Source: Nakamurella sp. PAMC28650 (GTDB taxonomy: Bacteria > Actinomycetota > Actinomycetes > Mycobacteriales > Nakamurellaceae). From it: a stretch of DNA of 64,000 bases. The translations under genes were made by a program, and so were the position numbers. Below the pieces are notes generated by a model that saw only the letters and a program-made list of their open reading frames with translations, was not told the DNA's origin and ran no database searches. This document shows, one piece after another, positions 1-64,000 of the stretch (position 1 is its first letter; every line of letters starts with the position of its first letter). The stretch is taken from contig NZ_CP060298.1 in the NCBI RefSeq assembly GCF_014303395.1, positions 2,170,001 through 2,234,000 of the forward strand, read 5' to 3'.

Positions 1-172
1 GCACTGCGGCCTTCATAATTGAATGCCGCAGCCGGGCCACCTCGCGGCAGGCAGTGTCGAGCGGTTCCGGCGATCTGGGTAGCGGAGTCGAGGGTCCGCC
101 GGAACCGTTCTGACCTGCTGTGCAACAACGTCCCTGACGCCAACTACACGATGAAACACCCTCGGAGGAAAA

Positions 173-1360
173 ATGACCCCCCAGCCGACACGCGACGACA
201 AGTTCAGCTTCGGACTTTGGACAGTGGGCTGGCAGGCTCGGGACCTGTTCGGTGAAGCCACCCGCCCAGCAGTCGCCGGCGTGGAAGCGGTACACAAGCT
301 GTCCGAACTCGGCGCATACGGCATCACATTTCACGATGACGACCTCGTCCCCCCAGGATCGACAACCAGTGAGCGGCGGCGAATCCTCGATGAATTCAAG
401 CAGGCGTTGGCTGACACCGGTCTCGTGGTGCCGATGGTGACGACCAACCTGTTCGGCGACCCGATTTTCAAAGACGGTGGCTTCACCAGCAACGACCGCT
501 CCGTGCGTCGCTATGCCCTGCGTAAGGTCATGCAGAACATGGACCTCGCCGCCGAACTCGGCGCCCAAATTTACGTCTTCTGGGGCGGTCGGGAGGGCTC
601 CGAGGTCGACTTCGCCAAAGACATCCGCGCTGCGCTCGATCGCTACCGCGAAGGGATCGACCTGCTCGCGCAGTACTCCATCGACAAAAAGTACGGAATG
701 CGGTTTGCTATCGAGCCGAAACCCAACGAGCCCCGCGGCGACATCCTGCTGCCCACCATCGGGCATGCACTAGCGTTTATCTCTCAGTTGGAGCACGCCG
801 ACATGGTGGGCATCAACCCAGAGACAGGGCACGAACAGATGGCCAGCCTCAACTACACCCACGGCATCGCGCAGGCATTGTGGCAAGACAAACTGTTCCA
901 TATCGACCTGAACGGGCAGAAGGGGCCACGCTATGATCAGGATCTTGTGTTCGGTTATGGCGACCTTTTGCAAGCATTCTCCACCGTTGACCTACTGGAG
1001 AACGGTGCACCTGGCGGCGGACCCACTTACAACGGGGACCGCCACTTCGACTTCAAACCGTTGCGCACCGAGAACATGGACGGCGTCTGGGAATCGGCGC
1101 TGGCCAACATGGAGCTCTACATGACACTTCGCGAGAGGTCGAAGGAGTTCCGCGCAGACCCCAGGGTGCAGGAGGCGCTCAACGCTGCCGGAGTTGCTGA
1201 GCTCGGCCGGCCGAGCCTAAACGAGGGCGAAACCCATGAGCAACTCCTGGCCGACCGGGGCTCATTCGAAGATTATGACCTGACCCCAGCACGCACCAAG
1301 GGCTACGGTTTCGCCCGTATCCAACGCCTAGCGCTAGAACACCTCCTCGGAGTTCGCTGA
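173..1360 (+). CDS. xylA: Xylose isomerase
   Basis: Converts D-xylose to D-xylulose (and D-glucose to D-fructose) in the cytoplasm, the first step of xylose catabolism. The 395 aa product has the length of actinobacterial class I xylose isomerases and family signatures throughout: [11 protein letters not shown] at the N-terminus, YVFWGGREG near residue 140, the metal-binding stretch [13 protein letters not shown] near 182-194, [11 protein letters not shown], and HIDLNGQ further on. The ATG is preceded by GGAGGA at 164-169, which fixes the start. No xylulokinase or xylose regulator follows; the next gene lies about 250 bp downstream and encodes a sugar-type oxidoreductase, so an operon is uncertain. 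Confidence 0.96.
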
Positions 1361-1607
1361 TGGATAGGGTCCGTGTGACATCTCGCCCGCCGGGTAGTGT
1401 TTCCTGGTTGGTGTCCTTGTATTAATTGTTTTATACGTGTCACCCCGGTTGCGTTATCGATAAGGGGTGAGCAGCGGCCCAAGTTGGCGGGGCCGGGGGT
1501 GCGCCGATGCGCTGCGCCGGCCGAGAGTCTCAACTTAGCGAGACAAAAGTCGTTACATTGCAAATCGTAGTTTCACAGCGGTCTGGCAATCTTAGAGAGA
1601 GGTAGCG

Positions 1608-2633
1608 ATGAACGCAGTGCCGTTCGGCTTGGTGGGATTTGGATTTGGCGGGCGGTACTTCCACGCTCCCCTGATCGATTCAGCGGACGAATGTGAATTG
1701 GTGGGTATTGTGACATCATCTCCTGAACGTCGGCGGCTGGTCGGCGAGAAGTTCCCGAATACGGAGATCTTCGCTTCGCTCGCCGCGCTCGCCGCCGCCG
1801 GGGCGCAGGCGGTCACCATCTGTACTCCAGCCGATACTCACACGGCACTGACCGAAGAGGCACTTCGCCTAGGCTTGGCCGTGGTCTGCGACAAGCCGTT
1901 CGCGCTAAATGCTACGGCGGCGCGTAGCATGGTCGAATTGGCCCGACAGCTTCGACTGCTGCTCACCGCCTACCAGAATCGGCGGTGGGATTCGGATTTC
2001 CTGACCGTCCGGAAACTGGTTGCGGAGGGTGTGCTTGGGAATGTGACCCGGTTTGAGTCGCGTTTCGAACGGTTCGCTCCTTTACCTGGCCCGTCACCCG
2101 CCGGCGGCGGGACGCTGTTGGACTTCTGCAGCCATCTGGTGGACCAGGCGTTGGTGCTTCTAGGCCCAGCCGTTGCGGTCTACGCCGAATTTCGTACCCG
2201 GGAGTCCGGGCTTGATGACGATGTTTTCCTGGCGCTTACGCACGACTCGGGCGCCCGTTCTCAGCTGTGGGGTAGTTGGAGCCAAGCTGCTCCGGGTCCG
2301 CGGTATCGAGTGACGGGAACAGCCGCGACCTATGTACTTGAAGTCGGCGATACCCAGGAGAATGCGTTGGTGGCCGGGGAAACGCCAGCGTCGCTCGGCG
2401 ACAGGTGGGGTGCGGAGCAAGACAGCTCCTGGGGGCATCTGTATCGAGGATCGGAGTTGGAAGTTATCCCCACACAACGAGGCCGGTGGGACACCTTCTA
2501 CCCAGCGTTCGCCGCGGCGGTCCAACACACAGCTTCGGTCCCGGTCGATCCTCGAGATGCAATCGCCACCGCCGAGGTGCTAGATGCCGCCAAGCTCAGT
2601 GCCACAACCCGGTCCGTCGTCCCGTTGCCCTGA
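1608..2633 (+). CDS. Gfo/Idh/MocA family NAD(P)-dependent oxidoreductase
   Basis: A 341 aa oxidoreductase of the glucose-fructose oxidoreductase/inositol dehydrogenase family. The N-terminal Rossmann segment has the glycine-rich turn GLVGFGFGGRYFH (residues 6-18), and CDKPFALN near residues 90-97 contains the conserved EKP-like lysine motif (here DKP) of the family. The C-terminal half is the usual substrate and dimerisation domain. A GAGAGAGG Shine-Dalgarno lies just before the ATG. Likely substrates are sugars, inositols or their derivatives, and the preceding xylA makes a sugar plausible, but the exact substrate cannot be read from sequence. Confidence 0.85.
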   Translation: MNAVPFGLVGFGFGGRYFHAPLIDSADECELVGIVTSSPERRRLVGEKFPNTEIFASLAALAAAGAQAVTICTPADTHTALTEEALRLGLAVVCDKPFALNATAARSMVELARQLRLLLTAYQNRRWDSDFLTVRKLVAEGVLGNVTRFESRFERFAPLPGPSPAGGGTLLDFCSHLVDQALVLLGPAVAVYAEFRTRESGLDDDVFLALTHDSGARSQLWGSWSQAAPGPRYRVTGTAATYVLEVGDTQENALVAGETPASLGDRWGAEQDSSWGHLYRGSELEVIPTQRGRWDTFYPAFAAAVQHTASVPVDPRDAIATAEVLDAAKLSATTRSVVPLP

Positions 2634-2802
2634 ACGAGCGGGAACATCCCCCAACGCCCGCGCCTCAGAACGGTCCCGCTAGGGGGCCTCAGCAACTCGG
2701 TGCGGCTGGGTCCGAACAGGGTTCCCAAGTCCAGCTTGGGGTGATCGTCGGGTCGTTGCAGGTTCGTACGACCTGACTCAATCTAGCAGCTCGCCCGCTG
2801 CT

Positions 2803-3410
2803 ATGGACGGCTTCACGGGGTTCAAGACCGCGGCTGTCAAAGAGCTGACGACGACGTCTCCGTGGTGATGGATCCGTTTTATGTCGTCCGCCTGGCCAGG
2901 CAGAGTCTGGAACTATGCCGCTGCCGCATCCAACAACAGACCCTGGGCCACCGCGGCAGGGCAGGCGACCCGCTGTATGCGGCGCGCCGGACCCTGTCCA
3001 CCGGTGCGGATCTGCTAACCGACAAGCAGCGGCAACGGATGTCGGCGTTGTTCTCCGAAGGAGGGCACTTGAAGGTGTAGGCGACCTGGGGCGTCTACCA
3101 GGCGATGGTCGCCGCCTACCGCTACCCCGACCGAGCCGCCGGCAAAACCAAGATGCAGACGCTGATCGACACTTTGGCCGCCGGCGTCCCGGCTGCCCTG
3201 TGCGAGATCAGAACGCTCGGCCGGACGTTGAAGCAACGGGCCGCAGACGTGCTGGCCTACTTCGACCGGCCGGGCACCAGCAACGGACCGACCGAGGCGA
3301 TCAATGGACGCTTGGAGCACCTCCGCGGGTCGGCGTTGGGCTTCCGGAACCTCACGAACTACGTCGCCAGGTCCCTGCTGGAGGCCGGCGGGTTCCGACC
3401 AGGACTACAC
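2803..3410 (+). pseudogene. ISL3-family transposase remnant (C-terminal DDE part, broken)
   Basis: The reading frames carry characteristic ISL3-family DDE sequence: MDGFTGFKTAA at 2803, VMDPFYVVRLARQSLELC from 2865, and later YFDRPGTSNGPTEAINGRLE and ALGFRNLTNYVARSLLEAGG. The N-terminal zinc-finger part is missing. The frame changes between the first motif (frame starting 2803) and VMDPF (frame starting 2862). A TAG at 3078-3080 then interrupts the frame exactly where relatives read V-E-A-T-W-G-V-Y, so one base change (GAG to TAG) explains it. The element is therefore dead: 5' truncated, frameshifted and carrying a nonsense codon. Confidence 0.85.
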
Positions 3411-3440
3411 CGTCGATTGCGACACTCCTATAGATGGATG

Positions 3441-3600
3441 TCAACCAGCTGCAGTGACTTTGGCGGGCTTGGGGGCTTCGCAGATGAGCGGGTAGAGCTG
3501 ACGGACCATGTAGCGCTTGAGGCAGCGGATGATGTCCATCTTCGTGCGGCCTTCTGCGATGCGTCGGGCGACATATTCTTTGGTCGCTTGGTCGTACCGA
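3441..3600 (-). pseudogene. IS110-family transposase C-terminal fragment
   Basis: The last 50 or so residues of an IS110-type transposase, read on the minus strand and ending in TGA at 3441. The piece includes YDQATKEYVARRIAEGRTK and IIRCLKRYMVRQLYPLI, which resemble the C-terminal tails of actinobacterial IS110 transposases as I remember them. The bases after the stop (TTGACATCCATCTATAGGAG region) also look like an IS110 end. Upstream it abuts directly, in another frame, on an ISL3 N-terminal fragment at about 3600. All the catalytic DEDD portion is absent. The family assignment rests on motif memory. Confidence 0.6.
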
Positions 3601-3871
3601 CATGCCCGCACCCAGCGCAGCGGAACCGGCGAACGGTGACCAGCAGGATCGTCGGTCGCCAACCGTACGGCTCGTGCGCGAGCCGCCGGGTCGTCGAGTC
3701 CCGCGGCCGGCCCTGCTGGCCGCACCGCCCGCACGTCGGGTCGCGATCCAGGACCCGGCAGGCCAGCACTGCACGGTCCGGTTCCAGAAACTGCCCGGTC
3801 ACCTGCAAACCGAGCGTGTCCAGCCGGATGAACGTGGTCAGGTCAGGGGTCGAAAAGGTAGCGTCAGCCAT
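3598..3871 (-). pseudogene. ISL3-family transposase N-terminal (zinc-finger) fragment
   Basis: Starts with ATG at 3871 (MADATFSTPDLTTFIRLD) and encodes about 90 residues containing two CxxC knuckles, CGRCGQQG and CAGCGH. This is the zinc-ribbon that begins ISL3 transposases. Homology stops at GCGHV, about position 3600, where the sequence switches to the IS110 C-terminal fragment in another frame. It points the opposite way to the ISL3 C-terminal remnant at 2803-3410, so the two are not simple halves of one collinear gene. Confidence 0.65.
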
Positions 3872-3933
3872 GTCGAGGTCTTCCGGACGGCGAGTGTGAG
3901 AACTTCCATCATCGGAAGACTGAGTGTGTGAGG

Positions 3934-4029
3934 TTTGGGTGGCCCCACTTGAGCAGGAGTATCGATTTTGATTGGCCCCACCTGCGACTCGCCGGGCAGC
4001 TTCTGTCGGGTTTGAGTGGCCCCACCTGA
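3934..4029. repeat. Three repeats at the left end of an IS21-like element
   Basis: A motif of about 19 bp recurs three times: TTTGGGTGGCCCCACTTGA at 3934, TTTTGATTGGCCCCACCTG at 3966 and TTTGAGTGGCCCCACCTGA at 4011. The shared core is TGGCCCCAC. Multiple internal repeats next to the terminus, upstream of istA, are a known property of IS21-family ends and are the likely transposase-binding sites. The element edge is probably a few bases left of 3934. No matching right end was seen downstream. Confidence 0.6.
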
Positions 4030-4074
4030 TCGTGATCGGCAACTGCGGTTGCCGATTCGTTCAGGAGGTCTGGA

Positions 4075-4803
4075 ATGAGGTCCAGGGTGGTGCTGTTCGA
4101 GCAGATCCGACGCGACTCGCGGGTGGAGGGTTTGTCGGTGCGTGGGTTGGCGAAACGCCATGGGGTGCATCGAAGGACGGTGCGGCAAGCCCTGGCCTCG
4201 GCGGTGCCGCCGCCCCCGGCCCGGCGGGTGTGGGCGAAGACGAAGATCAGCCCGTTCACTGCCGCTGTTGACGAGATGCTGCGGACGGATCTGACTGCCC
4301 CGCGCAAGCAGCGGCATACGGTGGTCCGGATCTTCGATCGGCTGGCAGACGAGCATGGGGCCACGGATCTGACCTACGGGACCGTTCGTGCCTATGTCGC
4401 GCAGCGCCGGCCGGAGATCGACGCCGAGGCCGGCCGCCCGGCGGCAGAGGTGTTCATCGCCCAGACCCACGAACCGGGCGCGGAGGCCGAGGTCGACTTC
4501 GCAGAGTTGTGGGTGGATCTACCTGCCGGCAGGACGAAGTGCTATCTGTTCACGATGCGGCTGTGCTTCTCGGGCCGGGCGGTGCACCGCGTCTATGCCA
4601 CGCAGTCGCAGGAGGCGTTCCTGGAAGGTCACATCGAGGCGTTCACGGAGCTCGGCGGGATCCCGACGAAGCACGTCAAGTACGACAACCTGAAGTCGGC
4701 GGTGACGACGGTGCTGTTCGGCACCGACCGGCGCCGGACGGAGAACGACCGGTGGGTGCTGTTCCGGTCCCACTACCCGTTGACTGAACTACTTGGTGTG
4801 TAA
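4075..4803 (+). pseudogene. istA: IS21-family transposase IstA, 3' truncated
   Basis: A 242-codon frame beginning MRSRVVLFEQIRRD, with a helix-turn-helix (LSVRGLAKRHGVHRRTVRQAL, about residues 20-40) and the first parts of the DDE core: EVDFAELWVDL supplies the first Asp and KHVKYDNLKSAV the second. Full IstA proteins are about 400-550 aa. Homology ends after RWVLFRSHY (about 4776) and the frame closes a few codons later, so the third catalytic Glu, the C-terminal domain and the helper ATPase gene istB are missing. It is not expected to transpose unaided. The tyrosine recombinase gene begins 43 bp beyond the stop. Confidence 0.85.
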
Positions 4804-4846
4804 CTGCAGCTCAAAGGCGGCGTGTCGTCGGCGAGAGGATCACCTG

Positions 4847-6094
4847 ATGATGCTAGAAATCGTGGGAGAGGGGCTGGCGGATCGGGCTCGGCTGGTAGTT
4901 CCGTTGGTCGGTCGGCTGTTCGGGACCGGCGAGGTGTCGGAGCCGTATCGGCTGCTGGATGTGGCCGGGGACCCGGTGGAGTCGGTGTCGGAGTTCTTCC
5001 GGGAGTTGCAGGCCGCTGGTCGGTCGGCGTCGACGGCCCGGTCCTACGGGATGGATCTGCTGCGGTGGTTCCGGTTTTTGTGGGCGGTCGGGGTGCGGTG
5101 GGATCGGGCGACGAGGGTCGAGGCCCGGGACTTCTCCCGCTGGCTCCAGGTCACCGGCCGGTCTCCGCGGCCGCATTGGCGGCGGCCGGCGGACGAACCG
5201 GCGGTCGGGTCGGTGGCGGCCGCTCCGGGTGGCATGGCCTATGCGGTGTCGGTACGCGCCCTCAGCGAGTCGGTGTTGCGGGGCTTCTATGACTTCCACC
5301 GCGATTGCGGCACTGGCCCGATCCTGAACCCGTTTCCGTTGGATCGTTCTCGTCGCGGTGGCCGGGCACACGCTCATCACAATCCGATGGAGCCGTATCG
5401 CAATGAACGGGCCGGCCTTTATCGGCCCGTCGTCCCGAGCCGGATCCCGCGCAGCATTCCGGATGCAGAGTTCAACGACATCTTCGCGCGACTACCCTCG
5501 CATCGAGATCGGGCACTGGTGGCCTTCTATGTCTCGACGGGGGCGCGCGCTTCGGAACTGTTGTCCGTCACCTCGGGCGGTGCCGATCCTGGTCGTCAGC
5601 TGATCACCGTGGTCCGCAAGGGTTCTGGTGCTGCGCAGCAACTCCCGGCGTCGACCGATGCGTTCGTCTGGTTGCGGCTCTACCAGTTGGAAATGGATGG
5701 GGTCATCCCGCCGGGGCGTGGCCAGCCGTTGTGGTGGACCTTGCGACGCCCGCCGCGCCCGTTGACCTATCACGCGGTGCACCGCATGTTCGAGCGGGTG
5801 AACGAGCGGGCGGGCACCGCGGCGACGTTGCACGCGTTGCGGCATACCGCGGCCTACCGGATGGCTGAGGATCCGGCGCTCCCGTTGACCGACGTGCAGT
5901 TGGTGTTGGGTCATGCCCAGCTCAGCACCACACAGATCTACCTGACACCTCGCAAGGAGGACGTGATCCGAAGGCTGCTCACTCACCACGCCGAGCAGTC
6001 CCAACGCGCGGCCGCCCGGGCGGTTCCGCCGCTCGCACCGGGATATCGACCCGAGACGATGGAAGTGCTTTTCGGCAAGAACATCTCGCGGTGA
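4847..6094 (+). CDS. Tyrosine recombinase/integrase
   Basis: A 415 aa site-specific recombinase of the phage-integrase/XerD superfamily. An N-terminal SAM-like core-binding domain (SVSEFFRELQAAGRSASTARSYG) is followed by a catalytic domain with all the expected residues: Arg in STGARASELLSV, Lys in VVRKGSG, His-Ala-Leu-Arg-His in TLHALRHTAAYR, the second His in LVLGHAQLSTTQ, and the nucleophilic Tyr in QIYLTPR. The ATG at 4847 is chosen because GAGAGGA lies at 4833-4839; an upstream TTG at 4793 would run back into the IS21 remnant. It looks intact and may have been the mobilising enzyme of this region. Its stop overlaps the next frame by 4 bp (GTGA). Confidence 0.85.
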   Translation: MMLEIVGEGLADRARLVVPLVGRLFGTGEVSEPYRLLDVAGDPVESVSEFFRELQAAGRSASTARSYGMDLLRWFRFLWAVGVRWDRATRVEARDFSRWLQVTGRSPRPHWRRPADEPAVGSVAAAPGGMAYAVSVRALSESVLRGFYDFHRDCGTGPILNPFPLDRSRRGGRAHAHHNPMEPYRNERAGLYRPVVPSRIPRSIPDAEFNDIFARLPSHRDRALVAFYVSTGARASELLSVTSGGADPGRQLITVVRKGSGAAQQLPASTDAFVWLRLYQLEMDGVIPPGRGQPLWWTLRRPPRPLTYHAVHRMFERVNERAGTAATLHALRHTAAYRMAEDPALPLTDVQLVLGHAQLSTTQIYLTPRKEDVIRRLLTHHAEQSQRAAARAVPPLAPGYRPETMEVLFGKNISR

Positions 6095-6630
6095 ACGCGA
6101 CGGCGATCGGCTCGGTAGTTGCCTCGCCGGCGACACCGCCAGCGCAACCCGCGCCGCTCCGGGGACAGGTGTGCTCCCGGGAGGACTTAGCTCTGGTGCT
6201 CGAGCGGGCGTGGGGTCGTCCCGGCTCGTCGATCGCCCGCGAAGTGATGGCCTTCGCGGATCCACGCTCCGCCGGCGACCTGCAGTCCCGGACCCGCGTG
6301 CTGCTCGCACGGCTGGGGCTGCCGCGGCCGGACCTGTCCGTCAGCGTGGCTCATCCGGCCTACGGAGACATCGGTCCGCTCGACTTCGAACTACCGAGCC
6401 TGCGCACGGTGCTCTGCTGCGACGCCCGCGCGGTGGATGGTCGTTGTCCCGATCGGGTTCTGATGACCGACGCCGTGCGGGAGACGGGCCGGCAGATGCT
6501 GTGGGTGGGGGAGTCGGACCTGCGCTCCGGCGTTGATCTGCTCCACCTTCTCCACCCCTCGATGCGAGCGGCCGGTCCGGAGGGACGGCGCCGTCATGCC
6601 CCGGTGTTGTCGGCGCGGACCAGGAGCTGA
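6091..6630 (+). pseudogene. Chimeric frame ending in a DUF559-type C-terminal domain fragment
   Basis: 179 codons from a GTG that overlaps the recombinase stop. The first 25 or so residues are low-complexity Ala/Pro sequence without recognisable origin. From about nt 6169 the frame matches the C-terminal half of actinobacterial AbiEi/DUF559 proteins: REDLALVLERAWGRPGS, SRTRVLLARLGLPRPDL, IGPLDFELPSLRTVLCCD and LMTDAVRETGRQMLWV. A full-length relative is present at 60925-61938 in this window. The N-terminal winged-helix half is missing, so I read it as a host gene cut by the mobile element, with its 3' part fused by chance to the recombinase end. It could still be translated. Confidence 0.6.
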
Positions 6631-6636
6631 TCCGGA

Positions 6637-7539
6637 TCACTCCGGCCGACCGTCCGGTGGGGTGGCACGGTGCGGTCCGGTGTCCGGGGACCGGCGCAGC
6701 CCTGCGGCCGAGAGCAGGATCAGCGCCACCCAGACCAGCCCGAACCCGACCCACCTGGCACCGGACATCTTCTCGCCCAGCCAGAGGACGCCGATCAGGA
6801 ACTGCACCACCGGTGTGAGGTACTGCAGGAGTCCCAGCACCGACAGCGGGAGAGCTCTGGCCGCAGCGCCGAAGGCCAGCAGGGGAACCACCGTGACGAC
6901 GCCGGAAGCCACGAGCAGGACCACGTGCCCGTTGCCGTGACCGGTCAGGGTGGACCGGCCGTGCAGCTGCAGGAGCGTCAGGAAGGCGATGGCCGGGATC
7001 ACCAGGACGAGCCCCTCGGACGTCAGGGAGGCAGGCGGTGGTAGCGGGATCACCTTCTTGACCAGTCCGTACAGGCCGAAGCTACCGGCCAGAGCCATTG
7101 CGACCCAGGGAATGCGGCCCCCGGCCACCGCGATCACCACTACCGCGCAGGCGCCGAGGCCGACCGCCGCCCACTGCAGCCGCTGCAGGCGCTCGTGGAA
7201 GACCACCACACCCAGCAGCACGCTGAACAGCGGGATGACGAAGTAGCCGAGCGCAGCCTCGACGACGTGGCCGGCGTTGACCGCAAAGATGTAGACGCCC
7301 CAGTTGATGGAGATCAGCACCGAGGCCGCGACCACCATCAGCCACGTCCGGCCGGCCATGCCGCGGATCACCCTCCACTGTAGTAGCGCGGTGACGACGA
7401 CCCCCATCACCACCAACGACCAGAGGATCCGGTGAGCCAGGATCTCCCCGGCGCCGGCCGGCTCCAGCAGCGGCCAGTACAGGGGGAACAGCCCCCACAT
7501 CAGATAGGCGGCGACCCCGTACAGAACTCCCCGCCGCAC
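6637..7539 (-). CDS. rarD: RarD/EamA-family permease
   Basis: A 300 aa inner-membrane protein of the drug/metabolite transporter superfamily with about ten hydrophobic segments. The N-terminal stretch GVLYGVAAYLMWGLFPLYWPLL and the following EILAHRILWSL are typical of the RarD subgroup. The substrate is unknown; RarD is named from an E. coli chloramphenicol phenotype. The GTG start at 7539 lies one base after the stop of the Lrp-type regulator, so the gene is translationally linked as the last member of the yajQ-DCC-lrp-rarD operon. An Lrp regulator directly upstream suggests amino-acid-responsive control, which is inference. Confidence 0.88.
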   Translation of the reverse strand: MRRGVLYGVAAYLMWGLFPLYWPLLEPAGAGEILAHRILWSLVVMGVVVTALLQWRVIRGMAGRTWLMVVAASVLISINWGVYIFAVNAGHVVEAALGYFVIPLFSVLLGVVVFHERLQRLQWAAVGLGACAVVVIAVAGGRIPWVAMALAGSFGLYGLVKKVIPLPPPASLTSEGLVLVIPAIAFLTLLQLHGRSTLTGHGNGHVVLLVASGVVTVVPLLAFGAAARALPLSVLGLLQYLTPVVQFLIGVLWLGEKMSGARWVGFGLVWVALILLSAAGLRRSPDTGPHRATPPDGRPE

Positions 7540-7540
7540 G

Positions 7541-7999
7541 TCAGGTCCGGCCGTCGATCACGTCGGGTCGGTCCAGCAGCGTGGACAGCACGATCCGCGA
7601 CGTGGTTCTCGCGACGCCGTCGGCTGCCCGCAGTCGCTCGAGGGCCTGCTCGAAATGGGCCATGTCCGCCGCTCTCACGTGGACGAGCACATCGGCGTCA
7701 CCGGACACGGTGTACGCGGCGACCACCTCGGCGATGGGCTGCAGGATGGCTCGGATCCGGGTCGGGGTGATGTTTCCCCCGTAGGTGACCTCGACGAACG
7801 CCTCGGTGTGCCAGCCCACCGACCCTGGATCAACGCGCGCCGTGAACCCGGTGATCACGCCATCCGCCCGCAGCCGATCGACCCGCCTCTTGACCGCGGG
7901 CGCGGAGAGCCCGACTGATTCCCCCACCTCGCGGAAGGAAGAACGGGCGTCTTCGATCAGGCACGAGATGATGTGGTGATCGATCGAGTCGAGCTGCAA
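7541..7999 (-). CDS. Lrp/AsnC-family transcriptional regulator
   Basis: An N-terminal helix-turn-helix (DHHIISCLIEDARSSFREVG then LSAPAVKRRVDRLRADGVI) and a C-terminal RAM ligand domain (EAFVEVTYGG, VVAAYTVSGDADVLVHV) define a feast/famine regulator. I place the start at TTG 7999, giving 152 aa, the normal family length. A perfect AAGGAG (complement of 8007-8012) lies 7 bases upstream of it, and this start falls just past the DCC gene stop at 8004-8006. An upstream ATG at 8035 would overlap that gene by 32 bp and add a basic tail not usual in the family. Probable effector: an amino acid; probable target: the downstream rarD. Confidence 0.88.
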   Translation of the reverse strand: MQLDSIDHHIISCLIEDARSSFREVGESVGLSAPAVKRRVDRLRADGVITGFTARVDPGSVGWHTEAFVEVTYGGNITPTRIRAILQPIAEVVAAYTVSGDADVLVHVRAADMAHFEQALERLRAADGVARTTSRIVLSTLLDRPDVIDGRT

Positions 8000-8003
8000 C
8001 GAA

Positions 8004-8525
8004 CTACTCCTTCGAGGCCGGCGTGATGAAACCATCGGATGGACCCCGGGGCCGGCCGCCGGTGGCTCCCGCGCCGACCGGCACGGCGCAGGCGTCGCTT
8101 GCGCCGGGCAGCAGTCGACGATGGCCGGCGACCCAGCGGTAGGTCAGGGCGGCGATCCACGAGATCGGCGGCACCGTGAGCAGAGCGCCCGACAACCTCC
8201 ATCCGAATCCCGGTTGGCTCATCAGGACGCCGGCGACGGCCAGATGCCCGGCGACCGGGGTGCCTCCCCGCGGGACGAACTGGACGGCTGCCGAGGCCTG
8301 CGCCATCGTCAGGCCGTATCCGGCGAGGTCGGCGACCTGGAAGGCCTCGACGGCGGGCATCGCCGGCAGGAGCCGCCTGCCCTGGATGAGCGACCACCGG
8401 CAGAAGCCGCAGTCCCCGTCGTAGATGAGGACTGCGTCGATGGGGGCGTCGTGGACGAGGACGTCCCGCTGACGCGTCCGGGTGGCAGGACGGCTCCGAC
8501 GCGCCCGCATGTCACGACCGCTCAC
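8004..8525 (-). CDS. DCC-family thiol-disulfide oxidoreductase-like protein (DUF393)
   Basis: 173 aa with the family motif [10 protein letters not shown] (about residues 35-44), where DxxCxxC gives the DCC family its name and implies thiol redox activity. The rest is a small helical domain with a hydrophobic stretch near [17 protein letters not shown]. The biochemical role of this family is poorly defined. The GTG start overlaps the yajQ stop by 4 bp (GTGA), a sign of translational coupling. The Shine-Dalgarno for the next gene, lrp, lies inside its own last codons. Confidence 0.8.
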
Positions 8526-9013
8526 CGATAGTTGGTGAACTGCAGTGCCACCTCGAGATCGGCCCCGTTCAGCAGGGCGATCACCGCCTGGAGGTCGTCG
8601 CGCTTCTTGCCCGAGACACGGAGTTGGTCGCCCTGGATCTGCGCCTGCACACCCTTGGGGCCCTCGTCCCTGATCTTCTTGGAGATCAGCTTGGCCTGAT
8701 CGGAGGCGATGCCCTGGACGAGTTTGCCGGAGGCCTTGTAGATCTTCCCTGACTGGGTGGGCTCGTCCATCTCGATGGCCCGCATGGAGATGCCGCGCTT
8801 GATCAGCTTCTCCTTGAACACGTCGATGGCCGCCAACGCCCGCTCCTCGGTCGAAGACGTGATCGTGACACCTTCGTCGCCGGCCCAGACGATGGTGGAG
8901 TCGGTGCCGCGGAAGTCGAAACGCTGGCTCAACTCCTTGGCCGTCTGGTTCAGGGCGTTGTCCGCCTCCTGGCGGTCGACCTTGCTCACGATGTCGAACG
9001 ACGGGTCAGCCAT
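8522..9013 (-). CDS. yajQ: YajQ-family cyclic-di-GMP/nucleotide-binding protein
   Basis: 163 aa, the standard length of UPF0234/YajQ proteins. It begins [21 protein letters not shown] and contains the conserved [25 protein letters not shown] and [19 protein letters not shown], the last near the C-terminus. Family members bind RNA or nucleotides, and the Xanthomonas homologue binds cyclic-di-GMP. The ATG at 9013 is preserved because AGAGAGGT lies just upstream; an earlier in-frame start at 9127 would add 38 residues unlike the family. It is the first gene of a four-gene minus-strand operon. A GGDEF/EAL protein is encoded 0.5 kb away on the other strand, an interesting but unproven link. Confidence 0.93.
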
Positions 9014-9157
9014 CTTCGGTACCTCTCTGTTGCCACTTCCTGCGCACGGGATCCGGGCGGATCGCGACCTGCGAACGACGCTACCGTCACCGATTGGGAT
9101 CCTGGGCCACCGCCTAGTAATGTTCACCCGGCAGCAAGGGCCTGCGGCCCGTGACCC

Positions 9158-9238
9158 GGCAGGTTGCCCGAGTGGCCAAAGGGAGCTGACTGTAAATCAG
9201 CCGCGCAAGCTACGGGGGTTCAAATCCCTCACCTGCCA
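9158..9238 (+). tRNA. tRNA-Tyr (GTA)
   Basis: A class II cloverleaf. The acceptor arms GGCAGGT and ACCTGCC pair, the anticodon loop ACTGTAAAT carries GTA at 9192-9194, a longer variable arm follows (CGCGCAAGCTACG), and GGTTCAAATCC forms the T-arm. The discriminator is A; CCA is not fully encoded (ACAC follows). Confidence 0.95.
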
Positions 9239-9540
9239 CACCGAACCGGCCCCGTACCACCCAGGTGCGGGGCCGCTTCGCGTGCGTGTTGGTCCGATTC
9301 AGCAGATAATTTGTACTCGGGAGTGGTGTTTCCCGACACCGCAAGTGGACAGCAGAGTGAAAACTGCCCACCGGTTGGGCGATATCCATCCGGGTCGTCG
9401 CTAATCTGCGGGGGGGAAGTTACGCTCTGTCGATGGTGTGGCGACACGCCCGAGCTTCGCTCCGGGGCAGACACGCCGCGGAATCACCATTCGGCGGATG
9501 TACCTCCGTCGATACGTCGTCGAGTGGGAGAGGCGTCGCA

Positions 9541-12105
9541 GTGCCGGATCGAGTGCATCGCACCTACCCGACAGCCCGGGCCTATGCGATCAGCACTGGC
9601 GCCTTCGCTCTCGGCTCCCTGGTGCTGTGGTTCATCGCCGTCCGGCTCGGCATCACCGCCGTACCCAGGATCCAGGTGAAGCCGGAGTGGCTCCTGTTCG
9701 GCGGCGCACTGATGTTCGTGGCGTTCGTCGGGAGCGAGACGTTCGCGCTGCGGGTGGAGGTACGCCGCGAGACGATCCTGGTCAGCCTCTCCGAACTCCC
9801 GGCGATCTACGGATTGATCGTGCTGCCCGGGTGGGTCGTCGGGGTGAGCCACATCCTGGCCGGTCTGGTGGTCTTCATCTGCCGCCGGGACAACTGGCGC
9901 GCGATCCGGCTGAACGTCGCCATCATCGCCGCCGAGTCCGGCGTGGGCGCCCTGATCGCCACCGCGGTGCCGTTCGGTTGGGCCGAGCAGAACAAGTACC
10001 CGATCCTCGGAGCGACGGTCGGCGGGGTGTTCGCCGCCGTGGCGGTCGCCCAGGCGGTACGCGTCCACTACTGGATGCTCGGCACTCCGGAGCCTCTGCG
10101 GCGCAGCCTGGAACGTTCGCTCCTGACGGCCGGTACGTGCGCCATCTTCGCGCTCGTGGTGTTCACCCTGATCCATTCGCCCCTGCAGCCCACCGGCTAT
10201 CTGCTGTGCGGAGCGCTCGCCCTGGTCGCGGTGGTGCTCTACCGGACGTACTCGCAGTCGCTGCGGCAGCACACCGACCTGTCCCGGATGTACGCCTTCG
10301 GTCGCCGCGTGGCCGAGATCGGTTCTGACACCGACGACTGGCACGCCCTGATCGAGCAGGTGCGCGACCAGCTCAACGCCTCGGTCGCGCTGATCCACCT
10401 GAACGCGCCCAACGGCGAGTTCGAGACGCTGGCCGTCGGGACGGAGGGGGTGCTCGTCGAGGAGCCGCCCGCGGCCGACGACCCGCTGCTGCAGATGGCC
10501 GCCGAGGCCGGACGGGTGCACGTCTCCCACCTCGACCACAACGATGCGTCGTTCCGGAAAGCGCTGGAGGCGCGCCAGGCCGGGGACGTGCTGGTGGTGC
10601 CACTGCGTTCGGGTGACCGCGACCGCGGCTACCTGGAGGTGCGCGACCGGCTCAGTCGCTGGGGCCGTTTCCGCGAGAACGACCTGACGCTGCTCGAGAC
10701 CCTGTCCAGCCATGTGGCGACCGCGCTGGACAACCTCCGACTGCTGGAGACGCTGCGGCACGAGGCCTACCACGACGCGATCACCGGTCTGCTGAACTGG
10801 CGCGGCCTGACCGTGGAGATCGAGGCATCGCTCGCCTCGTCCTCGATCAGTGCGGTGATGCTGGTGCAGCTCGACATCCTGCCGGAGGTCAACAACGCGA
10901 TCGGTCACGACCGGGGGGAGCAGCTGCTGTCGGCCGCCGGCGAGAGACTGGTGGCGGCTCTCGGTCAGGATCGGCTCGTCGCACACATCGAGTCCGACCG
11001 GTTCGCCGTTCTGCTCCCCAGCTCCGGGGACAACCACCTGCTGGAGATGGCGACCGATCTGCTGGAGGTCGTCGGCCGGGCGTACTCCCTCGACGGGATC
11101 GAGATCGAGCCGCACGCGCACGCCGGCATCGCCCACGTCAGCGTGGCCGCCGGCGGTATCGAGGGTGGCGCCGCCGGGGAGGACGTCAGCACGCTGCTGC
11201 AGCGGGCCGAGATGGCGCTGATGGCCGCCCAGTCCTCCGACGAGCCGATCCGTACCTACGGCGCGAGCATGGGACAGGTGTTCCGGCGGCGTTTCCAGCT
11301 GGTCACCCAGTTCCGCAAGGCGGTCGAAGAAGGCCTGATCACGGTGCACTACCAGCCGAAGCTGAGCCTGAAGGACCGTGAGCTGGTCGGTGTGGAGGCG
11401 CTGGTCCGGTGGACCCACCCCGAGTTCGGGCCGGTGTCCCCGGCCGAGTTCGTCGAGGCCATCGAGACCACCGGTTCGATCGACACGCTGCTGGGCCACG
11501 TGCTGCACATCGTGCTGGCCCAGGTCGCGGAGTGGCGCGGACGCAACATGAGGATCAGCGCCGCCGTCAACCTGTCCGTCCGCAACCTGTCCGGTCCCAA
11601 CTTCCCGCAGGTGATCCGGGCGGCGCTGGAGAAGCACGGCGTACCGCCGGAGCTCCTGACGTTCGAGATCACCGAATCCAGCGTGATGGCCGACCCGGAA
11701 CGATCCCTGCCCATCCTGCGCGAACTGCACTCGATGGGGATCCAGCTCTCGGTCGACGACTTCGGGACCGGGTACTCCTCCCTCGCCTACCTGCGCCGGC
11801 TGCCGATCGACGAGATCAAGATCGACAAGTCCTTCGTCCAGGGCATGGTGACCGACCTCGGCGACCACGCGATCGTCCGCGCGATCATCGACCTCGGGCA
11901 TTCCCTCGGCCTGCGGGTGATCGCCGAGGGCGTCGAGGAGGAGGCCGCGAGGGACGCACTGAAGTCCCTCAAGTGCGACGAGCTCCAGGGCTTCCTGCTG
12001 GCGCGTCCGATGCCGATCGAGAAGCTCGAGGCCTGGTTGACGACGCGCACCGTCAAGACCGCGGCGGTCGGGGACCGTACACAGGTCCTGCGCCTGGTCG
12101 GTTGA
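9541..12105 (+). CDS. Membrane GAF-GGDEF-EAL protein, probable cyclic-di-GMP phosphodiesterase
   Basis: About 854 aa. Seven to eight hydrophobic segments (residues about 15-250) form a membrane sensor, then a GAF-like domain (about 270-420), a GGDEF domain (about 430-570) and a C-terminal EAL domain (about 590-835). The GGDEF signature is ESDRF (residues 484-488), lacking the glycines and glutamate needed for diguanylate cyclase activity. The EAL domain looks intact: EALVRW at 619, NLSVRNL, EITESSV, DDFGTGYSSL, KIDKSFV and AEGVEEE. It should hydrolyse c-di-GMP, with the GGDEF at most a regulatory GTP site. I choose GTG 9541 because GGGAGAGG lies 7 nt upstream; a GTG at 9433 would add 36 uncharacteristic residues. 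Confidence 0.88.
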   Translation: MPDRVHRTYPTARAYAISTGAFALGSLVLWFIAVRLGITAVPRIQVKPEWLLFGGALMFVAFVGSETFALRVEVRRETILVSLSELPAIYGLIVLPGWVVGVSHILAGLVVFICRRDNWRAIRLNVAIIAAESGVGALIATAVPFGWAEQNKYPILGATVGGVFAAVAVAQAVRVHYWMLGTPEPLRRSLERSLLTAGTCAIFALVVFTLIHSPLQPTGYLLCGALALVAVVLYRTYSQSLRQHTDLSRMYAFGRRVAEIGSDTDDWHALIEQVRDQLNASVALIHLNAPNGEFETLAVGTEGVLVEEPPAADDPLLQMAAEAGRVHVSHLDHNDASFRKALEARQAGDVLVVPLRSGDRDRGYLEVRDRLSRWGRFRENDLTLLETLSSHVATALDNLRLLETLRHEAYHDAITGLLNWRGLTVEIEASLASSSISAVMLVQLDILPEVNNAIGHDRGEQLLSAAGERLVAALGQDRLVAHIESDRFAVLLPSSGDNHLLEMATDLLEVVGRAYSLDGIEIEPHAHAGIAHVSVAAGGIEGGAAGEDVSTLLQRAEMALMAAQSSDEPIRTYGASMGQVFRRRFQLVTQFRKAVEEGLITVHYQPKLSLKDRELVGVEALVRWTHPEFGPVSPAEFVEAIETTGSIDTLLGHVLHIVLAQVAEWRGRNMRISAAVNLSVRNLSGPNFPQVIRAALEKHGVPPELLTFEITESSVMADPERSLPILRELHSMGIQLSVDDFGTGYSSLAYLRRLPIDEIKIDKSFVQGMVTDLGDHAIVRAIIDLGHSLGLRVIAEGVEEEAARDALKSLKCDELQGFLLARPMPIEKLEAWLTTRTVKTAAVGDRTQVLRLVG

Positions 12106-12240
12106 TTCCAGCGCACCGGGGCCGAGCTGCGGTTTTTCCCTGCGGGGGCGGGTGAGGTACAGTTGGCGAGGCCCTCAGGTGAGAAGTTTTTCCTCCTGGG
12201 GGCAGTAGCTTGTTTCACGTACCGGCAGTAGGCAGTGCAC

Positions 12241-12313
12241 GCCCCTTTAGCTCAGTCGGTAGAGCGTCTCCATGGTAAGGAGAAGGTCTACGGTTCGATT
12301 CCGTAAAGGGGCT
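12241..12313 (+). tRNA. tRNA-Thr (GGT)
   Basis: The acceptor stem GCCCCTT pairs with AAGGGGC. The D-arm is AGCTCAGTCGGTAGAGC. The anticodon stem TCTCC/GGAGA encloses loop ATGGTAA with GGT at 12274-12276. The T-arm is ACGGTTCGATTCCGT. CCA is not encoded. Confidence 0.95.
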
Positions 12314-12426
12314 CGGAGATGTCGGTCGGTGCTCGGATCGGGTGCTCGACGGAGATCGCGAGGAACACTCCGCAGATCTGCGGGCCGACTCCACGGAACA
12401 AGTGAGCCGGCGGTGGTGTTCTTCCT

Positions 12427-12502
12427 GGCGGTGTAGCTCAGCTGGTAGAGCAAGCGGCTCATAATCGCTGTGTCGCCGGTTCAAGTCCGGCCACCGCTAC
12501 CA
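12427..12502 (+). tRNA. tRNA-Met (CAT), elongator type
   Basis: The acceptor GGCGGTG pairs with CACCGCT (one G-U). The D-arm is AGCTCAGCTGGTAGAGC, the anticodon stem AGCGG/TCGCT and the loop CTCATAA with CAT at 12460-12462. The T-arm is GCCGGTTCAAGTCCGGC, and the 3' ACCA is encoded. It sits directly upstream of rpmG, the same arrangement seen in mycobacteria. Confidence 0.94.
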
Positions 12503-12597
12503 CCCGGTCGTGATCCAGCGGCCACCATGCCCGAGGGTTCGCGGCGGTTCGCCGCGAGACCGTACCGCACCGCAAGTAGAAGAAGGAGGCAGCTGAC

Positions 12598-12762
12598 GTG
12601 GCCGCCACCGACGTTCGTCCGAAGATCACCCTCGCGTGCGAGGAGTGCAAGCACCGCAACTACATCACGCGCAAGAACCGTCGTAACGACCCCGATCGCC
12701 TCGAGGTCAAGAAGTTCTGCCCGAACTGCGGCATCCACCGCAACCACAAGGAAACGCGCTAA
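12598..12762 (+). CDS. rpmG: Ribosomal protein L33
   Basis: 54 aa ([20 protein letters not shown]... HRNHKETR), a 50S subunit protein. It carries two CxxC zinc knuckles, CEEC and CPNC, so it is the zinc-binding (C+) form. The GTG start has AAGGAGGC 8 nt upstream. It is followed 5 nt later by the HadA-like gene, matching the mycobacterial rpmG2-hadA-hadB order. Confidence 0.96.
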
Positions 12763-12767
12763 CCTCC

Positions 12768-13214
12768 GTGGCCCTGGATCAATCGTTCGTCGGCCGGAGC
12801 TTTCCCGCGGGGGAGCCCTACGTCGTCGGGATCGAGAAGATCCGGGAGTTCGCAACGGCGATCGGTGACGACAACCCGATCAGCCACGACACCGCGGCAG
12901 CCAGGGCTGCCGGACACGACGACCTGGTCGCGTCGCCCACCTTCGCCATCGCGGCGGTGGCCCGCGCCCAGGATGTCGTCGTCTTCGACCCCGCCCTCGG
13001 TCTGGACTTCTCGCGGGTCGTCCATGGCGATCAGCGCTTCGTGCACCACCGGCCGATCCTCGCCGGTGACGTGCTGACATGCGTCGTGACGGTCGATGCC
13101 ATCCGTGCCCTGGGATCCAACGACGTGCTGACCCTGCGTGCGGAGTTGTCGCTCCCGGACGGCACCCCCGTGACCACCGCGGTCTCCTCGCTGGTCGCGC
13201 GGGGGACCGCGTGA
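12768..13214 (+). CDS. hadA: HadA-like (MaoC-fold) dehydratase subunit
   Basis: 148 aa with the FAS1-like dehydratase/MaoC hotdog fold: VGRSFPAGEPYVVGIEKIREFATAIGDDNP at the N-terminus, then ASPTFAIA, and GDQRFVHHRPILAGDVL in the second half. In mycobacteria HadA and HadB form the 3-hydroxyacyl-ACP dehydratase of type II fatty acid synthesis; HadA is the non-catalytic, substrate-holding subunit. It starts at GTG 12768, 5 nt after rpmG, and its stop overlaps hadB by 4 bp (GTGA), so the two are coupled. The assignment comes from sequence and synteny. Confidence 0.85.
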   Translation: MALDQSFVGRSFPAGEPYVVGIEKIREFATAIGDDNPISHDTAAARAAGHDDLVASPTFAIAAVARAQDVVVFDPALGLDFSRVVHGDQRFVHHRPILAGDVLTCVVTVDAIRALGSNDVLTLRAELSLPDGTPVTTAVSSLVARGTA

Positions 13215-13630
13215 CGTCCTTCGAGGAGTTGTCCGTCGGCGCCGCGATCCCGTCGGCGGACTACCCGATCACCCGTGAACGCCTGGTGCGCTACGCCGGG
13301 GCCTCGGGTGATTTCAACCCGATCCATTGGAATCCGCGGGTGGCCGCAGAGGTCGGTCTTCCGGACGTCATCGCCCACGGCATGCTGACGATGGCGACCG
13401 CCTCGCGCGCGGTGACCGACTGGATCGGCGATCCGGCGTGCGTCGTCGAGTACTCGGTCCGATTCACCAGGACGGTCGCCGTGCCCGATGACGGAGTGGG
13501 CGCCTCGGTGCAGGTGACCGGCGTGATCGGCGCGCTGGACCCCGAGGCCCGGACCGCCCGTGTCGACCTCACCGTCAAGGCCGCCGGCGTGACGGTGCTG
13601 GGGAAGGCCCGCGTCCTCGTCCAGCTCTGA
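13211..13630 (+). CDS. hadB: HadB-like (MaoC-fold) catalytic dehydratase subunit
   Basis: 139 aa hotdog-fold hydratase/dehydratase. The hydratase-2 motif is complete (YAGASGDFNPIHWNPRVA, with catalytic Asp and His), followed by VIAHGMLTMATASRAV. It is the catalytic partner of the upstream HadA-like subunit. The GTG at 13211 overlaps the hadA stop and gives the normal family length; earlier starts would only add out-of-family sequence. The hadC-trpT-secE genes that follow in mycobacteria are absent here: the next gene is a convergent aspC, and tRNA-Trp lies 17 kb away. Confidence 0.88.
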   Translation: MTSFEELSVGAAIPSADYPITRERLVRYAGASGDFNPIHWNPRVAAEVGLPDVIAHGMLTMATASRAVTDWIGDPACVVEYSVRFTRTVAVPDDGVGASVQVTGVIGALDPEARTARVDLTVKAAGVTVLGKARVLVQL

Positions 13631-13669
13631 GACGTGCCCCGGCCACACCACCTGCTGCGTCGCCGGAGG

Positions 13670-14887
13670 TCAATCCTTGGCGGTGCGGAGGAAGTCCCCC
13701 ATCCGGCGCACGCCGGTCTCGAGATCCTCGTCACCGAGCGCGTAGGACAGCCGGAAGTAGCCGGGCGTGCCGAAGGCCTCTCCTGGGACCACCGCCACCT
13801 CGGCGTGTTCCAGCACCAGCGCGGCCAGTTCGGCGGAGGACGTCGGGCGAACGCCGCCGAGGTCCTTGCCGATCAGACCCGCCACCGACGGGTAGCAGTA
13901 GAAGGCCCCCTTCGGCTCCGGGCAGGTCACGCCCGGGATCTCCGACAGCAGCCGCACCATCAGCTTGCGGCGGCGGTCGAACGCCTCCCGCATCATCTCC
14001 ACGGCGTCCAGACCCCCGCTGACCGCTTCCAGGGCGGCGCGCTGCGACACGTTGGCGACGTTGGAGGACAGGTGCGACTGCAGGTTGGTGGCCGCGGTGA
14101 TGACGTCTTGCGGCCCGATCATCCAGCCGACCCGCCAGCCCGTCATCGCGTAGGTCTTGGCCACCCCGTTGAGCACGACGCAACGATCCACGATCTCCGG
14201 TGCCACCACCGGCATCGAGACGTGCACCGCGTCGCCGTAGACCAGGTGCTCGTAGATCTCGTCGGTGACGACCCAGATGCCCTTCTCCGCAGCCCAACGA
14301 CCGATCGCGGCGACCTGCTCGGGTGGGTAGACCGAGCCGGTCGGGTTCGACGGGGAGCAGAAGAGCAGCAGTTTGGTGCGATCGGTGAGTGCCGCATCCA
14401 GCTGTTCCAGGGTCACCAGGTAGTCGGCGGTCTCGTCGGCGACGATCGGCACCGCGATGCCGCCGGCCAGGGCGATGGCCTCCGGGTAGGTGGTCCAGTA
14501 CGGCGCCGGCAGCAGGACCTCGTCACCGGGATCCAGCAGGGTGGCGAAGGTCTGGTAGACGGCCTGCTTGCCGCCGTTCGTCACCAGCACCTGCGAGGCC
14601 TTGACGTGGAGGTGGGAATCCCGCGCCGTCTTGTCGGCGATCGCCTGGCGTAGTTCGGGCAGCCCGGCGGCCGGTGTGTACTTGTGGTTCACCGGGTTCG
14701 AGGCGGCGTCGGCGGCGACCTTGACGATCGCCTCCGGGGTCGGGAAGTCAGGCTCGCCCGCTCCGAATCCGATCACCGGCCGGCCCGCGGCCTTGAGAGC
14801 CTTGGCCTTCGCGTCCACCGCCAGCGTGGCCGACTCGGCGATGGCCGAGATACGGGCTGAAACACGGGATGTTGTGCGCTCGCTCAC
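13670..14887 (-). CDS. aspC: Pyridoxal-phosphate aspartate aminotransferase
   Basis: 405 aa class I/II aminotransferase that exchanges the amino group between aspartate and 2-oxoglutarate. Visible motifs: [11 protein letters not shown] near residue 40, [37 protein letters not shown], and the PLP lysine in [16 protein letters not shown]. The GTG at 14887 ([19 protein letters not shown]) is preferred because GGAAAGA lies upstream and relatives begin with this RVSARIxAIxES block; the longer frame to 15001 adds 38 unrelated residues. It converges with hadB and diverges from the gene starting at 15055. Confidence 0.93.
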
Positions 14888-15054
14888 GATGGCCGATCTT
14901 TCCACACCGGGCCGCCGCAGCCGGTGCCGGGTCGGTGACGTGCTGTTCACGCGGGCGAAACCCGCATCTGTCTCTTGTTGGGTAACATCGTCTACTAACA
15001 AGAAATCAACCAGCCTCGGAAGATCTGCCCCTGCGTCGAGAGGATCAGCCAGCG

Positions 15055-16400
15055 ATGTCCGCAGCCGGAGCCGGAACCGCGACCCGGCCCACCCTCGCTG
15101 AACTGGTCGCCGACACCGGCACGAGGTTCATCCTGGCCATGTTCGTCGACCTCCGTGGCAAGCCGTGCGCCAAGCTGGTGCCGGCCGAGGCGGTCGACGT
15201 GCTCGCCAGCGAGGGAGCCGGCTTCGCCGGGTACGCCGTCGGGGCCATCGGTCAGGTGCCGAGTGATCCCGATCTGGTCGCCATGCCGGACGTCTCCTCG
15301 TTCACGCCGATCCCGTTCGTCAAACCCGGTCTGGCCCTGGTCCACTGCGATCCGACGGTGCAGGGCACGCCCTGGCCGTTCGCGCCGCGGGTCATCCTGC
15401 GCGCCATGATCGATCGGGCGGCCGCCGCGGGATACGCGCCCTACGTGGGCGCCGAGGTGGAGTACTTCCTGCTGCGGCGGACGGCCGACGGCTCGCTGGT
15501 GACGGCGGACAGCGGCGACAACGCGCCGCAGCCCTGCTACGACGCGCGCGGGCTGACCCGCATGTACGACCACCTGACGACCATCTCGTCGGCGATGAAC
15601 CAGTTGGGCTGGTTCAACTACGCCAACGATCACGAGGACGGCAACGGGCAGTTCGAGCAGAACTTCGAGTACGCCGACGCGTTGACGACCGCCGATCGCG
15701 TGATCACCCTGCGGTACCTGCTGTCGGTGCTGGCCTCCGAACGGGACATGATCGCGACCTTCATGCCGAAGCCGTTCCCGGACCGGACGGGAAGCGGTCT
15801 GCACCTGCATGTCTCGCTGCGCAGCAAGGACGAGGTGGTCTTCCCTGCGGGGCCGGGGCCGATCAGCACGGGCTGGGCCTGTCGCCGACGGCCTACCAGT
15901 TCCTCGGCGGCATCCTGGAACATGCCACCGCACTGCAGCTGCTGATGGCTCCGACCGTCAACTCCTACAAGCGGACGGGTGCGGTCGCGACGACCTCCGG
16001 TGCGACCTGGTCACCGCGGTTCGCCACCTACGGGGGCAACGACCGGACGCACTACATCCGGGTGCCGGACGACCAGCGGATCGAGATCCGCGGCGGGGAC
16101 GGCTCGGCCAATCCCTATCTGGCCATCGCCGGGGTACTCGGCGCCGGTTCGGGCGGCATCGAACGCGCCCTCGATCCGGGCCCACCCGGTGCGGGGGAGC
16201 CGGGGACAAGGCGCCCGCTGCCCCGCACCCTGGTCGACGCCGTCGGGGAATTCGAATCCAGCGAGACGATCTCGGGCGTGATGGACTGCGCCGGGAAGGG
16301 CGTGGCGGAATACTTCGCCTCTCTCAAGCGCGACGAGTTCTACGCCTGGCACAGCGCGATCGGCTCCTGGGAGATCGACAAGTACCTGCAGGCGTTCTGA
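15055..16400 (+). pseudogene. Type III glutamine synthetase (GlnT) / gamma-glutamylmethylamide synthetase (GmaS) family, frameshifted
   Basis: ATP-dependent ligase joining glutamate to ammonia (GlnT) or methylamine (GmaS). Segment one (15055 to about 15858) has the glutamine-synthetase landmarks VGAEVEYFLL, NDHEDGNGQFEQNFEYAD and GSGLHLHVSL. The remainder (NSYKRTGA, RIEIRGGDGSANPYLAIAG, ending EIDKYLQAF at 16400) is in another frame. The break lies at about 15846-15860 in GCGGGGCCGGGGCC; restoring one base gives a continuous protein of about 448 aa, the family length. This is either a true mutation or an assembly error in a G/C run. It heads a cluster with three glutamate-synthase-like subunits, the arrangement of both rhizobial glnT-glx and methylotroph gmaS-mgs clusters, so GmaS and GlnT cannot be separated by eye. 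Confidence 0.85.
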
Positions 16401-16450
16401 TCGAGGTCCTCCACCACACCCACCGCAGCAATCGAGGAAGGGAAACTCCG

Positions 16451-17350
16451 ATGTGCGGGATCGTCGGTCTCCACCTGCGTGATCGGACGCTCTACCCACG
16501 TCTGGGCGAGATGCTCACCGACATGCTGTGCGAGATGCAGGAGCGCGGCGCGGACTCCGCCGGTGTCGCCGTCTACGGCGACCCGACCTGGTCGCCGGTC
16601 GGGCGGTCCACCGTCTCGGTGGTCGACTCCCCGGTGGCCGCTGCGGATCTGGCGATGCTGGTGACCGCGCTCCTGGCCGGACCGGTCCCCGGGGTCGTCA
16701 CCGCGGGGTCGGTGTTGCTGGTCAACGCCCCGGTCGCCCCTGATGCCCTGGTCGCCGCGGTCCGCACCGCTGTGCCGACCGCGCTGATCGTCGGCTACGG
16801 CCGGGATCTGGCCGTGCTCAAGGGCATGGGGCATCCGCGGATGCTGGCCGAGAGCTTCGGGCTGCGCGGAGCTCAGGACTGGCAGGGCGTCGGCCACACC
16901 AGGATGGCCACCGAATCGGCCGTCGACGCCGCCGGGTCGCACCCCTACGCGGTCGGACCCGACCAGTGCCTGGTCCACAACGGATCCTTCGCCAACCACG
17001 CGACCATCCGCCGCCGCCTCGAGGCCAGGGGCATCGCCTTCGAGAGCGAGAACGACACGGAGGTCGGCGCCAGGTTCGTGGCGGCCGCGCTGGCCGACGG
17101 ACTGGACATCGAGACGGCCCTCAAGCAGCTCTGCGTCGAGTTCGACGGCTTCTACACTCTTCTCGTCTCCAGCCACGACTCCTTCGCCGTCGTCCGCGAC
17201 GCCATCGCCTGCAAGCCGGCGATCATCGCCGAGACCGACGGCTGGGTCGCGATGGCCTCGGAATACCGGGCCCTGGCCGGCCTGCCGGGTGTCGCATCGG
17301 CGCGGCTCTACGAACCCGAACCCGAACGGATCTACGCGTGGACACGATGA
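16451..17350 (+). CDS. Class II glutamine amidotransferase subunit (GlxB/MgsA-like)
   Basis: 299 aa Ntn-hydrolase. The nucleophile is Cys2, exposed after removal of Met in MCGIVGLHLRD, and HTRMATESAVD and LVHNGSFANH are the usual substrate-pocket motifs. Such single-domain proteins act with separate GXGXG and FMN glutamate-synthase subunits, as in N-methylglutamate synthase (MgsA) or the rhizobial Glx proteins. In the N-methylglutamate pathway the complex transfers the methylamine group of gamma-glutamylmethylamide to give N-methylglutamate. A GAGGAAGGG sequence precedes the ATG. The stop overlaps the next start as ATGA. In this assembly the gene upstream is frameshifted, which may uncouple supply of its substrate. 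Confidence 0.87.
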   Translation: MCGIVGLHLRDRTLYPRLGEMLTDMLCEMQERGADSAGVAVYGDPTWSPVGRSTVSVVDSPVAAADLAMLVTALLAGPVPGVVTAGSVLLVNAPVAPDALVAAVRTAVPTALIVGYGRDLAVLKGMGHPRMLAESFGLRGAQDWQGVGHTRMATESAVDAAGSHPYAVGPDQCLVHNGSFANHATIRRRLEARGIAFESENDTEVGARFVAAALADGLDIETALKQLCVEFDGFYTLLVSSHDSFAVVRDAIACKPAIIAETDGWVAMASEYRALAGLPGVASARLYEPEPERIYAWTR

Positions 17351-18084
17351 CGACGGCGGCGGGCCCCGATACCGGTGAAAGCGCCTCGGGCCCTCTCGTT
17401 CTCGATCTCGAGCAGATGACGCTGCGCGAGGTGAACGCGCTCCTGCACAGCGGTGACCTCGCCTCCGGCGCCGGCTCGGCACCGGTGGTGATCACCCACC
17501 CGGCGGGTGCACACAGCGTGGCGGTGGGCCTGGACGCGCCGCTGGAGGTCACCGTCCAGGGCCACGTCGGCTACTACGCCGCTGGGATGAATCAGCAGGC
17601 CACCGTCGTGATCGACGGCAACGCCGGCACCGGCGTCGCCGAGAACATGATGAGTGGCTCGGTCGTGGTGCACGGCAACGCCTCCCAGTCCGCCGGTGCC
17701 ACCGCGCACGGCGGGTTGCTGGTGATCAGGGGGGACGCCTCGGCACGCTGCGGCATCTCGATGAAGGGCGTGGACATCGTCGTGGGCGGCAGCATCGGTC
17801 ACCTGTCGGCGTTCATGGCGCAGGCCGGGCGTCTCGTGGTGCGCGGTGATGCCGGAGAGGCGTTGGGGGACTCCATCTACGAGGCCCGGCTGTACGTCCG
17901 CGGCACGGTGGCCTCGCTCGGGGCCGACTGCGTGGCCAAACCGATGGGCCCGGAACACCACGCCGAACTGGCCGAGCTGCTGTCCGCGGCCGGGTATCCG
18001 CAGGACAGCACGGGCGAATACACCCGCTACGGCTCCGCCCGGCGGCTCTACCACTTCCACGCCGACAACGTCGCCGCGTACTAG
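17347..18084 (+). CDS. GXGXG-domain glutamate synthase subunit (GlxC/MgsB-like)
   Basis: 245 aa. A right-handed beta-helix with repeated glycine turns is visible across residues 70-200 (GHVGYYAAGMNQQ, GNAGTGVAENMMSG, GNASQSAGATAHGG, GDASARCGISMKG, GDAGEALGDSIYEA). This matches the C-terminal structural domain of large glutamate synthase expressed as a separate protein. It is thought to bridge the amidotransferase and FMN subunits. The ATG at 17347 overlaps the previous stop by 4 bp; a GTG 9 nt upstream is possible but would be in the same frame and make little difference. Confidence 0.87.
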   Translation: MTTAAGPDTGESASGPLVLDLEQMTLREVNALLHSGDLASGAGSAPVVITHPAGAHSVAVGLDAPLEVTVQGHVGYYAAGMNQQATVVIDGNAGTGVAENMMSGSVVVHGNASQSAGATAHGGLLVIRGDASARCGISMKGVDIVVGGSIGHLSAFMAQAGRLVVRGDAGEALGDSIYEARLYVRGTVASLGADCVAKPMGPEHHAELAELLSAAGYPQDSTGEYTRYGSARRLYHFHADNVAAY

Positions 18085-18116
18085 TCGACCTCACCGAGCA
18101 CCAGGGCAGGAACAAC

Positions 18117-19448
18117 ATGACCTTCGACCCCGCCGAGCGCGGACTGCGCGAGTCGGCCACCTTCGACCGGGCCGTCATCCACGACATCCAACGGGCCGCC
18201 GCCACCGGTGTCTACGACATCCGCGGGTGGGGGGCCAAGCGCCGGATCCCCCACTTCGACGACCTGCTCTTCCTGGGGGCCAGCATCTCCCGCTACCCGC
18301 TCGAGGGGTATCGCGAGAGCTGCGGCACCGACGTCGTTCTCGGCGCCCGCAACGCGAAGTACCCGCTGCACCTAAATATACCGGTGACGATCGCCGGGAT
18401 GAGCTTCGGTGCGCTGTCCGGCCGGGCCAAGGAGGCGCTGGGGCGCGGGGCCACGGAGGCCGGCACGTCCACCACCACCGGAGACGGCGGCATGACGGCC
18501 GAGGAACGCGATCAGAGCAAACATCTGGTCTACCAGTACCTCCCGTCCCGCTACGGGATGAACCCGATCGACCTGCGCAAGGCCGACGCCATCGAGATCG
18601 TGCTCGGCCAGGGGGCGAAGCCCGGTGGCGGCGGCATGCTGCTGGGCCAGAAGATCACCGACCGGGTGGCCGGCATGCGCACCCTGCCGGCGGGGATCGA
18701 CCAGCGGTCGGCGTCCCGCCATCCCGACTGGACCGGCCCGGACGACCTGACGATCAAGATCCGCGAGCTGCGCGAGATCACCGACTGGGAGAAGCCGATC
18801 TACGTCAAGGTCGGCGCCTCGCGCACCTACTACGACGTCAAGCTCGCGGTGCACGCCGGCGCGGACGTGGTCGTCGTCGACGGGATGCAGGGCGGGACGG
18901 CCGCCACCCAGGACGTGTTCATCGAGAACGTGGGCATCCCCACGCTCGCCGCGTTGCCCCAGGCGGTGCAGGCACTGCAGGAACTCGGTGTGCACCGCGA
19001 GGTCCAGCTGATCATCTCCGGAGGGATCCGGTCGGGTGCCGATGTGGCCAAGGCCCTCGCACTCGGGGCCGACGCCGTCTCCATCGGGACCGCTGCGCTG
19101 ATCGCTCTGGGGGACAACGATCCAGTGCATGCCGCCGAGTACGAGGCGCTGGGCTCGGCCGCCGGCTTCTACGACGACTTCCAGGACGGACGCGACCCGG
19201 CCGGGATCACCACGCAGGACCCCGACCTGCAACTGCGGCTGGACCCGGTCGCGGCCGGACACCGACTTGCGAACTACCTGCGGGTGCTGACCATGGAGGC
19301 GCAGACGATAGCGCGCGCCTGCGGCAAGTCCCACGTGCAGCACCTGGAGCCGGAGGACCTGGTCGCGCTGACCATCGAATCCGCTGCGATGGCCCGGGTT
19401 CCGCTGGCCGGGACGTCGTGGATCCCCGGCTCGAACGGCGGGTTCTGA
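18117..19448 (+). CDS. FMN-binding glutamate synthase family protein (GlxD/MgsC-like)
   Basis: 443 aa FMN-dependent TIM-barrel enzyme of the glutamate synthase central domain. Motifs include IAGMSFGALSGRAKEALGRGA, STTTGDGGMT, QGAKPGGGGMLLG, VKVGA, VVVDGMQGGTAATQ, and LIISGGIRSGADVAKALALGADAV, the last being the phosphate-binding region of the FMN site. It is the catalytic redox subunit of the presumed three-subunit synthase. It lies 32 nt after the GXGXG gene with AGGGCAGGA as Shine-Dalgarno. Whether it makes glutamate or N-methylglutamate cannot be decided from sequence alone; the flanking sarcosine-oxidase-like gene favours N-methylglutamate. Confidence 0.88.
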   Translation: MTFDPAERGLRESATFDRAVIHDIQRAAATGVYDIRGWGAKRRIPHFDDLLFLGASISRYPLEGYRESCGTDVVLGARNAKYPLHLNIPVTIAGMSFGALSGRAKEALGRGATEAGTSTTTGDGGMTAEERDQSKHLVYQYLPSRYGMNPIDLRKADAIEIVLGQGAKPGGGGMLLGQKITDRVAGMRTLPAGIDQRSASRHPDWTGPDDLTIKIRELREITDWEKPIYVKVGASRTYYDVKLAVHAGADVVVVDGMQGGTAATQDVFIENVGIPTLAALPQAVQALQELGVHREVQLIISGGIRSGADVAKALALGADAVSIGTAALIALGDNDPVHAAEYEALGSAAGFYDDFQDGRDPAGITTQDPDLQLRLDPVAAGHRLANYLRVLTMEAQTIARACGKSHVQHLEPEDLVALTIESAAMARVPLAGTSWIPGSNGGF

Positions 19449-19488
19449 TCGAGTCGGCCGGCACCTCGGGTGGCGTCGGTGGTCCGGG

Positions 19489-20139
19489 ATGACCGACGTC
19501 GATCCGTTGCTGCGCAACATCGCCGGCTCGACCAGCGAACGGCGCCCAGGGCAGGACATCGAGCCGGACCCGCTGGAGATGGCGATCGGGCGCAACGTGC
19601 GGGCGCTGCGACTTTCATCCGGCCTGTCGGTGGGCGAGATGGCTGCCCGGATCGGCATTTCCAAGCCCATGCTCTCCAAGATCGAGAACGCCCAGACCTC
19701 CTGCAGCCTGTCCACCCTGAGTGCCCTGTCGAAGGGGTTGGACGTCCCCGTGACGTCGTTGTTCCGGGGTGCGGACAATCGCCGCGAGGCGGTCTTCGTG
19801 CCGGCCGGGACGGGGCCGGCGATCATGCGGAACGGCACCAGGGAAGGCCACCTCTACGAGTCGCTCGGGGCCCTGCGCGGCCAGCACCAACGGCTGGAAC
19901 CGCTGCTGGTGACGCTGACCGCCGAGAGCGAGACGTTCCCCCTGTTCCAGCATCCCGGTACGGAGCTGATCTACCTGCTGGAGGGCGAGATGAGCTATGG
20001 GCACAGCCATTCTGTCTACGCCCTGACACCGGGTGATGCCCTGCTGCTGGACGGCGAGGGCCAGCACGGGCCGACCGCACTGACCCGGTTGCCGATCCGG
20101 TTCCTGTCGATCGTGGCGTTCCCGGACGTGCCGGGCTGA
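19489..20139 (+). CDS. XRE-type HTH-cupin transcriptional regulator
   Basis: 216 aa. An N-terminal helix-turn-helix spans about residues 28-85 (NVRALRLSSGLSVGEMAARIGISKPMLSKIE, given in part). A cupin_2 sensor domain follows at about 130-205 (FPLFQHPGTELIYLLEGEMSYGHS, ALTPGDALLLDGEGQHGP). Regulators of this architecture sense small metabolites through the cupin and often control neighbouring amine or amino-acid catabolic genes. It starts 40 nt after the FMN subunit and ends 19 nt before the flavin oxidase, so it appears to be part of the same operon and may autoregulate it. Confidence 0.87.
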   Translation: MTDVDPLLRNIAGSTSERRPGQDIEPDPLEMAIGRNVRALRLSSGLSVGEMAARIGISKPMLSKIENAQTSCSLSTLSALSKGLDVPVTSLFRGADNRREAVFVPAGTGPAIMRNGTREGHLYESLGALRGQHQRLEPLLVTLTAESETFPLFQHPGTELIYLLEGEMSYGHSHSVYALTPGDALLLDGEGQHGPTALTRLPIRFLSIVAFPDVPG

Positions 20140-20158
20140 TCCGGCTCCCAGACGTTGC

Positions 20159-21337
20159 ATGACGAAAGGTGTTGCTCGCGTGGGTACTTCGGAGTACGTG
20201 GTGATCGGGGCCGGGCTGGCCGGATCGGCGACCGCGTGGAATCTGGCGCGCCGCGGCCACGAGGTGACCCTCGTCGAGCGAACGCGGCCGGCCGCCCCGG
20301 ACGGCAGCTCGCACGGCTCCGCGCGGATCTTCCGGTACGCCTATCCGGACGCCTTCTACGCCGCTCTGGTCGCCTCGGCCCGTTCCCGGTGGGAGGAGTT
20401 GGAACAGCTGGCCGGTCGAAGACTGATCACCCCGACCGGATCGCTGGATTTCGGCGAATCCCGCAACCCGTCCCAGCTCGCCGGTGTGTTGGAGGCGGTC
20501 GGGGTGGAGCACGAGCTGCTCGCCGCCGCTGCCGCTCGCGCCCGTTGGCCACAGATCGCCGTCGACACGGAGGTCCTGTGGCACCCCGAGGCGGGCGTCA
20601 TCGACGCGCAGGAGTCGGTGAACGCCATGGTCGACCTGGCCCGTCGGGCCGGCGCGGAGATCCTGACCGACTGGCCCGTCACCGTGGTGCAGGCCACCGC
20701 GACCGGGTACCGGGTGCTCTCCCCGGACGGCGAGCCTCTGGACTGCGCAAAGGTGGTCGTCAGCGCCGGTGGGTGGCTGCCCCAACTGCTCGGTTCTCTG
20801 CCGTTGCCGGCCGACTTCCGGGAGAGCGTGCCGCCGCTGCAGGTACGTCAGGAACAGGCCTACCACTTCCCGTACCGCGAGTCGGCTGCGGAGCCCGGCC
20901 CCGCGGAGGCTGACCCCCGGCCGTGGCCGACGGTGATCCACAAGAACCCGGGCATCTCCACCTACAGCCTGCCCGGCGGGCGGGACGCCGCCTTCCGCGG
21001 GCAGAAGCTGGCCGAGTACAACGCGGGCCGGATCATTTCCGGTGCCGCCGCCCAGACCGGAACTGTGGACGCCGCCAATCGGGCGCGGATGGTGGACTAC
21101 GCGATCCGGTACCTGCCGGGCGTCGTCCCCGAGCCCTACGCCGAGACCACCTGCCTGTTCACCAACACCCCGACCGAGGACTTCATCATCGACGAGTGGG
21201 ACGGCATCACGCTGCTGTCGCCCTGCTCCGGGCACGGGGCCAAGTTCGCCCCGCTGCTCGGCGAGATCGCGGCCGATCTCGCGACCGGGGTGCGGGCGCC
21301 GGCCGAACGGTTCCGGCTCCGCAGCCGCGCCCGCTGA
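20159..21337 (+). CDS. Monomeric sarcosine oxidase / N-methyl-amino-acid oxidase family flavoenzyme
   Basis: 392 aa FAD-dependent oxidoreductase. The dinucleotide-binding motif VVIGAGLAGSATAWNLA is at residues 14-30, and SSHGSARIFRYAYPD follows at about 50. The family signature FTNTPTEDFIIDEWDG precedes SPCSGHGAKFAPLLGE, where Cys356 corresponds to the cysteine that binds flavin covalently in monomeric sarcosine oxidase. Such enzymes oxidise N-methyl groups to formaldehyde and a primary amine. In this operon the expected substrate would be N-methylglutamate, doing with one subunit what methylotrophs do with four (MgdABCD); that is inference. Sarcosine, N-methyltryptophan or pipecolate are alternatives. 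Confidence 0.87.
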   Translation: MTKGVARVGTSEYVVIGAGLAGSATAWNLARRGHEVTLVERTRPAAPDGSSHGSARIFRYAYPDAFYAALVASARSRWEELEQLAGRRLITPTGSLDFGESRNPSQLAGVLEAVGVEHELLAAAAARARWPQIAVDTEVLWHPEAGVIDAQESVNAMVDLARRAGAEILTDWPVTVVQATATGYRVLSPDGEPLDCAKVVVSAGGWLPQLLGSLPLPADFRESVPPLQVRQEQAYHFPYRESAAEPGPAEADPRPWPTVIHKNPGISTYSLPGGRDAAFRGQKLAEYNAGRIISGAAAQTGTVDAANRARMVDYAIRYLPGVVPEPYAETTCLFTNTPTEDFIIDEWDGITLLSPCSGHGAKFAPLLGEIAADLATGVRAPAERFRLRSRAR

Positions 21338-21355
21338 AACCGGACGGCCCGCGTC

Positions 21356-21439
21356 GATCAGCCTGCACCGATCAGCCTGCACCGATCAGCCTGCACCGAT
21401 CAGCCCGCATCGATCAGCCCGGGTCGATCAGTCGGTCAG
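21356..21439. repeat. Tandem repeat, 14 bp unit, about six copies
   Basis: The unit GATCAGCCTGCACC begins at 21356, 21370 and 21384, with degenerate copies at 21398, 21412 and 21426. It fills the gap between the convergent oxidase and solute-binding-protein genes and reaches the latter's stop codon. No transposase or promoter is apparent. Confidence 0.9.
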
Positions 21440-22392
21440 CCCAGGCCGTTGGCCTTGATCCAGGTCTTGGCGACGGCATCTGGATCGGTGCCGCCGTAGA
21501 CCTGCTTGTCCAGCGCGGTCAGGGTCGCGGTGTCGAGCTTGGCCGAGACCGCGTTCAGCGCGGACGTGATGGTGGGGGTGACCTTCTTGGAGGAGATCAG
21601 CGGCAGCACGTTCTGCGCCGTGTAGAGGTTCTTGGGGTCCTGGAGCAGCACGAACTTGTACGCCGGGACCGCGGGATCGGTGGTGAACAGGTCGGCTGCG
21701 TCGATCTGGCCGTTCTTCAGGGCGGCGACGGTGAGCGGCCCGCCGGAGTCGAGGGTCTTGAACGTCTGGAACGTGACGCCGTAGGTGCTCTTGAGGCCGG
21801 CGACCCCGTCGGCCCTGGTCTTGAACTCGGGGCCGGCGCCGATGATCAGGCTGCCCGCGTGGGCGGCCAGGTCGGCGATCGTCTTGAGGCTGTACTTGGC
21901 GGCGGTGGCCGCGGACACCGCGATGGCGTCCTTGTCCTGGGCCTGCGACTGGGCCAGCACCTCGAGGCCGGACGGCTTGAGGACGGCCGGCAGGGCCGCG
22001 TAGATGTCGGCCGAGCTGGCGGCCTTCGACGTCGTGTCGACATAGGCCAGCAGCGTGCCGCTGTACTCGGGGATGAGGTCGATCGAGCCGTCCTTGATGG
22101 CCGGGATGTAGACCTCCCGGGCGCCGATCTTGGGCTTCGTCGTCACCGTGATGCCCTTGGCCCGCAGGGCCTCCGCGTAGACGTCCATCAGCAGGACGCT
22201 CTCCGCGAAGTTGGCCGAGCCGATGGTGATCGAGCCACCACCGGCGGCCGGGGCCGGGGACCCGGCGGCGGGGGCCGAGGAGACACTGGACGAGGAAGCG
22301 GCGCTGCCGGTCGAGCTGGAACTGCCACAGGCCGTGACCGCGAGGGCAGCGGCGGCGATGGCCCCGACGAAGGCCAGGTGGGTGCGATTCAT
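21436..22392 (-). CDS. Quaternary-amine ABC transporter substrate-binding lipoprotein (OpuBC/ProX type)
   Basis: 318 aa lipoprotein. The signal peptide MNRTHLAFVGAIAAAALAV ends in a lipobox with the lipid-anchored Cys (VTAC). A Ser/Ala linker follows, then the OpuAC-type domain with SANFAESVLLMDVYAEAL, GAREVYIPAIKDGSIDLIPE and YSGTLLAYVD. Family members bind glycine betaine, choline, carnitine or, in some species, ergothioneine. The ATG at 22392 is preceded by AAGGAGAA; upstream in-frame codons are not part of the gene. It is the last gene of a minus-strand operon after one ATPase and two permeases, separated by 136 bp. Confidence 0.9.
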   Translation of the reverse strand: MNRTHLAFVGAIAAAALAVTACGSSSSTGSAASSSSVSSAPAAGSPAPAAGGGSITIGSANFAESVLLMDVYAEALRAKGITVTTKPKIGAREVYIPAIKDGSIDLIPEYSGTLLAYVDTTSKAASSADIYAALPAVLKPSGLEVLAQSQAQDKDAIAVSAATAAKYSLKTIADLAAHAGSLIIGAGPEFKTRADGVAGLKSTYGVTFQTFKTLDSGGPLTVAALKNGQIDAADLFTTDPAVPAYKFVLLQDPKNLYTAQNVLPLISSKKVTPTITSALNAVSAKLDTATLTALDKQVYGGTDPDAVAKTWIKANGLG

Positions 22393-22528
22393 TCTCTGTT
22401 CTCCTTCTGCAGGACCGACTCGATGCCGGCCTCTGGACGGACGTGCTGGTGGACCGATCTGCCGCTCCACCAGGGAGTCCCGGTGACGACGGCTACTGTG
22501 CCATGCAATGACTGCCATCCCGTGACGG

Positions 22529-23368
22529 TCAGCGCACCGAATCTGGGCGGAGTCCGGGCCGTCTGGGCTGCTGGGCGACCACTTCCGAGATGACCTTCTC
22601 CGGTTCCGGGGCCATGACCGGCTGCGATCCGGCCAGCACAGTGGAACGCCGGTAGCGCCCGGTGATTCCCCGGGACGTCGTGTAGCGCTGGATCGTGGCC
22701 AAAATGAAATCAATGGCCAGCGCCAGCACGGCCACCAGGAGCGCCCCGCCGAGGAGCTGACCGGTGGCGGCACGGCTGGGGTCGGTGTCCTGGAAGGGTC
22801 CCTGCTGGAACCCGTCGTAGATGGGCCGGCCCAGGCCGCCGAGCCCGATGTAGGCGCCCACCGTCGCGGTGGCGATCACCTGCAGGCTGGCGCTCCGCAA
22901 ACCCGACATGATCAGCGGGAACGCGTTCGGCAGTTCGACGGACGTCAGCACCTGACGGCCCGTCATGCCCATCCCCTTCGCGGCGTCGCGGATCGCCGGA
23001 TCCACGGACTGCACGCCGGCGTAGGTGTTGGACAGGATCGGCGGGACCGCCAGCAGGACCAGCACGATCTCGACCGGGATGATGTAGACGGCATTGCTCC
23101 GACCGTGGAAGTGCGGCGACAGGACGATGAACAGCAGCACCATCAGGCCGAAGGTCGGCAGGGCCCTTGTCGCGTTGACCGAACCGACCACGAACGTTCC
23201 GCCCTTCCCGGTGTGCCCGATCCAGAGGCCCAACGGGAACGCGATCAGCGACGCGATCACGATGGCGATCACCGAGTACTCGACCTGGTCGAGGATGTTC
23301 GTCCAGAGCCCGGCCTGGCCGCCCCAGTTCGTGCCGGTGCTCAGGTAGGTCCACATGGCACCGATCAT
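22529..23368 (-). CDS. Quaternary-amine ABC transporter permease (OpuB/ProW type) 1
   Basis: 279 aa membrane permease with about six transmembrane helices. NATRALPTFGLMVLL and the EAA-type loop DPAIRDAAKGMGMTGRQVLTSVELPNAFPLIMSG (given here as a region, residues about 135-168) contact the ATPase. VIATATVGAYIGLGGLGRPI is the typical ProW ending. The ATG at 23368 overlaps the stop of the other permease by 4 bp (ATGA). It pairs with that permease to form the channel for the OpuBC-like binding protein. A proline-rich cytoplasmic tail of about 35 residues extends the C-terminus. Confidence 0.88.
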   Translation of the reverse strand: MIGAMWTYLSTGTNWGGQAGLWTNILDQVEYSVIAIVIASLIAFPLGLWIGHTGKGGTFVVGSVNATRALPTFGLMVLLFIVLSPHFHGRSNAVYIIPVEIVLVLLAVPPILSNTYAGVQSVDPAIRDAAKGMGMTGRQVLTSVELPNAFPLIMSGLRSASLQVIATATVGAYIGLGGLGRPIYDGFQQGPFQDTDPSRAATGQLLGGALLVAVLALAIDFILATIQRYTTSRGITGRYRRSTVLAGSQPVMAPEPEKVISEVVAQQPRRPGLRPDSVR

Positions 23369-24018
23369 GTTTTCGGCACCGCCCGCAGCCACGGGGTGAG
23401 GGCTCTGGTGGCGAACTGGATGGCGAAATCCAGCACCAGCGCGAGCACGATGCACAGGACGATGCCCAGCAGGATGGGGCTGCTCTGGTCGGTGCCCGCC
23501 GAGAACCCGTCGGAGAACAGCGTGCCCAGTTGGGACGTACCGATCAGGGTGGCCACCGTGACGAGGCTGACGTTGGACACGGTCGCGACCCTGACGCCGG
23601 CCGCGATCACCGGTACGGCCAGCGGGAGCTCGACCGCGAAGAAGCGGCCCAATGGCTTGTAGCCCATCGCGGTCGCCGCCTGCTTCGCGTCGGCCGGGAC
23701 CGAGGCCAGCCCGTCGGCGACCACGCGGACCAGGAGGGCGACCGCGTACGCGGCCAGCGCGACGATGACGTTGACCACGTCGAGGATCTGGGTGCCGAGG
23801 ATGCCGGGCATGGCCACGAACAACACCAGCGACGGGATGGTGTAGATCAGACCGGCGACGCTGATCAGCGGGGGATAGGCCCATTTGAACCGGGCCGCCA
23901 CCCAGCCCAGCGGAAGAGCGATGATCAGCCCGATGATCACCGGGATGACCGCCAGCTGCACGTGTGACCAGAGCTCGGCCATGATCTCGCTCCGGTGTCC
24001 GGTGAAGTAGGCGAACAT
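23365..24018 (-). CDS. Quaternary-amine ABC transporter permease (OpuB/ProW type) 2
   Basis: 217 aa, the usual size of OpuBB/OpuBD permeases, with about six membrane helices. Motifs: VAGLIYTIPSLVLFVAMPG and the EAA loop AKQAATAMGYKPLGRFFAVE, then VSNVSLVTVATLIGTSQLG. Its ATG overlaps the ATPase stop by one base (TGATG), so translation is probably coupled. The sequence differs clearly from the companion permease, consistent with a heterodimeric channel. Confidence 0.9.
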   Translation of the reverse strand: MFAYFTGHRSEIMAELWSHVQLAVIPVIIGLIIALPLGWVAARFKWAYPPLISVAGLIYTIPSLVLFVAMPGILGTQILDVVNVIVALAAYAVALLVRVVADGLASVPADAKQAATAMGYKPLGRFFAVELPLAVPVIAAGVRVATVSNVSLVTVATLIGTSQLGTLFSDGFSAGTDQSSPILLGIVLCIVLALVLDFAIQFATRALTPWLRAVPKT

Positions 24019-25148
24019 CAGCCGCGGACCGCCGGCTCGACGGCCCGGCTCGCGGCGGCCTTGGCCTCGATGCGCGCGACCACGTCGGCGGTCGTGACGG
24101 TGCCGAGCAGACGGGAGGACTCGTCCACCACGACGCCCCGGCCGGACGGCGAGGACAGGGCCGCGTCCAGGGTGTTGCGCAGGGTTCCCCCCTCGGTGGC
24201 CAGGGTGCCGCCCAGGTTCAGCAGCGCGGGGGAGATCTGCGTGCTGCCGTCATAGCTGCCGTGGTTGACGTTCAGCCAGCCCTGCGGTGAGTTGGCGGTG
24301 TCGACCACCAGCACCCAGCCGTCTTCGGCGACGCGCACGGCCTCGGCCACCGTGCCACCCAGGGCAATCGTCGGCTCCGTGCGCAACGGCACCGTGTCGT
24401 TCTCGAAGCCGAGCGCGCGGTATCCGCGATCCCGACCGACGAAACCGGCGACGAAGGCGTTGGCCGGGCGGGACAGCAGTTCGGCGGGGGTGGCCAGCTG
24501 GGCCAGGATGCCGCCGACGTTGAGCACGGCCACCTGGTCGCCGAGTTTGATCGCCTCGTCGATGTCGTGCGTGACGAAGACGATGGTCTTCCCCAGCTCC
24601 GACTGCAGCCGCAGGAATTCCTGCTGCAGCTGCTCACGCACCACCGGGTCGACCGCGGAGAACGGTTCGTCCATCAACATGACGGGAGGGTCGGCAGCCA
24701 GCGCGCGAGCCACACCGACGCGCTGCTGCTGACCGCCGGAGAGCTGGGCCGGGTACCGGCCGGCGAACCTGGCCTCCAGCCCCACGCGTTCCATCAGTTC
24801 CATCCCCCGGGCCCTTGCCTTCTTCTTGTCCTGCCCGAGCAGGCTGGGGACCGTCACGATGTTGTCCAGGATGGTGCGGTGCGGGAACAGGCCGGCGTGC
24901 TGGATGACGTACCCGATCCCACGGCGCAGCGTGGCCGGGGCGACCTTGCCGGTGTCCTGGTCGTCCATCCAGATCGTGCCGCCGGTCGGCTCGATCATCC
25001 GGTTGATCATCCGGAGGGAGGTGGTCTTGCCGCATCCGGAAGGGCCGACGAACACGGTGATCTGTCCGGACGGGGCGGTCAGGCTCAGCCCGTCGACCGC
25101 TACCGTTCCGTCGGGGTACTTCTTCGTCACGTCGTCGAACCTGATCAT
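24018..25148 (-). CDS. Quaternary-amine ABC transporter ATP-binding protein with CBS domain (OpuBA/ProV type)
   Basis: 376 aa ATPase that energises uptake. Walker A is GPSGCGKTTS (residues about 33-42), the Q-loop YVIQHAGLFPHRTI, the ABC signature LSGGQQQR, Walker B VMLMDEP, and the switch His in VFVTHDIDEAIKLGD. The C-terminal 130 residues form a CBS-type regulatory region; in OpuA this part senses ionic strength, so osmotic gating is possible. It is the first transporter gene, about 130 bp downstream of the IclR gene on the same strand. Compatible-solute uptake alone is an alternative to a catabolic role. Confidence 0.93.
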   Translation of the reverse strand: MIRFDDVTKKYPDGTVAVDGLSLTAPSGQITVFVGPSGCGKTTSLRMINRMIEPTGGTIWMDDQDTGKVAPATLRRGIGYVIQHAGLFPHRTILDNIVTVPSLLGQDKKKARARGMELMERVGLEARFAGRYPAQLSGGQQQRVGVARALAADPPVMLMDEPFSAVDPVVREQLQQEFLRLQSELGKTIVFVTHDIDEAIKLGDQVAVLNVGGILAQLATPAELLSRPANAFVAGFVGRDRGYRALGFENDTVPLRTEPTIALGGTVAEAVRVAEDGWVLVVDTANSPQGWLNVNHGSYDGSTQISPALLNLGGTLATEGGTLRNTLDAALSSPSGRGVVVDESSRLLGTVTTADVVARIEAKAAASRAVEPAVRG

Positions 25149-25190
25149 CCGGACACCGCCATGCTCGCTCCTGTTCGTCGGGTGGCTCGT

Positions 25191-25250
25191 GGTGCTCTGT
25201 CCTCTGGTGCTCTGTCGTCTGGTGCTCTGTCGTCTGGTGCTCTGTCGTCG
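25191..25250. repeat. Tandem repeat, 15 bp unit, four copies
   Basis: The unit GGTGCTCTGTCGTCT starts at 25191, 25206, 25221 and 25236, with one base change in the first copy. It lies between the IclR gene and the transporter ATPase gene, so within the likely promoter or leader of the transporter operon. No inverted symmetry was seen, so an operator array is possible but unsupported. Confidence 0.88.
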
Positions 25251-25275
25251 ATCTTCGGACGGTGCCGGCCCGCCG

Positions 25276-26076
25276 TCATCCGGTCGACCTCATGGACGCT
25301 CTGGCACCGACGACCCGTGCCGGGTGCGCCGGGTGCGACGGCACGGTGAACCGCCCGCTCAGTGCCCTTGCCTCCGTACTGACCAAACGTCCGATCACCG
25401 CCGCCTGCGCGCCATCCACACGGTAGGCGGGACCCACGACAGAGAGAACGGCAATCGTCTCGACACCCTGCTCCCCGGTGTCGGAGGGGAAGGCCGGCCG
25501 GTGCACAGGGGCCGCGATGGCGGTGACGTCCGGCTCGACCGCGGACCGCATGACCACGAACCCTTCAGCAGGCACGTCGCCCCGGAAGGCCGCCCCGGCC
25601 GCCGTGCCGCGGAGCGGGATGCTGCGCCCGACCCAGCTCGTGTGACGCACCGAGTGCAGGCCCTCGACCATCCCGGCGTAGACCGCGCTGTCGGTGGGGC
25701 CGGGGAGGCAGAGGTAGGCGGATTCGCCGCAACCCTGGACGATCCGTCGAAGCGCCGGCTCGGCCGCCCCGACCAGGGATTGTCGGCTCAACGCCGCCGC
25801 GCCGAGTTGGATCAGACGCGGCCCGGCGCGGAAGAGTCCGCGATCGTCGCGGATGATCAGGTGCGATGTCTCCAGCGTGCGCAGCAGGCGGAGGGCGGTG
25901 CTCGCGGCGAGGCCGGAACGCCGTGCGCACTCGGCCAGCCCGATCCCGCCCTGGTCGCAGACCTGCGCCAGCAGTTCCATCGCCCGCTCGACGGCCCGGG
26001 TGGAGGAGACCGGGCCGGCGGCCGTGTGCTCGCTCCGGACGGGGTGCTCGCCGGCCGGTGAAGAGAAGTTGCTCAA
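25276..26076 (-). CDS. IclR-family transcriptional regulator
   Basis: 266 aa. An N-terminal winged helix-turn-helix lies at about residues 28-85 (RAVERAMELLAQVCDQGG, GLAECARRSGLAASTALRLLRTLE in part), followed by the GAF-like effector domain (VEGLHSVRHTSWVGRSIPLRGTAAG). IclR proteins usually repress or activate catabolic genes next to them. The start TTG at 26076 follows GTGAGG; it is the best start that keeps a normal N-terminus. The gene is divergent from the lyase at 26196 and precedes the transporter, so it is placed to control both. Confidence 0.86.
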   Translation of the reverse strand: MSNFSSPAGEHPVRSEHTAAGPVSSTRAVERAMELLAQVCDQGGIGLAECARRSGLAASTALRLLRTLETSHLIIRDDRGLFRAGPRLIQLGAAALSRQSLVGAAEPALRRIVQGCGESAYLCLPGPTDSAVYAGMVEGLHSVRHTSWVGRSIPLRGTAAGAAFRGDVPAEGFVVMRSAVEPDVTAIAAPVHRPAFPSDTGEQGVETIAVLSVVGPAYRVDGAQAAVIGRLVSTEARALSGRFTVPSHPAHPARVVGARASMRSTG

Positions 26077-26195
26077 ACCTCACGCCTTTCTTGCCGACCA
26101 GCGGAAGAAGCCTGCCAGCAAGTGGAACCCTGGCGCGGGGGTCCCGGGTCGTCAAGGGCTGGGGCTGTTCGTGACAATCGCGTTACCTGCTTTTC

Positions 26196-27776
26196 ATGTC
26201 CGCGGGCGATGGTGCGATGACGACGAAACGGAATGGCAACGTGACCACTGGAGCAGGCAGCAGGGCCCGCGGCGGGCGCGGCCTCGAACTGGACGGGATG
26301 TCGCTGACGACGGGACAGATCGACGGCGCCGCCCGTGGACGCACACCGATCGGGCTGAGCGAGGTGGGCCTGGCCAGGGCCGCGGCGTCCCAGCAGTTCG
26401 CCGACACCGTCGCCCGCCGCCGCGCCGTCTACGGACGATCGACGGGGGTCGGGGCCAACCGGACGGTCCGGGTCACCGGTGACCAGGCCGCTCACGTCCT
26501 GGCGCTGCTGCGCAGCCACGCCACCTCGGCCGGCGAGGCCAGGTCGGCCGAGCGGGTCCGCGCGATGCTGGTGATCCGTCTGAACCAGCTGGCCACCGGA
26601 GGCAGCGGGGTGGATCCCGGTGTGCTGGACGGGTTGCTCGCCATGATCAACGCCGACGCCCTGCCCGACGTGCGTGAGCTCGGCAGCATCGGAACGGGTG
26701 ACCTGTCGGCCCTGGCCACCACCGCGCTGGCCCTGATGGGGGAGGAGCCGACCACGGCTGCGCTGCCGTCGTCGACGTCCTTCGGGCCCACCGACGGGCT
26801 GGCCTTCATCTCCAGCAACGCGGCCACGCTCGGCGATGCAGCCCTGGCGGTGTCATCCCTGGCCGAGTCCGCCCGGGCCGCTCTGGTGATCGCCGCCCTC
26901 ACCTTCCACGCCGTCGGCGGCAACGCTGAGGCCTACTCCGCCGCCGTGCTGCTGGCGACGCCGTTTCCCGGCGCGGCCGAGGTCTGCGCTGTGCTCCGCG
27001 AGATGGTCGGCTCCGATCCGTCCGGGGTCCGCGTCGACGACACGGGACTGGTCCTCCAGCCCGCCCGGATCCAGGACCCGTTCGGTCTGCGCGCGTTGCC
27101 CCAGGTCCACGGCCCGGTGCTGGACCAGTTGAGCAACGCGACCGCCGTCGTCGATGCGCTGGCGAACGCGCCGACCGAGAACCCGGTGTTCCTCGCCACG
27201 GCCACCGGGTCCGGAGGTGGGCCGGACGGCGGGCTGGTGGCCCACCACGCCGGGTTCCACATGGCCTACCTGCAGATCGCGCTGGACTCGCTGGGCTTGG
27301 CGGTCGCGCAGAGCGCCCAACTCGTGATGGCCAGGATGGCGACCCTGATCGAGCCGGGTCTGAGCTCGCTGCCACCCTTCCTTGGTGACGGGACCGCGGG
27401 CGCGTCGGGTGTGATGGTCTGCGAGTACGTCGCCGCTTCCGCAGCCGGGGCGATCCGGGCCGGTGCCGTGCCGGCCGGCCTGCAGACCGCGACGTTGTCC
27501 CGCGGGGTGGAGGAGGACGCCAGTTTCGCGTCCCTGTCGGCGGTGCAGTGTCTGCACATCGCCGAGCGCTACCGCCAGTTGCTCGCCTGCGAGCTGGTCG
27601 TCGCCGTGCGGGCGAACCGCATGCAGCGCCGGACCCCGGCCGGGCGGATCGCCGAGGCGCTCCGGGTCTGCACGCCCCTACCGGCCGGTCTCGAGGACCG
27701 CAACCTGACGACCGACCTGACGATGGCCGGCGACCTCATCCCGGCCCTGGCGGCCCTGGTCGACGGCGATCGTTGA
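26196..27776 (+). CDS. Histidine/aromatic ammonia-lyase homologue lacking the MIO tripeptide
   Basis: 526 aa of the HAL/PAL fold. Recognisable landmarks: Tyr79 in YGRSTGVG (HAL has YGxNTGFG), QDPFGLRALPQVHG, ENPVF, PFLGDG and SRGVEEDASF (HAL SxGQEDHVS region). The prosthetic-group site is altered: HAL has GS-(V/L)-G-ASG-D-L, whereas residues 163-170 here read GSIGTGDL. The Ala-Ser-Gly that cyclises to MIO is missing and the loop is one residue short. The NGT of the HAL active site is replaced by SSN near 206-208. Classical ammonia elimination is therefore unlikely. MIO-independent homologues that eliminate trimethylamine (ergothionase) exist as far as I recall, and the betaine transporter next door makes that chemistry attractive. 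The exact start is uncertain (ATG at 26217 also possible). Confidence 0.85.
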   Translation: MSAGDGAMTTKRNGNVTTGAGSRARGGRGLELDGMSLTTGQIDGAARGRTPIGLSEVGLARAAASQQFADTVARRRAVYGRSTGVGANRTVRVTGDQAAHVLALLRSHATSAGEARSAERVRAMLVIRLNQLATGGSGVDPGVLDGLLAMINADALPDVRELGSIGTGDLSALATTALALMGEEPTTAALPSSTSFGPTDGLAFISSNAATLGDAALAVSSLAESARAALVIAALTFHAVGGNAEAYSAAVLLATPFPGAAEVCAVLREMVGSDPSGVRVDDTGLVLQPARIQDPFGLRALPQVHGPVLDQLSNATAVVDALANAPTENPVFLATATGSGGGPDGGLVAHHAGFHMAYLQIALDSLGLAVAQSAQLVMARMATLIEPGLSSLPPFLGDGTAGASGVMVCEYVAASAAGAIRAGAVPAGLQTATLSRGVEEDASFASLSAVQCLHIAERYRQLLACELVVAVRANRMQRRTPAGRIAEALRVCTPLPAGLEDRNLTTDLTMAGDLIPALAALVDGDR

Positions 27777-27777
27777 C

Positions 27778-27829
27778 GTCAGGCCATGACGTCAGGCCAT
27801 GTCGTCAGGCCATGTCGTCAGGCCATGTC
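27778..27829. repeat. Tandem repeat, 13 bp unit, four copies
   Basis: GTCAGGCCATGTC-type units begin at 27778, 27791, 27804 and 27817. They fill the short space between the convergent lyase and dioxygenase genes, and the last unit contains the dioxygenase stop codon. Confidence 0.9.
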
Positions 27830-28498
27830 GTCCAGCGGGCGCAGTTCGTCGGCGTAGGACACCGACCGGCGGCGGAGCATTCCACTGTGGCTGACCGTGT
27901 ACTGACCCATCCGCCAGAGCGGCGGTGAGTAGGCGTGGATCGACACGCTGCCGGCGTCGCGGCCGGTCAGCCGGTGGATGTGGTCCGGACCGAAGGCGAA
28001 GACGAGGCCGGCCGGGACGTCGGTGGACATGCTCGGTGCACCGACGGCGAGGTTGTGCTCGGTGAGCGTCCCCTGGGTGACTGCAACGGCCCCCGATGAG
28101 ATGTCGTGGTCGTGCCAGCCGGTGTCGCTGCGGGGGGTCCAGCACAGCAACCACACGTCGACGTGGGTGTCGCGATGGAGCGAGACGTAGTGCCGCTGGT
28201 CATCTGAGAAGGCGACGTGCCCGGCCCAGCGCCCGGGTTCGGCGGCGACCGAGGCGGCCAGTTCGGCGAGCTCGTCCGCCCCGAGGTCGCGTCCCGGAAG
28301 GTTCTCCAGCGTCAGACCGGCCACCCCGTCGGCGCGGCGGGCGCCGGCGACGACGTCGGAGATCGACACAGCGCCGCTGACCGGCCGCCCCTCGGTGGAG
28401 GGCAGGGTGATGATCGTCGCCACCGTGTCCGGCAGATGATCGAGCAGGCGGTCCGGCTGTGCGGGCGGAGCGGTGGCGATGACGGCGGGAACGGTCAT
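27818..28498 (-). CDS. Cysteine dioxygenase family (cupin thiol dioxygenase) protein
   Basis: 226 aa with the cysteine/3-mercaptopropionate dioxygenase cupin. The iron-binding pair is in GWHDHDISSGAVAV (His129, His131) and the third His is in DHIHRLTG (His173 or His175). SIHAYSPPL supplies the tyrosine (Tyr190) near the active site. Such enzymes add O2 to a thiol to give a sulfinate. Its ATG overlaps the amidohydrolase stop by 4 bp, so both are expressed from the promoter near 29.45 kb. In a thiol-betaine breakdown route it could oxidise the sulfur of a thiourocanate-like intermediate; this is inference, and plain cysteine or mercaptopropionate are alternatives. Confidence 0.85.
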   Translation of the reverse strand: MTVPAVIATAPPAQPDRLLDHLPDTVATIITLPSTEGRPVSGAVSISDVVAGARRADGVAGLTLENLPGRDLGADELAELAASVAAEPGRWAGHVAFSDDQRHYVSLHRDTHVDVWLLCWTPRSDTGWHDHDISSGAVAVTQGTLTEHNLAVGAPSMSTDVPAGLVFAFGPDHIHRLTGRDAGSVSIHAYSPPLWRMGQYTVSHSGMLRRRSVSYADELRPLDDMA

Positions 28499-29406
28499 GA
28501 CGGGCCTCCTTCGAGCAGGCGGGTGGGGTTGGCGACGCGGACCGCATGCGTGGCGGCTTCGCCCATGCGGAGGTCGGTCGGGCCGGCGTAGGGCCGGTCG
28601 GTGCCGTTGACGATGACGTCGATCCCGAGCACCCGGATCAGCGCGTCCAGCGCCCTCGTCCCGTACGACGACGTCTCGACGAAGGTCAGCCGGTCGATCG
28701 GTGGCGGGTTTCCACCCCCGCGGATGTGGAAGCGCTCGTGGTGGATCGGGGCCAGTCCGGCGCCCGCGGCGAAGCAGATCCGCAGCGTCGGGAGCAGTGC
28801 CCGGCCGGTGGCCTGCCAGGACCACCAGGCGGCGGTCAGCTGGGAGGTGTAGTCCACGACGGCCGGCCACCAGGCGGGAAACTCCTCGCCGTCCGCGGCC
28901 CGGGCGGACGGACCGGGGTGGACCAGAACGGGCCGGCCGGCCTCCTCGCAGACCCGTAGAACGGGGGCGAGGCGCTCGATGGCGGCCGGGGTCAGCATCG
29001 AGGTCGCCGGCACCTGGAGCCCGACGAATCCGCCGGCGAGCAGGTCGGTCAGGTCGGCGAGGTCCGGCTCGGTGGCGTGGACGGAGGCCCAGGCCCCGAA
29101 CGGCGCCGGCAGGGCCGCCGCTCCCCGGTGCCAGGCATCCAGGAGCGGTCGGGCGACGTCCGGATGGAGCGATTCGATGCCGAGGGGACTCGACAGCGAC
29201 ACCAGGGCCAGCGCCAAATCGCCGTCGAGTTCCCGCCGGGCCCGCAGATCGTGGTCGGCCGGCTGGACGTCGTAGGGCGGCTCGCCGGGGAGGGTCAGCC
29301 GCCACCCGGACAGTCGGGGATCCGTGTCGGAGTTGCGCAGGGCGTCGATCAGCGCGGACGGCCACAGGTGTTGGTGGACGTCGATGACGCCGGAGAGTCT
29401 GGTCAT
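28495..29406 (-). CDS. Amidohydrolase family protein (TIM-barrel, ACMSD-like)
   Basis: 303 aa. The metal-binding HxH is in VIDVHQHLWP (residues 7-16), a second His lies in VLVHPGPS, and the conserved late Asp appears in VIVNGTDRPYAG. This layout fits amidohydrolase_2 proteins, which include decarboxylases (ACMSD type) and lactone or imidazolone-type hydrolases. The substrate is unknown. The stop overlaps the dioxygenase start (ATGA). It reads divergently from the LacI regulator, with the twin operator between them, so its expression is probably under that regulator. Confidence 0.78.
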   Translation of the reverse strand: MTRLSGVIDVHQHLWPSALIDALRNSDTDPRLSGWRLTLPGEPPYDVQPADHDLRARRELDGDLALALVSLSSPLGIESLHPDVARPLLDAWHRGAAALPAPFGAWASVHATEPDLADLTDLLAGGFVGLQVPATSMLTPAAIERLAPVLRVCEEAGRPVLVHPGPSARAADGEEFPAWWPAVVDYTSQLTAAWWSWQATGRALLPTLRICFAAGAGLAPIHHERFHIRGGGNPPPIDRLTFVETSSYGTRALDALIRVLGIDVIVNGTDRPYAGPTDLRMGEAATHAVRVANPTRLLEGGPS

Positions 29407-29435
29407 CGACCCTCCCCAGGTGGTGGACAGATTTC

Positions 29436-29475
29436 GTGAAGCGATTCACTGATGCGATTTAGTGAATCGCTTCAC
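29436..29475. promoter_or_regulatory. Twin LacI-type operators forming a 15-bp inverted repeat
   Basis: The arms GTGAAGCGATTCACT (29436-29450) and AGTGAATCGCTTCAC (29461-29475) are perfect reverse complements separated by 10 bp. Each arm itself contains a near-palindrome with a central CG, TGAAGCGATTCA and TGAATCGCTTCA, the form bound by LacI/GalR regulators. The site centres are 26 bp apart. The pair lies between the divergent amidohydrolase and lacI-type genes, so it most likely serves the adjacent regulator. Confidence 0.85.
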
Positions 29476-29633
29476 CAAGCATGCTGTCAAGCTCGTGGAG
29501 GCAGAAACATTCCGGTCACACGACTGAGATCGACTCGTCATGCCGCCGAATGCCCATCGGGGCAATTGCTGCGGCAGGGGGGCGGCGCCGCGATCTGGAC
29601 CCCGCTGTCGGCTCGACCCGATACCGTTGTCCG

Positions 29634-30668
29634 ATGACCGAGCGCCGTCGCCGGCCGACCCTGAAGGACATCGCGGAGGAGACCGGTCTGTCCCCGGCCG
29701 CCGTGTCCTATGCCCTGCGTGGTCTCCAGGTGCCGGTCCAGACCCAGGACCGGGTCCGCGAAGCCGCCGAGCGTCTCGGTTACCGCGGCGATCCGATCGC
29801 CCGGGCCCTGGCCTCCGGCCGCACCGGGAACGTCGGACTGCTCTGCGGCTCGCTGGAGGACGTCTGGCAGCAGAGCGTCGCGGCGGCCCTCGGCCGTGGA
29901 CTGCTGGCCGCCGGGCGACAGGCGCTCATCGTCGACGCCTCCAACAATCCCGAGCAGGAACGCAGGCTGGCCGCCCAACTGGTGGACCAGCGGGTGGATG
30001 CACTGATCGCGATGCCGATCGACCCACGAGCAGCCCATTGGGCCGGGATCGCCGAGCGCGTGGTGCTGGTGTCGATCGGTGACGGTCTGCCGGGTGCAGC
30101 CACCGCGGCCGAGGTCGTGTTCGACAACGAGGCGGCCGTCGCCGACGCGCTGCGGGAACTGGCCGACGCGGGTCACCGGCGGATCACGGTACTGACGTCG
30201 ATGGCGGCCAGCACCCCAGATCGGCCGGCCGAAGCCGTCGTGCACCGGGTGGCGCCCACCCTCGGGGTGCAGGCCAGGTTGCTGACTGCTCCGCACGACC
30301 TGAGCGGTGCGACCGCCGTGGCACTGCGGATGCTGCGGGTCGCCGATCGTCCGACCGCCGTCCTCTGTCTCTCCGACTCGCTCGCCTACGGCGTGTACGC
30401 GGCGGCCAGGGAGCTCGGCCTCGAGCTCCCTGCCGACCTGTCCGTGATGGGCTTCGACGACCACCCCCTGTCCGGCCTGCTCACTCCGGCACTGTCCAGC
30501 TACCGGTGGCCGGTGGAAGAACTCGTCAGCGCCGTGGTTCAGCGCACCGTCGAGGCCATCGAGACCGGCAGCACCGGTCGTCGCCGGGTCCTGGTCGCCC
30601 AACCGCGTCGTCGCGGCTCGGTTGGTCCGCCCCGCGCGACGGATCCCTCTGCGGGACCGCGGAACTGA
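29634..30668 (+). CDS. LacI-family transcriptional regulator
   Basis: 344 aa. The N-terminal HTH and hinge helix are clear: TLKDIAEETGLSPAAVSYALRG (residues 8-29, shown in part) and VREAAERLGYRGDPIARALASGR. The rest is a periplasmic-binding-like sensor (VDALIAMP, VVFDNEAAVADALRELADAGHRRITVL, VMGFDDHPLSGLLTPALSS), although LacI proteins usually sense sugars. Here the neighbours are a dioxygenase and an amidohydrolase, not sugar genes. The ATG at 29634 is used because the HTH starts only 8 residues later. A matching double operator lies 160 bp upstream. Confidence 0.9.
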   Translation: MTERRRRPTLKDIAEETGLSPAAVSYALRGLQVPVQTQDRVREAAERLGYRGDPIARALASGRTGNVGLLCGSLEDVWQQSVAAALGRGLLAAGRQALIVDASNNPEQERRLAAQLVDQRVDALIAMPIDPRAAHWAGIAERVVLVSIGDGLPGAATAAEVVFDNEAAVADALRELADAGHRRITVLTSMAASTPDRPAEAVVHRVAPTLGVQARLLTAPHDLSGATAVALRMLRVADRPTAVLCLSDSLAYGVYAAARELGLELPADLSVMGFDDHPLSGLLTPALSSYRWPVEELVSAVVQRTVEAIETGSTGRRRVLVAQPRRRGSVGPPRATDPSAGPRN

Positions 30669-30911
30669 CGCCGACGGGGTCCTGGGCTGCGTGCGCGGTT
30701 CGCCGGGTGGGTCGTCGGTGCCCTACACTTGGCCTGCTGGGGTGTCCTCCGGCGTGCCTGTGATGCGGTCCGTCTGGGACGGCGGCAGTGCGAGGCAACC
30801 GAGTAGCGCAGTGCGAACGAGCAGTGCGAACGAATAGCCGCAACCGAGTGGCGCAGTGCAACCGAGTACCGCAGTACGAAGTGATCGCACGACAGATCGA
30901 CGGCAGTTCAG
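30669..30911. other. Intergenic region with degenerate repeats upstream of tRNA-Trp
   Basis: No gene is visible. From about 30785 to 30885 the motifs GCGCAGTGC, AACGAGCAGTGCG and CAACCGAGT recur in degenerate form. A promoter for tRNA-Trp and secE is expected here, but no convincing -35/-10 pair was identified. Confidence 0.5.
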
Positions 30912-30984
30912 AGGGGCGTGGCTCAATTGGTAGAGCAGCGGTCTCCAAAACCGCAGGTTGCAGGTTCAAGTCCTGTCGCCCCTG
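30912..30984 (+). tRNA. tRNA-Trp (CCA)
   Basis: The acceptor AGGGGCG pairs with CGCCCCT. The D-arm is GGCTCAATTGGTAGAGC, the anticodon loop CTCCAAA has CCA at 30945-30947, and the T-arm is GCAGGTTCAAGTCCTGT. The discriminator is G, as expected for tRNA-Trp. It stands immediately before secE, the conserved actinobacterial position. Confidence 0.95.
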
Positions 30985-31060
30985 CACAACAAGCACACCG
31001 GAGTGAGGGTGGGGCCCGAGAGGGTCTGCCCCACGCGAGAGCACGAGACGAGGACCACGA

Positions 31061-31576
31061 GTGAGCGACGAACCCGAGGTGGGCGAAGGCCGCGCCGTGC
31101 CGTCTGCGTCCGACAACCCGGACGATGCCGTGGTGTCCGACTCGACGACGGCGCCGGAATCGGCGCCGGAGTCCGAGGTGGACCTGGTGAAGTCCGAGCG
31201 GGATTCGGGGTCGCTCGACGAGGCGTCCGAGGACGAATCCTCCGGATCCGTCCGCGAGTCGGCCCTCGTCGGTGCCGCAGCCGGGTCTGCCAGGGCCGCC
31301 GCCCGCAGGTCCGGAGCCCGGGCCGGATCCACCCCGGCCAAGGGCACCGCCACCCGGCCACGCGACACCGGCCGTGAGGTCAAGGTCAACGTCTTCGCAC
31401 GGCTCGGTCGGTTCTTGCGCGAGGTCGTGGCGGAGCTGCGCAAGGTCATCTGGCCGGCGCGCAACCAGATGGTCACCTACACCATCGTGGTGATCGTGTT
31501 CGTCGTCTTCATGGTCGCGCTCACCGCGGGCCTTGACGTGTTGTTCGCCAAGGGAGTACTTGCGGTCTTCGGCTGA
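31061..31576 (+). CDS. secE: Preprotein translocase subunit SecE
   Basis: 171 aa. The C-terminal 65 residues are the SecE core: FARLGRFLREVVAELRKVIWPARNQMV followed by the single membrane helix VIVFVVFMVALTAGLDVLF (shown in parts). It stabilises SecY in the translocation channel. The first 105 residues are an acidic, Ser/Glu/Ala-rich tail without predicted fold; actinobacterial SecE proteins often have such an extension. The start is GTG 31061. It precedes nusG by 90 bp, the universal order. Confidence 0.95.
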   Translation: MSDEPEVGEGRAVPSASDNPDDAVVSDSTTAPESAPESEVDLVKSERDSGSLDEASEDESSGSVRESALVGAAAGSARAAARRSGARAGSTPAKGTATRPRDTGREVKVNVFARLGRFLREVVAELRKVIWPARNQMVTYTIVVIVFVVFMVALTAGLDVLFAKGVLAVFG

Positions 31577-31666
31577 GATGTCTCGGCGTCGGCCCCCGCG
31601 GTGACGCCGAGCCACACCCGCCCCGCAGGCGTTCCCCCTTGCAGTTGATGAAAGTCAGATGAGGAA

Positions 31667-32455
31667 GTGACCAGTACCGTGTCGAGCCCTGTCGATTCCA
31701 CCGGTGATGTCGAGGCCGTCGACGATCTGTCGACCCCCGACGTGGCCTCGAGCGACTCTTCGACGGACTCCCCGTCGATCGAGCCCGCTGAGACCGCATC
31801 GGCGGGAGATAGCGCTGCCGACCTGCCCGACATCGACGCCGAACCCGTCGATCCGATCGCCGAGTTGAAGGCCTCGCTCAAGCGGGCGGCCGGCGAGTGG
31901 TACGTCGTGCACTCCTATGCCGGCTACGAGAACAAGGTCAAGACCAACCTCGAGACCCGGATCAAGTCGCTCGACATGGAGGAGTACATCTTCCAGATCG
32001 AGGTTCCGACCGAAGAGGTCACCGAGATCAAGAACGGCCAGCGCAAGCAGGTGCAGCGCAAGGTCTACCCGGGCTACATCCTGGTCCGGATGGACCTGAC
32101 CGACGGTTCGTGGAGCGCGGTGCGGAACACGCCCGGCGTCACCGGCTTCGTCGGCGCCACCGCGCAGCGCCCGTCCCCGCTGTCTCTCGACGACGTCGTG
32201 AAGATCCTGGTCCCGGCGGCGCCCAAGAAGACGGCGGCCGGAGCAGAGGGAACAAGCGGTGGGGGCGTCAGCGTTCGAACCGAGGTGGACTTCACCGTCG
32301 GTGAGTCGGTCACCGTCATGGACGGTCCGTTCGCGACACTGCCGGCGACCATCAACGAGGTCAACGCCGACGGTCAGAAGCTCAAGGTGCTCGTGTCCAT
32401 CTTCGGCCGCGAAACCCCCGTCGAGCTGTCGTTCTCCCAGGTCGCCAAGATCTGA
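31667..32455 (+). CDS. nusG: Transcription termination/antitermination factor NusG
   Basis: 262 aa. An acidic extension of about 75 residues is followed by the NGN domain ([43 protein letters not shown]) and a C-terminal KOW domain ([21 protein letters not shown]). It couples RNA polymerase to Rho and the ribosome. The GTG at 31667 follows GAGGAA. The N-terminal tail resembles that of SecE in composition and is seen in several actinobacterial NusG proteins. Confidence 0.96.
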
Positions 32456-32550
32456 CCAGATTTCGTCGGCCCGCGCCCCCAGGCGTCGACCGGCGATCAC
32501 CCGCAGTACACACCCAGCAGAAACAGACTCAGTAGAAATCAGGACACGAA

Positions 32551-32985
32551 ATGCCTCCCAAGAAGAAGAAACTCGCGGCCGTCATCAAGCTGCAGATCAA
32601 GGCCGGCATGGCCAACCCGGCTCCGCCCGTCGGCCCTGCCCTCGGTCAGCACGGCGTCAACATCATGGAGTTCTGCAAGGCCTACAACGCTGCGACCGAG
32701 TCGCAGCGCGGGGACGTCGTCCCGGTCGAGATCTCCGTGTACGAAGATCGATCGTTCGAGTTCAAGCTCAAGACCCCGCCCGCCGCCCGACTGCTGCTCA
32801 AGGCCGCCGGCGTCGAGAAGGGTTCGGGTACCCCGCACACCACCAAGGTCGCCAGCATCACGGCCGCCCAGGTGCGCGAGATCGCTGCCCTCAAGCAGGT
32901 CGACCTGAACGCGAACGACATCGACGCCGCCGCCAAGATCATCTCCGGCACCGCGCGCTCGATGGGCATCACCATCTCGGGCTGA
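32551..32985 (+). CDS. rplK: Ribosomal protein L11
   Basis: 144 aa, standard length. [26 protein letters not shown] in the N-terminal domain and the C-terminal rRNA-binding domain ([11 protein letters not shown] ending) are clear. It forms the GTPase-associated centre with 23S rRNA and L10. The ATG follows a weak AGGACACG. It is followed by rplA after a 252-bp spacer that contains a tandem repeat, longer than usual for this pair. Confidence 0.97.
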
Positions 32986-32997
32986 CCTCCGGCCCCC

Positions 32998-33066
32998 GCT
33001 CCACCGCTTCATACAGCTCCACCGCTTCACCGCGCATACAGCTCCACCGCTTCACCGCGCATACAG
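32998..33066. repeat. Tandem repeat, 25 bp unit, about 2.5 copies
   Basis: Full units begin at 33010 and 33035, with a partial third at 33060 and a partial one before the first. The unit contains CATACAG and CTCCACCGCTTCACC. The array lies within the rplK-rplA spacer, inside what is normally one transcript. Confidence 0.88.
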
Positions 33067-33237
33067 ATCTTCCAGGCGCAGAGGAAAGTGCCCGTTCAGG
33101 GCCCGATTCCACCGATCTTGGACAGTCCGGTATGCGCAAGGCAGTTCGGTATGTGCAAGTAGCCAGACCAGTGGGAGGGCCGGACGCCGGCCCGCAGACC
33201 ACGAACTCCCTGAACACCAGAGATCCAGGAGAAGGAA

Positions 33238-33951
33238 ATGAAGCGTTCGAAGGCTTACAAGGCCGCATCAGCACTCGTCGACCGGGAGGGCATGTACAGC
33301 CCCCTCGAAGCGGCAGCGTTGGCTCAGAAGACGTCCGCCACCAAGATGGACAGCACTGTGGAGGTCGCCCTCCTGCTGGGTGTCGACCCCCGCAAGGCTG
33401 ACCAGATGGTGCGTGGCACCGTGAACCTGCCCCACGGCACCGGCAAGACCGCGCGCGTGGTCGTCTTCGCCGTCGGCGAGAAGGCCGCCGAGGCCGAGGC
33501 CGCCGGAGCCGACGTCGTCGGCAGCGACGACCTGATCGCCCGCATCCAGGGCGGCTGGACCGATTTCGATGCGGCGATCGCGACCCCGGACCAGATGGCC
33601 AAGGTCGGTCGCATCGCCCGTGTTCTCGGACCGCGTGGTCTGATGCCGAACCCGAAGACCGGGACCGTCACGGCCGACGTCGCCAAGGCCGTCACCGAGA
33701 TCAAGGGCGGAAAGATCAACTTCCGCGTCGACAAGGCGGCCAACCTCCACCTGGTGATCGGCAAGGTCTCGTTCCCGACCGAGAAACTGGTCGAGAACTA
33801 CGCCGCAGCGCTCGACGAGGTCCTGCGCTCCAAGCCTTCTGCGGCCAAGGGCAAATACCTGAAGAAGATCTTCTTCTCCACCACGATGGGCCCTGGTATC
33901 CCGGTCGACCCGGCCAAGACCCGCAACCTGCTGGAGACCGACGAGGCCTGA
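33238..33951 (+). CDS. rplA: Ribosomal protein L1
   Basis: 237 aa, the usual length. Motifs: [41 protein letters not shown], and the C-terminal block [20 protein letters not shown]1 binds the 23S rRNA stalk and, in many bacteria, its own mRNA leader. GAGAAGGAAATG gives a strong Shine-Dalgarno close to the ATG. Confidence 0.97.
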
Positions 33952-34003
33952 ACGATCGCGGGTGCTGGGGCACCCTGATCGCCATCAGTTGATCGTGCAG
34001 TTT

Positions 34004-34033
34004 GAGACCCCTGGCCTTCCGGCCGGGGGCCTC
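34004..34033 (+). terminator. Hairpin after rplA
   Basis: GAGACCCCTGGCC and GGCCGGGGGCCTC pair around the loop TTCC with one mismatch and one G-T. Only a short T-poor tail (GTTGCAT) follows, as is common for GC-rich terminators. It lies 50 bp after the rplA stop. Confidence 0.6.
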
Positions 34034-34146
34034 GTTGCATGTCCGGGTAGGTGCAGTAGGTGTGGTCCGCCAGAGGGCCCGCGGCCCCATCGGCAGGATG
34101 GCATCTTGGAGAAGTAAGCGGTGGGGTGGCAGCGAAAGGGTGGGCA

Positions 34147-35195
34147 ATGACAATTCGTCCGGGGATTTCGTCGTCGTCCGCTCGGAGGCGCGCCATGGTG
34201 CTGCTGGTCGGTCTCGGACTTCTCGCCGGTTGCGCTGGACCGATCGCCGGCACTGCATCACCGGTGCCGAATGCCCCCAGTCGCCACCGATCATGTCGTC
34301 CGGTGGCTCCGGGTCCGGCTCTGGTGCGCCCAGCAGCGGATCGGTGGTAGGCAGTCCGGCCGTCCCCAGCACGACTCCCGGCACCCCGACCACGAACACC
34401 GCGACCTCGAACAGCACGACCTCGAACAGCACGACCTCGAACACCGCGACCGCCGGCACCACCCCGGGCACGACGAACTCCGGCGGCAGCATCGATCCGG
34501 CGGCCTTCGGCGCGAGGATGGCGGTGGCGAACACCGGCGTCAGATCGTTGGTGGGGTCGTTGTCCCTGGTCGCCGGTACCACGGCGGAGGACGGGACGTT
34601 CAGCGAGACCCTTTCCGGTGGAAAGATTTCCGCGATCGACATGTCGGTCTTCGTCCGGAGCGGTGCGCAGAACCTGGCGCTCAAGGTGCTGATCGTTGAC
34701 AACAAGGTGTACGTGGGTGGCAGCGAGATCATGACCGCACTGAATGCCGGTAGCAGGAAGTGGGCGCTGGCCAGCCCGAGTTCTGCCAATGCCACCCTGA
34801 GAACCATCGGCACGCAGTTGGCCGGCTATCTCGATTCGGCGAGCGCCAACCAGTACGCGCTCTACGGTCAGGCCGCGAGGTCGGTCGTCGACCAGGGTTC
34901 GGTCCTGCTGGGTACCGTCAGAGCACACAAGTACGGCTTGAGCGTCGATGTTCTCAAGCTGGCGAAGCTTCTACCGGCGACCAAGTCGCAGGCCAACTCG
35001 ATGCAGGCCCTGGCCGACGCCGGGGTGACCACCATTCCCACGACCATCTGGCTGGACGCCTCCGACCGGTTGGTCCAGGTGTCCTCGACGGTCAAGCTCG
35101 CCGACATCAGCAGTGCCACTGTCTTCCGGGTCGGTAGCTACAACACCTCCGTGGTCATCACGGCCCCGGCGGCGGCCGACGTCTTCACCGGCTGA
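34147..35195 (+). pseudogene. LppX/LprG-like lipoprotein, frameshifted
   Basis: Segment one (ATG 34147) encodes a signal peptide with lipobox MVLLVGLGLLAGCAG, whose Cys would be lipidated. At about 34272-34284, in AATGCCCCCAGTC, the coding frame shifts by one base. The rest continues in the second frame: a Thr/Ser/Asn linker with a 15-bp repeat (TSNSTTSNSTTSN, about 34395-34445), then a domain of about 210 residues resembling LppX/LprAFG lipid-carrier lipoproteins (SLVGSLSLVAGT, KVLIVDNKVYVGG, WLDASDRLVQVSSTVKL). A C-run slip repairs the whole gene to about 350 aa. A lipoprotein gene at this rplA-rplJ position is conserved in several actinobacteria (for example Streptomyces). Confidence 0.75.
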
Positions 35196-35206
35196 CCGGC
35201 CGCGAT

Positions 35207-35236
35207 TTGGCCGACGGGCGCACGGTCGCGTACCGT
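35207..35236 (+). promoter_or_regulatory. Candidate promoter of the rplJ-rplL operon
   Basis: TTGGCC (35207-35212) and TACCGT (35231-35236) are separated by 18 bp, a plausible -35/-10 pair for the housekeeping sigma factor. It lies 12 bp after the lipoprotein stop and just before the L10 leader. Assigned by eye only. Confidence 0.4.
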
Positions 35237-35508
35237 GGGGACGTTCCACCGAAGACCGTCGGCCCTCCTTCGCCCGTCACAGGGCGATCGAGTCAAAGGT
35301 TCGCGCATCTGCGAACGGCCCACGCAGGAGGACGAGGTAACTGATCGCAGACCCAAGTCTGCTTCCGCGCCCCGTGCCCTTGCGGCCGGGGCGTTTGTCG
35401 TGTCCGCCGATCCTGTCCGTCTCGTGCTCCCGTGGAACGTTGGACCAAGAACGCCGCCGGCAGCACCATGCCGGCACCCGAGAACCACGAACGAGGAAGG
35501 AGGCGAGG
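35237..35508 (+). promoter_or_regulatory. Probable ribosomal protein L10 leader RNA
   Basis: The long leader before rplJ has the layout of the autoregulatory L10 leader: CCGAAGACCGTCGGC near 35249, followed by short hairpins (GGCGATCG, GGTTCGCGCATCTGCGAAC) and GCAGGAGGACGAGG near 35323-35336. L10-L7/L12 binding to such leaders represses rplJL. The G-rich half ends in CCCTTGCGGCCGGGG near 35380-35395. Assignment rests on position and pattern; the exact fold was not computed. Confidence 0.55.
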
Positions 35509-36186
35509 ATGGCAAAGCCCACCAAGGTGGCAACAGTCGCCGAGATCGCGGATCAGTTCCGCAATTCATCCGCTGCGGTCGTCACCGAATACCGTGGCCT
35601 GAAGATGTCGCAGCTCACGGCGCTCCGCAAGTCGCTGGGTAACGACACCGCCTACACCGTCGCCAAGAACACGCTGGTCAAGCGGGCAGCTGCCGACGCC
35701 GGCGTAGAAGGGCTCGACGGTCTGTTCACCGGACCGACCGCCGTCGCATTCATCAACGGCGAGCCCGTCGATGCGGCCAAGGTGCTCCGTGATTTCGCCA
35801 AGGCCAATCCACTGCTGGTGATCAAGGGCGGTGTCCTCGACGGAAAGCCGTTGGACGCCACCGAGGTCAACAAGCTGGCCGACCTGGAATCCCGCGACGT
35901 CCTGTTGGCGAAGATGGCCGGCGCCATGCTGGCGACCCTCACCAAGGCAGCAGTCGTCCTCAACGCCCTCCCGTCCCAGGTGGCGCGGCTTGCCGCGGCC
36001 CTGGTCGAGAAGCGTACCGAGGAGGAGGGCGCCCCGGAGGTCGAGGCTCCCGCACCGGAGACGTCCGAGGCAGCCGTCGAGGACGCACCGGCCGCTGAAT
36101 CAGTTGTCGAGGATGCACCGGTCGTCGAAGACGCGCCGGCCGCCGAAGCAGCAGCACCGCAGGAGACGGCCTCCGAGCAGGTCTGA
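35509..36186 (+). CDS. rplJ: Ribosomal protein L10, with acidic C-terminal tail
   Basis: 225 aa. The first 170 residues are typical L10 ([48 protein letters not shown]), which anchors the L7/L12 stalk to L11-bound rRNA. The remaining 55 residues are an unusual Glu/Ala/Pro-rich extension with three VEDAP motifs. Most actinobacterial L10 proteins stop at about 175-180 aa. GGAAGGAGGCGAGG supplies the Shine-Dalgarno for ATG 35509. rplL follows after 122 bp. Confidence 0.95.
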
Positions 36187-36308
36187 TCCGATCGTGACAC
36201 CCGGTCGGATCGACCGGTCAGCTCTACCCACCCTCATCAGAAAAATCGTGATCCCCGCCCGCGTCCCACGACGCAGACGCGAGACGCAGAAATGAAAGGA
36301 CGCCCATC

Positions 36309-36695
36309 ATGGCGAAGCTCACCACCGACGAGTTGCTCGAGGCCTTCAAGGAGCTCACCCTCATCGAGCTCTCCGAGTTCGTGAAGCAGTTCGAGGACAC
36401 CTTCGGCGTCACCGCCGCTGCCCCGGTCGCCGCCGCCGGTCCGGCCGGACCCGCCGCCGCCGCCGAGGTTGCCGAGGAGCAGGACGAATTCGACGTCATC
36501 CTCGAGTCCGCCGGCGAGAAGAAGGTCCAGGTCATCAAGGCCGTCCGCGAACTCGTGTCGGGCCTCGGCCTGAAGGAAGCCAAGGACCTGGTCGACGCTG
36601 CACCGAAGGCCATCCTGGAGAAGGCCACCAAGGAAGCCGCCGAGGCTGCCAAGGCCAAGCTCGAAGAGGCCGGCGCGAAGGCCACCGTCAAGTAA
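36309..36695 (+). CDS. rplL: Ribosomal protein L7/L12
   Basis: 128 aa. The N-terminal dimerisation domain ([25 protein letters not shown] in part), Ala/Pro hinge ([18 protein letters not shown]) and C-terminal factor-binding domain ([29 protein letters not shown]) are all present. It recruits EF-Tu and EF-G to the ribosome. GAAAGGA precedes the ATG. A strong terminator follows at 36777. Confidence 0.97.
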
Positions 36696-36776
36696 TTGCG
36701 TTCGCGCAGATGCTCGGGTGACTGCGTTCACGCAAGTACCGGGCATCGCTCCCGACGGGGAGTCGACACCAACTCG

Positions 36777-36810
36777 CTGGGGCGGGTCCACTTCGGTGGA
36801 CCCGCCCCAG
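36777..36810 (+). terminator. Strong terminator after rplL
   Basis: Perfect 15-bp arms CTGGGGCGGGTCCAC and GTGGACCCGCCCCAG enclose a TTCG tetraloop, 81 bp after the rplL stop. No T-run follows. The hairpin stability and position make it the end of the rplJL transcript. Confidence 0.85.
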
Positions 36811-36863
36811 CAGTGTCTTCCGGGCACGTGATGTTCCCTGCTTTTCGACCACCGTGTGCTCGG

Positions 36864-36909
36864 CCGGCGAGCTGCCCTGCCGGCGAGCTGCCCTGCCCGC
36901 CGGCGAGCC
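36864..36909. repeat. Tandem repeat, 16 bp unit
   Basis: CCGGCGAGCTGCCCTG is present at 36864 and 36880, followed by a degenerate third copy. It lies between the rplL terminator and the VOC gene. Confidence 0.8.
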
Positions 36910-36940
36910 GGAACACCGAATCGCAGCTACCGTGCGGTGC

Positions 36941-37330
36941 ATGATCGACCACTTCGGCGTGCAGGCCCACGACGTCCCGGCCTCGGCTGCGTTCTACCTG
37001 AAGGTCTTCGCGCCGCTCGGCGTCCGTGAGGCCATGCGGTTCCCCGTGCAGGACAGCTTCGTGGTCGGGTTCAGCGGCGCTGACGGTGAACCCCGGTTCT
37101 GGATCTCGCCGACCGACCCGGCGACCGAGCCCAGCCGTGGTCTTCACATCGCCTTCTCCGCATCGGACCGGGAGCAGGTCGAAGCCGTCCACGAAATCGC
37201 CGTCGCCGACGATATCGAGGTGCTGCACCCACCTCGGGAGTGGCCCGAGTACCACCCCGGCTACTACGCCGTCTTCCTCAGGGATCCGGACGGCAACAAC
37301 GTCGAGGCGGTCTGCCACCGTCCGGCCTGA
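36941..37330 (+). CDS. VOC-family (glyoxalase/bleomycin-resistance fold) protein
   Basis: 129 aa. The N-terminal MIDHFGVQAHDVPASAAFYLKVFAPLGV and the C-terminal YYAVFLRDPDGNNVEAVCH are the paired beta-alpha-beta metal-binding ends of the vicinal-oxygen-chelate fold. A His near the start and a Glu in NNVEAV could ligate metal. The substrate is unknown; members include dioxygenases, isomerases and resistance proteins. The ATG at 36941 is used because earlier in-frame codons fall in the tandem repeat. The preceding sequence has no strong Shine-Dalgarno. Confidence 0.8.
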   Translation: MIDHFGVQAHDVPASAAFYLKVFAPLGVREAMRFPVQDSFVVGFSGADGEPRFWISPTDPATEPSRGLHIAFSASDREQVEAVHEIAVADDIEVLHPPREWPEYHPGYYAVFLRDPDGNNVEAVCHRPA

Positions 37331-37352
37331 GAATAGCTGCGGGCCAACAGGT

Positions 37353-37994
37353 CTACGGCATCTCCATCGCTTCTGATCCGGCGATTTCGTGGAACGCACG
37401 GTCCAGGTGCGGTGACATCGACCGTCGTCCGGCCGGGAGCAGGTCGGCGATCAGCAGTGCGGCATGCCGGCAGTACTGAGCCGTACTCGGGACGGTGTCC
37501 AGCACCGGGGCAGAAGGCCCGGACCCCGCCCCGACAGCAGCACCGACAGCAGCACCGACAGAGGCGCCCGTCAGGTCGGGATCGACCCAGCCGTCGGTAC
37601 CGGTCCGGCTACCCGCCGAGCCGGGGCCGGACGGTCCGATGATCTCCCGGTAGGTGACCCCGGGCTCGTGGATCCCCAGGGCCCCGGACAGCACCGCCAC
37701 CAGGACCGCGACGTCGATTTCCCGGGGGGCGAGCCAGCCGGCGGCGTCCTGGTAGCAACGCGAGAGCACCTGACGGATGTCGTCCTCGTCGAGCCCGTCC
37801 ACGTGCCCGTCCTCCAGCAGCTGCCGCACCAGCGCGCCGAGCAGCAGGCCCGACTGCTCCGCCGGGAGAGCGGTCAGCACCCCACCCGCCGCCTCGAATG
37901 CGGCTGGATCGCGATCCAGTGCAGCGTCCACGACGCCGATGATGCCGATGCCGACGGCTTTCGCCGGGCCGGGTAGATCACGCCAGGACTTCAT
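37353..37994 (-). CDS. Hypothetical protein
   Basis: 213 aa starting MKSWRDLPGPAKAVGIGIIGVVDAAL at ATG 37994, preceded by AAAGGAAT. The first 115 residues look like an alpha-helical domain (LTALPAEQSGLLLGALVRQLLEDGH, DEDDIRQVLSRCYQDAAGWLAP, DVAVLVAVLSGALGIHE). A Gly/Ser/Ala-rich linker follows, and then a short C-terminal part (YCRHAALLIADLLPAGRR). I do not recognise a family. Codon use and GC match the neighbours. It converges on the VOC gene, and its upstream side is a tandem-repeat region before rpoB. Confidence 0.6.
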   Translation of the reverse strand: MKSWRDLPGPAKAVGIGIIGVVDAALDRDPAAFEAAGGVLTALPAEQSGLLLGALVRQLLEDGHVDGLDEDDIRQVLSRCYQDAAGWLAPREIDVAVLVAVLSGALGIHEPGVTYREIIGPSGPGSAGSRTGTDGWVDPDLTGASVGAAVGAAVGAGSGPSAPVLDTVPSTAQYCRHAALLIADLLPAGRRSMSPHLDRAFHEIAGSEAMEMP

Positions 37995-38080
37995 CGGGAT
38001 TCCTTTCGAGGTGGAAACTGCGTGACGGGCTGCACCCCGCACCTGTGGCGGCCGCCGCACACCTGGTCGATCTGATCGGC

Positions 38081-38175
38081 GGGCTGTGGGGTGGCGACGC
38101 GGGCTGTGGGTGGCGACGCGGGCTGTGGGGTCGCGACGCAGGCTGTGGGGTGGCGACGCGGGCTGCGGGGTGGCG
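38081..38175. repeat. Tandem repeat, 20 bp unit, five copies
   Basis: GGGCTGTGGGGTGGCGACGC and variants start at 38081, 38101 (one base short), 38120, 38140 and 38160. The array lies about 90 bp upstream of the hypothetical gene's start and about 250 bp before the rpoB promoter. The core GTGGCGAC is shared with the reverse complement of the repeat at 60736. Confidence 0.9.
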
Positions 38176-38428
38176 CAGACGCGGGGCGGGTGCATGCCCA
38201 AGGGCATCGGTGCAGCTGACGACCTGTGCGGATGGCCGCCGTCGCGCGCATCGTGGGAGAAAGTGATTCGGCCAGCCTTCTTGACGGATCGACGGAACCG
38301 GGCCACGCTTACTCCAGCGACGTCGACCGGACCTGGATCCGAATGGATTCCACCGGTCGGACCCCGCGGTAGCAGTAGCTGTGCGGCTGGGCCTGAGGTC
38401 CCCCGGCAACTGCCCGATCGGGCACGTC

Positions 38429-38457
38429 TGGACAGTTGTGTCCACTGCTGCTAGGCT
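38429..38457 (+). promoter_or_regulatory. Probable promoter of rpoB
   Basis: TGGACA (38429-38434) and TAGGCT (38452-38457) are spaced exactly 17 bp, a good housekeeping-sigma promoter for actinobacteria. It implies an rpoB mRNA with a leader of about 390 nt, inside which lies a 33-codon open frame. Confidence 0.65.
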
Positions 38458-38610
38458 GTGTGTTTGCGCTGCCTTCTTTTTGCTGCCCATCCATTGACGA
38501 ACCGCCTGGAATTCATCTCCCGGCCCGCTCGATGCCTGGTCAGCGGGGGAAGCGCGGTCCTGAAGCACCGAGATGGCCAGACCCACCAACAACGTCACCA
38601 GGAGGTTCCG

Positions 38611-38712
38611 ATGATCAACATGTCGGAGCCCGTCCAGTGGCGCCTCTTGGCGTCTGTGCCCTGTCACGCTGCCCCCGGCGTCCTCGCGATGTGCCGGCAG
38701 CAACAGTTGTAG
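38611..38712 (+). CDS. Candidate 33-aa leader peptide upstream of rpoB
   Basis: ATG 38611 is preceded by a textbook AGGAGG (38600-38605) with 5 nt spacing, the strongest Shine-Dalgarno in the rpoB leader. The frame reads [20 protein letters not shown] and ends RQQQL with TAG at 38710-38712. It lies between the promoter and rpoB and could act as a regulatory uORF. No homologue is known to me; the only support is the ribosome binding site and position. Confidence 0.4.
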
Positions 38713-38855
38713 CACCCACCGACGTCAGTTGGTACATCAGTACGAATCACCGCAGTTCAGCTCGGCCGACGACGATTCACAGCGGCACAGAAGCAACAGC
38801 ATCACCCGCAGTACAGACAGTAGACCGACGGCGCTTGTCCTTGGAAGGACGCATC

Positions 38856-42314
<3,459 letters not shown>

Positions 42315-42342
42315 TCCGGAAGTAGAACTTCCACCCCGGTGT

Positions 42343-42371
42343 GTTGCGGTCCTGGAGACCAGGACCGCAAC
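42343..42371 (+). terminator. Perfect hairpin between rpoB and rpoC
   Basis: The arms GTTGCGGTCCTGG (42343-42355) and CCAGGACCGCAAC (42359-42371) pair perfectly over 13 bp around an AGA loop; GCTCCACCTTTT follows. By form it is a terminator or attenuator, yet it sits inside the rpoBC operon, so partial termination, RNase processing or mRNA stabilisation are possible functions. Confidence 0.75.
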
Positions 42372-42406
42372 GCTCCACCTTTTGACAAGACAGGGACGTG
42401 CAATCA

Positions 42407-46366
<3,960 letters not shown>

Positions 46367-46403
46367 CCTGGCGCTGAACGGCTGAACGGCTGAACGTCAC
46401 AAT

Positions 46404-46444
46404 GGGCCGGCTCCCACTCGCTACTCGCGAGTGGAAGCCGGCCC
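46404..46444 (+). terminator. Terminator after rpoC
   Basis: The arms GGGCCGGCTCCCACTCG (46404-46420) and CGAGTGGAAGCCGGCCC (46428-46444) form a 17-nt stem with one mismatch and a 7-nt loop, 37 bp after the rpoC stop. GTTCTGCGTTCTG follows. Confidence 0.8.
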
Positions 46445-46473
46445 GTTCTGCGTTCTGCCCTCGCCCCCAACCC

Positions 46474-46534
46474 ATCGACCGGAATGAGATCCCGCATTCC
46501 AGGGGCTGGAAGCGCGGATCTCATTCCGGTCGAT
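46474..46534. repeat. Long inverted repeat between convergent rpoC and Rieske genes
   Basis: The outer arms ATCGACCGGAATGAGATCC (46474-46492) and GGATCTCATTCCGGTCGAT (46516-46534) are perfect 19-bp complements. The inner sequence also pairs (CGCATTCCAG with CTGGAAGCG, one bulge) around GGG, giving a stem of almost 30 bp. It could end both convergent transcripts, or be a mobile palindromic element or a protein site. Confidence 0.85.
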
Positions 46535-46580
46535 GAGCAAGGGGCGTCGATGAGCAGGGGGGTCAGGTGAGCAGGGGACG

Positions 46581-47177
46581 TCAGGTGGCGACGACATTGC
46601 CTCCGCTGACGGACACCGAGACCGGTGCGAGCGGCGACGGGGCGGGGCCGTTGATGACGGCGCCGGTCAACGCGTTGTACTTGGATCCGTGGCACGGGCA
46701 GTCCAGATCCGCTCCGGCCACCTTGACGGTGCACTGCTTGTGCGTGCAGATGGCACTGAACGCCACCACCTTGCCCGCGGTCGGCTGCGCCACGATGATC
46801 GGCTTGCCGTTGGCATCGGTGGCGGCGACGGCGCCCCCGACCGGCACCGTGCTCAGCGCCACCAGCGTGTTCCCGGTCGGAGCGCCGGCACCGGACGCCG
46901 CGGCCGCGGGTGACGTGGGTGCCGCCGACGACGGAGCAGCCGCGGCGGCCGACGATGCGGAGGACACCGGCGCGGCAGCCGTGCTCGAGCTCCCGCAGGC
47001 CGCGAGCGTGAGTGCTCCCGCTCCGAGTCCGGCGGCCACCAGCACATCGCGTCGTGACGTCCGGTGGCCGGCCCCGGGAGCCCCCAGCGGCGGGTCGGCC
47101 AGATTCGGATCCAACAGGGTGTTCGGGTCGGTGGCGGCAACAACGGCGGTGTTTCCGGCGGTGAGTGGAGTCGTCAT
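46581..47177 (-). CDS. Rieske [2Fe-2S] protein with Tat/lipoprotein-type signal
   Basis: 198 aa. TSRRDVLVAAGLGAGALTLAACG is a twin-arginine signal (shown as the region, residues about 38-60) ending in a lipobox Cys. A Ser/Ala-rich linker and a Rieske domain follow, with CTHKQC and CPCHGSKY, the Cys/His pairs that hold the cluster. It is a small extracytoplasmic electron carrier of unknown partner. The ATG at 47177 (MTTPLTAGNTAVVAATD) is preferred; longer frames lack family support. A membrane protein and an ECF sigma/anti-sigma pair lie upstream on the opposite strand. Confidence 0.88.
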   Translation of the reverse strand: MTTPLTAGNTAVVAATDPNTLLDPNLADPPLGAPGAGHRTSRRDVLVAAGLGAGALTLAACGSSSTAAAPVSSASSAAAAAPSSAAPTSPAAAASGAGAPTGNTLVALSTVPVGGAVAATDANGKPIIVAQPTAGKVVAFSAICTHKQCTVKVAGADLDCPCHGSKYNALTGAVINGPAPSPLAPVSVSVSGGNVVAT

Positions 47178-47285
47178 GACCGTCCAACGACCCCTGACCA
47201 TCGATGGTTCACCCATACCGGCGGTGAACCATCCGGGTTCTGGTGGCGTGTGGAGAGCGAGGGCAACACGACGAACGGAGGAACG

Positions 47286-47729
47286 ATGGTGAGCATCGGA
47301 CACGCGTCACACGCGTCACACGTCTCACGCTCGGTGGAGCCGGGGATCGGCGTCAGCGCCCGTCGGCGATCGGCCGTGGGGCGTTCGATGGCCGCCGCCG
47401 GCGTCCTGCTGAGCGCAGATGTCCATCTGGTGCTGTACTTCGATGGGTTCAGCGATGTCAAGGTGATCGGCCCCGCCTTCCTGGCCAATGCGGTCGGGGG
47501 CTTCGTCATCGGAATGCTGGTCCTGCTGTGGCGTCACGTACTGACCCTGATGGCCGCGGCGGCGTTCGGGGTGGCCACCCTGGGGGCCTTCTACGTCTCG
47601 GCGACCGTCGGCCTGTTCGGCGTCCACGAGACGTTCGGCGGAAATCAGGTGGTGCTGGCCGAGGTGTCCGAGTGGGTCGCCATCATCGGCGCCGTGCTGG
47701 CGTTCACCGGTGAGCGGCGAAAGGCCTGA
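47286..47729 (+). CDS. Small multi-pass membrane protein
   Basis: 147 aa with about four hydrophobic helices: MAAAGVLLSADVHLVLYF, VIGPAFLANAVGGFVIGMLV, MAAAAFGVATLGAFYVSA, and VAIIGAVLAF. No family was recognised beyond a resemblance to small quinol/copper-neighbouring membrane proteins in actinobacteria. GGAGGAACG directly precedes the ATG at 47286. It lies 12 bp upstream of the ECF sigma gene and reads the same way, so it may form an operon with sigma and anti-sigma and function with the divergent Rieske protein. Confidence 0.65.
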   Translation: MVSIGHASHASHVSRSVEPGIGVSARRRSAVGRSMAAAGVLLSADVHLVLYFDGFSDVKVIGPAFLANAVGGFVIGMLVLLWRHVLTLMAAAAFGVATLGAFYVSATVGLFGVHETFGGNQVVLAEVSEWVAIIGAVLAFTGERRKA

Positions 47730-47741
47730 TCGACGACCGTC

Positions 47742-48317
47742 ATGATGGTCCATCATCGCAACGTCCGGTACGACGGCAGGGGAGCGGAGGCGGCAGTGGC
47801 TGAGTCCAGTGCCGACCTGATGCGGGCTCTGCACGACGAGCACGCGCCCGCGCTGTGGTCCTTCGTCCTCGGACTGACCAGCGGCGATCGCGGCCGGGCC
47901 GAGGACATCGTCCAGGAGACACTGCTGCGGGCCTGGCGGCGTCCCGAGTTGATGTCGGAGGACGACAGCCATCACAACGTGTCCGTCCGCAGCTGGCTCT
48001 TCACCGTCGCCCGCAACATCGTCGTCGACCAGTGGCGCGCGAAGGGCCGGCGACCGGAATCCCTGATGGACCGCGTGCCGGAGCAACTCGGCCCGGACAA
48101 CACCGATGCGGCGCTGCAGTCGATGCTCGTCTCCGAGGCGTTGCGCCGGCTGACCGCCGAGCATCGGGCGGTTCTGCTCGAGTGCTACTTCCGGGGAAGC
48201 ACCGCGGCCCAGGCGGCGGGCCGCCTCGGTATTCCACTCGGTACGGTGAAATCCAGGAACCACTACGCGCTGCATGCATTGCGCCTGGCGCTCCAGGAGA
48301 TGGGGGTGGTCACATGA
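47742..48317 (+). CDS. ECF-type RNA polymerase sigma factor
   Basis: 191 aa. Sigma region 2 (LMRALHDEHAPALWSFVLGL, AEDIVQETLLRAWRRPEL, SWLFTVARNIVVDQWRAKGRR) and region 4 (LTAEHRAVLLECYFRGSTAA, IPLGTVKSRNHYALHALRLAL) are both intact. It directs RNA polymerase to stress or envelope genes. The true start may be GTG 47796 (VAESSADL), just before region 2. The stop overlaps the anti-sigma start as ATGA, the classical arrangement. Its target promoters are not evident. Confidence 0.92.
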   Translation: MMVHHRNVRYDGRGAEAAVAESSADLMRALHDEHAPALWSFVLGLTSGDRGRAEDIVQETLLRAWRRPELMSEDDSHHNVSVRSWLFTVARNIVVDQWRAKGRRPESLMDRVPEQLGPDNTDAALQSMLVSEALRRLTAEHRAVLLECYFRGSTAAQAAGRLGIPLGTVKSRNHYALHALRLALQEMGVVT

Positions 48318-49003
48318 ACGGGCACGCCCCGGCGTCACACCTGTGTCTGGACGATGCCTCCTACGTCCTGGGAGCGCTGTCGCCCGCCGAGCGGCAGGTC
48401 TTCGAGAAGCACCTGGCCACCTGCCCGGCCTGCCAGGCCTCGGTCGCCAGGCTGGCCGGCCTCCCCGGCCTCCTTGCGCTGACCTCTCTCGACGAAACCT
48501 CCGGTGAGCAACCCCCGGTGCCTCAGACCCTGCTCCCGAACCTCCTGGCCGTGGCCGCGCGCGAGCGTCGCCGACGGCGGTGGGTCTGGACCGGATCGAT
48601 GGTGGCCGCGGCTGCCTGCGTGGTGGCGTTGGTGGTCGTCGTGGTGGTTCGAGGACCGGGCCGTGATTCGACGGCGCTGCCACCCCTGCCCCCAGCGATC
48701 CCCATGCAGCAGGTGGTCGCCGGCCCCATGAATGCGACGGTCCAACTCGTCGACAAGCAGTGGGGAACCAGCATCGTGGTCAACTGCGAGTACGCAGGCG
48801 CCCGTGCCGACGGCGGGAGCTACCAGCTGGTCGTCTTCGACCGGAGCGGCAAGGAGCAGCTGGCCGGCAACTGGACCTCGGTGGCCGGTGGCGGGTCAAC
48901 GGTCTGGACCTCGAGCTCCCTGCGGCTGAGCCAGATCAGCCGGGTCGAGGTCCAGTGGCCCAATGGCAAGCCGGTGCTGACCGTCGTCCCGCACCACGCG
49001 TGA
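48314..49003 (+). CDS. Membrane-anchored anti-sigma factor (zinc-type ASD, RskA-like)
   Basis: 229 aa. The N-terminal ASD contains the zinc motif HLATCPACQ, preceded by YVLGALSPAERQVFEKHL. A single membrane helix follows (VAAAACVVALVVVVVV, about residues 97-112), then an extracytoplasmic domain (VQLVDKQWGTSIVVNCEY, VWTSSSLRLSQISRVEVQWP). It should hold the cognate ECF sigma factor until cleaved or released. Its ATG overlaps the sigma stop by 4 bp. It ends convergently with the mannitol dehydrogenase gene. Confidence 0.88.
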   Translation: MNGHAPASHLCLDDASYVLGALSPAERQVFEKHLATCPACQASVARLAGLPGLLALTSLDETSGEQPPVPQTLLPNLLAVAARERRRRRWVWTGSMVAAAACVVALVVVVVVRGPGRDSTALPPLPPAIPMQQVVAGPMNATVQLVDKQWGTSIVVNCEYAGARADGGSYQLVVFDRSGKEQLAGNWTSVAGGGSTVWTSSSLRLSQISRVEVQWPNGKPVLTVVPHHA

Positions 49004-49024
49004 GGCCCGACCCCGGCGCCGGCC

Positions 49025-50554
49025 TCAGGCCGGGATCAGGGTGACCAGCTTCTCCAGGGTGGCCCGTGCGCCGACCTGGTGCAACGAGTCCAAGGCCGCC
49101 AGATAGGCGTGGGTGAACGCTGGATCGTCGACCAGATCGCCGAAGAGTTCGCGGTCGGCGACGAAGGCCAGGGGTTCGGTCCGCTGACGCCGAGCGGCAG
49201 CCTTCAGCCGGTCGGCAAGGCGGTCGACCACCTCGATCGGCGCACCCTGCTCGTCGACACCCTCGGCATAGCGGGCCCAGCTGGCGACCACCGCGCAGGA
49301 CAGCGCGATCGGGCCACCGGTCGCCAGGTTCGCCCGGATCACGGCGAGCAGCCACTTCGGGATCCGGTCGGAGCTCTCGGCGCACAACCGCGCGAGGGTG
49401 TCGCGCACACCGGCATTGGAGAAGCGCGAGATGAGCTGGTGCTTGTAGTCCTCCAGATCGATCCCCGGGACCGGCTCCAAGGTCGGCGTGGCCTCGTAGT
49501 CCATGTATCCCAACAGGAATCGCGCGAACAGCGGGTCCTGGCAGACCTCGTGCACCAGCCGGTAGCCGGCCAGGTAGCCGAAGTAGCACAGGGCCTGGTG
49601 GCTGGCGTTGAGAAGCCGCAGCTTCATCAGCTCGTACGGCTCGACGTCGTCGACCACCTGCACACCGACGTCCTCCAGCGGCGGGCGGCCCAGGCTGAAG
49701 TTGTCCTCCAGTACCCATTGGGTGAACGGTTCGCAGACGACCGGCCAGCCGTCCTGGATGCCGAAACGGTCGCTGATCGCGGCGCGGTCGTCGTCGGTGG
49801 TGACCGGCGTGATCCGGTCCACCATGGAGTTGGGGAAATGCACCTGGGTGTCGACCCAGTCCCCGAGGCCCCGGCTGTGGGCGTCCTGGGTGCTCGCGGC
49901 CTCGCGCAGTCGGGCGTAGGCGGTGAACACCTCGTGGGCGACATGGCCGTTGCCCTGGATGTTGTCGCAGCTCATGATCGTGAACGGGGCGAGACCGCGG
50001 GCGCGGCGGCGCACCAGCGCCTCCGTGATCAGACCGAACGTCGTGGTCGGCACCGCGCCGGGCACCAGATCGGCGGCCACCGCCGGATTGGTGGCGTCGA
50101 ACCTGCCGGTCACCTGGTGGAAGTTGTAGCCGCCCTCCGTGACGGTCATCGAGACGATCCTGGTGGACGGATCGGCCATCTTCTCGATGACGGCGTCCGG
50201 ATCGTCAGGAGCGAACAGGTACTGGACGATCGAACCGATCACCCGCGGTTCCCAGGAGCCGTCCGGATCCTTGAGCACCAGCGTGTACAGACAGTCCTGG
50301 GTGTCCATGACCTGCTGCATGCGGACGTCGAACGGCATCACGCCCACCCCGCAGATGCCCCAGTCCATCGCCTTGCCCTGCGTCATCAGGCGATCGAGAT
50401 ACATGGCCTGATGGGCGCGGTGGAACCCGCCGACCCCGAAGTGCACCACCCCGGTACTCACCTTGCTGCGGTCGTAGGTCGGGACGGGAACCGTCTCGCC
50501 GATACGTGCCAGGGTGGTCGCATCGAGCGGGGTGGCGGATTCGAGCTGGGCCAT
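49025..50554 (-). CDS. Polyol (mannitol-type) 2-dehydrogenase, long-chain
   Basis: 509 aa. NAD-dependent oxidation of D-mannitol or a similar polyol to the 2-keto sugar. The N-terminal Rossmann segment VVHFGVGGFHRAHQAMYLDRL and the polyol-specific motif KLRLLNASHQALCYFGYLAG (catalytic Lys followed by N and H) are clear. NIQGNGHVAHEVF and FPNSMVDRITP are further family signatures. It is the last gene after an ABC sugar transporter, with a DeoR regulator upstream, so it acts on the imported polyol. Arabinitol, sorbitol or mannitol cannot be distinguished by eye. Confidence 0.92.
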   Translation of the reverse strand: MAQLESATPLDATTLARIGETVPVPTYDRSKVSTGVVHFGVGGFHRAHQAMYLDRLMTQGKAMDWGICGVGVMPFDVRMQQVMDTQDCLYTLVLKDPDGSWEPRVIGSIVQYLFAPDDPDAVIEKMADPSTRIVSMTVTEGGYNFHQVTGRFDATNPAVAADLVPGAVPTTTFGLITEALVRRRARGLAPFTIMSCDNIQGNGHVAHEVFTAYARLREAASTQDAHSRGLGDWVDTQVHFPNSMVDRITPVTTDDDRAAISDRFGIQDGWPVVCEPFTQWVLEDNFSLGRPPLEDVGVQVVDDVEPYELMKLRLLNASHQALCYFGYLAGYRLVHEVCQDPLFARFLLGYMDYEATPTLEPVPGIDLEDYKHQLISRFSNAGVRDTLARLCAESSDRIPKWLLAVIRANLATGGPIALSCAVVASWARYAEGVDEQGAPIEVVDRLADRLKAAARRQRTEPLAFVADRELFGDLVDDPAFTHAYLAALDSLHQVGARATLEKLVTLIPA

Positions 50555-50669
50555 CAGAATGTCCTTTTCTTGCCCGGCCGACCGCGCAGTGGGCCGCCCG
50601 CAGGCGACCCACCCGGCGGTCGTGGCTGGATCTGTCGGTGGTGGGGGACTCCGGTCGGCGCCGAGGTGA

Positions 50670-51563
50670 CTACTTCACCGCGCCGAGCGAGAGACCCTGC
50701 ACCAGTTTGTCCTGCGCGGCAAAACCTGCGATCAGCACCGGCACCGACACCGCGAATGCGGCGGCCGACACCTTGGCCAGGAACAGGCCCTGCGAGGTGA
50801 CGAAGCTGGTCAGCAGGACCGGTGCCGTCTGCGCGGCGTCGGTGCTGGTCAGGAGGTTGGCCAGGAGGAGTTCGTTCCAGGCGAAGATGAAGCAGATCAG
50901 CGACGTCGACGCGATTCCGGGCATGGCGATCGGGGCGACGACCCTGGTCAGGGTCTTGATCAGGCCCGCGCCGTCGAGGGCGGCGGCCTCGAACAGGGCC
51001 GGCGGGATGTCGGCCAGGAACGAGCGCATCATCCAGACGGCGATCGGCAGGTTCATCGCGGTGTAGAGGATGATCAGGAACCAGATGTGGTTCAGGGCGC
51101 CGATCTTGTTGGCGATGACGAACAGGGGCACCAGTCCGGCCGCGGCCGGCAGGAACTTGGTGGACAGGAAGAAGAACATCACGTCGGTCCACTTGCGGAC
51201 CGGCTTGACCGACAGCGCGTAGGCCGCCGGGATGGCCAGCACGAGCACCAGCAGGGTGGAGATGATCGAGCCCTCGAGCGAGTTGACGATGAACGGCCAC
51301 GGGCTCTGGTTGGTCTGGGATCCGAAGAACTCGCGGTATCCGTCCAGGGTCAGCGGCGCGAAGAGCTGCGGCGCGTTCAGCGTCGACTGGGCCTCCCGGT
51401 GGAAGCTCGTCAGCACCATGAAGAAGACCGGTGCGATGAAGATCAACCCGATGATCCAGGCGGCGACCGATGCGAGAACGCCACCGGCCTTGTTCCGACC
51501 CCCTGCGTTGGGCTTGTCGGTCCTGCCGGGAGTGCGCACCGGCGGTGCAGCGGTGGTCGTCAC
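50670..51563 (-). CDS. Polyol/sugar ABC transporter permease 2 (MalG/SmoG type)
   Basis: 297 aa inner-membrane protein with about six helices. The EAA loop PPALFEAAALDGAGLIKTLTRVVAPIAMPG (region, residues about 195-225) is typical of MalG-type permeases, and FFFLSTKFLPAAAGLVPLFV precedes it. GTG 51563 overlaps the stop of permease 1 (GTGA). The binding protein and permease 1 lie upstream on the same strand; the polyol dehydrogenase lies downstream. Confidence 0.92.
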   Translation of the reverse strand: MTTTAAPPVRTPGRTDKPNAGGRNKAGGVLASVAAWIIGLIFIAPVFFMVLTSFHREAQSTLNAPQLFAPLTLDGYREFFGSQTNQSPWPFIVNSLEGSIISTLLVLVLAIPAAYALSVKPVRKWTDVMFFFLSTKFLPAAAGLVPLFVIANKIGALNHIWFLIILYTAMNLPIAVWMMRSFLADIPPALFEAAALDGAGLIKTLTRVVAPIAMPGIASTSLICFIFAWNELLLANLLTSTDAAQTAPVLLTSFVTSQGLFLAKVSAAAFAVSVPVLIAGFAAQDKLVQGLSLGAVK

Positions 51564-52525
51564 TGGTTCTCCTCCTTGAACAGGCTGGACACGGTGCGCA
51601 GGGCGAACGTGGCGATGATGATCGTGCCGATCACGATGATCACGCCCTGCGCGGAGGCGAGGCCGTTGTCGTTGCTCGAGAAGATCGTCTGGTAGATCTT
51701 GTTCGGCAGGTTCTCGGTCTCGATGTTCAGCGGGGTGATGGTGAACACCGAATCGAAGTTCTGGATGATGTAGATCGCGCCCAGCAGACCGGCCAGCTCC
51801 AGGTACTGACGCATGTGCGGCAGTGTCAGGTTCGTGAAGGTCTGCCATGGGGTGGCACCGTCGACGGCTGCAGCCTCCAACACGTCGCCGGGCCGGGACT
51901 GCAGGCCGGCCAACAGGATCAGGGTCATGAACGGGGTCCACTGCCAGATCAGCTGGATCTCCACCGCGAGCAGCGGGTGCTTGCCGATGATGTCGTAGGC
52001 AGAGGGCGTGGCGTTCGGCGAGAACCAGTGGTGCACGGTGGTCACGATGCCGTTCAGCAGGCCGGTGTTGGCATCGAAGATGCCGAACTTGAAGAACAGG
52101 GCGGCCGCCACGGGGACGATCAGGAACGGCGCGATCATCATCGTCCGGACGATGCCGCGGCCGAGGAACTTGCGGTTCAGAAGGATCGCGATGCCCAGGC
52201 CGAAGAGCAGCGAGACCAGCACCACGGTGACGGTCAGCTCGATGGTGTGCCAGATGTCCTGCAGCAACTGCGGGTCCTGGAAGACCTTCTTGTAGTTCGA
52301 GAACCCGGCCCAGCCGTAACGCTCCGGATGGTTGGTGTTGTAGTTGCGGAACGAGAGCACCAGGGTCGCGACGAACGGCAGCTGGGTGATGATGATGGTG
52401 AAGGCGAGCGCCGGGAGCAGCGGACCGCGTCGGGTCCAGGCCTCCTTCTTCGCCCGTCTGTTCGCATCTCGAACCGCGGGGTCCTGGGCGCTGACGTTCG
52501 CCCGTCCTTGTTCGGTGACGGTCAT
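51560..52525 (-). CDS. Polyol/sugar ABC transporter permease 1 (MalF/SmoF type)
   Basis: 321 aa. About six helices and the EAA loop PGDVLEAAAVDGATPWQTFTNLTLPHMRQYL (region). ALAFTIIITQLPFVATLVLSF is the first membrane helix; GWAGFSNYKKVF is a typical periplasmic loop. It pairs with permease 2, with which it overlaps by 4 bp. The ATG at 52525 follows GGAATGG. No ATP-binding gene is in this operon. Confidence 0.92.
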   Translation of the reverse strand: MTVTEQGRANVSAQDPAVRDANRRAKKEAWTRRGPLLPALAFTIIITQLPFVATLVLSFRNYNTNHPERYGWAGFSNYKKVFQDPQLLQDIWHTIELTVTVVLVSLLFGLGIAILLNRKFLGRGIVRTMMIAPFLIVPVAAALFFKFGIFDANTGLLNGIVTTVHHWFSPNATPSAYDIIGKHPLLAVEIQLIWQWTPFMTLILLAGLQSRPGDVLEAAAVDGATPWQTFTNLTLPHMRQYLELAGLLGAIYIIQNFDSVFTITPLNIETENLPNKIYQTIFSSNDNGLASAQGVIIVIGTIIIATFALRTVSSLFKEENQ

Positions 52526-52746
52526 GGGGAACCATTCCTTCGAATCGTGGCTCGAGCGAGGTTCTCGGTGCCCAGCTCATTGATCTGCAGCCAGTGCCGT
52601 CGGCAGCACTGGCCGCTGACCATTGACATCCTGCGTGGTGCTGCGCTTCTCGTCAGGTCGGGGTCGTCGATTCGGTTGCTCGACGGTGGCCCGACCGGGA
52701 ACGGACGTCGGGTCCGGTGCTCGCGCACCGGACCCGACGGCATTCG

Positions 52747-54258
52747 TTACTTGTAGTTCGCGCCGGCCGCGGTGGCCAGGGTCTGACCCTGGTTCAACGC
52801 GTCGTCGACGGTGCCGTTGCCGGCGATCGCGGCCGACAGCAGGGCGGTCACCTTGTCGCCGAGATCGGTGAACTCGGGGATGTCGACGAACTGGATGCCG
52901 ACGGTCGGACGGGGCTGAACACCGGGATTGGTGGGGTTGGCGTTCTTCAGCGCTTCCAGGGTGGCCGGGCCGAAGGCGGCGGCTGCCTTGTTGTAGTCGG
53001 CGTTCGCGTAGGTCGACGCACGCTTGCCGGCCGGGACGGTGGCCCAGCCATCAGCGGCACCGACGATGTTCTCGTACTGCTGCGAGGAGGCCCAGGAGAT
53101 GAACTTGAACGACGGATCCTGGTTCTTGGAAGCCTTCTCCATCATCCACGACCAGGCGTACAGCCAGCCCGAGGACTTGGTGACCTTGACCGGCGCCTGG
53201 ACGTAGCCCATCTTGCCGGCCACCGGGGAAGCCGTGCCCTCGAGGCTGCCCGCGGCCGAGGTCGCGTCATACCACATCGCGACCTTGGACTGCTCCATGG
53301 CCGAGAGGCACTCGGTGAATCCGGCGGTGGAGGCGCCGACCTCGCCGTGGGCCTTGACCAGGTTCACGTAGAAGTTGGCGGCGTCCTTGAACGGCTGCGC
53401 GTTGACCGCTGCCGACCAGTCCTTGTTGAACCAGGTGCCACCGAAGGTGTTGACCATGGTGGTCAGCGGGGCGCCGAGCTGACCCCAGCCCGGCTCGCCG
53501 CGGAGGCAGATGCCCTTCATACCGGCCTGTGCGCCGTCGACCTTGGCCGCCAGGGCCGCGACCTCGTCCCAGGTCGGGTTGGCCGGCATGGTCAGACCCT
53601 TGGCCTGGAAGACGTCCTTGCGGTACATCAGGAACGACGACTCACCGTAGAACGGCTCGCCGTAGATCTTGCCGCCCTGCGACAGCGACGAGGTGAGGGC
53701 CGGGAAGATGTCGCTCTGCTTGAACCCGGGGTCCTTGGCGAGGTAGTCGTCCAGCGGCGCCAGCCAACCGTTCTTCGCGTAGAACGGCACCTCGAAGTTG
53801 GACAGCGTGGTGACGTCGTACTGGCCGGCCTGGTTCTTGAACTCCAGGGAGGCCTTGTTCCGCATGTCGTTCTCCGGCAGCACGGTGAACTTGACGTTGA
53901 TGCCGGTCTGAGCGGTGAACGCACCGATGTGCTTCTGCAGGGCGAGCATCTGCGGGTTGTTGACCATCAGCACGTTGATGGTCTTGCCCGAGTCCGACTT
54001 GTCCAGGAACGGGTCGGGGGCAAGTGCCGCGGCGGGGGCCGAGCTGCCGGACGGAGCCGAGGACACCGCGAAACCTCCGGAGGTCGGAGCGGTGGCGGAG
54101 CCGGCGGCCGACGAGCTGCCGCCGACGGCTGCGGCGGACGTCGCCGCCGAGGAGGCGGACGCCGGTGCAGCCGTCGTGGAGGAAGTGCTGCTGCAGGCCG
54201 CGGTGACGAGCATCGCGGCGCAGCCGGCGGCGATTGCCGCCTTGTTGGTCCAGCGCAT
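52747..54258 (-). CDS. Polyol/sugar ABC transporter substrate-binding lipoprotein
   Basis: 503 aa. The signal MRWTNKAAIAAGCAAMLVTAAC has a lipobox, followed by a long Ser/Ala linker and an extracellular-solute-binding domain (VLMVNNPQMLALQKHIGAFTAQTG, YDVTTLSNFEVPFYAKNGWL, PANPTWDEVAALAAKV, shown in parts). It resembles sorbitol/mannitol-type (SmoE) binding proteins. It starts the minus-strand operon behind the DeoR gene and is separated from permease 1 by about 220 bp with no other gene, so a secondary promoter is possible. Confidence 0.92.
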   Translation of the reverse strand: MRWTNKAAIAAGCAAMLVTAACSSTSSTTAAPASASSAATSAAAVGGSSSAAGSATAPTSGGFAVSSAPSGSSAPAAALAPDPFLDKSDSGKTINVLMVNNPQMLALQKHIGAFTAQTGINVKFTVLPENDMRNKASLEFKNQAGQYDVTTLSNFEVPFYAKNGWLAPLDDYLAKDPGFKQSDIFPALTSSLSQGGKIYGEPFYGESSFLMYRKDVFQAKGLTMPANPTWDEVAALAAKVDGAQAGMKGICLRGEPGWGQLGAPLTTMVNTFGGTWFNKDWSAAVNAQPFKDAANFYVNLVKAHGEVGASTAGFTECLSAMEQSKVAMWYDATSAAGSLEGTASPVAGKMGYVQAPVKVTKSSGWLYAWSWMMEKASKNQDPSFKFISWASSQQYENIVGAADGWATVPAGKRASTYANADYNKAAAAFGPATLEALKNANPTNPGVQPRPTVGIQFVDIPEFTDLGDKVTALLSAAIAGNGTVDDALNQGQTLATAAGANYK

Positions 54259-54406
54259 CTGGAGTGTTCCTTTCGGTTGTGTACTTCGGTTTGACGAGCG
54301 ACCGGGCCGGTCACGGGTGGGGGAAACCGGGCGGCGGTGGCCGTCGGTGTCGGTGGGTATGCGGTTGGTCGACGGGCGGGCGGATTCGAGCTCGGCCCGC
54401 TCCGTG

Positions 54407-55216
54407 TCAGACGCGGATCACTTGCGGTCCCATGGCGCTGTAGCGGTGGGCCTCGTGGGCCGAGAGGGTGGAATCGGTGATGAGCGACTCGAAATCGCCC
54501 ACGTCGGAGAACCGGCAGAAACTGGTGACGCCGAACTTGGTGTGAATGCCGACGAAGACCCTGCGGCGGGAAACGGCCATCGCCTTGGCCTTGACGGCGG
54601 CCACCGCGCTGTCCGGAACGGTGAGACCCCGGTCGCGCGTGAGCCCGTTGGCACCCATCACGGCCAGGTCGATCACCAGGTCCGAGAGCATCCCGGTGGC
54701 CCAGTGGTCGACGGTGGCCAGCGTGCGACCGCGCACCCGGCCACCGAGCAGGATGACGTTGATCGCCGACGAGGCCGCGAGGATGCTCGCGGTGGCCAGC
54801 GAGGAGGTCACGACGGTCAACGGGCGTCCGAGCGTGACGAGTTCCTCCGCCACCAGCTGTGGCGTGAAACCCTCGTCCAGGTAGACGGTTTCGGCCGGGC
54901 CCAGCTGTTCGGCCGCGGCGGCTGCGATCCTCCGCTTCTCCGGCACCCAGGACTCGGACCGGTGCGCCATGTTCGACTCGAAGCCGACGCCCTCGACCGG
55001 GTAGGCACCCCCGTGGGTCCGGCGCAGCAGACCGTGGTCCTCGAGGACCTTGAGGTCACGACGGACCGTCTCGGCGGCGACGTCGAGTTCGTCGGCGATC
55101 TCGGTGACGGCGATGTGGCCGGCGCCCCTGGCCTGCGCGAGGATCAGCCGACGACGCTCCTCGCCCTGTTTCGCGTTCAACGTCCCGACCTCCTCGTCGC
55201 TGAGTCTGTCCGCCAT
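54407..55216 (-). CDS. DeoR-family transcriptional regulator
   Basis: 269 aa. An N-terminal HTH (GEERRRLILAQARGAGHIAVTEIADELDVAAETVRRDLKVLEDHG, residues about 18-62, shown as region) and a C-terminal phosphosugar-binding sensor domain (YLDEGFTPQLVAEEL, VILLGGRVRG, LVIDLAVMGANGL) are clear. Such regulators repress sugar and polyol operons and are relieved by a sugar phosphate. The ATG at 55216 is chosen because it starts a normal N-terminus; the open frame continues 93 codons upstream without homology. It precedes the polyol operon on the same strand. Confidence 0.93.
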   Translation of the reverse strand: MADRLSDEEVGTLNAKQGEERRRLILAQARGAGHIAVTEIADELDVAAETVRRDLKVLEDHGLLRRTHGGAYPVEGVGFESNMAHRSESWVPEKRRIAAAAAEQLGPAETVYLDEGFTPQLVAEELVTLGRPLTVVTSSLATASILAASSAINVILLGGRVRGRTLATVDHWATGMLSDLVIDLAVMGANGLTRDRGLTVPDSAVAAVKAKAMAVSRRRVFVGIHTKFGVTSFCRFSDVGDFESLITDSTLSAHEAHRYSAMGPQVIRV

Positions 55217-55978
55217 CCGGTCTCCGTGACCCCTGGTGGGGGCTGTGGCTTCACCCACATCCGCCCTGTCATTCGTACCCCGCCGGATCGATGTGCGTCC
55301 AGTCACATTGCCCGTATCGAGTGTCCGATCGCTGCCTGGAAACGGGCAGGACCTTTCGCCAGGAAGGCACTGTGGAGCAGGGAAGCCTCCAAAAAGCGTG
55401 CCTGAAGCATGAACGACGGGCGCCCGGTTGCTGTTGTTTTCTCTGTCGGAAGCGTGTGGACGGGGCCGGAACCGCTCGTGACCGGATTGTGACATCCGAC
55501 CTGGGTGACGCCACGTCGTTCCGTTATCGGACTGTTACCTGCCCGAGATCGGGTCCTCGGTGTGTGGTTGCGGCGCCCGGGCGCGTTGATGGAACAGCCT
55601 GAGCGTGCCGGTGATGAGCGCGGGGGCGGAGGTGGGCGAACGAAGGCCCGGCCGGTGGGCTATCCTTCGGAGGAACCCAGCGCTGACGTCTGGCTTGCCC
55701 TCGCATCGACCTCCCGGTCGAGGCGGGTTCGGGAGCCGGGCCGGTGGCCATCGATCATCCGCTCGCGCGGATGGACGATCCACCCAGCTTCGGATCCGGC
55801 CTCCACCGTTTTGGTACGCGCAGCCCGCTGCGGTAACATTTTCGGTTGCCCCGGTCCAGCTGGGTCATCGTCGTGTCATCGGGAAGACCGTGTCATGGGT
55901 CTGTGTCATCGGTGAACCACGTCGTGTCATCGGCAAGACCACGCTGTATCAACCCCGGTAGAAAGAAGTTTCCTGCAC
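55217..55978. other. 760-bp intergenic region between deoR-type gene and rpsL
   Basis: No convincing gene. A candidate rpsL promoter lies at 55811-55839. Downstream of it GTCGTGTCATCGG-AAGACC occurs at 55870 and 55921 with one mismatch, and a third partial copy (TGTGTCATCGGTGAACC) lies at 55902. The copies sit in the presumed rpsL leader RNA. The first 500 bp show nothing recognisable beyond some weak inverted repeats. Confidence 0.5.
55811..55839 (+). promoter_or_regulatory. Probable promoter of rpsL
   Basis: TTGGTA (55811-55816) and TAACAT (55834-55839) with a 17-bp spacer. It lies 140 bp before rpsL and would start an rpsL-rpsG-fusA transcript. Confidence 0.55.
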
Positions 55979-56353
55979 ATGCCAACTATCCAGCAGCTGG
56001 TCCGAAAGGGCCGCCAGGACAAGAGCAGCAAGACCAAGACGCCGGCGCTGAAGGGAAGCCCCCAGCGCCGCGGAGTCTGCACTCGCGTCTACACGACCAC
56101 CCCGAAGAAGCCGAACTCGGCACTGCGCAAGGTCGCCCGCGTCAGGCTGACCAGCCAGGTCGAGGTGACCGCCTACATCCCGGGTGAGGGTCACAACCTG
56201 CAGGAGCACTCCATCGTGCTGGTGCGCGGTGGCCGGGTGAAGGATCTCCCCGGCGTCCGTTACAAGATCATCCGTGGCTCGCTGGACACCCAGGGCGTCA
56301 AGGGCCGCAAGCAGGCTCGCAGCCGGTACGGCGCGAAGAAGGAGAAGAGCTAA
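55979..56353 (+). CDS. rpsL: Ribosomal protein S12
   Basis: 124 aa. Decoding-centre protein of the 30S subunit. The conserved [18 protein letters not shown] and [28 protein letters not shown] include the two Lys residues where streptomycin resistance arises; both are wild type. GTAGAAAGAAG provides the Shine-Dalgarno. Its stop TAA overlaps the rpsG start by one base (TAATG). Confidence 0.98.
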
Positions 56354-56823
56354 TGCCCCGCAAGGGTCCCGCCCCGAAGCGGCCGCTGGTCGCCGATCCG
56401 GTCTACAACTCCCCGCTGGTCACCCAGCTCGTCAACAAGGTGCTGCAGGACGGCAAGCGCTCCATCGCGCAGGCCATCGTGTACGGCGCCCTGGAAGGCT
56501 GCCGCGAGAAGAGCGGCACCGATCCGGTCGTCACGCTCAAGCGTGCGCTGGACAACGTCCGACCGTCTCTGGAGGTGCGCAGCCGTCGAGTCGGTGGCGC
56601 CACCTACCAGGTCCCGGTCGAGGTCCGCGTCCCGCGCCAGACCACGCTGGCCCTGCGCTGGTTGGTCGGCTACTCCAAGGCCCGCCGCGAGAAGACGATG
56701 ACCGAACGTCTGATGAACGAACTGCTCGACGCCAGCAACGGGCTCGGTGCCGCGGTCAAGCGCCGCGAGGACACGCACAAGATGGCCGAGTCCAACAAGG
56801 CCTTCGCGCACTACCGCTGGTAG
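56353..56823 (+). CDS. rpsG: Ribosomal protein S7
   Basis: 156 aa, standard length. Begins [20 protein letters not shown] and has the 16S rRNA-binding blocks [13 protein letters not shown] and [17 protein letters not shown], ending YRW. It nucleates assembly of the 30S head. It overlaps rpsL by one base. fusA follows after 239 bp; the intergenic part contains an imperfect hairpin CAACCGC/GCGGTTG at 56832-56862. Confidence 0.98.
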
Positions 56824-57062
56824 TCGCTCGACAACCGCGGGCCGTCAAGGACCCGGCGGTTGCGTGTCGACGAACGAGTATGCTAGAGGGATCACCCCGG
56901 GCGCGGCAGTGGCGATAGATTCGCCCTGCCGCGTCAGCATGCCCTGACCCGGCAAGCAGCGAGAACAGTGGCCGGAAACGCAGCCAACAGGTGCCGACGC
57001 AGTCGGCAGGTGTCGGCGGAGTGGGCCGGCCATCAATCCAAAGAGACGAGGAAGAACCGCAC

Positions 57063-59159
<2,097 letters not shown>

Positions 59160-59203
59160 TTCCCAGGTTGGAACAGAACGGCGAGTAATTCGCAGGTTGC
59201 GGT

Positions 59204-59233
59204 ACGGATTGGCTCTTCTTCGAGCCAGTCCGT
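59204..59233 (+). terminator. Hairpin after fusA
   Basis: ACGGATTGGCTC and GAGCCAGTCCGT pair with one T-G around TTCTTC, 45 bp after fusA. Just before it about 15 bases of the fusA 3' end (CAGAACGGCGAGTA) are repeated at 59174, suggesting a small duplication. Confidence 0.65.
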
Positions 59234-59413
59234 AGCCTTCCAGGGGTTTCGACACCCCGACTACCCCAAGCTCGGTGGGGCGGCGGAAACGCTGGTCCAC
59301 CAAGGGTCCTGGTTGAACATCGGTCAGGTCCAGATCCACCCAACAACGCCCTGACGACGAGAACACGGTTCTCCTCGCACGGCGGATCATCACAGTCCTG
59401 AGGAGGACCTGCA

Positions 59414-60604
<1,191 letters not shown>

Positions 60605-60638
60605 TCCCCGCGCCGGCTCGCCGGTGATGCTGTGCCGG

Positions 60639-60670
60639 CTGGGCCCCGACGCTTGCGCGTCGGGGCCCAG
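60639..60670 (+). terminator. Strong terminator after tuf
   Basis: Perfect 14-bp arms CTGGGCCCCGACGC and GCGTCGGGGCCCAG around TTGC, 34 bp after the tuf stop. Confidence 0.85.
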
Positions 60671-60735
60671 CTGCGTTCGGCGGTGGCAGCCTCGTCGGTG
60701 CGGGGCGGGGCCACCGGCGGATGCCCGTGTGCCAT

Positions 60736-60846
60736 GCCGCACCTGGTGTCGCCACGCCGCACCTGGTGTCGCCACGCCGCACCTGGTGTCGCCACGCCGC
60801 ACCTGGTGGCGCCACGCCGCACCTGGTGTTGCCACGCCGCACCTGC
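60736..60846. repeat. Tandem repeat, 20 bp unit, about 5.5 copies
   Basis: The unit GCCGCACCTGGTGTCGCCAC starts at 60736, 60756, 60776, 60796 (TGGCGCC variant), 60816 (TGTTGCC variant) and 60836. There are no spacers, so it is not CRISPR. It lies between tuf and the minus-strand AbiEi gene. Confidence 0.93.
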
Positions 60847-60924
60847 TGGTTGTGATCCGGGAGGTGCGGGATGGCGACCTGAGGTGCGGGGTGAGTACGT
60901 GCAGCCGGGGCTCGCCTCCACCCG

Positions 60925-61938
60925 TCATCGCGGCAGACGGATCGGGGGGCTCAACCGCACGGAGCCGATGACGGGGTTCGCCGCGAGCGCCCGTCGACCC
61001 CGGGCCATCGAGGTGCGCAGTCGAGCTTCGAGTTCCTCCGGACGGTCGAGGTCGGGCCACACCACGCGGAACACCTGCCAACCGGCGGCCCACAGTGATT
61101 CCTCACGCACCTTCTCAGCTCGCAGCACCTCCATCTCCGTCCGGTGCGGATTGAAGGCCTTCCCGTACTTCACCATTCCGTCGAACTCGATGAGCGCACC
61201 GGCCTCGAGCACGGCGAGGTCAGTCCGACCGAGAAAATCATGGCGGCCGCCGAACACCTCGCATTGAAGCTCCGGAGGCGGGAGGCCGATCTGGCGGAGG
61301 AACACTCGCAGCCGGGTGTCGCCCACGCTCTCGGATCGCCCGTCCGCGAAGAGAAGAGCCTGCCTGGCCGTCGGGTGTCCGCGGAGTCGCCGGCTCCGGG
61401 ACAGGATCTCGACGACATCGTCGACGATGGTCGGGCGCAGGTGGAACGCGGTATCCGCTGCGATGACGCTCGCTTCGAACGATTCGTACCTGGCCAGATC
61501 GACCAGCGTTCTGGCCAGCGAAGTGGTTCTGGTTCCGTCGATCTCGACGATCTCGTCCTCGGCGAGACGCCCGATGTGGATCACCCGGGCGTGGTCGCTG
61601 GTGCCTCCGGACGTGCTGATCCGGGTCGCGTGAACCTTGCCGAGACCGGCCGGGCGTACCGGCAGCAGGTGCAGGACAGCGGCCGAGAGGTGGCTGATGA
61701 CGACGCCCGGGGCGGACAGCGCGACTGCTCTGGCTCTCGCCGCGTGTCGGTATTCGAGGCCGAGCGCTCCGAAGGCGCCGGTCGGGGTGTAGACACCCCG
61801 ACGCAGGACCGTCATGCTGCCGGCCTTCCGCTGTCGCTGGATGGCAGAGCCACTCAAGCCGTCCCGCAGGAGGTCCTGGCGGGTGATGAGGGTCGCCCCG
61901 GTCTTGTCGACGATGTCGTTTCTCATGCCTGGAGACAC
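60925..61938 (-). CDS. AbiEi/DUF559-type protein (winged helix plus DUF559 nuclease-like domain)
   Basis: 337 aa. The N-terminus (NDIVDKTGATLITRQDLL, SAIQRQRKAGSMTVLRRGVYTPTG) resembles the AbiEi winged-helix of type IV toxin-antitoxin systems. The C-terminal half is DUF559-like, a Vsr/endonuclease-fold domain: DTRLRVFLRQIGLPPPELQ, FLGRTDLAVLEAGALIEFDG and VRWPD-like VFRVVWPDLDRPEELEARL. No AbiEii-type toxin is adjacent, so it is not a canonical toxin-antitoxin pair, and many actinobacterial genomes carry numerous orphan copies. A truncated paralogue is at 6091-6630. The GTG 61938 start could also be ATG 61926. Confidence 0.78.
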   Translation of the reverse strand: MSPGMRNDIVDKTGATLITRQDLLRDGLSGSAIQRQRKAGSMTVLRRGVYTPTGAFGALGLEYRHAARARAVALSAPGVVISHLSAAVLHLLPVRPAGLGKVHATRISTSGGTSDHARVIHIGRLAEDEIVEIDGTRTTSLARTLVDLARYESFEASVIAADTAFHLRPTIVDDVVEILSRSRRLRGHPTARQALLFADGRSESVGDTRLRVFLRQIGLPPPELQCEVFGGRHDFLGRTDLAVLEAGALIEFDGMVKYGKAFNPHRTEMEVLRAEKVREESLWAAGWQVFRVVWPDLDRPEELEARLRTSMARGRRALAANPVIGSVRLSPPIRLPR

Positions 61939-62167
61939 TTCGCGACGCCGCGGTCAAGGGCCAGAACCCGCCCCAGATTGTGGACAACCGCGAGCATGGG
62001 GACAACGTGGACACCTGCGGCCGGGGGAGAGGCCACCACCTGGGCACTGGGATCGCGTCGCTACCCGCGAGAATCGAGAGTCAGGACCATGGTCGAGACG
62101 CGGCTCGCAATCGTCCACCCCGCACCTGCTATCGCCACTCGACAGCTGCTGGATGTGATCCAGGCGG

Positions 62168-62216
62168 TGCGCGGTGACGAATGCGGGTGCGCGGTGACGA
62201 ATGCGGGTGCGCGGTG
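62168..62216. repeat. Tandem repeat, 20 bp unit, about 2.5 copies
   Basis: TGCGCGGTGACGAATGCGGG-type units begin at 62168 and 62188 with a partial third. It is on the other flank of the AbiEi/DUF559 gene from the 60736 array. Confidence 0.8.
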
Positions 62217-62302
62217 GGGGCAGCGGGTGCTCGGTGGCGCGCGGTGGAGCCCAGGAGGTGCGCGGTGGCGCTGTGGCGCCAGGACCCCGTGATCGACTCG
62301 AT

Positions 62303-62331
62303 TTGAGTCGACCGGCGAAGTGAGGCATACT
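62303..62331 (+). promoter_or_regulatory. Candidate promoter of the S10 operon
   Basis: TTGAGT (62303-62308) and CATACT (62326-62331) with a 17-bp spacer, giving a leader of about 380 nt before rpsJ. CGACTC-GATTT-GAGTCG is a small inverted repeat overlapping the -35 side. No gene is seen in the leader; S10 leaders often carry regulatory structure, which was not resolved here. Confidence 0.5.
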
Positions 62332-62717
62332 TGGTAGGTTGCCCTCGTCGGGTCGGCTGCTGTTTGCCGTCGAATCGCCCGGCGAGCACCGCAGGTCCGA
62401 CAGAAGTACCACCGGACTACGAAACAGGCAGCCACCAGCAGGGCCAATAGTTTGACCGAACCATGTGCTCCTCACGAGCGCGGCTGTTCCACCATGCACT
62501 GGCCGTAGGCATGTGCAGATCGGGCGACACGCCCGACCGCGTGGACCGGTGGACCCGGATAGATGAACAGCGGCGAGCAAGTCTCGCTCGACGAGAGCCG
62601 GCCCAGTGCCGGCGAGGCGTCGACAACTGCCCGGCAGGGCATCGGTATCCACCTGCCGAGCAGGAGCAGTACACAGACAGACTGACAGAGCAGCAACAAC
62701 CTAGAAGGACGGCAAGC

Positions 62718-63023
62718 GTGGCGGGACAGAAGATCCGCATCAGGCTCAAGGCCTATGACCATGAGGCGATCGACGCGTCCGCGCGCAAGATCGTCGAGAC
62801 GGTGACCAGGACCGGTGCCCGTGTAGTCGGCCCGGTGCCGCTGCCCACCGAGAAGAACGTGTACTGCGTGATCCGCTCGCCGCACAAGTACAAGGACTCG
62901 CGCGAGCACTTCGAGATGCGGACGCACAAGCGCCTGATCGACATCCTCGATCCGACCCCGAAGACGGTGGACGCGCTGATGCGCATCGATCTGCCGGCCT
63001 CGGTCGACGTCAACATCCAGTAG
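62718..63023 (+). CDS. rpsJ: Ribosomal protein S10 (NusE)
   Basis: 101 aa. [19 protein letters not shown] through [24 protein letters not shown] is complete. It is a 30S protein and also NusE in antitermination. GTG 62718 follows AGAAGGACGGC. First gene of the S10 operon. Confidence 0.98.
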
Positions 63024-63081
63024 GGATCTCCTCCGACCCCTTGAGGCTGAAGAGATCTCGAGGAGATGGGTATTTCAAATC

Positions 63082-63759
63082 ATGGCTAACACGATCAAGG
63101 GAATTCTGGGCCACAAGCTCGGGATGACCCAGGTCTTCGACGAGACGAACCGGGTTGTCCCGGTCACCGTCATCGCCGCGGGCCCTGTCGTCGTGACCGC
63201 GGTCCGCACCCCAGAAGCCGATGGCTACTCGGGCGTGCAGCTGGCCTTCGGCGCGATCGACCCCCGCAAGGTGACCAAGCCGGTCACCGGGCACTTCGCG
63301 AAGGCGGGCGTCACGCCACGCCGCCACATCGCTGAACTCCGTACCGAGGACGTCTCCGGTTACGAGCTGGGCCAGGAACTGACCGCTGAGCAGGTCTTCG
63401 AGGCCGGCAATCTCATCGACGTCACCGGTACCTCCAAGGGCAAAGGCACCGCCGGTGTCATGAAGCGCCACGGATTCAAGGGCCTGAGCTCCTCGCACGG
63501 TGTGCACCGCAAGCACCGTGGACCGGGCTCCATCGGTGGCTGCTCCACCCCCGGCCGTGTCTTCAAGGGCATGCGCATGGCGGGCCGGATGGGACACGAG
63601 AAGGTCACCATCCAGAGCCTGACGATCCACGCGATCGATGCGGACAGGGGCCTCATCCTGATCAAGGGCGCCGTTCCCGGTCCCAAGGGTGGCGTCGTCT
63701 TCGTCAAGTCCGCGGTCAAGCACCTCGGCAACGCAGCTGTGAAGGGGGCGTCGAAGTGA
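63082..63759 (+). CDS. rplC: Ribosomal protein L3
   Basis: 225 aa. [20 protein letters not shown] at the start and the [32 protein letters not shown] blocks are typical. The stop overlaps the rplD start as GTGA. Confidence 0.98.
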
Positions 63760-64000
63760 CGACGACCGTTCAGATCACCAGCCCGGCCGGCGAGAAGGGC
63801 GACTCGATCGTCCTTCCGGATGCGATCTTCGACGTCCAGGCCAACATCGCACTGATGCACCAGGTCGTCGTCGCGCAGCTTGCTGCCGCACGCCAGGGCA
63901 CGCACAGCACGAAGACCCGCGGCGAGGTATCCGGTGGCGGCAAGAAGCCCTACCGCCAGAAGGGCACCGGCCGCGCCCGTCAGGGCTCGACCCGTTCGCC
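63756..64000 (+). CDS. rplD: Ribosomal protein L4, 5' part (runs off the window)
   Basis: About 81 codons from GTG 63756: [40 protein letters not shown], and the conserved [20 protein letters not shown] (shown in parts). It overlaps rplC by 4 bp. The 3' end lies outside the window. Confidence 0.95.

Follow-up and report, generated by a model that had tools for sequence, protein, structure and literature searches.

Two described enzymes stand closest to the protein considered here: histidine ammonia-lyase (HAL, or HutH; Pseudomonas putida, PDB 1b8f and 1gkj) and the ergothionase of Treponema denticola (PDB 6s7j and 6s7q), which converts ergothioneine to thiourocanate and trimethylamine. The lysines of ergothionase are reportedly catalytic, a point that goes back to Maurer et al. 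in 2019. Nalivaiko and colleagues are said to have described a route in which ergothioneine dioxygenase yields ergothioneine sulfinic acid, which a metal-dependent desulfinase turns into hercynine and SO2. Ergothionase has no MIO, as a passage of PMC13405746 states, and the absence of MIO within the superfamily is therefore already known and not new in itself. Ergothioneine may also be acted on by a MIO enzyme, as is hinted by Vibrio natriegens, in which deletion of hutH led to less ergothioneine loss, according to PMC13276445. A literature search on ergothionase, hercynine degradation and MIO loss, which covered open PMC papers and not subscription papers, returned reviews, the EgtU paper and PMC13405746, and no paper naming a hercynine lyase.

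Here, we describe HALx, a MIO-less homologue of the aromatic amino acid lyases encoded in a 64,000-nucleotide stretch of DNA from the soil actinobacterium Nakamurella sp. PAMC28650, the whole of which is referred to as the window. Its sequence and surroundings indicate that HALx is probably a MIO-free trimethylamine-lyase, with hercynine (N-alpha-trimethylhistidine, histidine betaine) as its most likely substrate. On balance, we also lean towards the wider reading that HALx represents an undescribed hercynine trimethylamine-lyase of many actinobacterial genera, which would be free of MIO as its leaving group is quaternary, and which would link aerobic ergothioneine breakdown to the Hut pathway.

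The HALx gene and its product

The HALx open reading frame (26196..27776, plus strand) encodes 526 amino acids without internal stops, and its GC content by codon position (0.73/0.56/0.90) matches that of a real high-GC gene. Translation may in fact begin downstream of 26196, since the first 28 or so residues are unconserved and residues 1-24 have a pLDDT below 50 in the structure model. Over its full length, the protein matches PF00221 (Lyase_aromatic; E = 9e-93; 311.8 bits against a gathering score of 27.3), which places it in the aromatic amino acid lyase superfamily. The genome, a single contig (C1) of 5.63 Mb, has three PF00221 genes, including a canonical HutH at C1:4913431-4914813, whose loop reads GSLGCSGDL with the CSG triad. 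The third paralogue (L003; L042:8786-10450; C1:735924-737360) has the loop GSGSAGEI, QGV for NGT and no MIO triad; it adjoins a gene of the ornithine cyclodeaminase family, and a MIO-less lyase of Polaromonas (L127) is also close to one.

The preliminary description of this DNA had read HALx residues 163-170 (26682..26705, plus strand) as GSIGTGDL, a loop one residue short and missing Ala-Ser-Gly, and had noted SSN in place of NGT, which falls at residues 206-208 (26811..26819, plus strand). These readings are borne out by the open reading frame and by alignment with HAL, and so are the features that it listed as kept: Tyr79 (26430..26432, plus strand), the equivalent of the HAL catalytic tyrosine; the QDPxxxRxxPQVxG block, found as QDPFGLRALPQVHG at 293-306; and the downstream ED motif (E439-E440-D441). 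The SGxM and QED-like segments of HAL are likewise retained. Compared with HutH, both that of P. putida and that of its own genome, HALx is alike in fold, Tyr79, H108, R299, SGxM and E439, but it lacks A/C-S-G and has SSN for NGT.

Conservation was followed over 96 aligned rows, made up of the window, the 15 others of alignment A1 and 80 loci from a contig scan with patterns from A1; the scan gave at least 591 stretches, at least 574 of them relatives, and these were narrowed down to the best 80, with N. silvestris counted twice (as L026 and L047). All 96 rows, including these best 80 of at least 574 relatives, have the loop pattern xxGT[G/A][D/E], and none has an A/C-S-G-D triad. As this loop form is common to every row, a local sequencing error or frameshift is ruled out. 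Residues 206-208 are SSN in 94 rows, NSN in one and SSS in one; Y79, H108, Q293, D294, R299, H350, F354, E410, Y411 and E439 are each present in 96/96 rows, R81 in 95 and M407 and R89 in 92.

A plain HutH is excluded by the missing triad together with the NCBIfam cut-offs, below which HALx falls well short (246.9 against 539.15 for TIGR01225; 248.2 against 524 for NF006871). The HAL fold and the HAL-like residues could also be read as those of an inactive paralogue, or of a protein that has remained a histidine ammonia-lyase; we regard this as highly improbable, as the MIO triad occurs in 0/96 rows, the active-site residues are invariant across many genera and the genome already possesses a canonical HutH with CSG.

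Relationship to ergothionase

An AlphaFold2 model of HALx built with 31 sequences (mean pLDDT 88.2, pTM 0.89; less confident in loop 161-170, with a mean pLDDT of 77) has the HAL/ergothionase fold. The Foldseek scores of P. putida HAL and 6s7j are near-equal (26% and 22% identity, respectively, with equal TM-scores), so that the model, while confirming the fold, is silent on the substrate. With phmmer, HALx is closer to the HAL 7tqr (2e-44) than to 6s7j (4e-21), and by whole-protein similarity it is no nearer to ergothionase than to HAL.

Ergothionase had been suggested as a comparison enzyme in the preliminary description, and the choice was apt: the solved enzyme, also MIO-less on a HAL fold, shows the same one-residue shortening of the loop (SSIGEGDI against GSIGTGDL), has S-x-N for NGT (SCN against SSN) and shares GVGxN[K/R] after Tyr-Gly. 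These features, and the position of HALx on the ergothionase side of the tree, speak for the main rival of the hercynine reading, namely that HALx is a true ergothionase releasing thiourocanate and trimethylamine from ergothioneine, with the dioxygenase and desulfinase as a parallel route. We consider this unlikely. Glu410-Tyr411 of HALx (27423..27428, plus strand), present in all 96 rows, stands at the place of Gln-Lys in 6s7j and of Gln/Glu-x in HutH, so that the Ile-Gln-Lys of ergothionase becomes x-Glu-Tyr and its Lys (K383) is Tyr411 throughout; the place of Lys63 of 6s7j is taken by Arg in 92 of the 96 rows. As a class rule for ergothionases, the IQK Lys appears weak; of the four rows in the ergothionase group, that of S. 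meliloti has Val-Glu-Ala and also lacks it.

A tree of 29 rows, 16 of them HALx and 4 from the ergothionase group, gives each of the two a clade with 100/100 support; HALx lies not within the ergothionase clade but beside it as a separate sister, the two being joined at 92/97 when all columns are used. With the active-site columns removed (27 rows), HALx and the ergothionase group are set against HutH and L021/L023 at 97/95. As the tree is unrooted and PAL/TAL are almost unsampled, a single loss of MIO is likely rather than established.

Several further MIO-less forms were encountered. L021 (G012) and L023 (L041:9224-10774, G002), of the same genus as the window, have GSVGY followed by LTATA, with the whole ASGD deleted, and a PF00221 match of 536 bits; both genomes carry the dioxygenase and are without HALx. 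L125 (S. meliloti pSymA), L126 (Paracoccus saliphilus) and L127 (Polaromonas) are ergothionase-like, MIO-less proteobacterial plasmid proteins with the same shortened loop. An apparent signal peptide is seen by eye in L125 and L126, and the Paracoccus gene is located at the end of a complete hut cluster.

Genomic neighbourhood

On the 3′ side, HALx is followed by a dioxygenase gene, an Amidohydro_2 gene and a LacI-family regulator gene (29481..30668, plus strand; homologue in 38 of the best 80 loci from at least 574 relatives). The dioxygenase gene (27818..28498, minus strand; CDO_I, PF05995) is convergent with HALx. The best solved match of its product by phmmer is an ergothioneine dioxygenase (8qfr/8qfl; E 3e-62), and by Foldseek it is 61% identical to PDB 8qfl-8qfr, entries titled 'Ergothioneine dioxygenase from Thermocatellispora tengchongensis'. 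Its H188 and Y190, at the places of the H147A and Y149F variants of the solved enzyme, are invariant in 26 rows; judged by sequence, the product is a close match to the solved ergothioneine dioxygenase in which the H147/Y149 residues are kept. The genome has a second gene of this kind at C1:2325087-2325581, 79% identical to the window copy.

The start of the dioxygenase gene overlaps by 4 bases the end of the gene for an Amidohydro_2, ACMSD-like metal-dependent protein (28495..29406, minus strand), which we take to be the ergothioneine sulfinic acid desulfinase, with hercynine as its product. The protein, whose matches to the metal-dependent ACMSD decarboxylases are distant (best E 4.5e-4), is a natural candidate for this role. 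Were HALx an ergothionase, these two adjacent enzymes would take the thiol off its substrate first, which argues against that rival. The proximity of a sulfinate-forming dioxygenase, and an ergothioneine sulfonate pathway cited in PMC13405746, could instead mean that the substrate of HALx is the sulfinic or sulfonic acid of ergothioneine, trimethylamine leaving before desulfination. This seems very improbable, given that the desulfinase-like gene overlaps the dioxygenase gene and that the additional Lys which could hold a sulfonate, K383 in 6s7j, has no counterpart in HALx.

On the other side, beyond a divergent IclR-family regulator (25276..26076, minus strand), the minus strand carries a four-gene quaternary-amine ABC system comprising a betaine/choline-type ATPase (24018..25148), two permeases of the choline/ProW type (23365..24018 and 22529..23338) and an OpuAC-type substrate-binding protein (21436..22560), the starts of the second permease and of the binding protein being uncertain. 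The nearest solved relatives of the binding protein include EgtUC and ProX, a likeness that adds to the case for an ergothionase. In EgtUC, E375 and R379 contact the imidazole and the carboxylate, as described in PMC9732360; the corresponding places hold Glu in 61 of 63 rows and Arg in 63/63. The binding protein is nevertheless not an EgtUC orthologue, because the cation cage residues N339, Y341 and Y443 are replaced by Asp, Asp and Gln, and from its sequence it probably takes a ligand related to that of EgtUC, in a pocket of different construction.

Just upstream, at 15055-21337, the window contains genes of the methylamine or N-methylglutamate type (glnT, mgsABC-like, XRE-cupin and SolA-like), with an apparent frameshift in glnT near 15.9 kb, noted by eye. 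This methylamine pathway (glnT-mgs-SolA, 15-21 kb) was considered as a partner of HALx and dropped, mgsC and SolA not being beside HALx in relatives.

Distribution among relatives

HALx homologues were found in 17 of the 61 genomes searched, at 42-68% identity and E ≤ 7e-65, the next best match being at 1e-43. Across these 61 relatives, the dioxygenase (E 1e-60 or better) occurs in 19, that is, in 15 of 17 with HALx and 4 of 44 without, and the Amidohydro_2 protein (E 1e-80 or better) also in 19 (14 of 17 with and 5 of 44 without); the Fisher p values for co-occurrence with HALx, kinship ignored, are 6e-9 and 3e-7, respectively. The dioxygenase is missing from the HALx genomes G019 and G046, the Amidohydro_2 protein from these and G053, while G002, G008, G011 and G012 have the dioxygenase and no HALx.

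In 16 regions around HALx (L024-L039), the ABC ATPase is nearby in 13 and the dioxygenase in 9. Among the best 80 loci of at least 574 relatives, the ATPase is found near HALx in 52, the binding protein in 49, the dioxygenase in 36, the Amidohydro_2 protein in 27, the LacI regulator in 38 and HutH in 14; 22 of the 80 have a urocanase no more than 10 kb away, and 57 carry one or more of ATPase, dioxygenase, Amidohydro_2 and urocanase. With one urocanase per genome of several Mb, we estimate that a chance urocanase neighbour would be expected at fewer than 1 in 100 loci. In the Arthrobacter locus L044, a single strand carries IclR, ATPase, permease, permease, binding protein, urocanase and HALx in this order, and the relatives G004, G027, G040, G049 and G057 have their urocanase less than 15 kb from HALx; in the window genome, the sole urocanase is about 2.7 Mb away. 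In Lentzea loci, L078 among them, the surroundings of HALx are of another kind, conserved but lacking importer, dioxygenase and urocanase.

This last type bears on another alternative, that HALx is a lyase for some other betaine or methylated amino acid with no tie to ergothioneine. Nearly full flanks are available for 57 of the best 80 loci of at least 574 relatives; of these 57, 18, largely from Lentzea, have none of ATPase, dioxygenase, Amidohydro_2 and urocanase nearby, and the importer pocket is unlike that of EgtUC. Such a substrate is nonetheless improbable, considering the strong linkage of HALx with the dioxygenase, and elsewhere with urocanase, and the retention of the imidazole-binding residues of HAL.

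Urocanase is present in 17/17 HALx genomes, against 65/101 genomes searched overall, as one gene in each (split in two pieces in G046), and hence no second, thiourocanate-type urocanase was seen in these 17. The single urocanase, and the ordinary hutH-hutU genes that adjoin HALx loci, weigh further against HALx being an ergothionase.

The EgtD histidine methyltransferase family (PF10017) is represented in 37 of the 61 genomes, including 7 of the 17 with HALx. It is absent from the window genome, which fits scavenging. Within the same genus, it occurs in 0/7 HALx genomes and in 3/4 genomes that have the dioxygenase but no HALx. This suggests that in the genus of the window HALx accompanies scavenging and not synthesis, although HALx and EgtD co-occur elsewhere.

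Proposed route and its significance

The route that we infer for HALx, including its substrate and products, the roles of single residues, the desulfinase assignment and the importer ligand, would begin at the neighbouring ABC system, with uptake of a quaternary amine that is most probably ergothioneine. Oxidation by the dioxygenase would convert ergothioneine to ergothioneine sulfinic acid, from which the Amidohydro_2 protein would remove SO2 to leave hercynine. HALx would then split hercynine into urocanate and trimethylamine, and HutU and the later Hut enzymes would carry urocanate to glutamate. In the active site, Tyr79 may take the beta proton, H108, E439 and M407 may hold the imidazole as in HAL, and R299 may bind the carboxylate, while the walls formed by GTGD and SSN would leave room for three methyl groups. 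MIO would not be needed because a quaternary ammonium, which lacks the lone pair required for an attack on MIO, is already a good leaving group. The preliminary description had foreseen a kept scaffold with an active site rebuilt for a different elimination; the ergothionase-like loop and S-x-N, the HAL/ergothionase fold and neighbours that point to a betaine all support that view.

If this is correct, HALx supplies the step after hercynine in aerobic ergothioneine degradation, joining it to ordinary histidine breakdown, and accounts for a widespread lyase family to which automatic annotation would give the name histidine ammonia-lyase. It would also be a second case in which MIO was given up for a betaine substrate, and soil would be predicted to have a new biological trimethylamine source.

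Comparison with known systems

The EgtU importer (EgtUC; PDB 7txl and 9egh) and the ABC system of the window have in common a binding protein of the OpuAC type that carries Glu and Arg at the E375/R379 places, but they differ in the cage residues and in that the permeases and the binding protein of the window are separate. The actinobacterial ergothioneine dioxygenase pathway finds its likeness here in a dioxygenase 61% identical to the solved enzyme and overlapped by a metal-hydrolase gene; HALx would add the next step after hercynine. From T. denticola ergothionase, at 22% identity by Foldseek and in a separate clade with 100% support, HALx is set apart by a predicted substrate without sulfur. 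By the sequence features compared, HALx appears to be neither an ergothionase nor a histidine ammonia-lyase, although its proposed mode of working is that of ergothionase.
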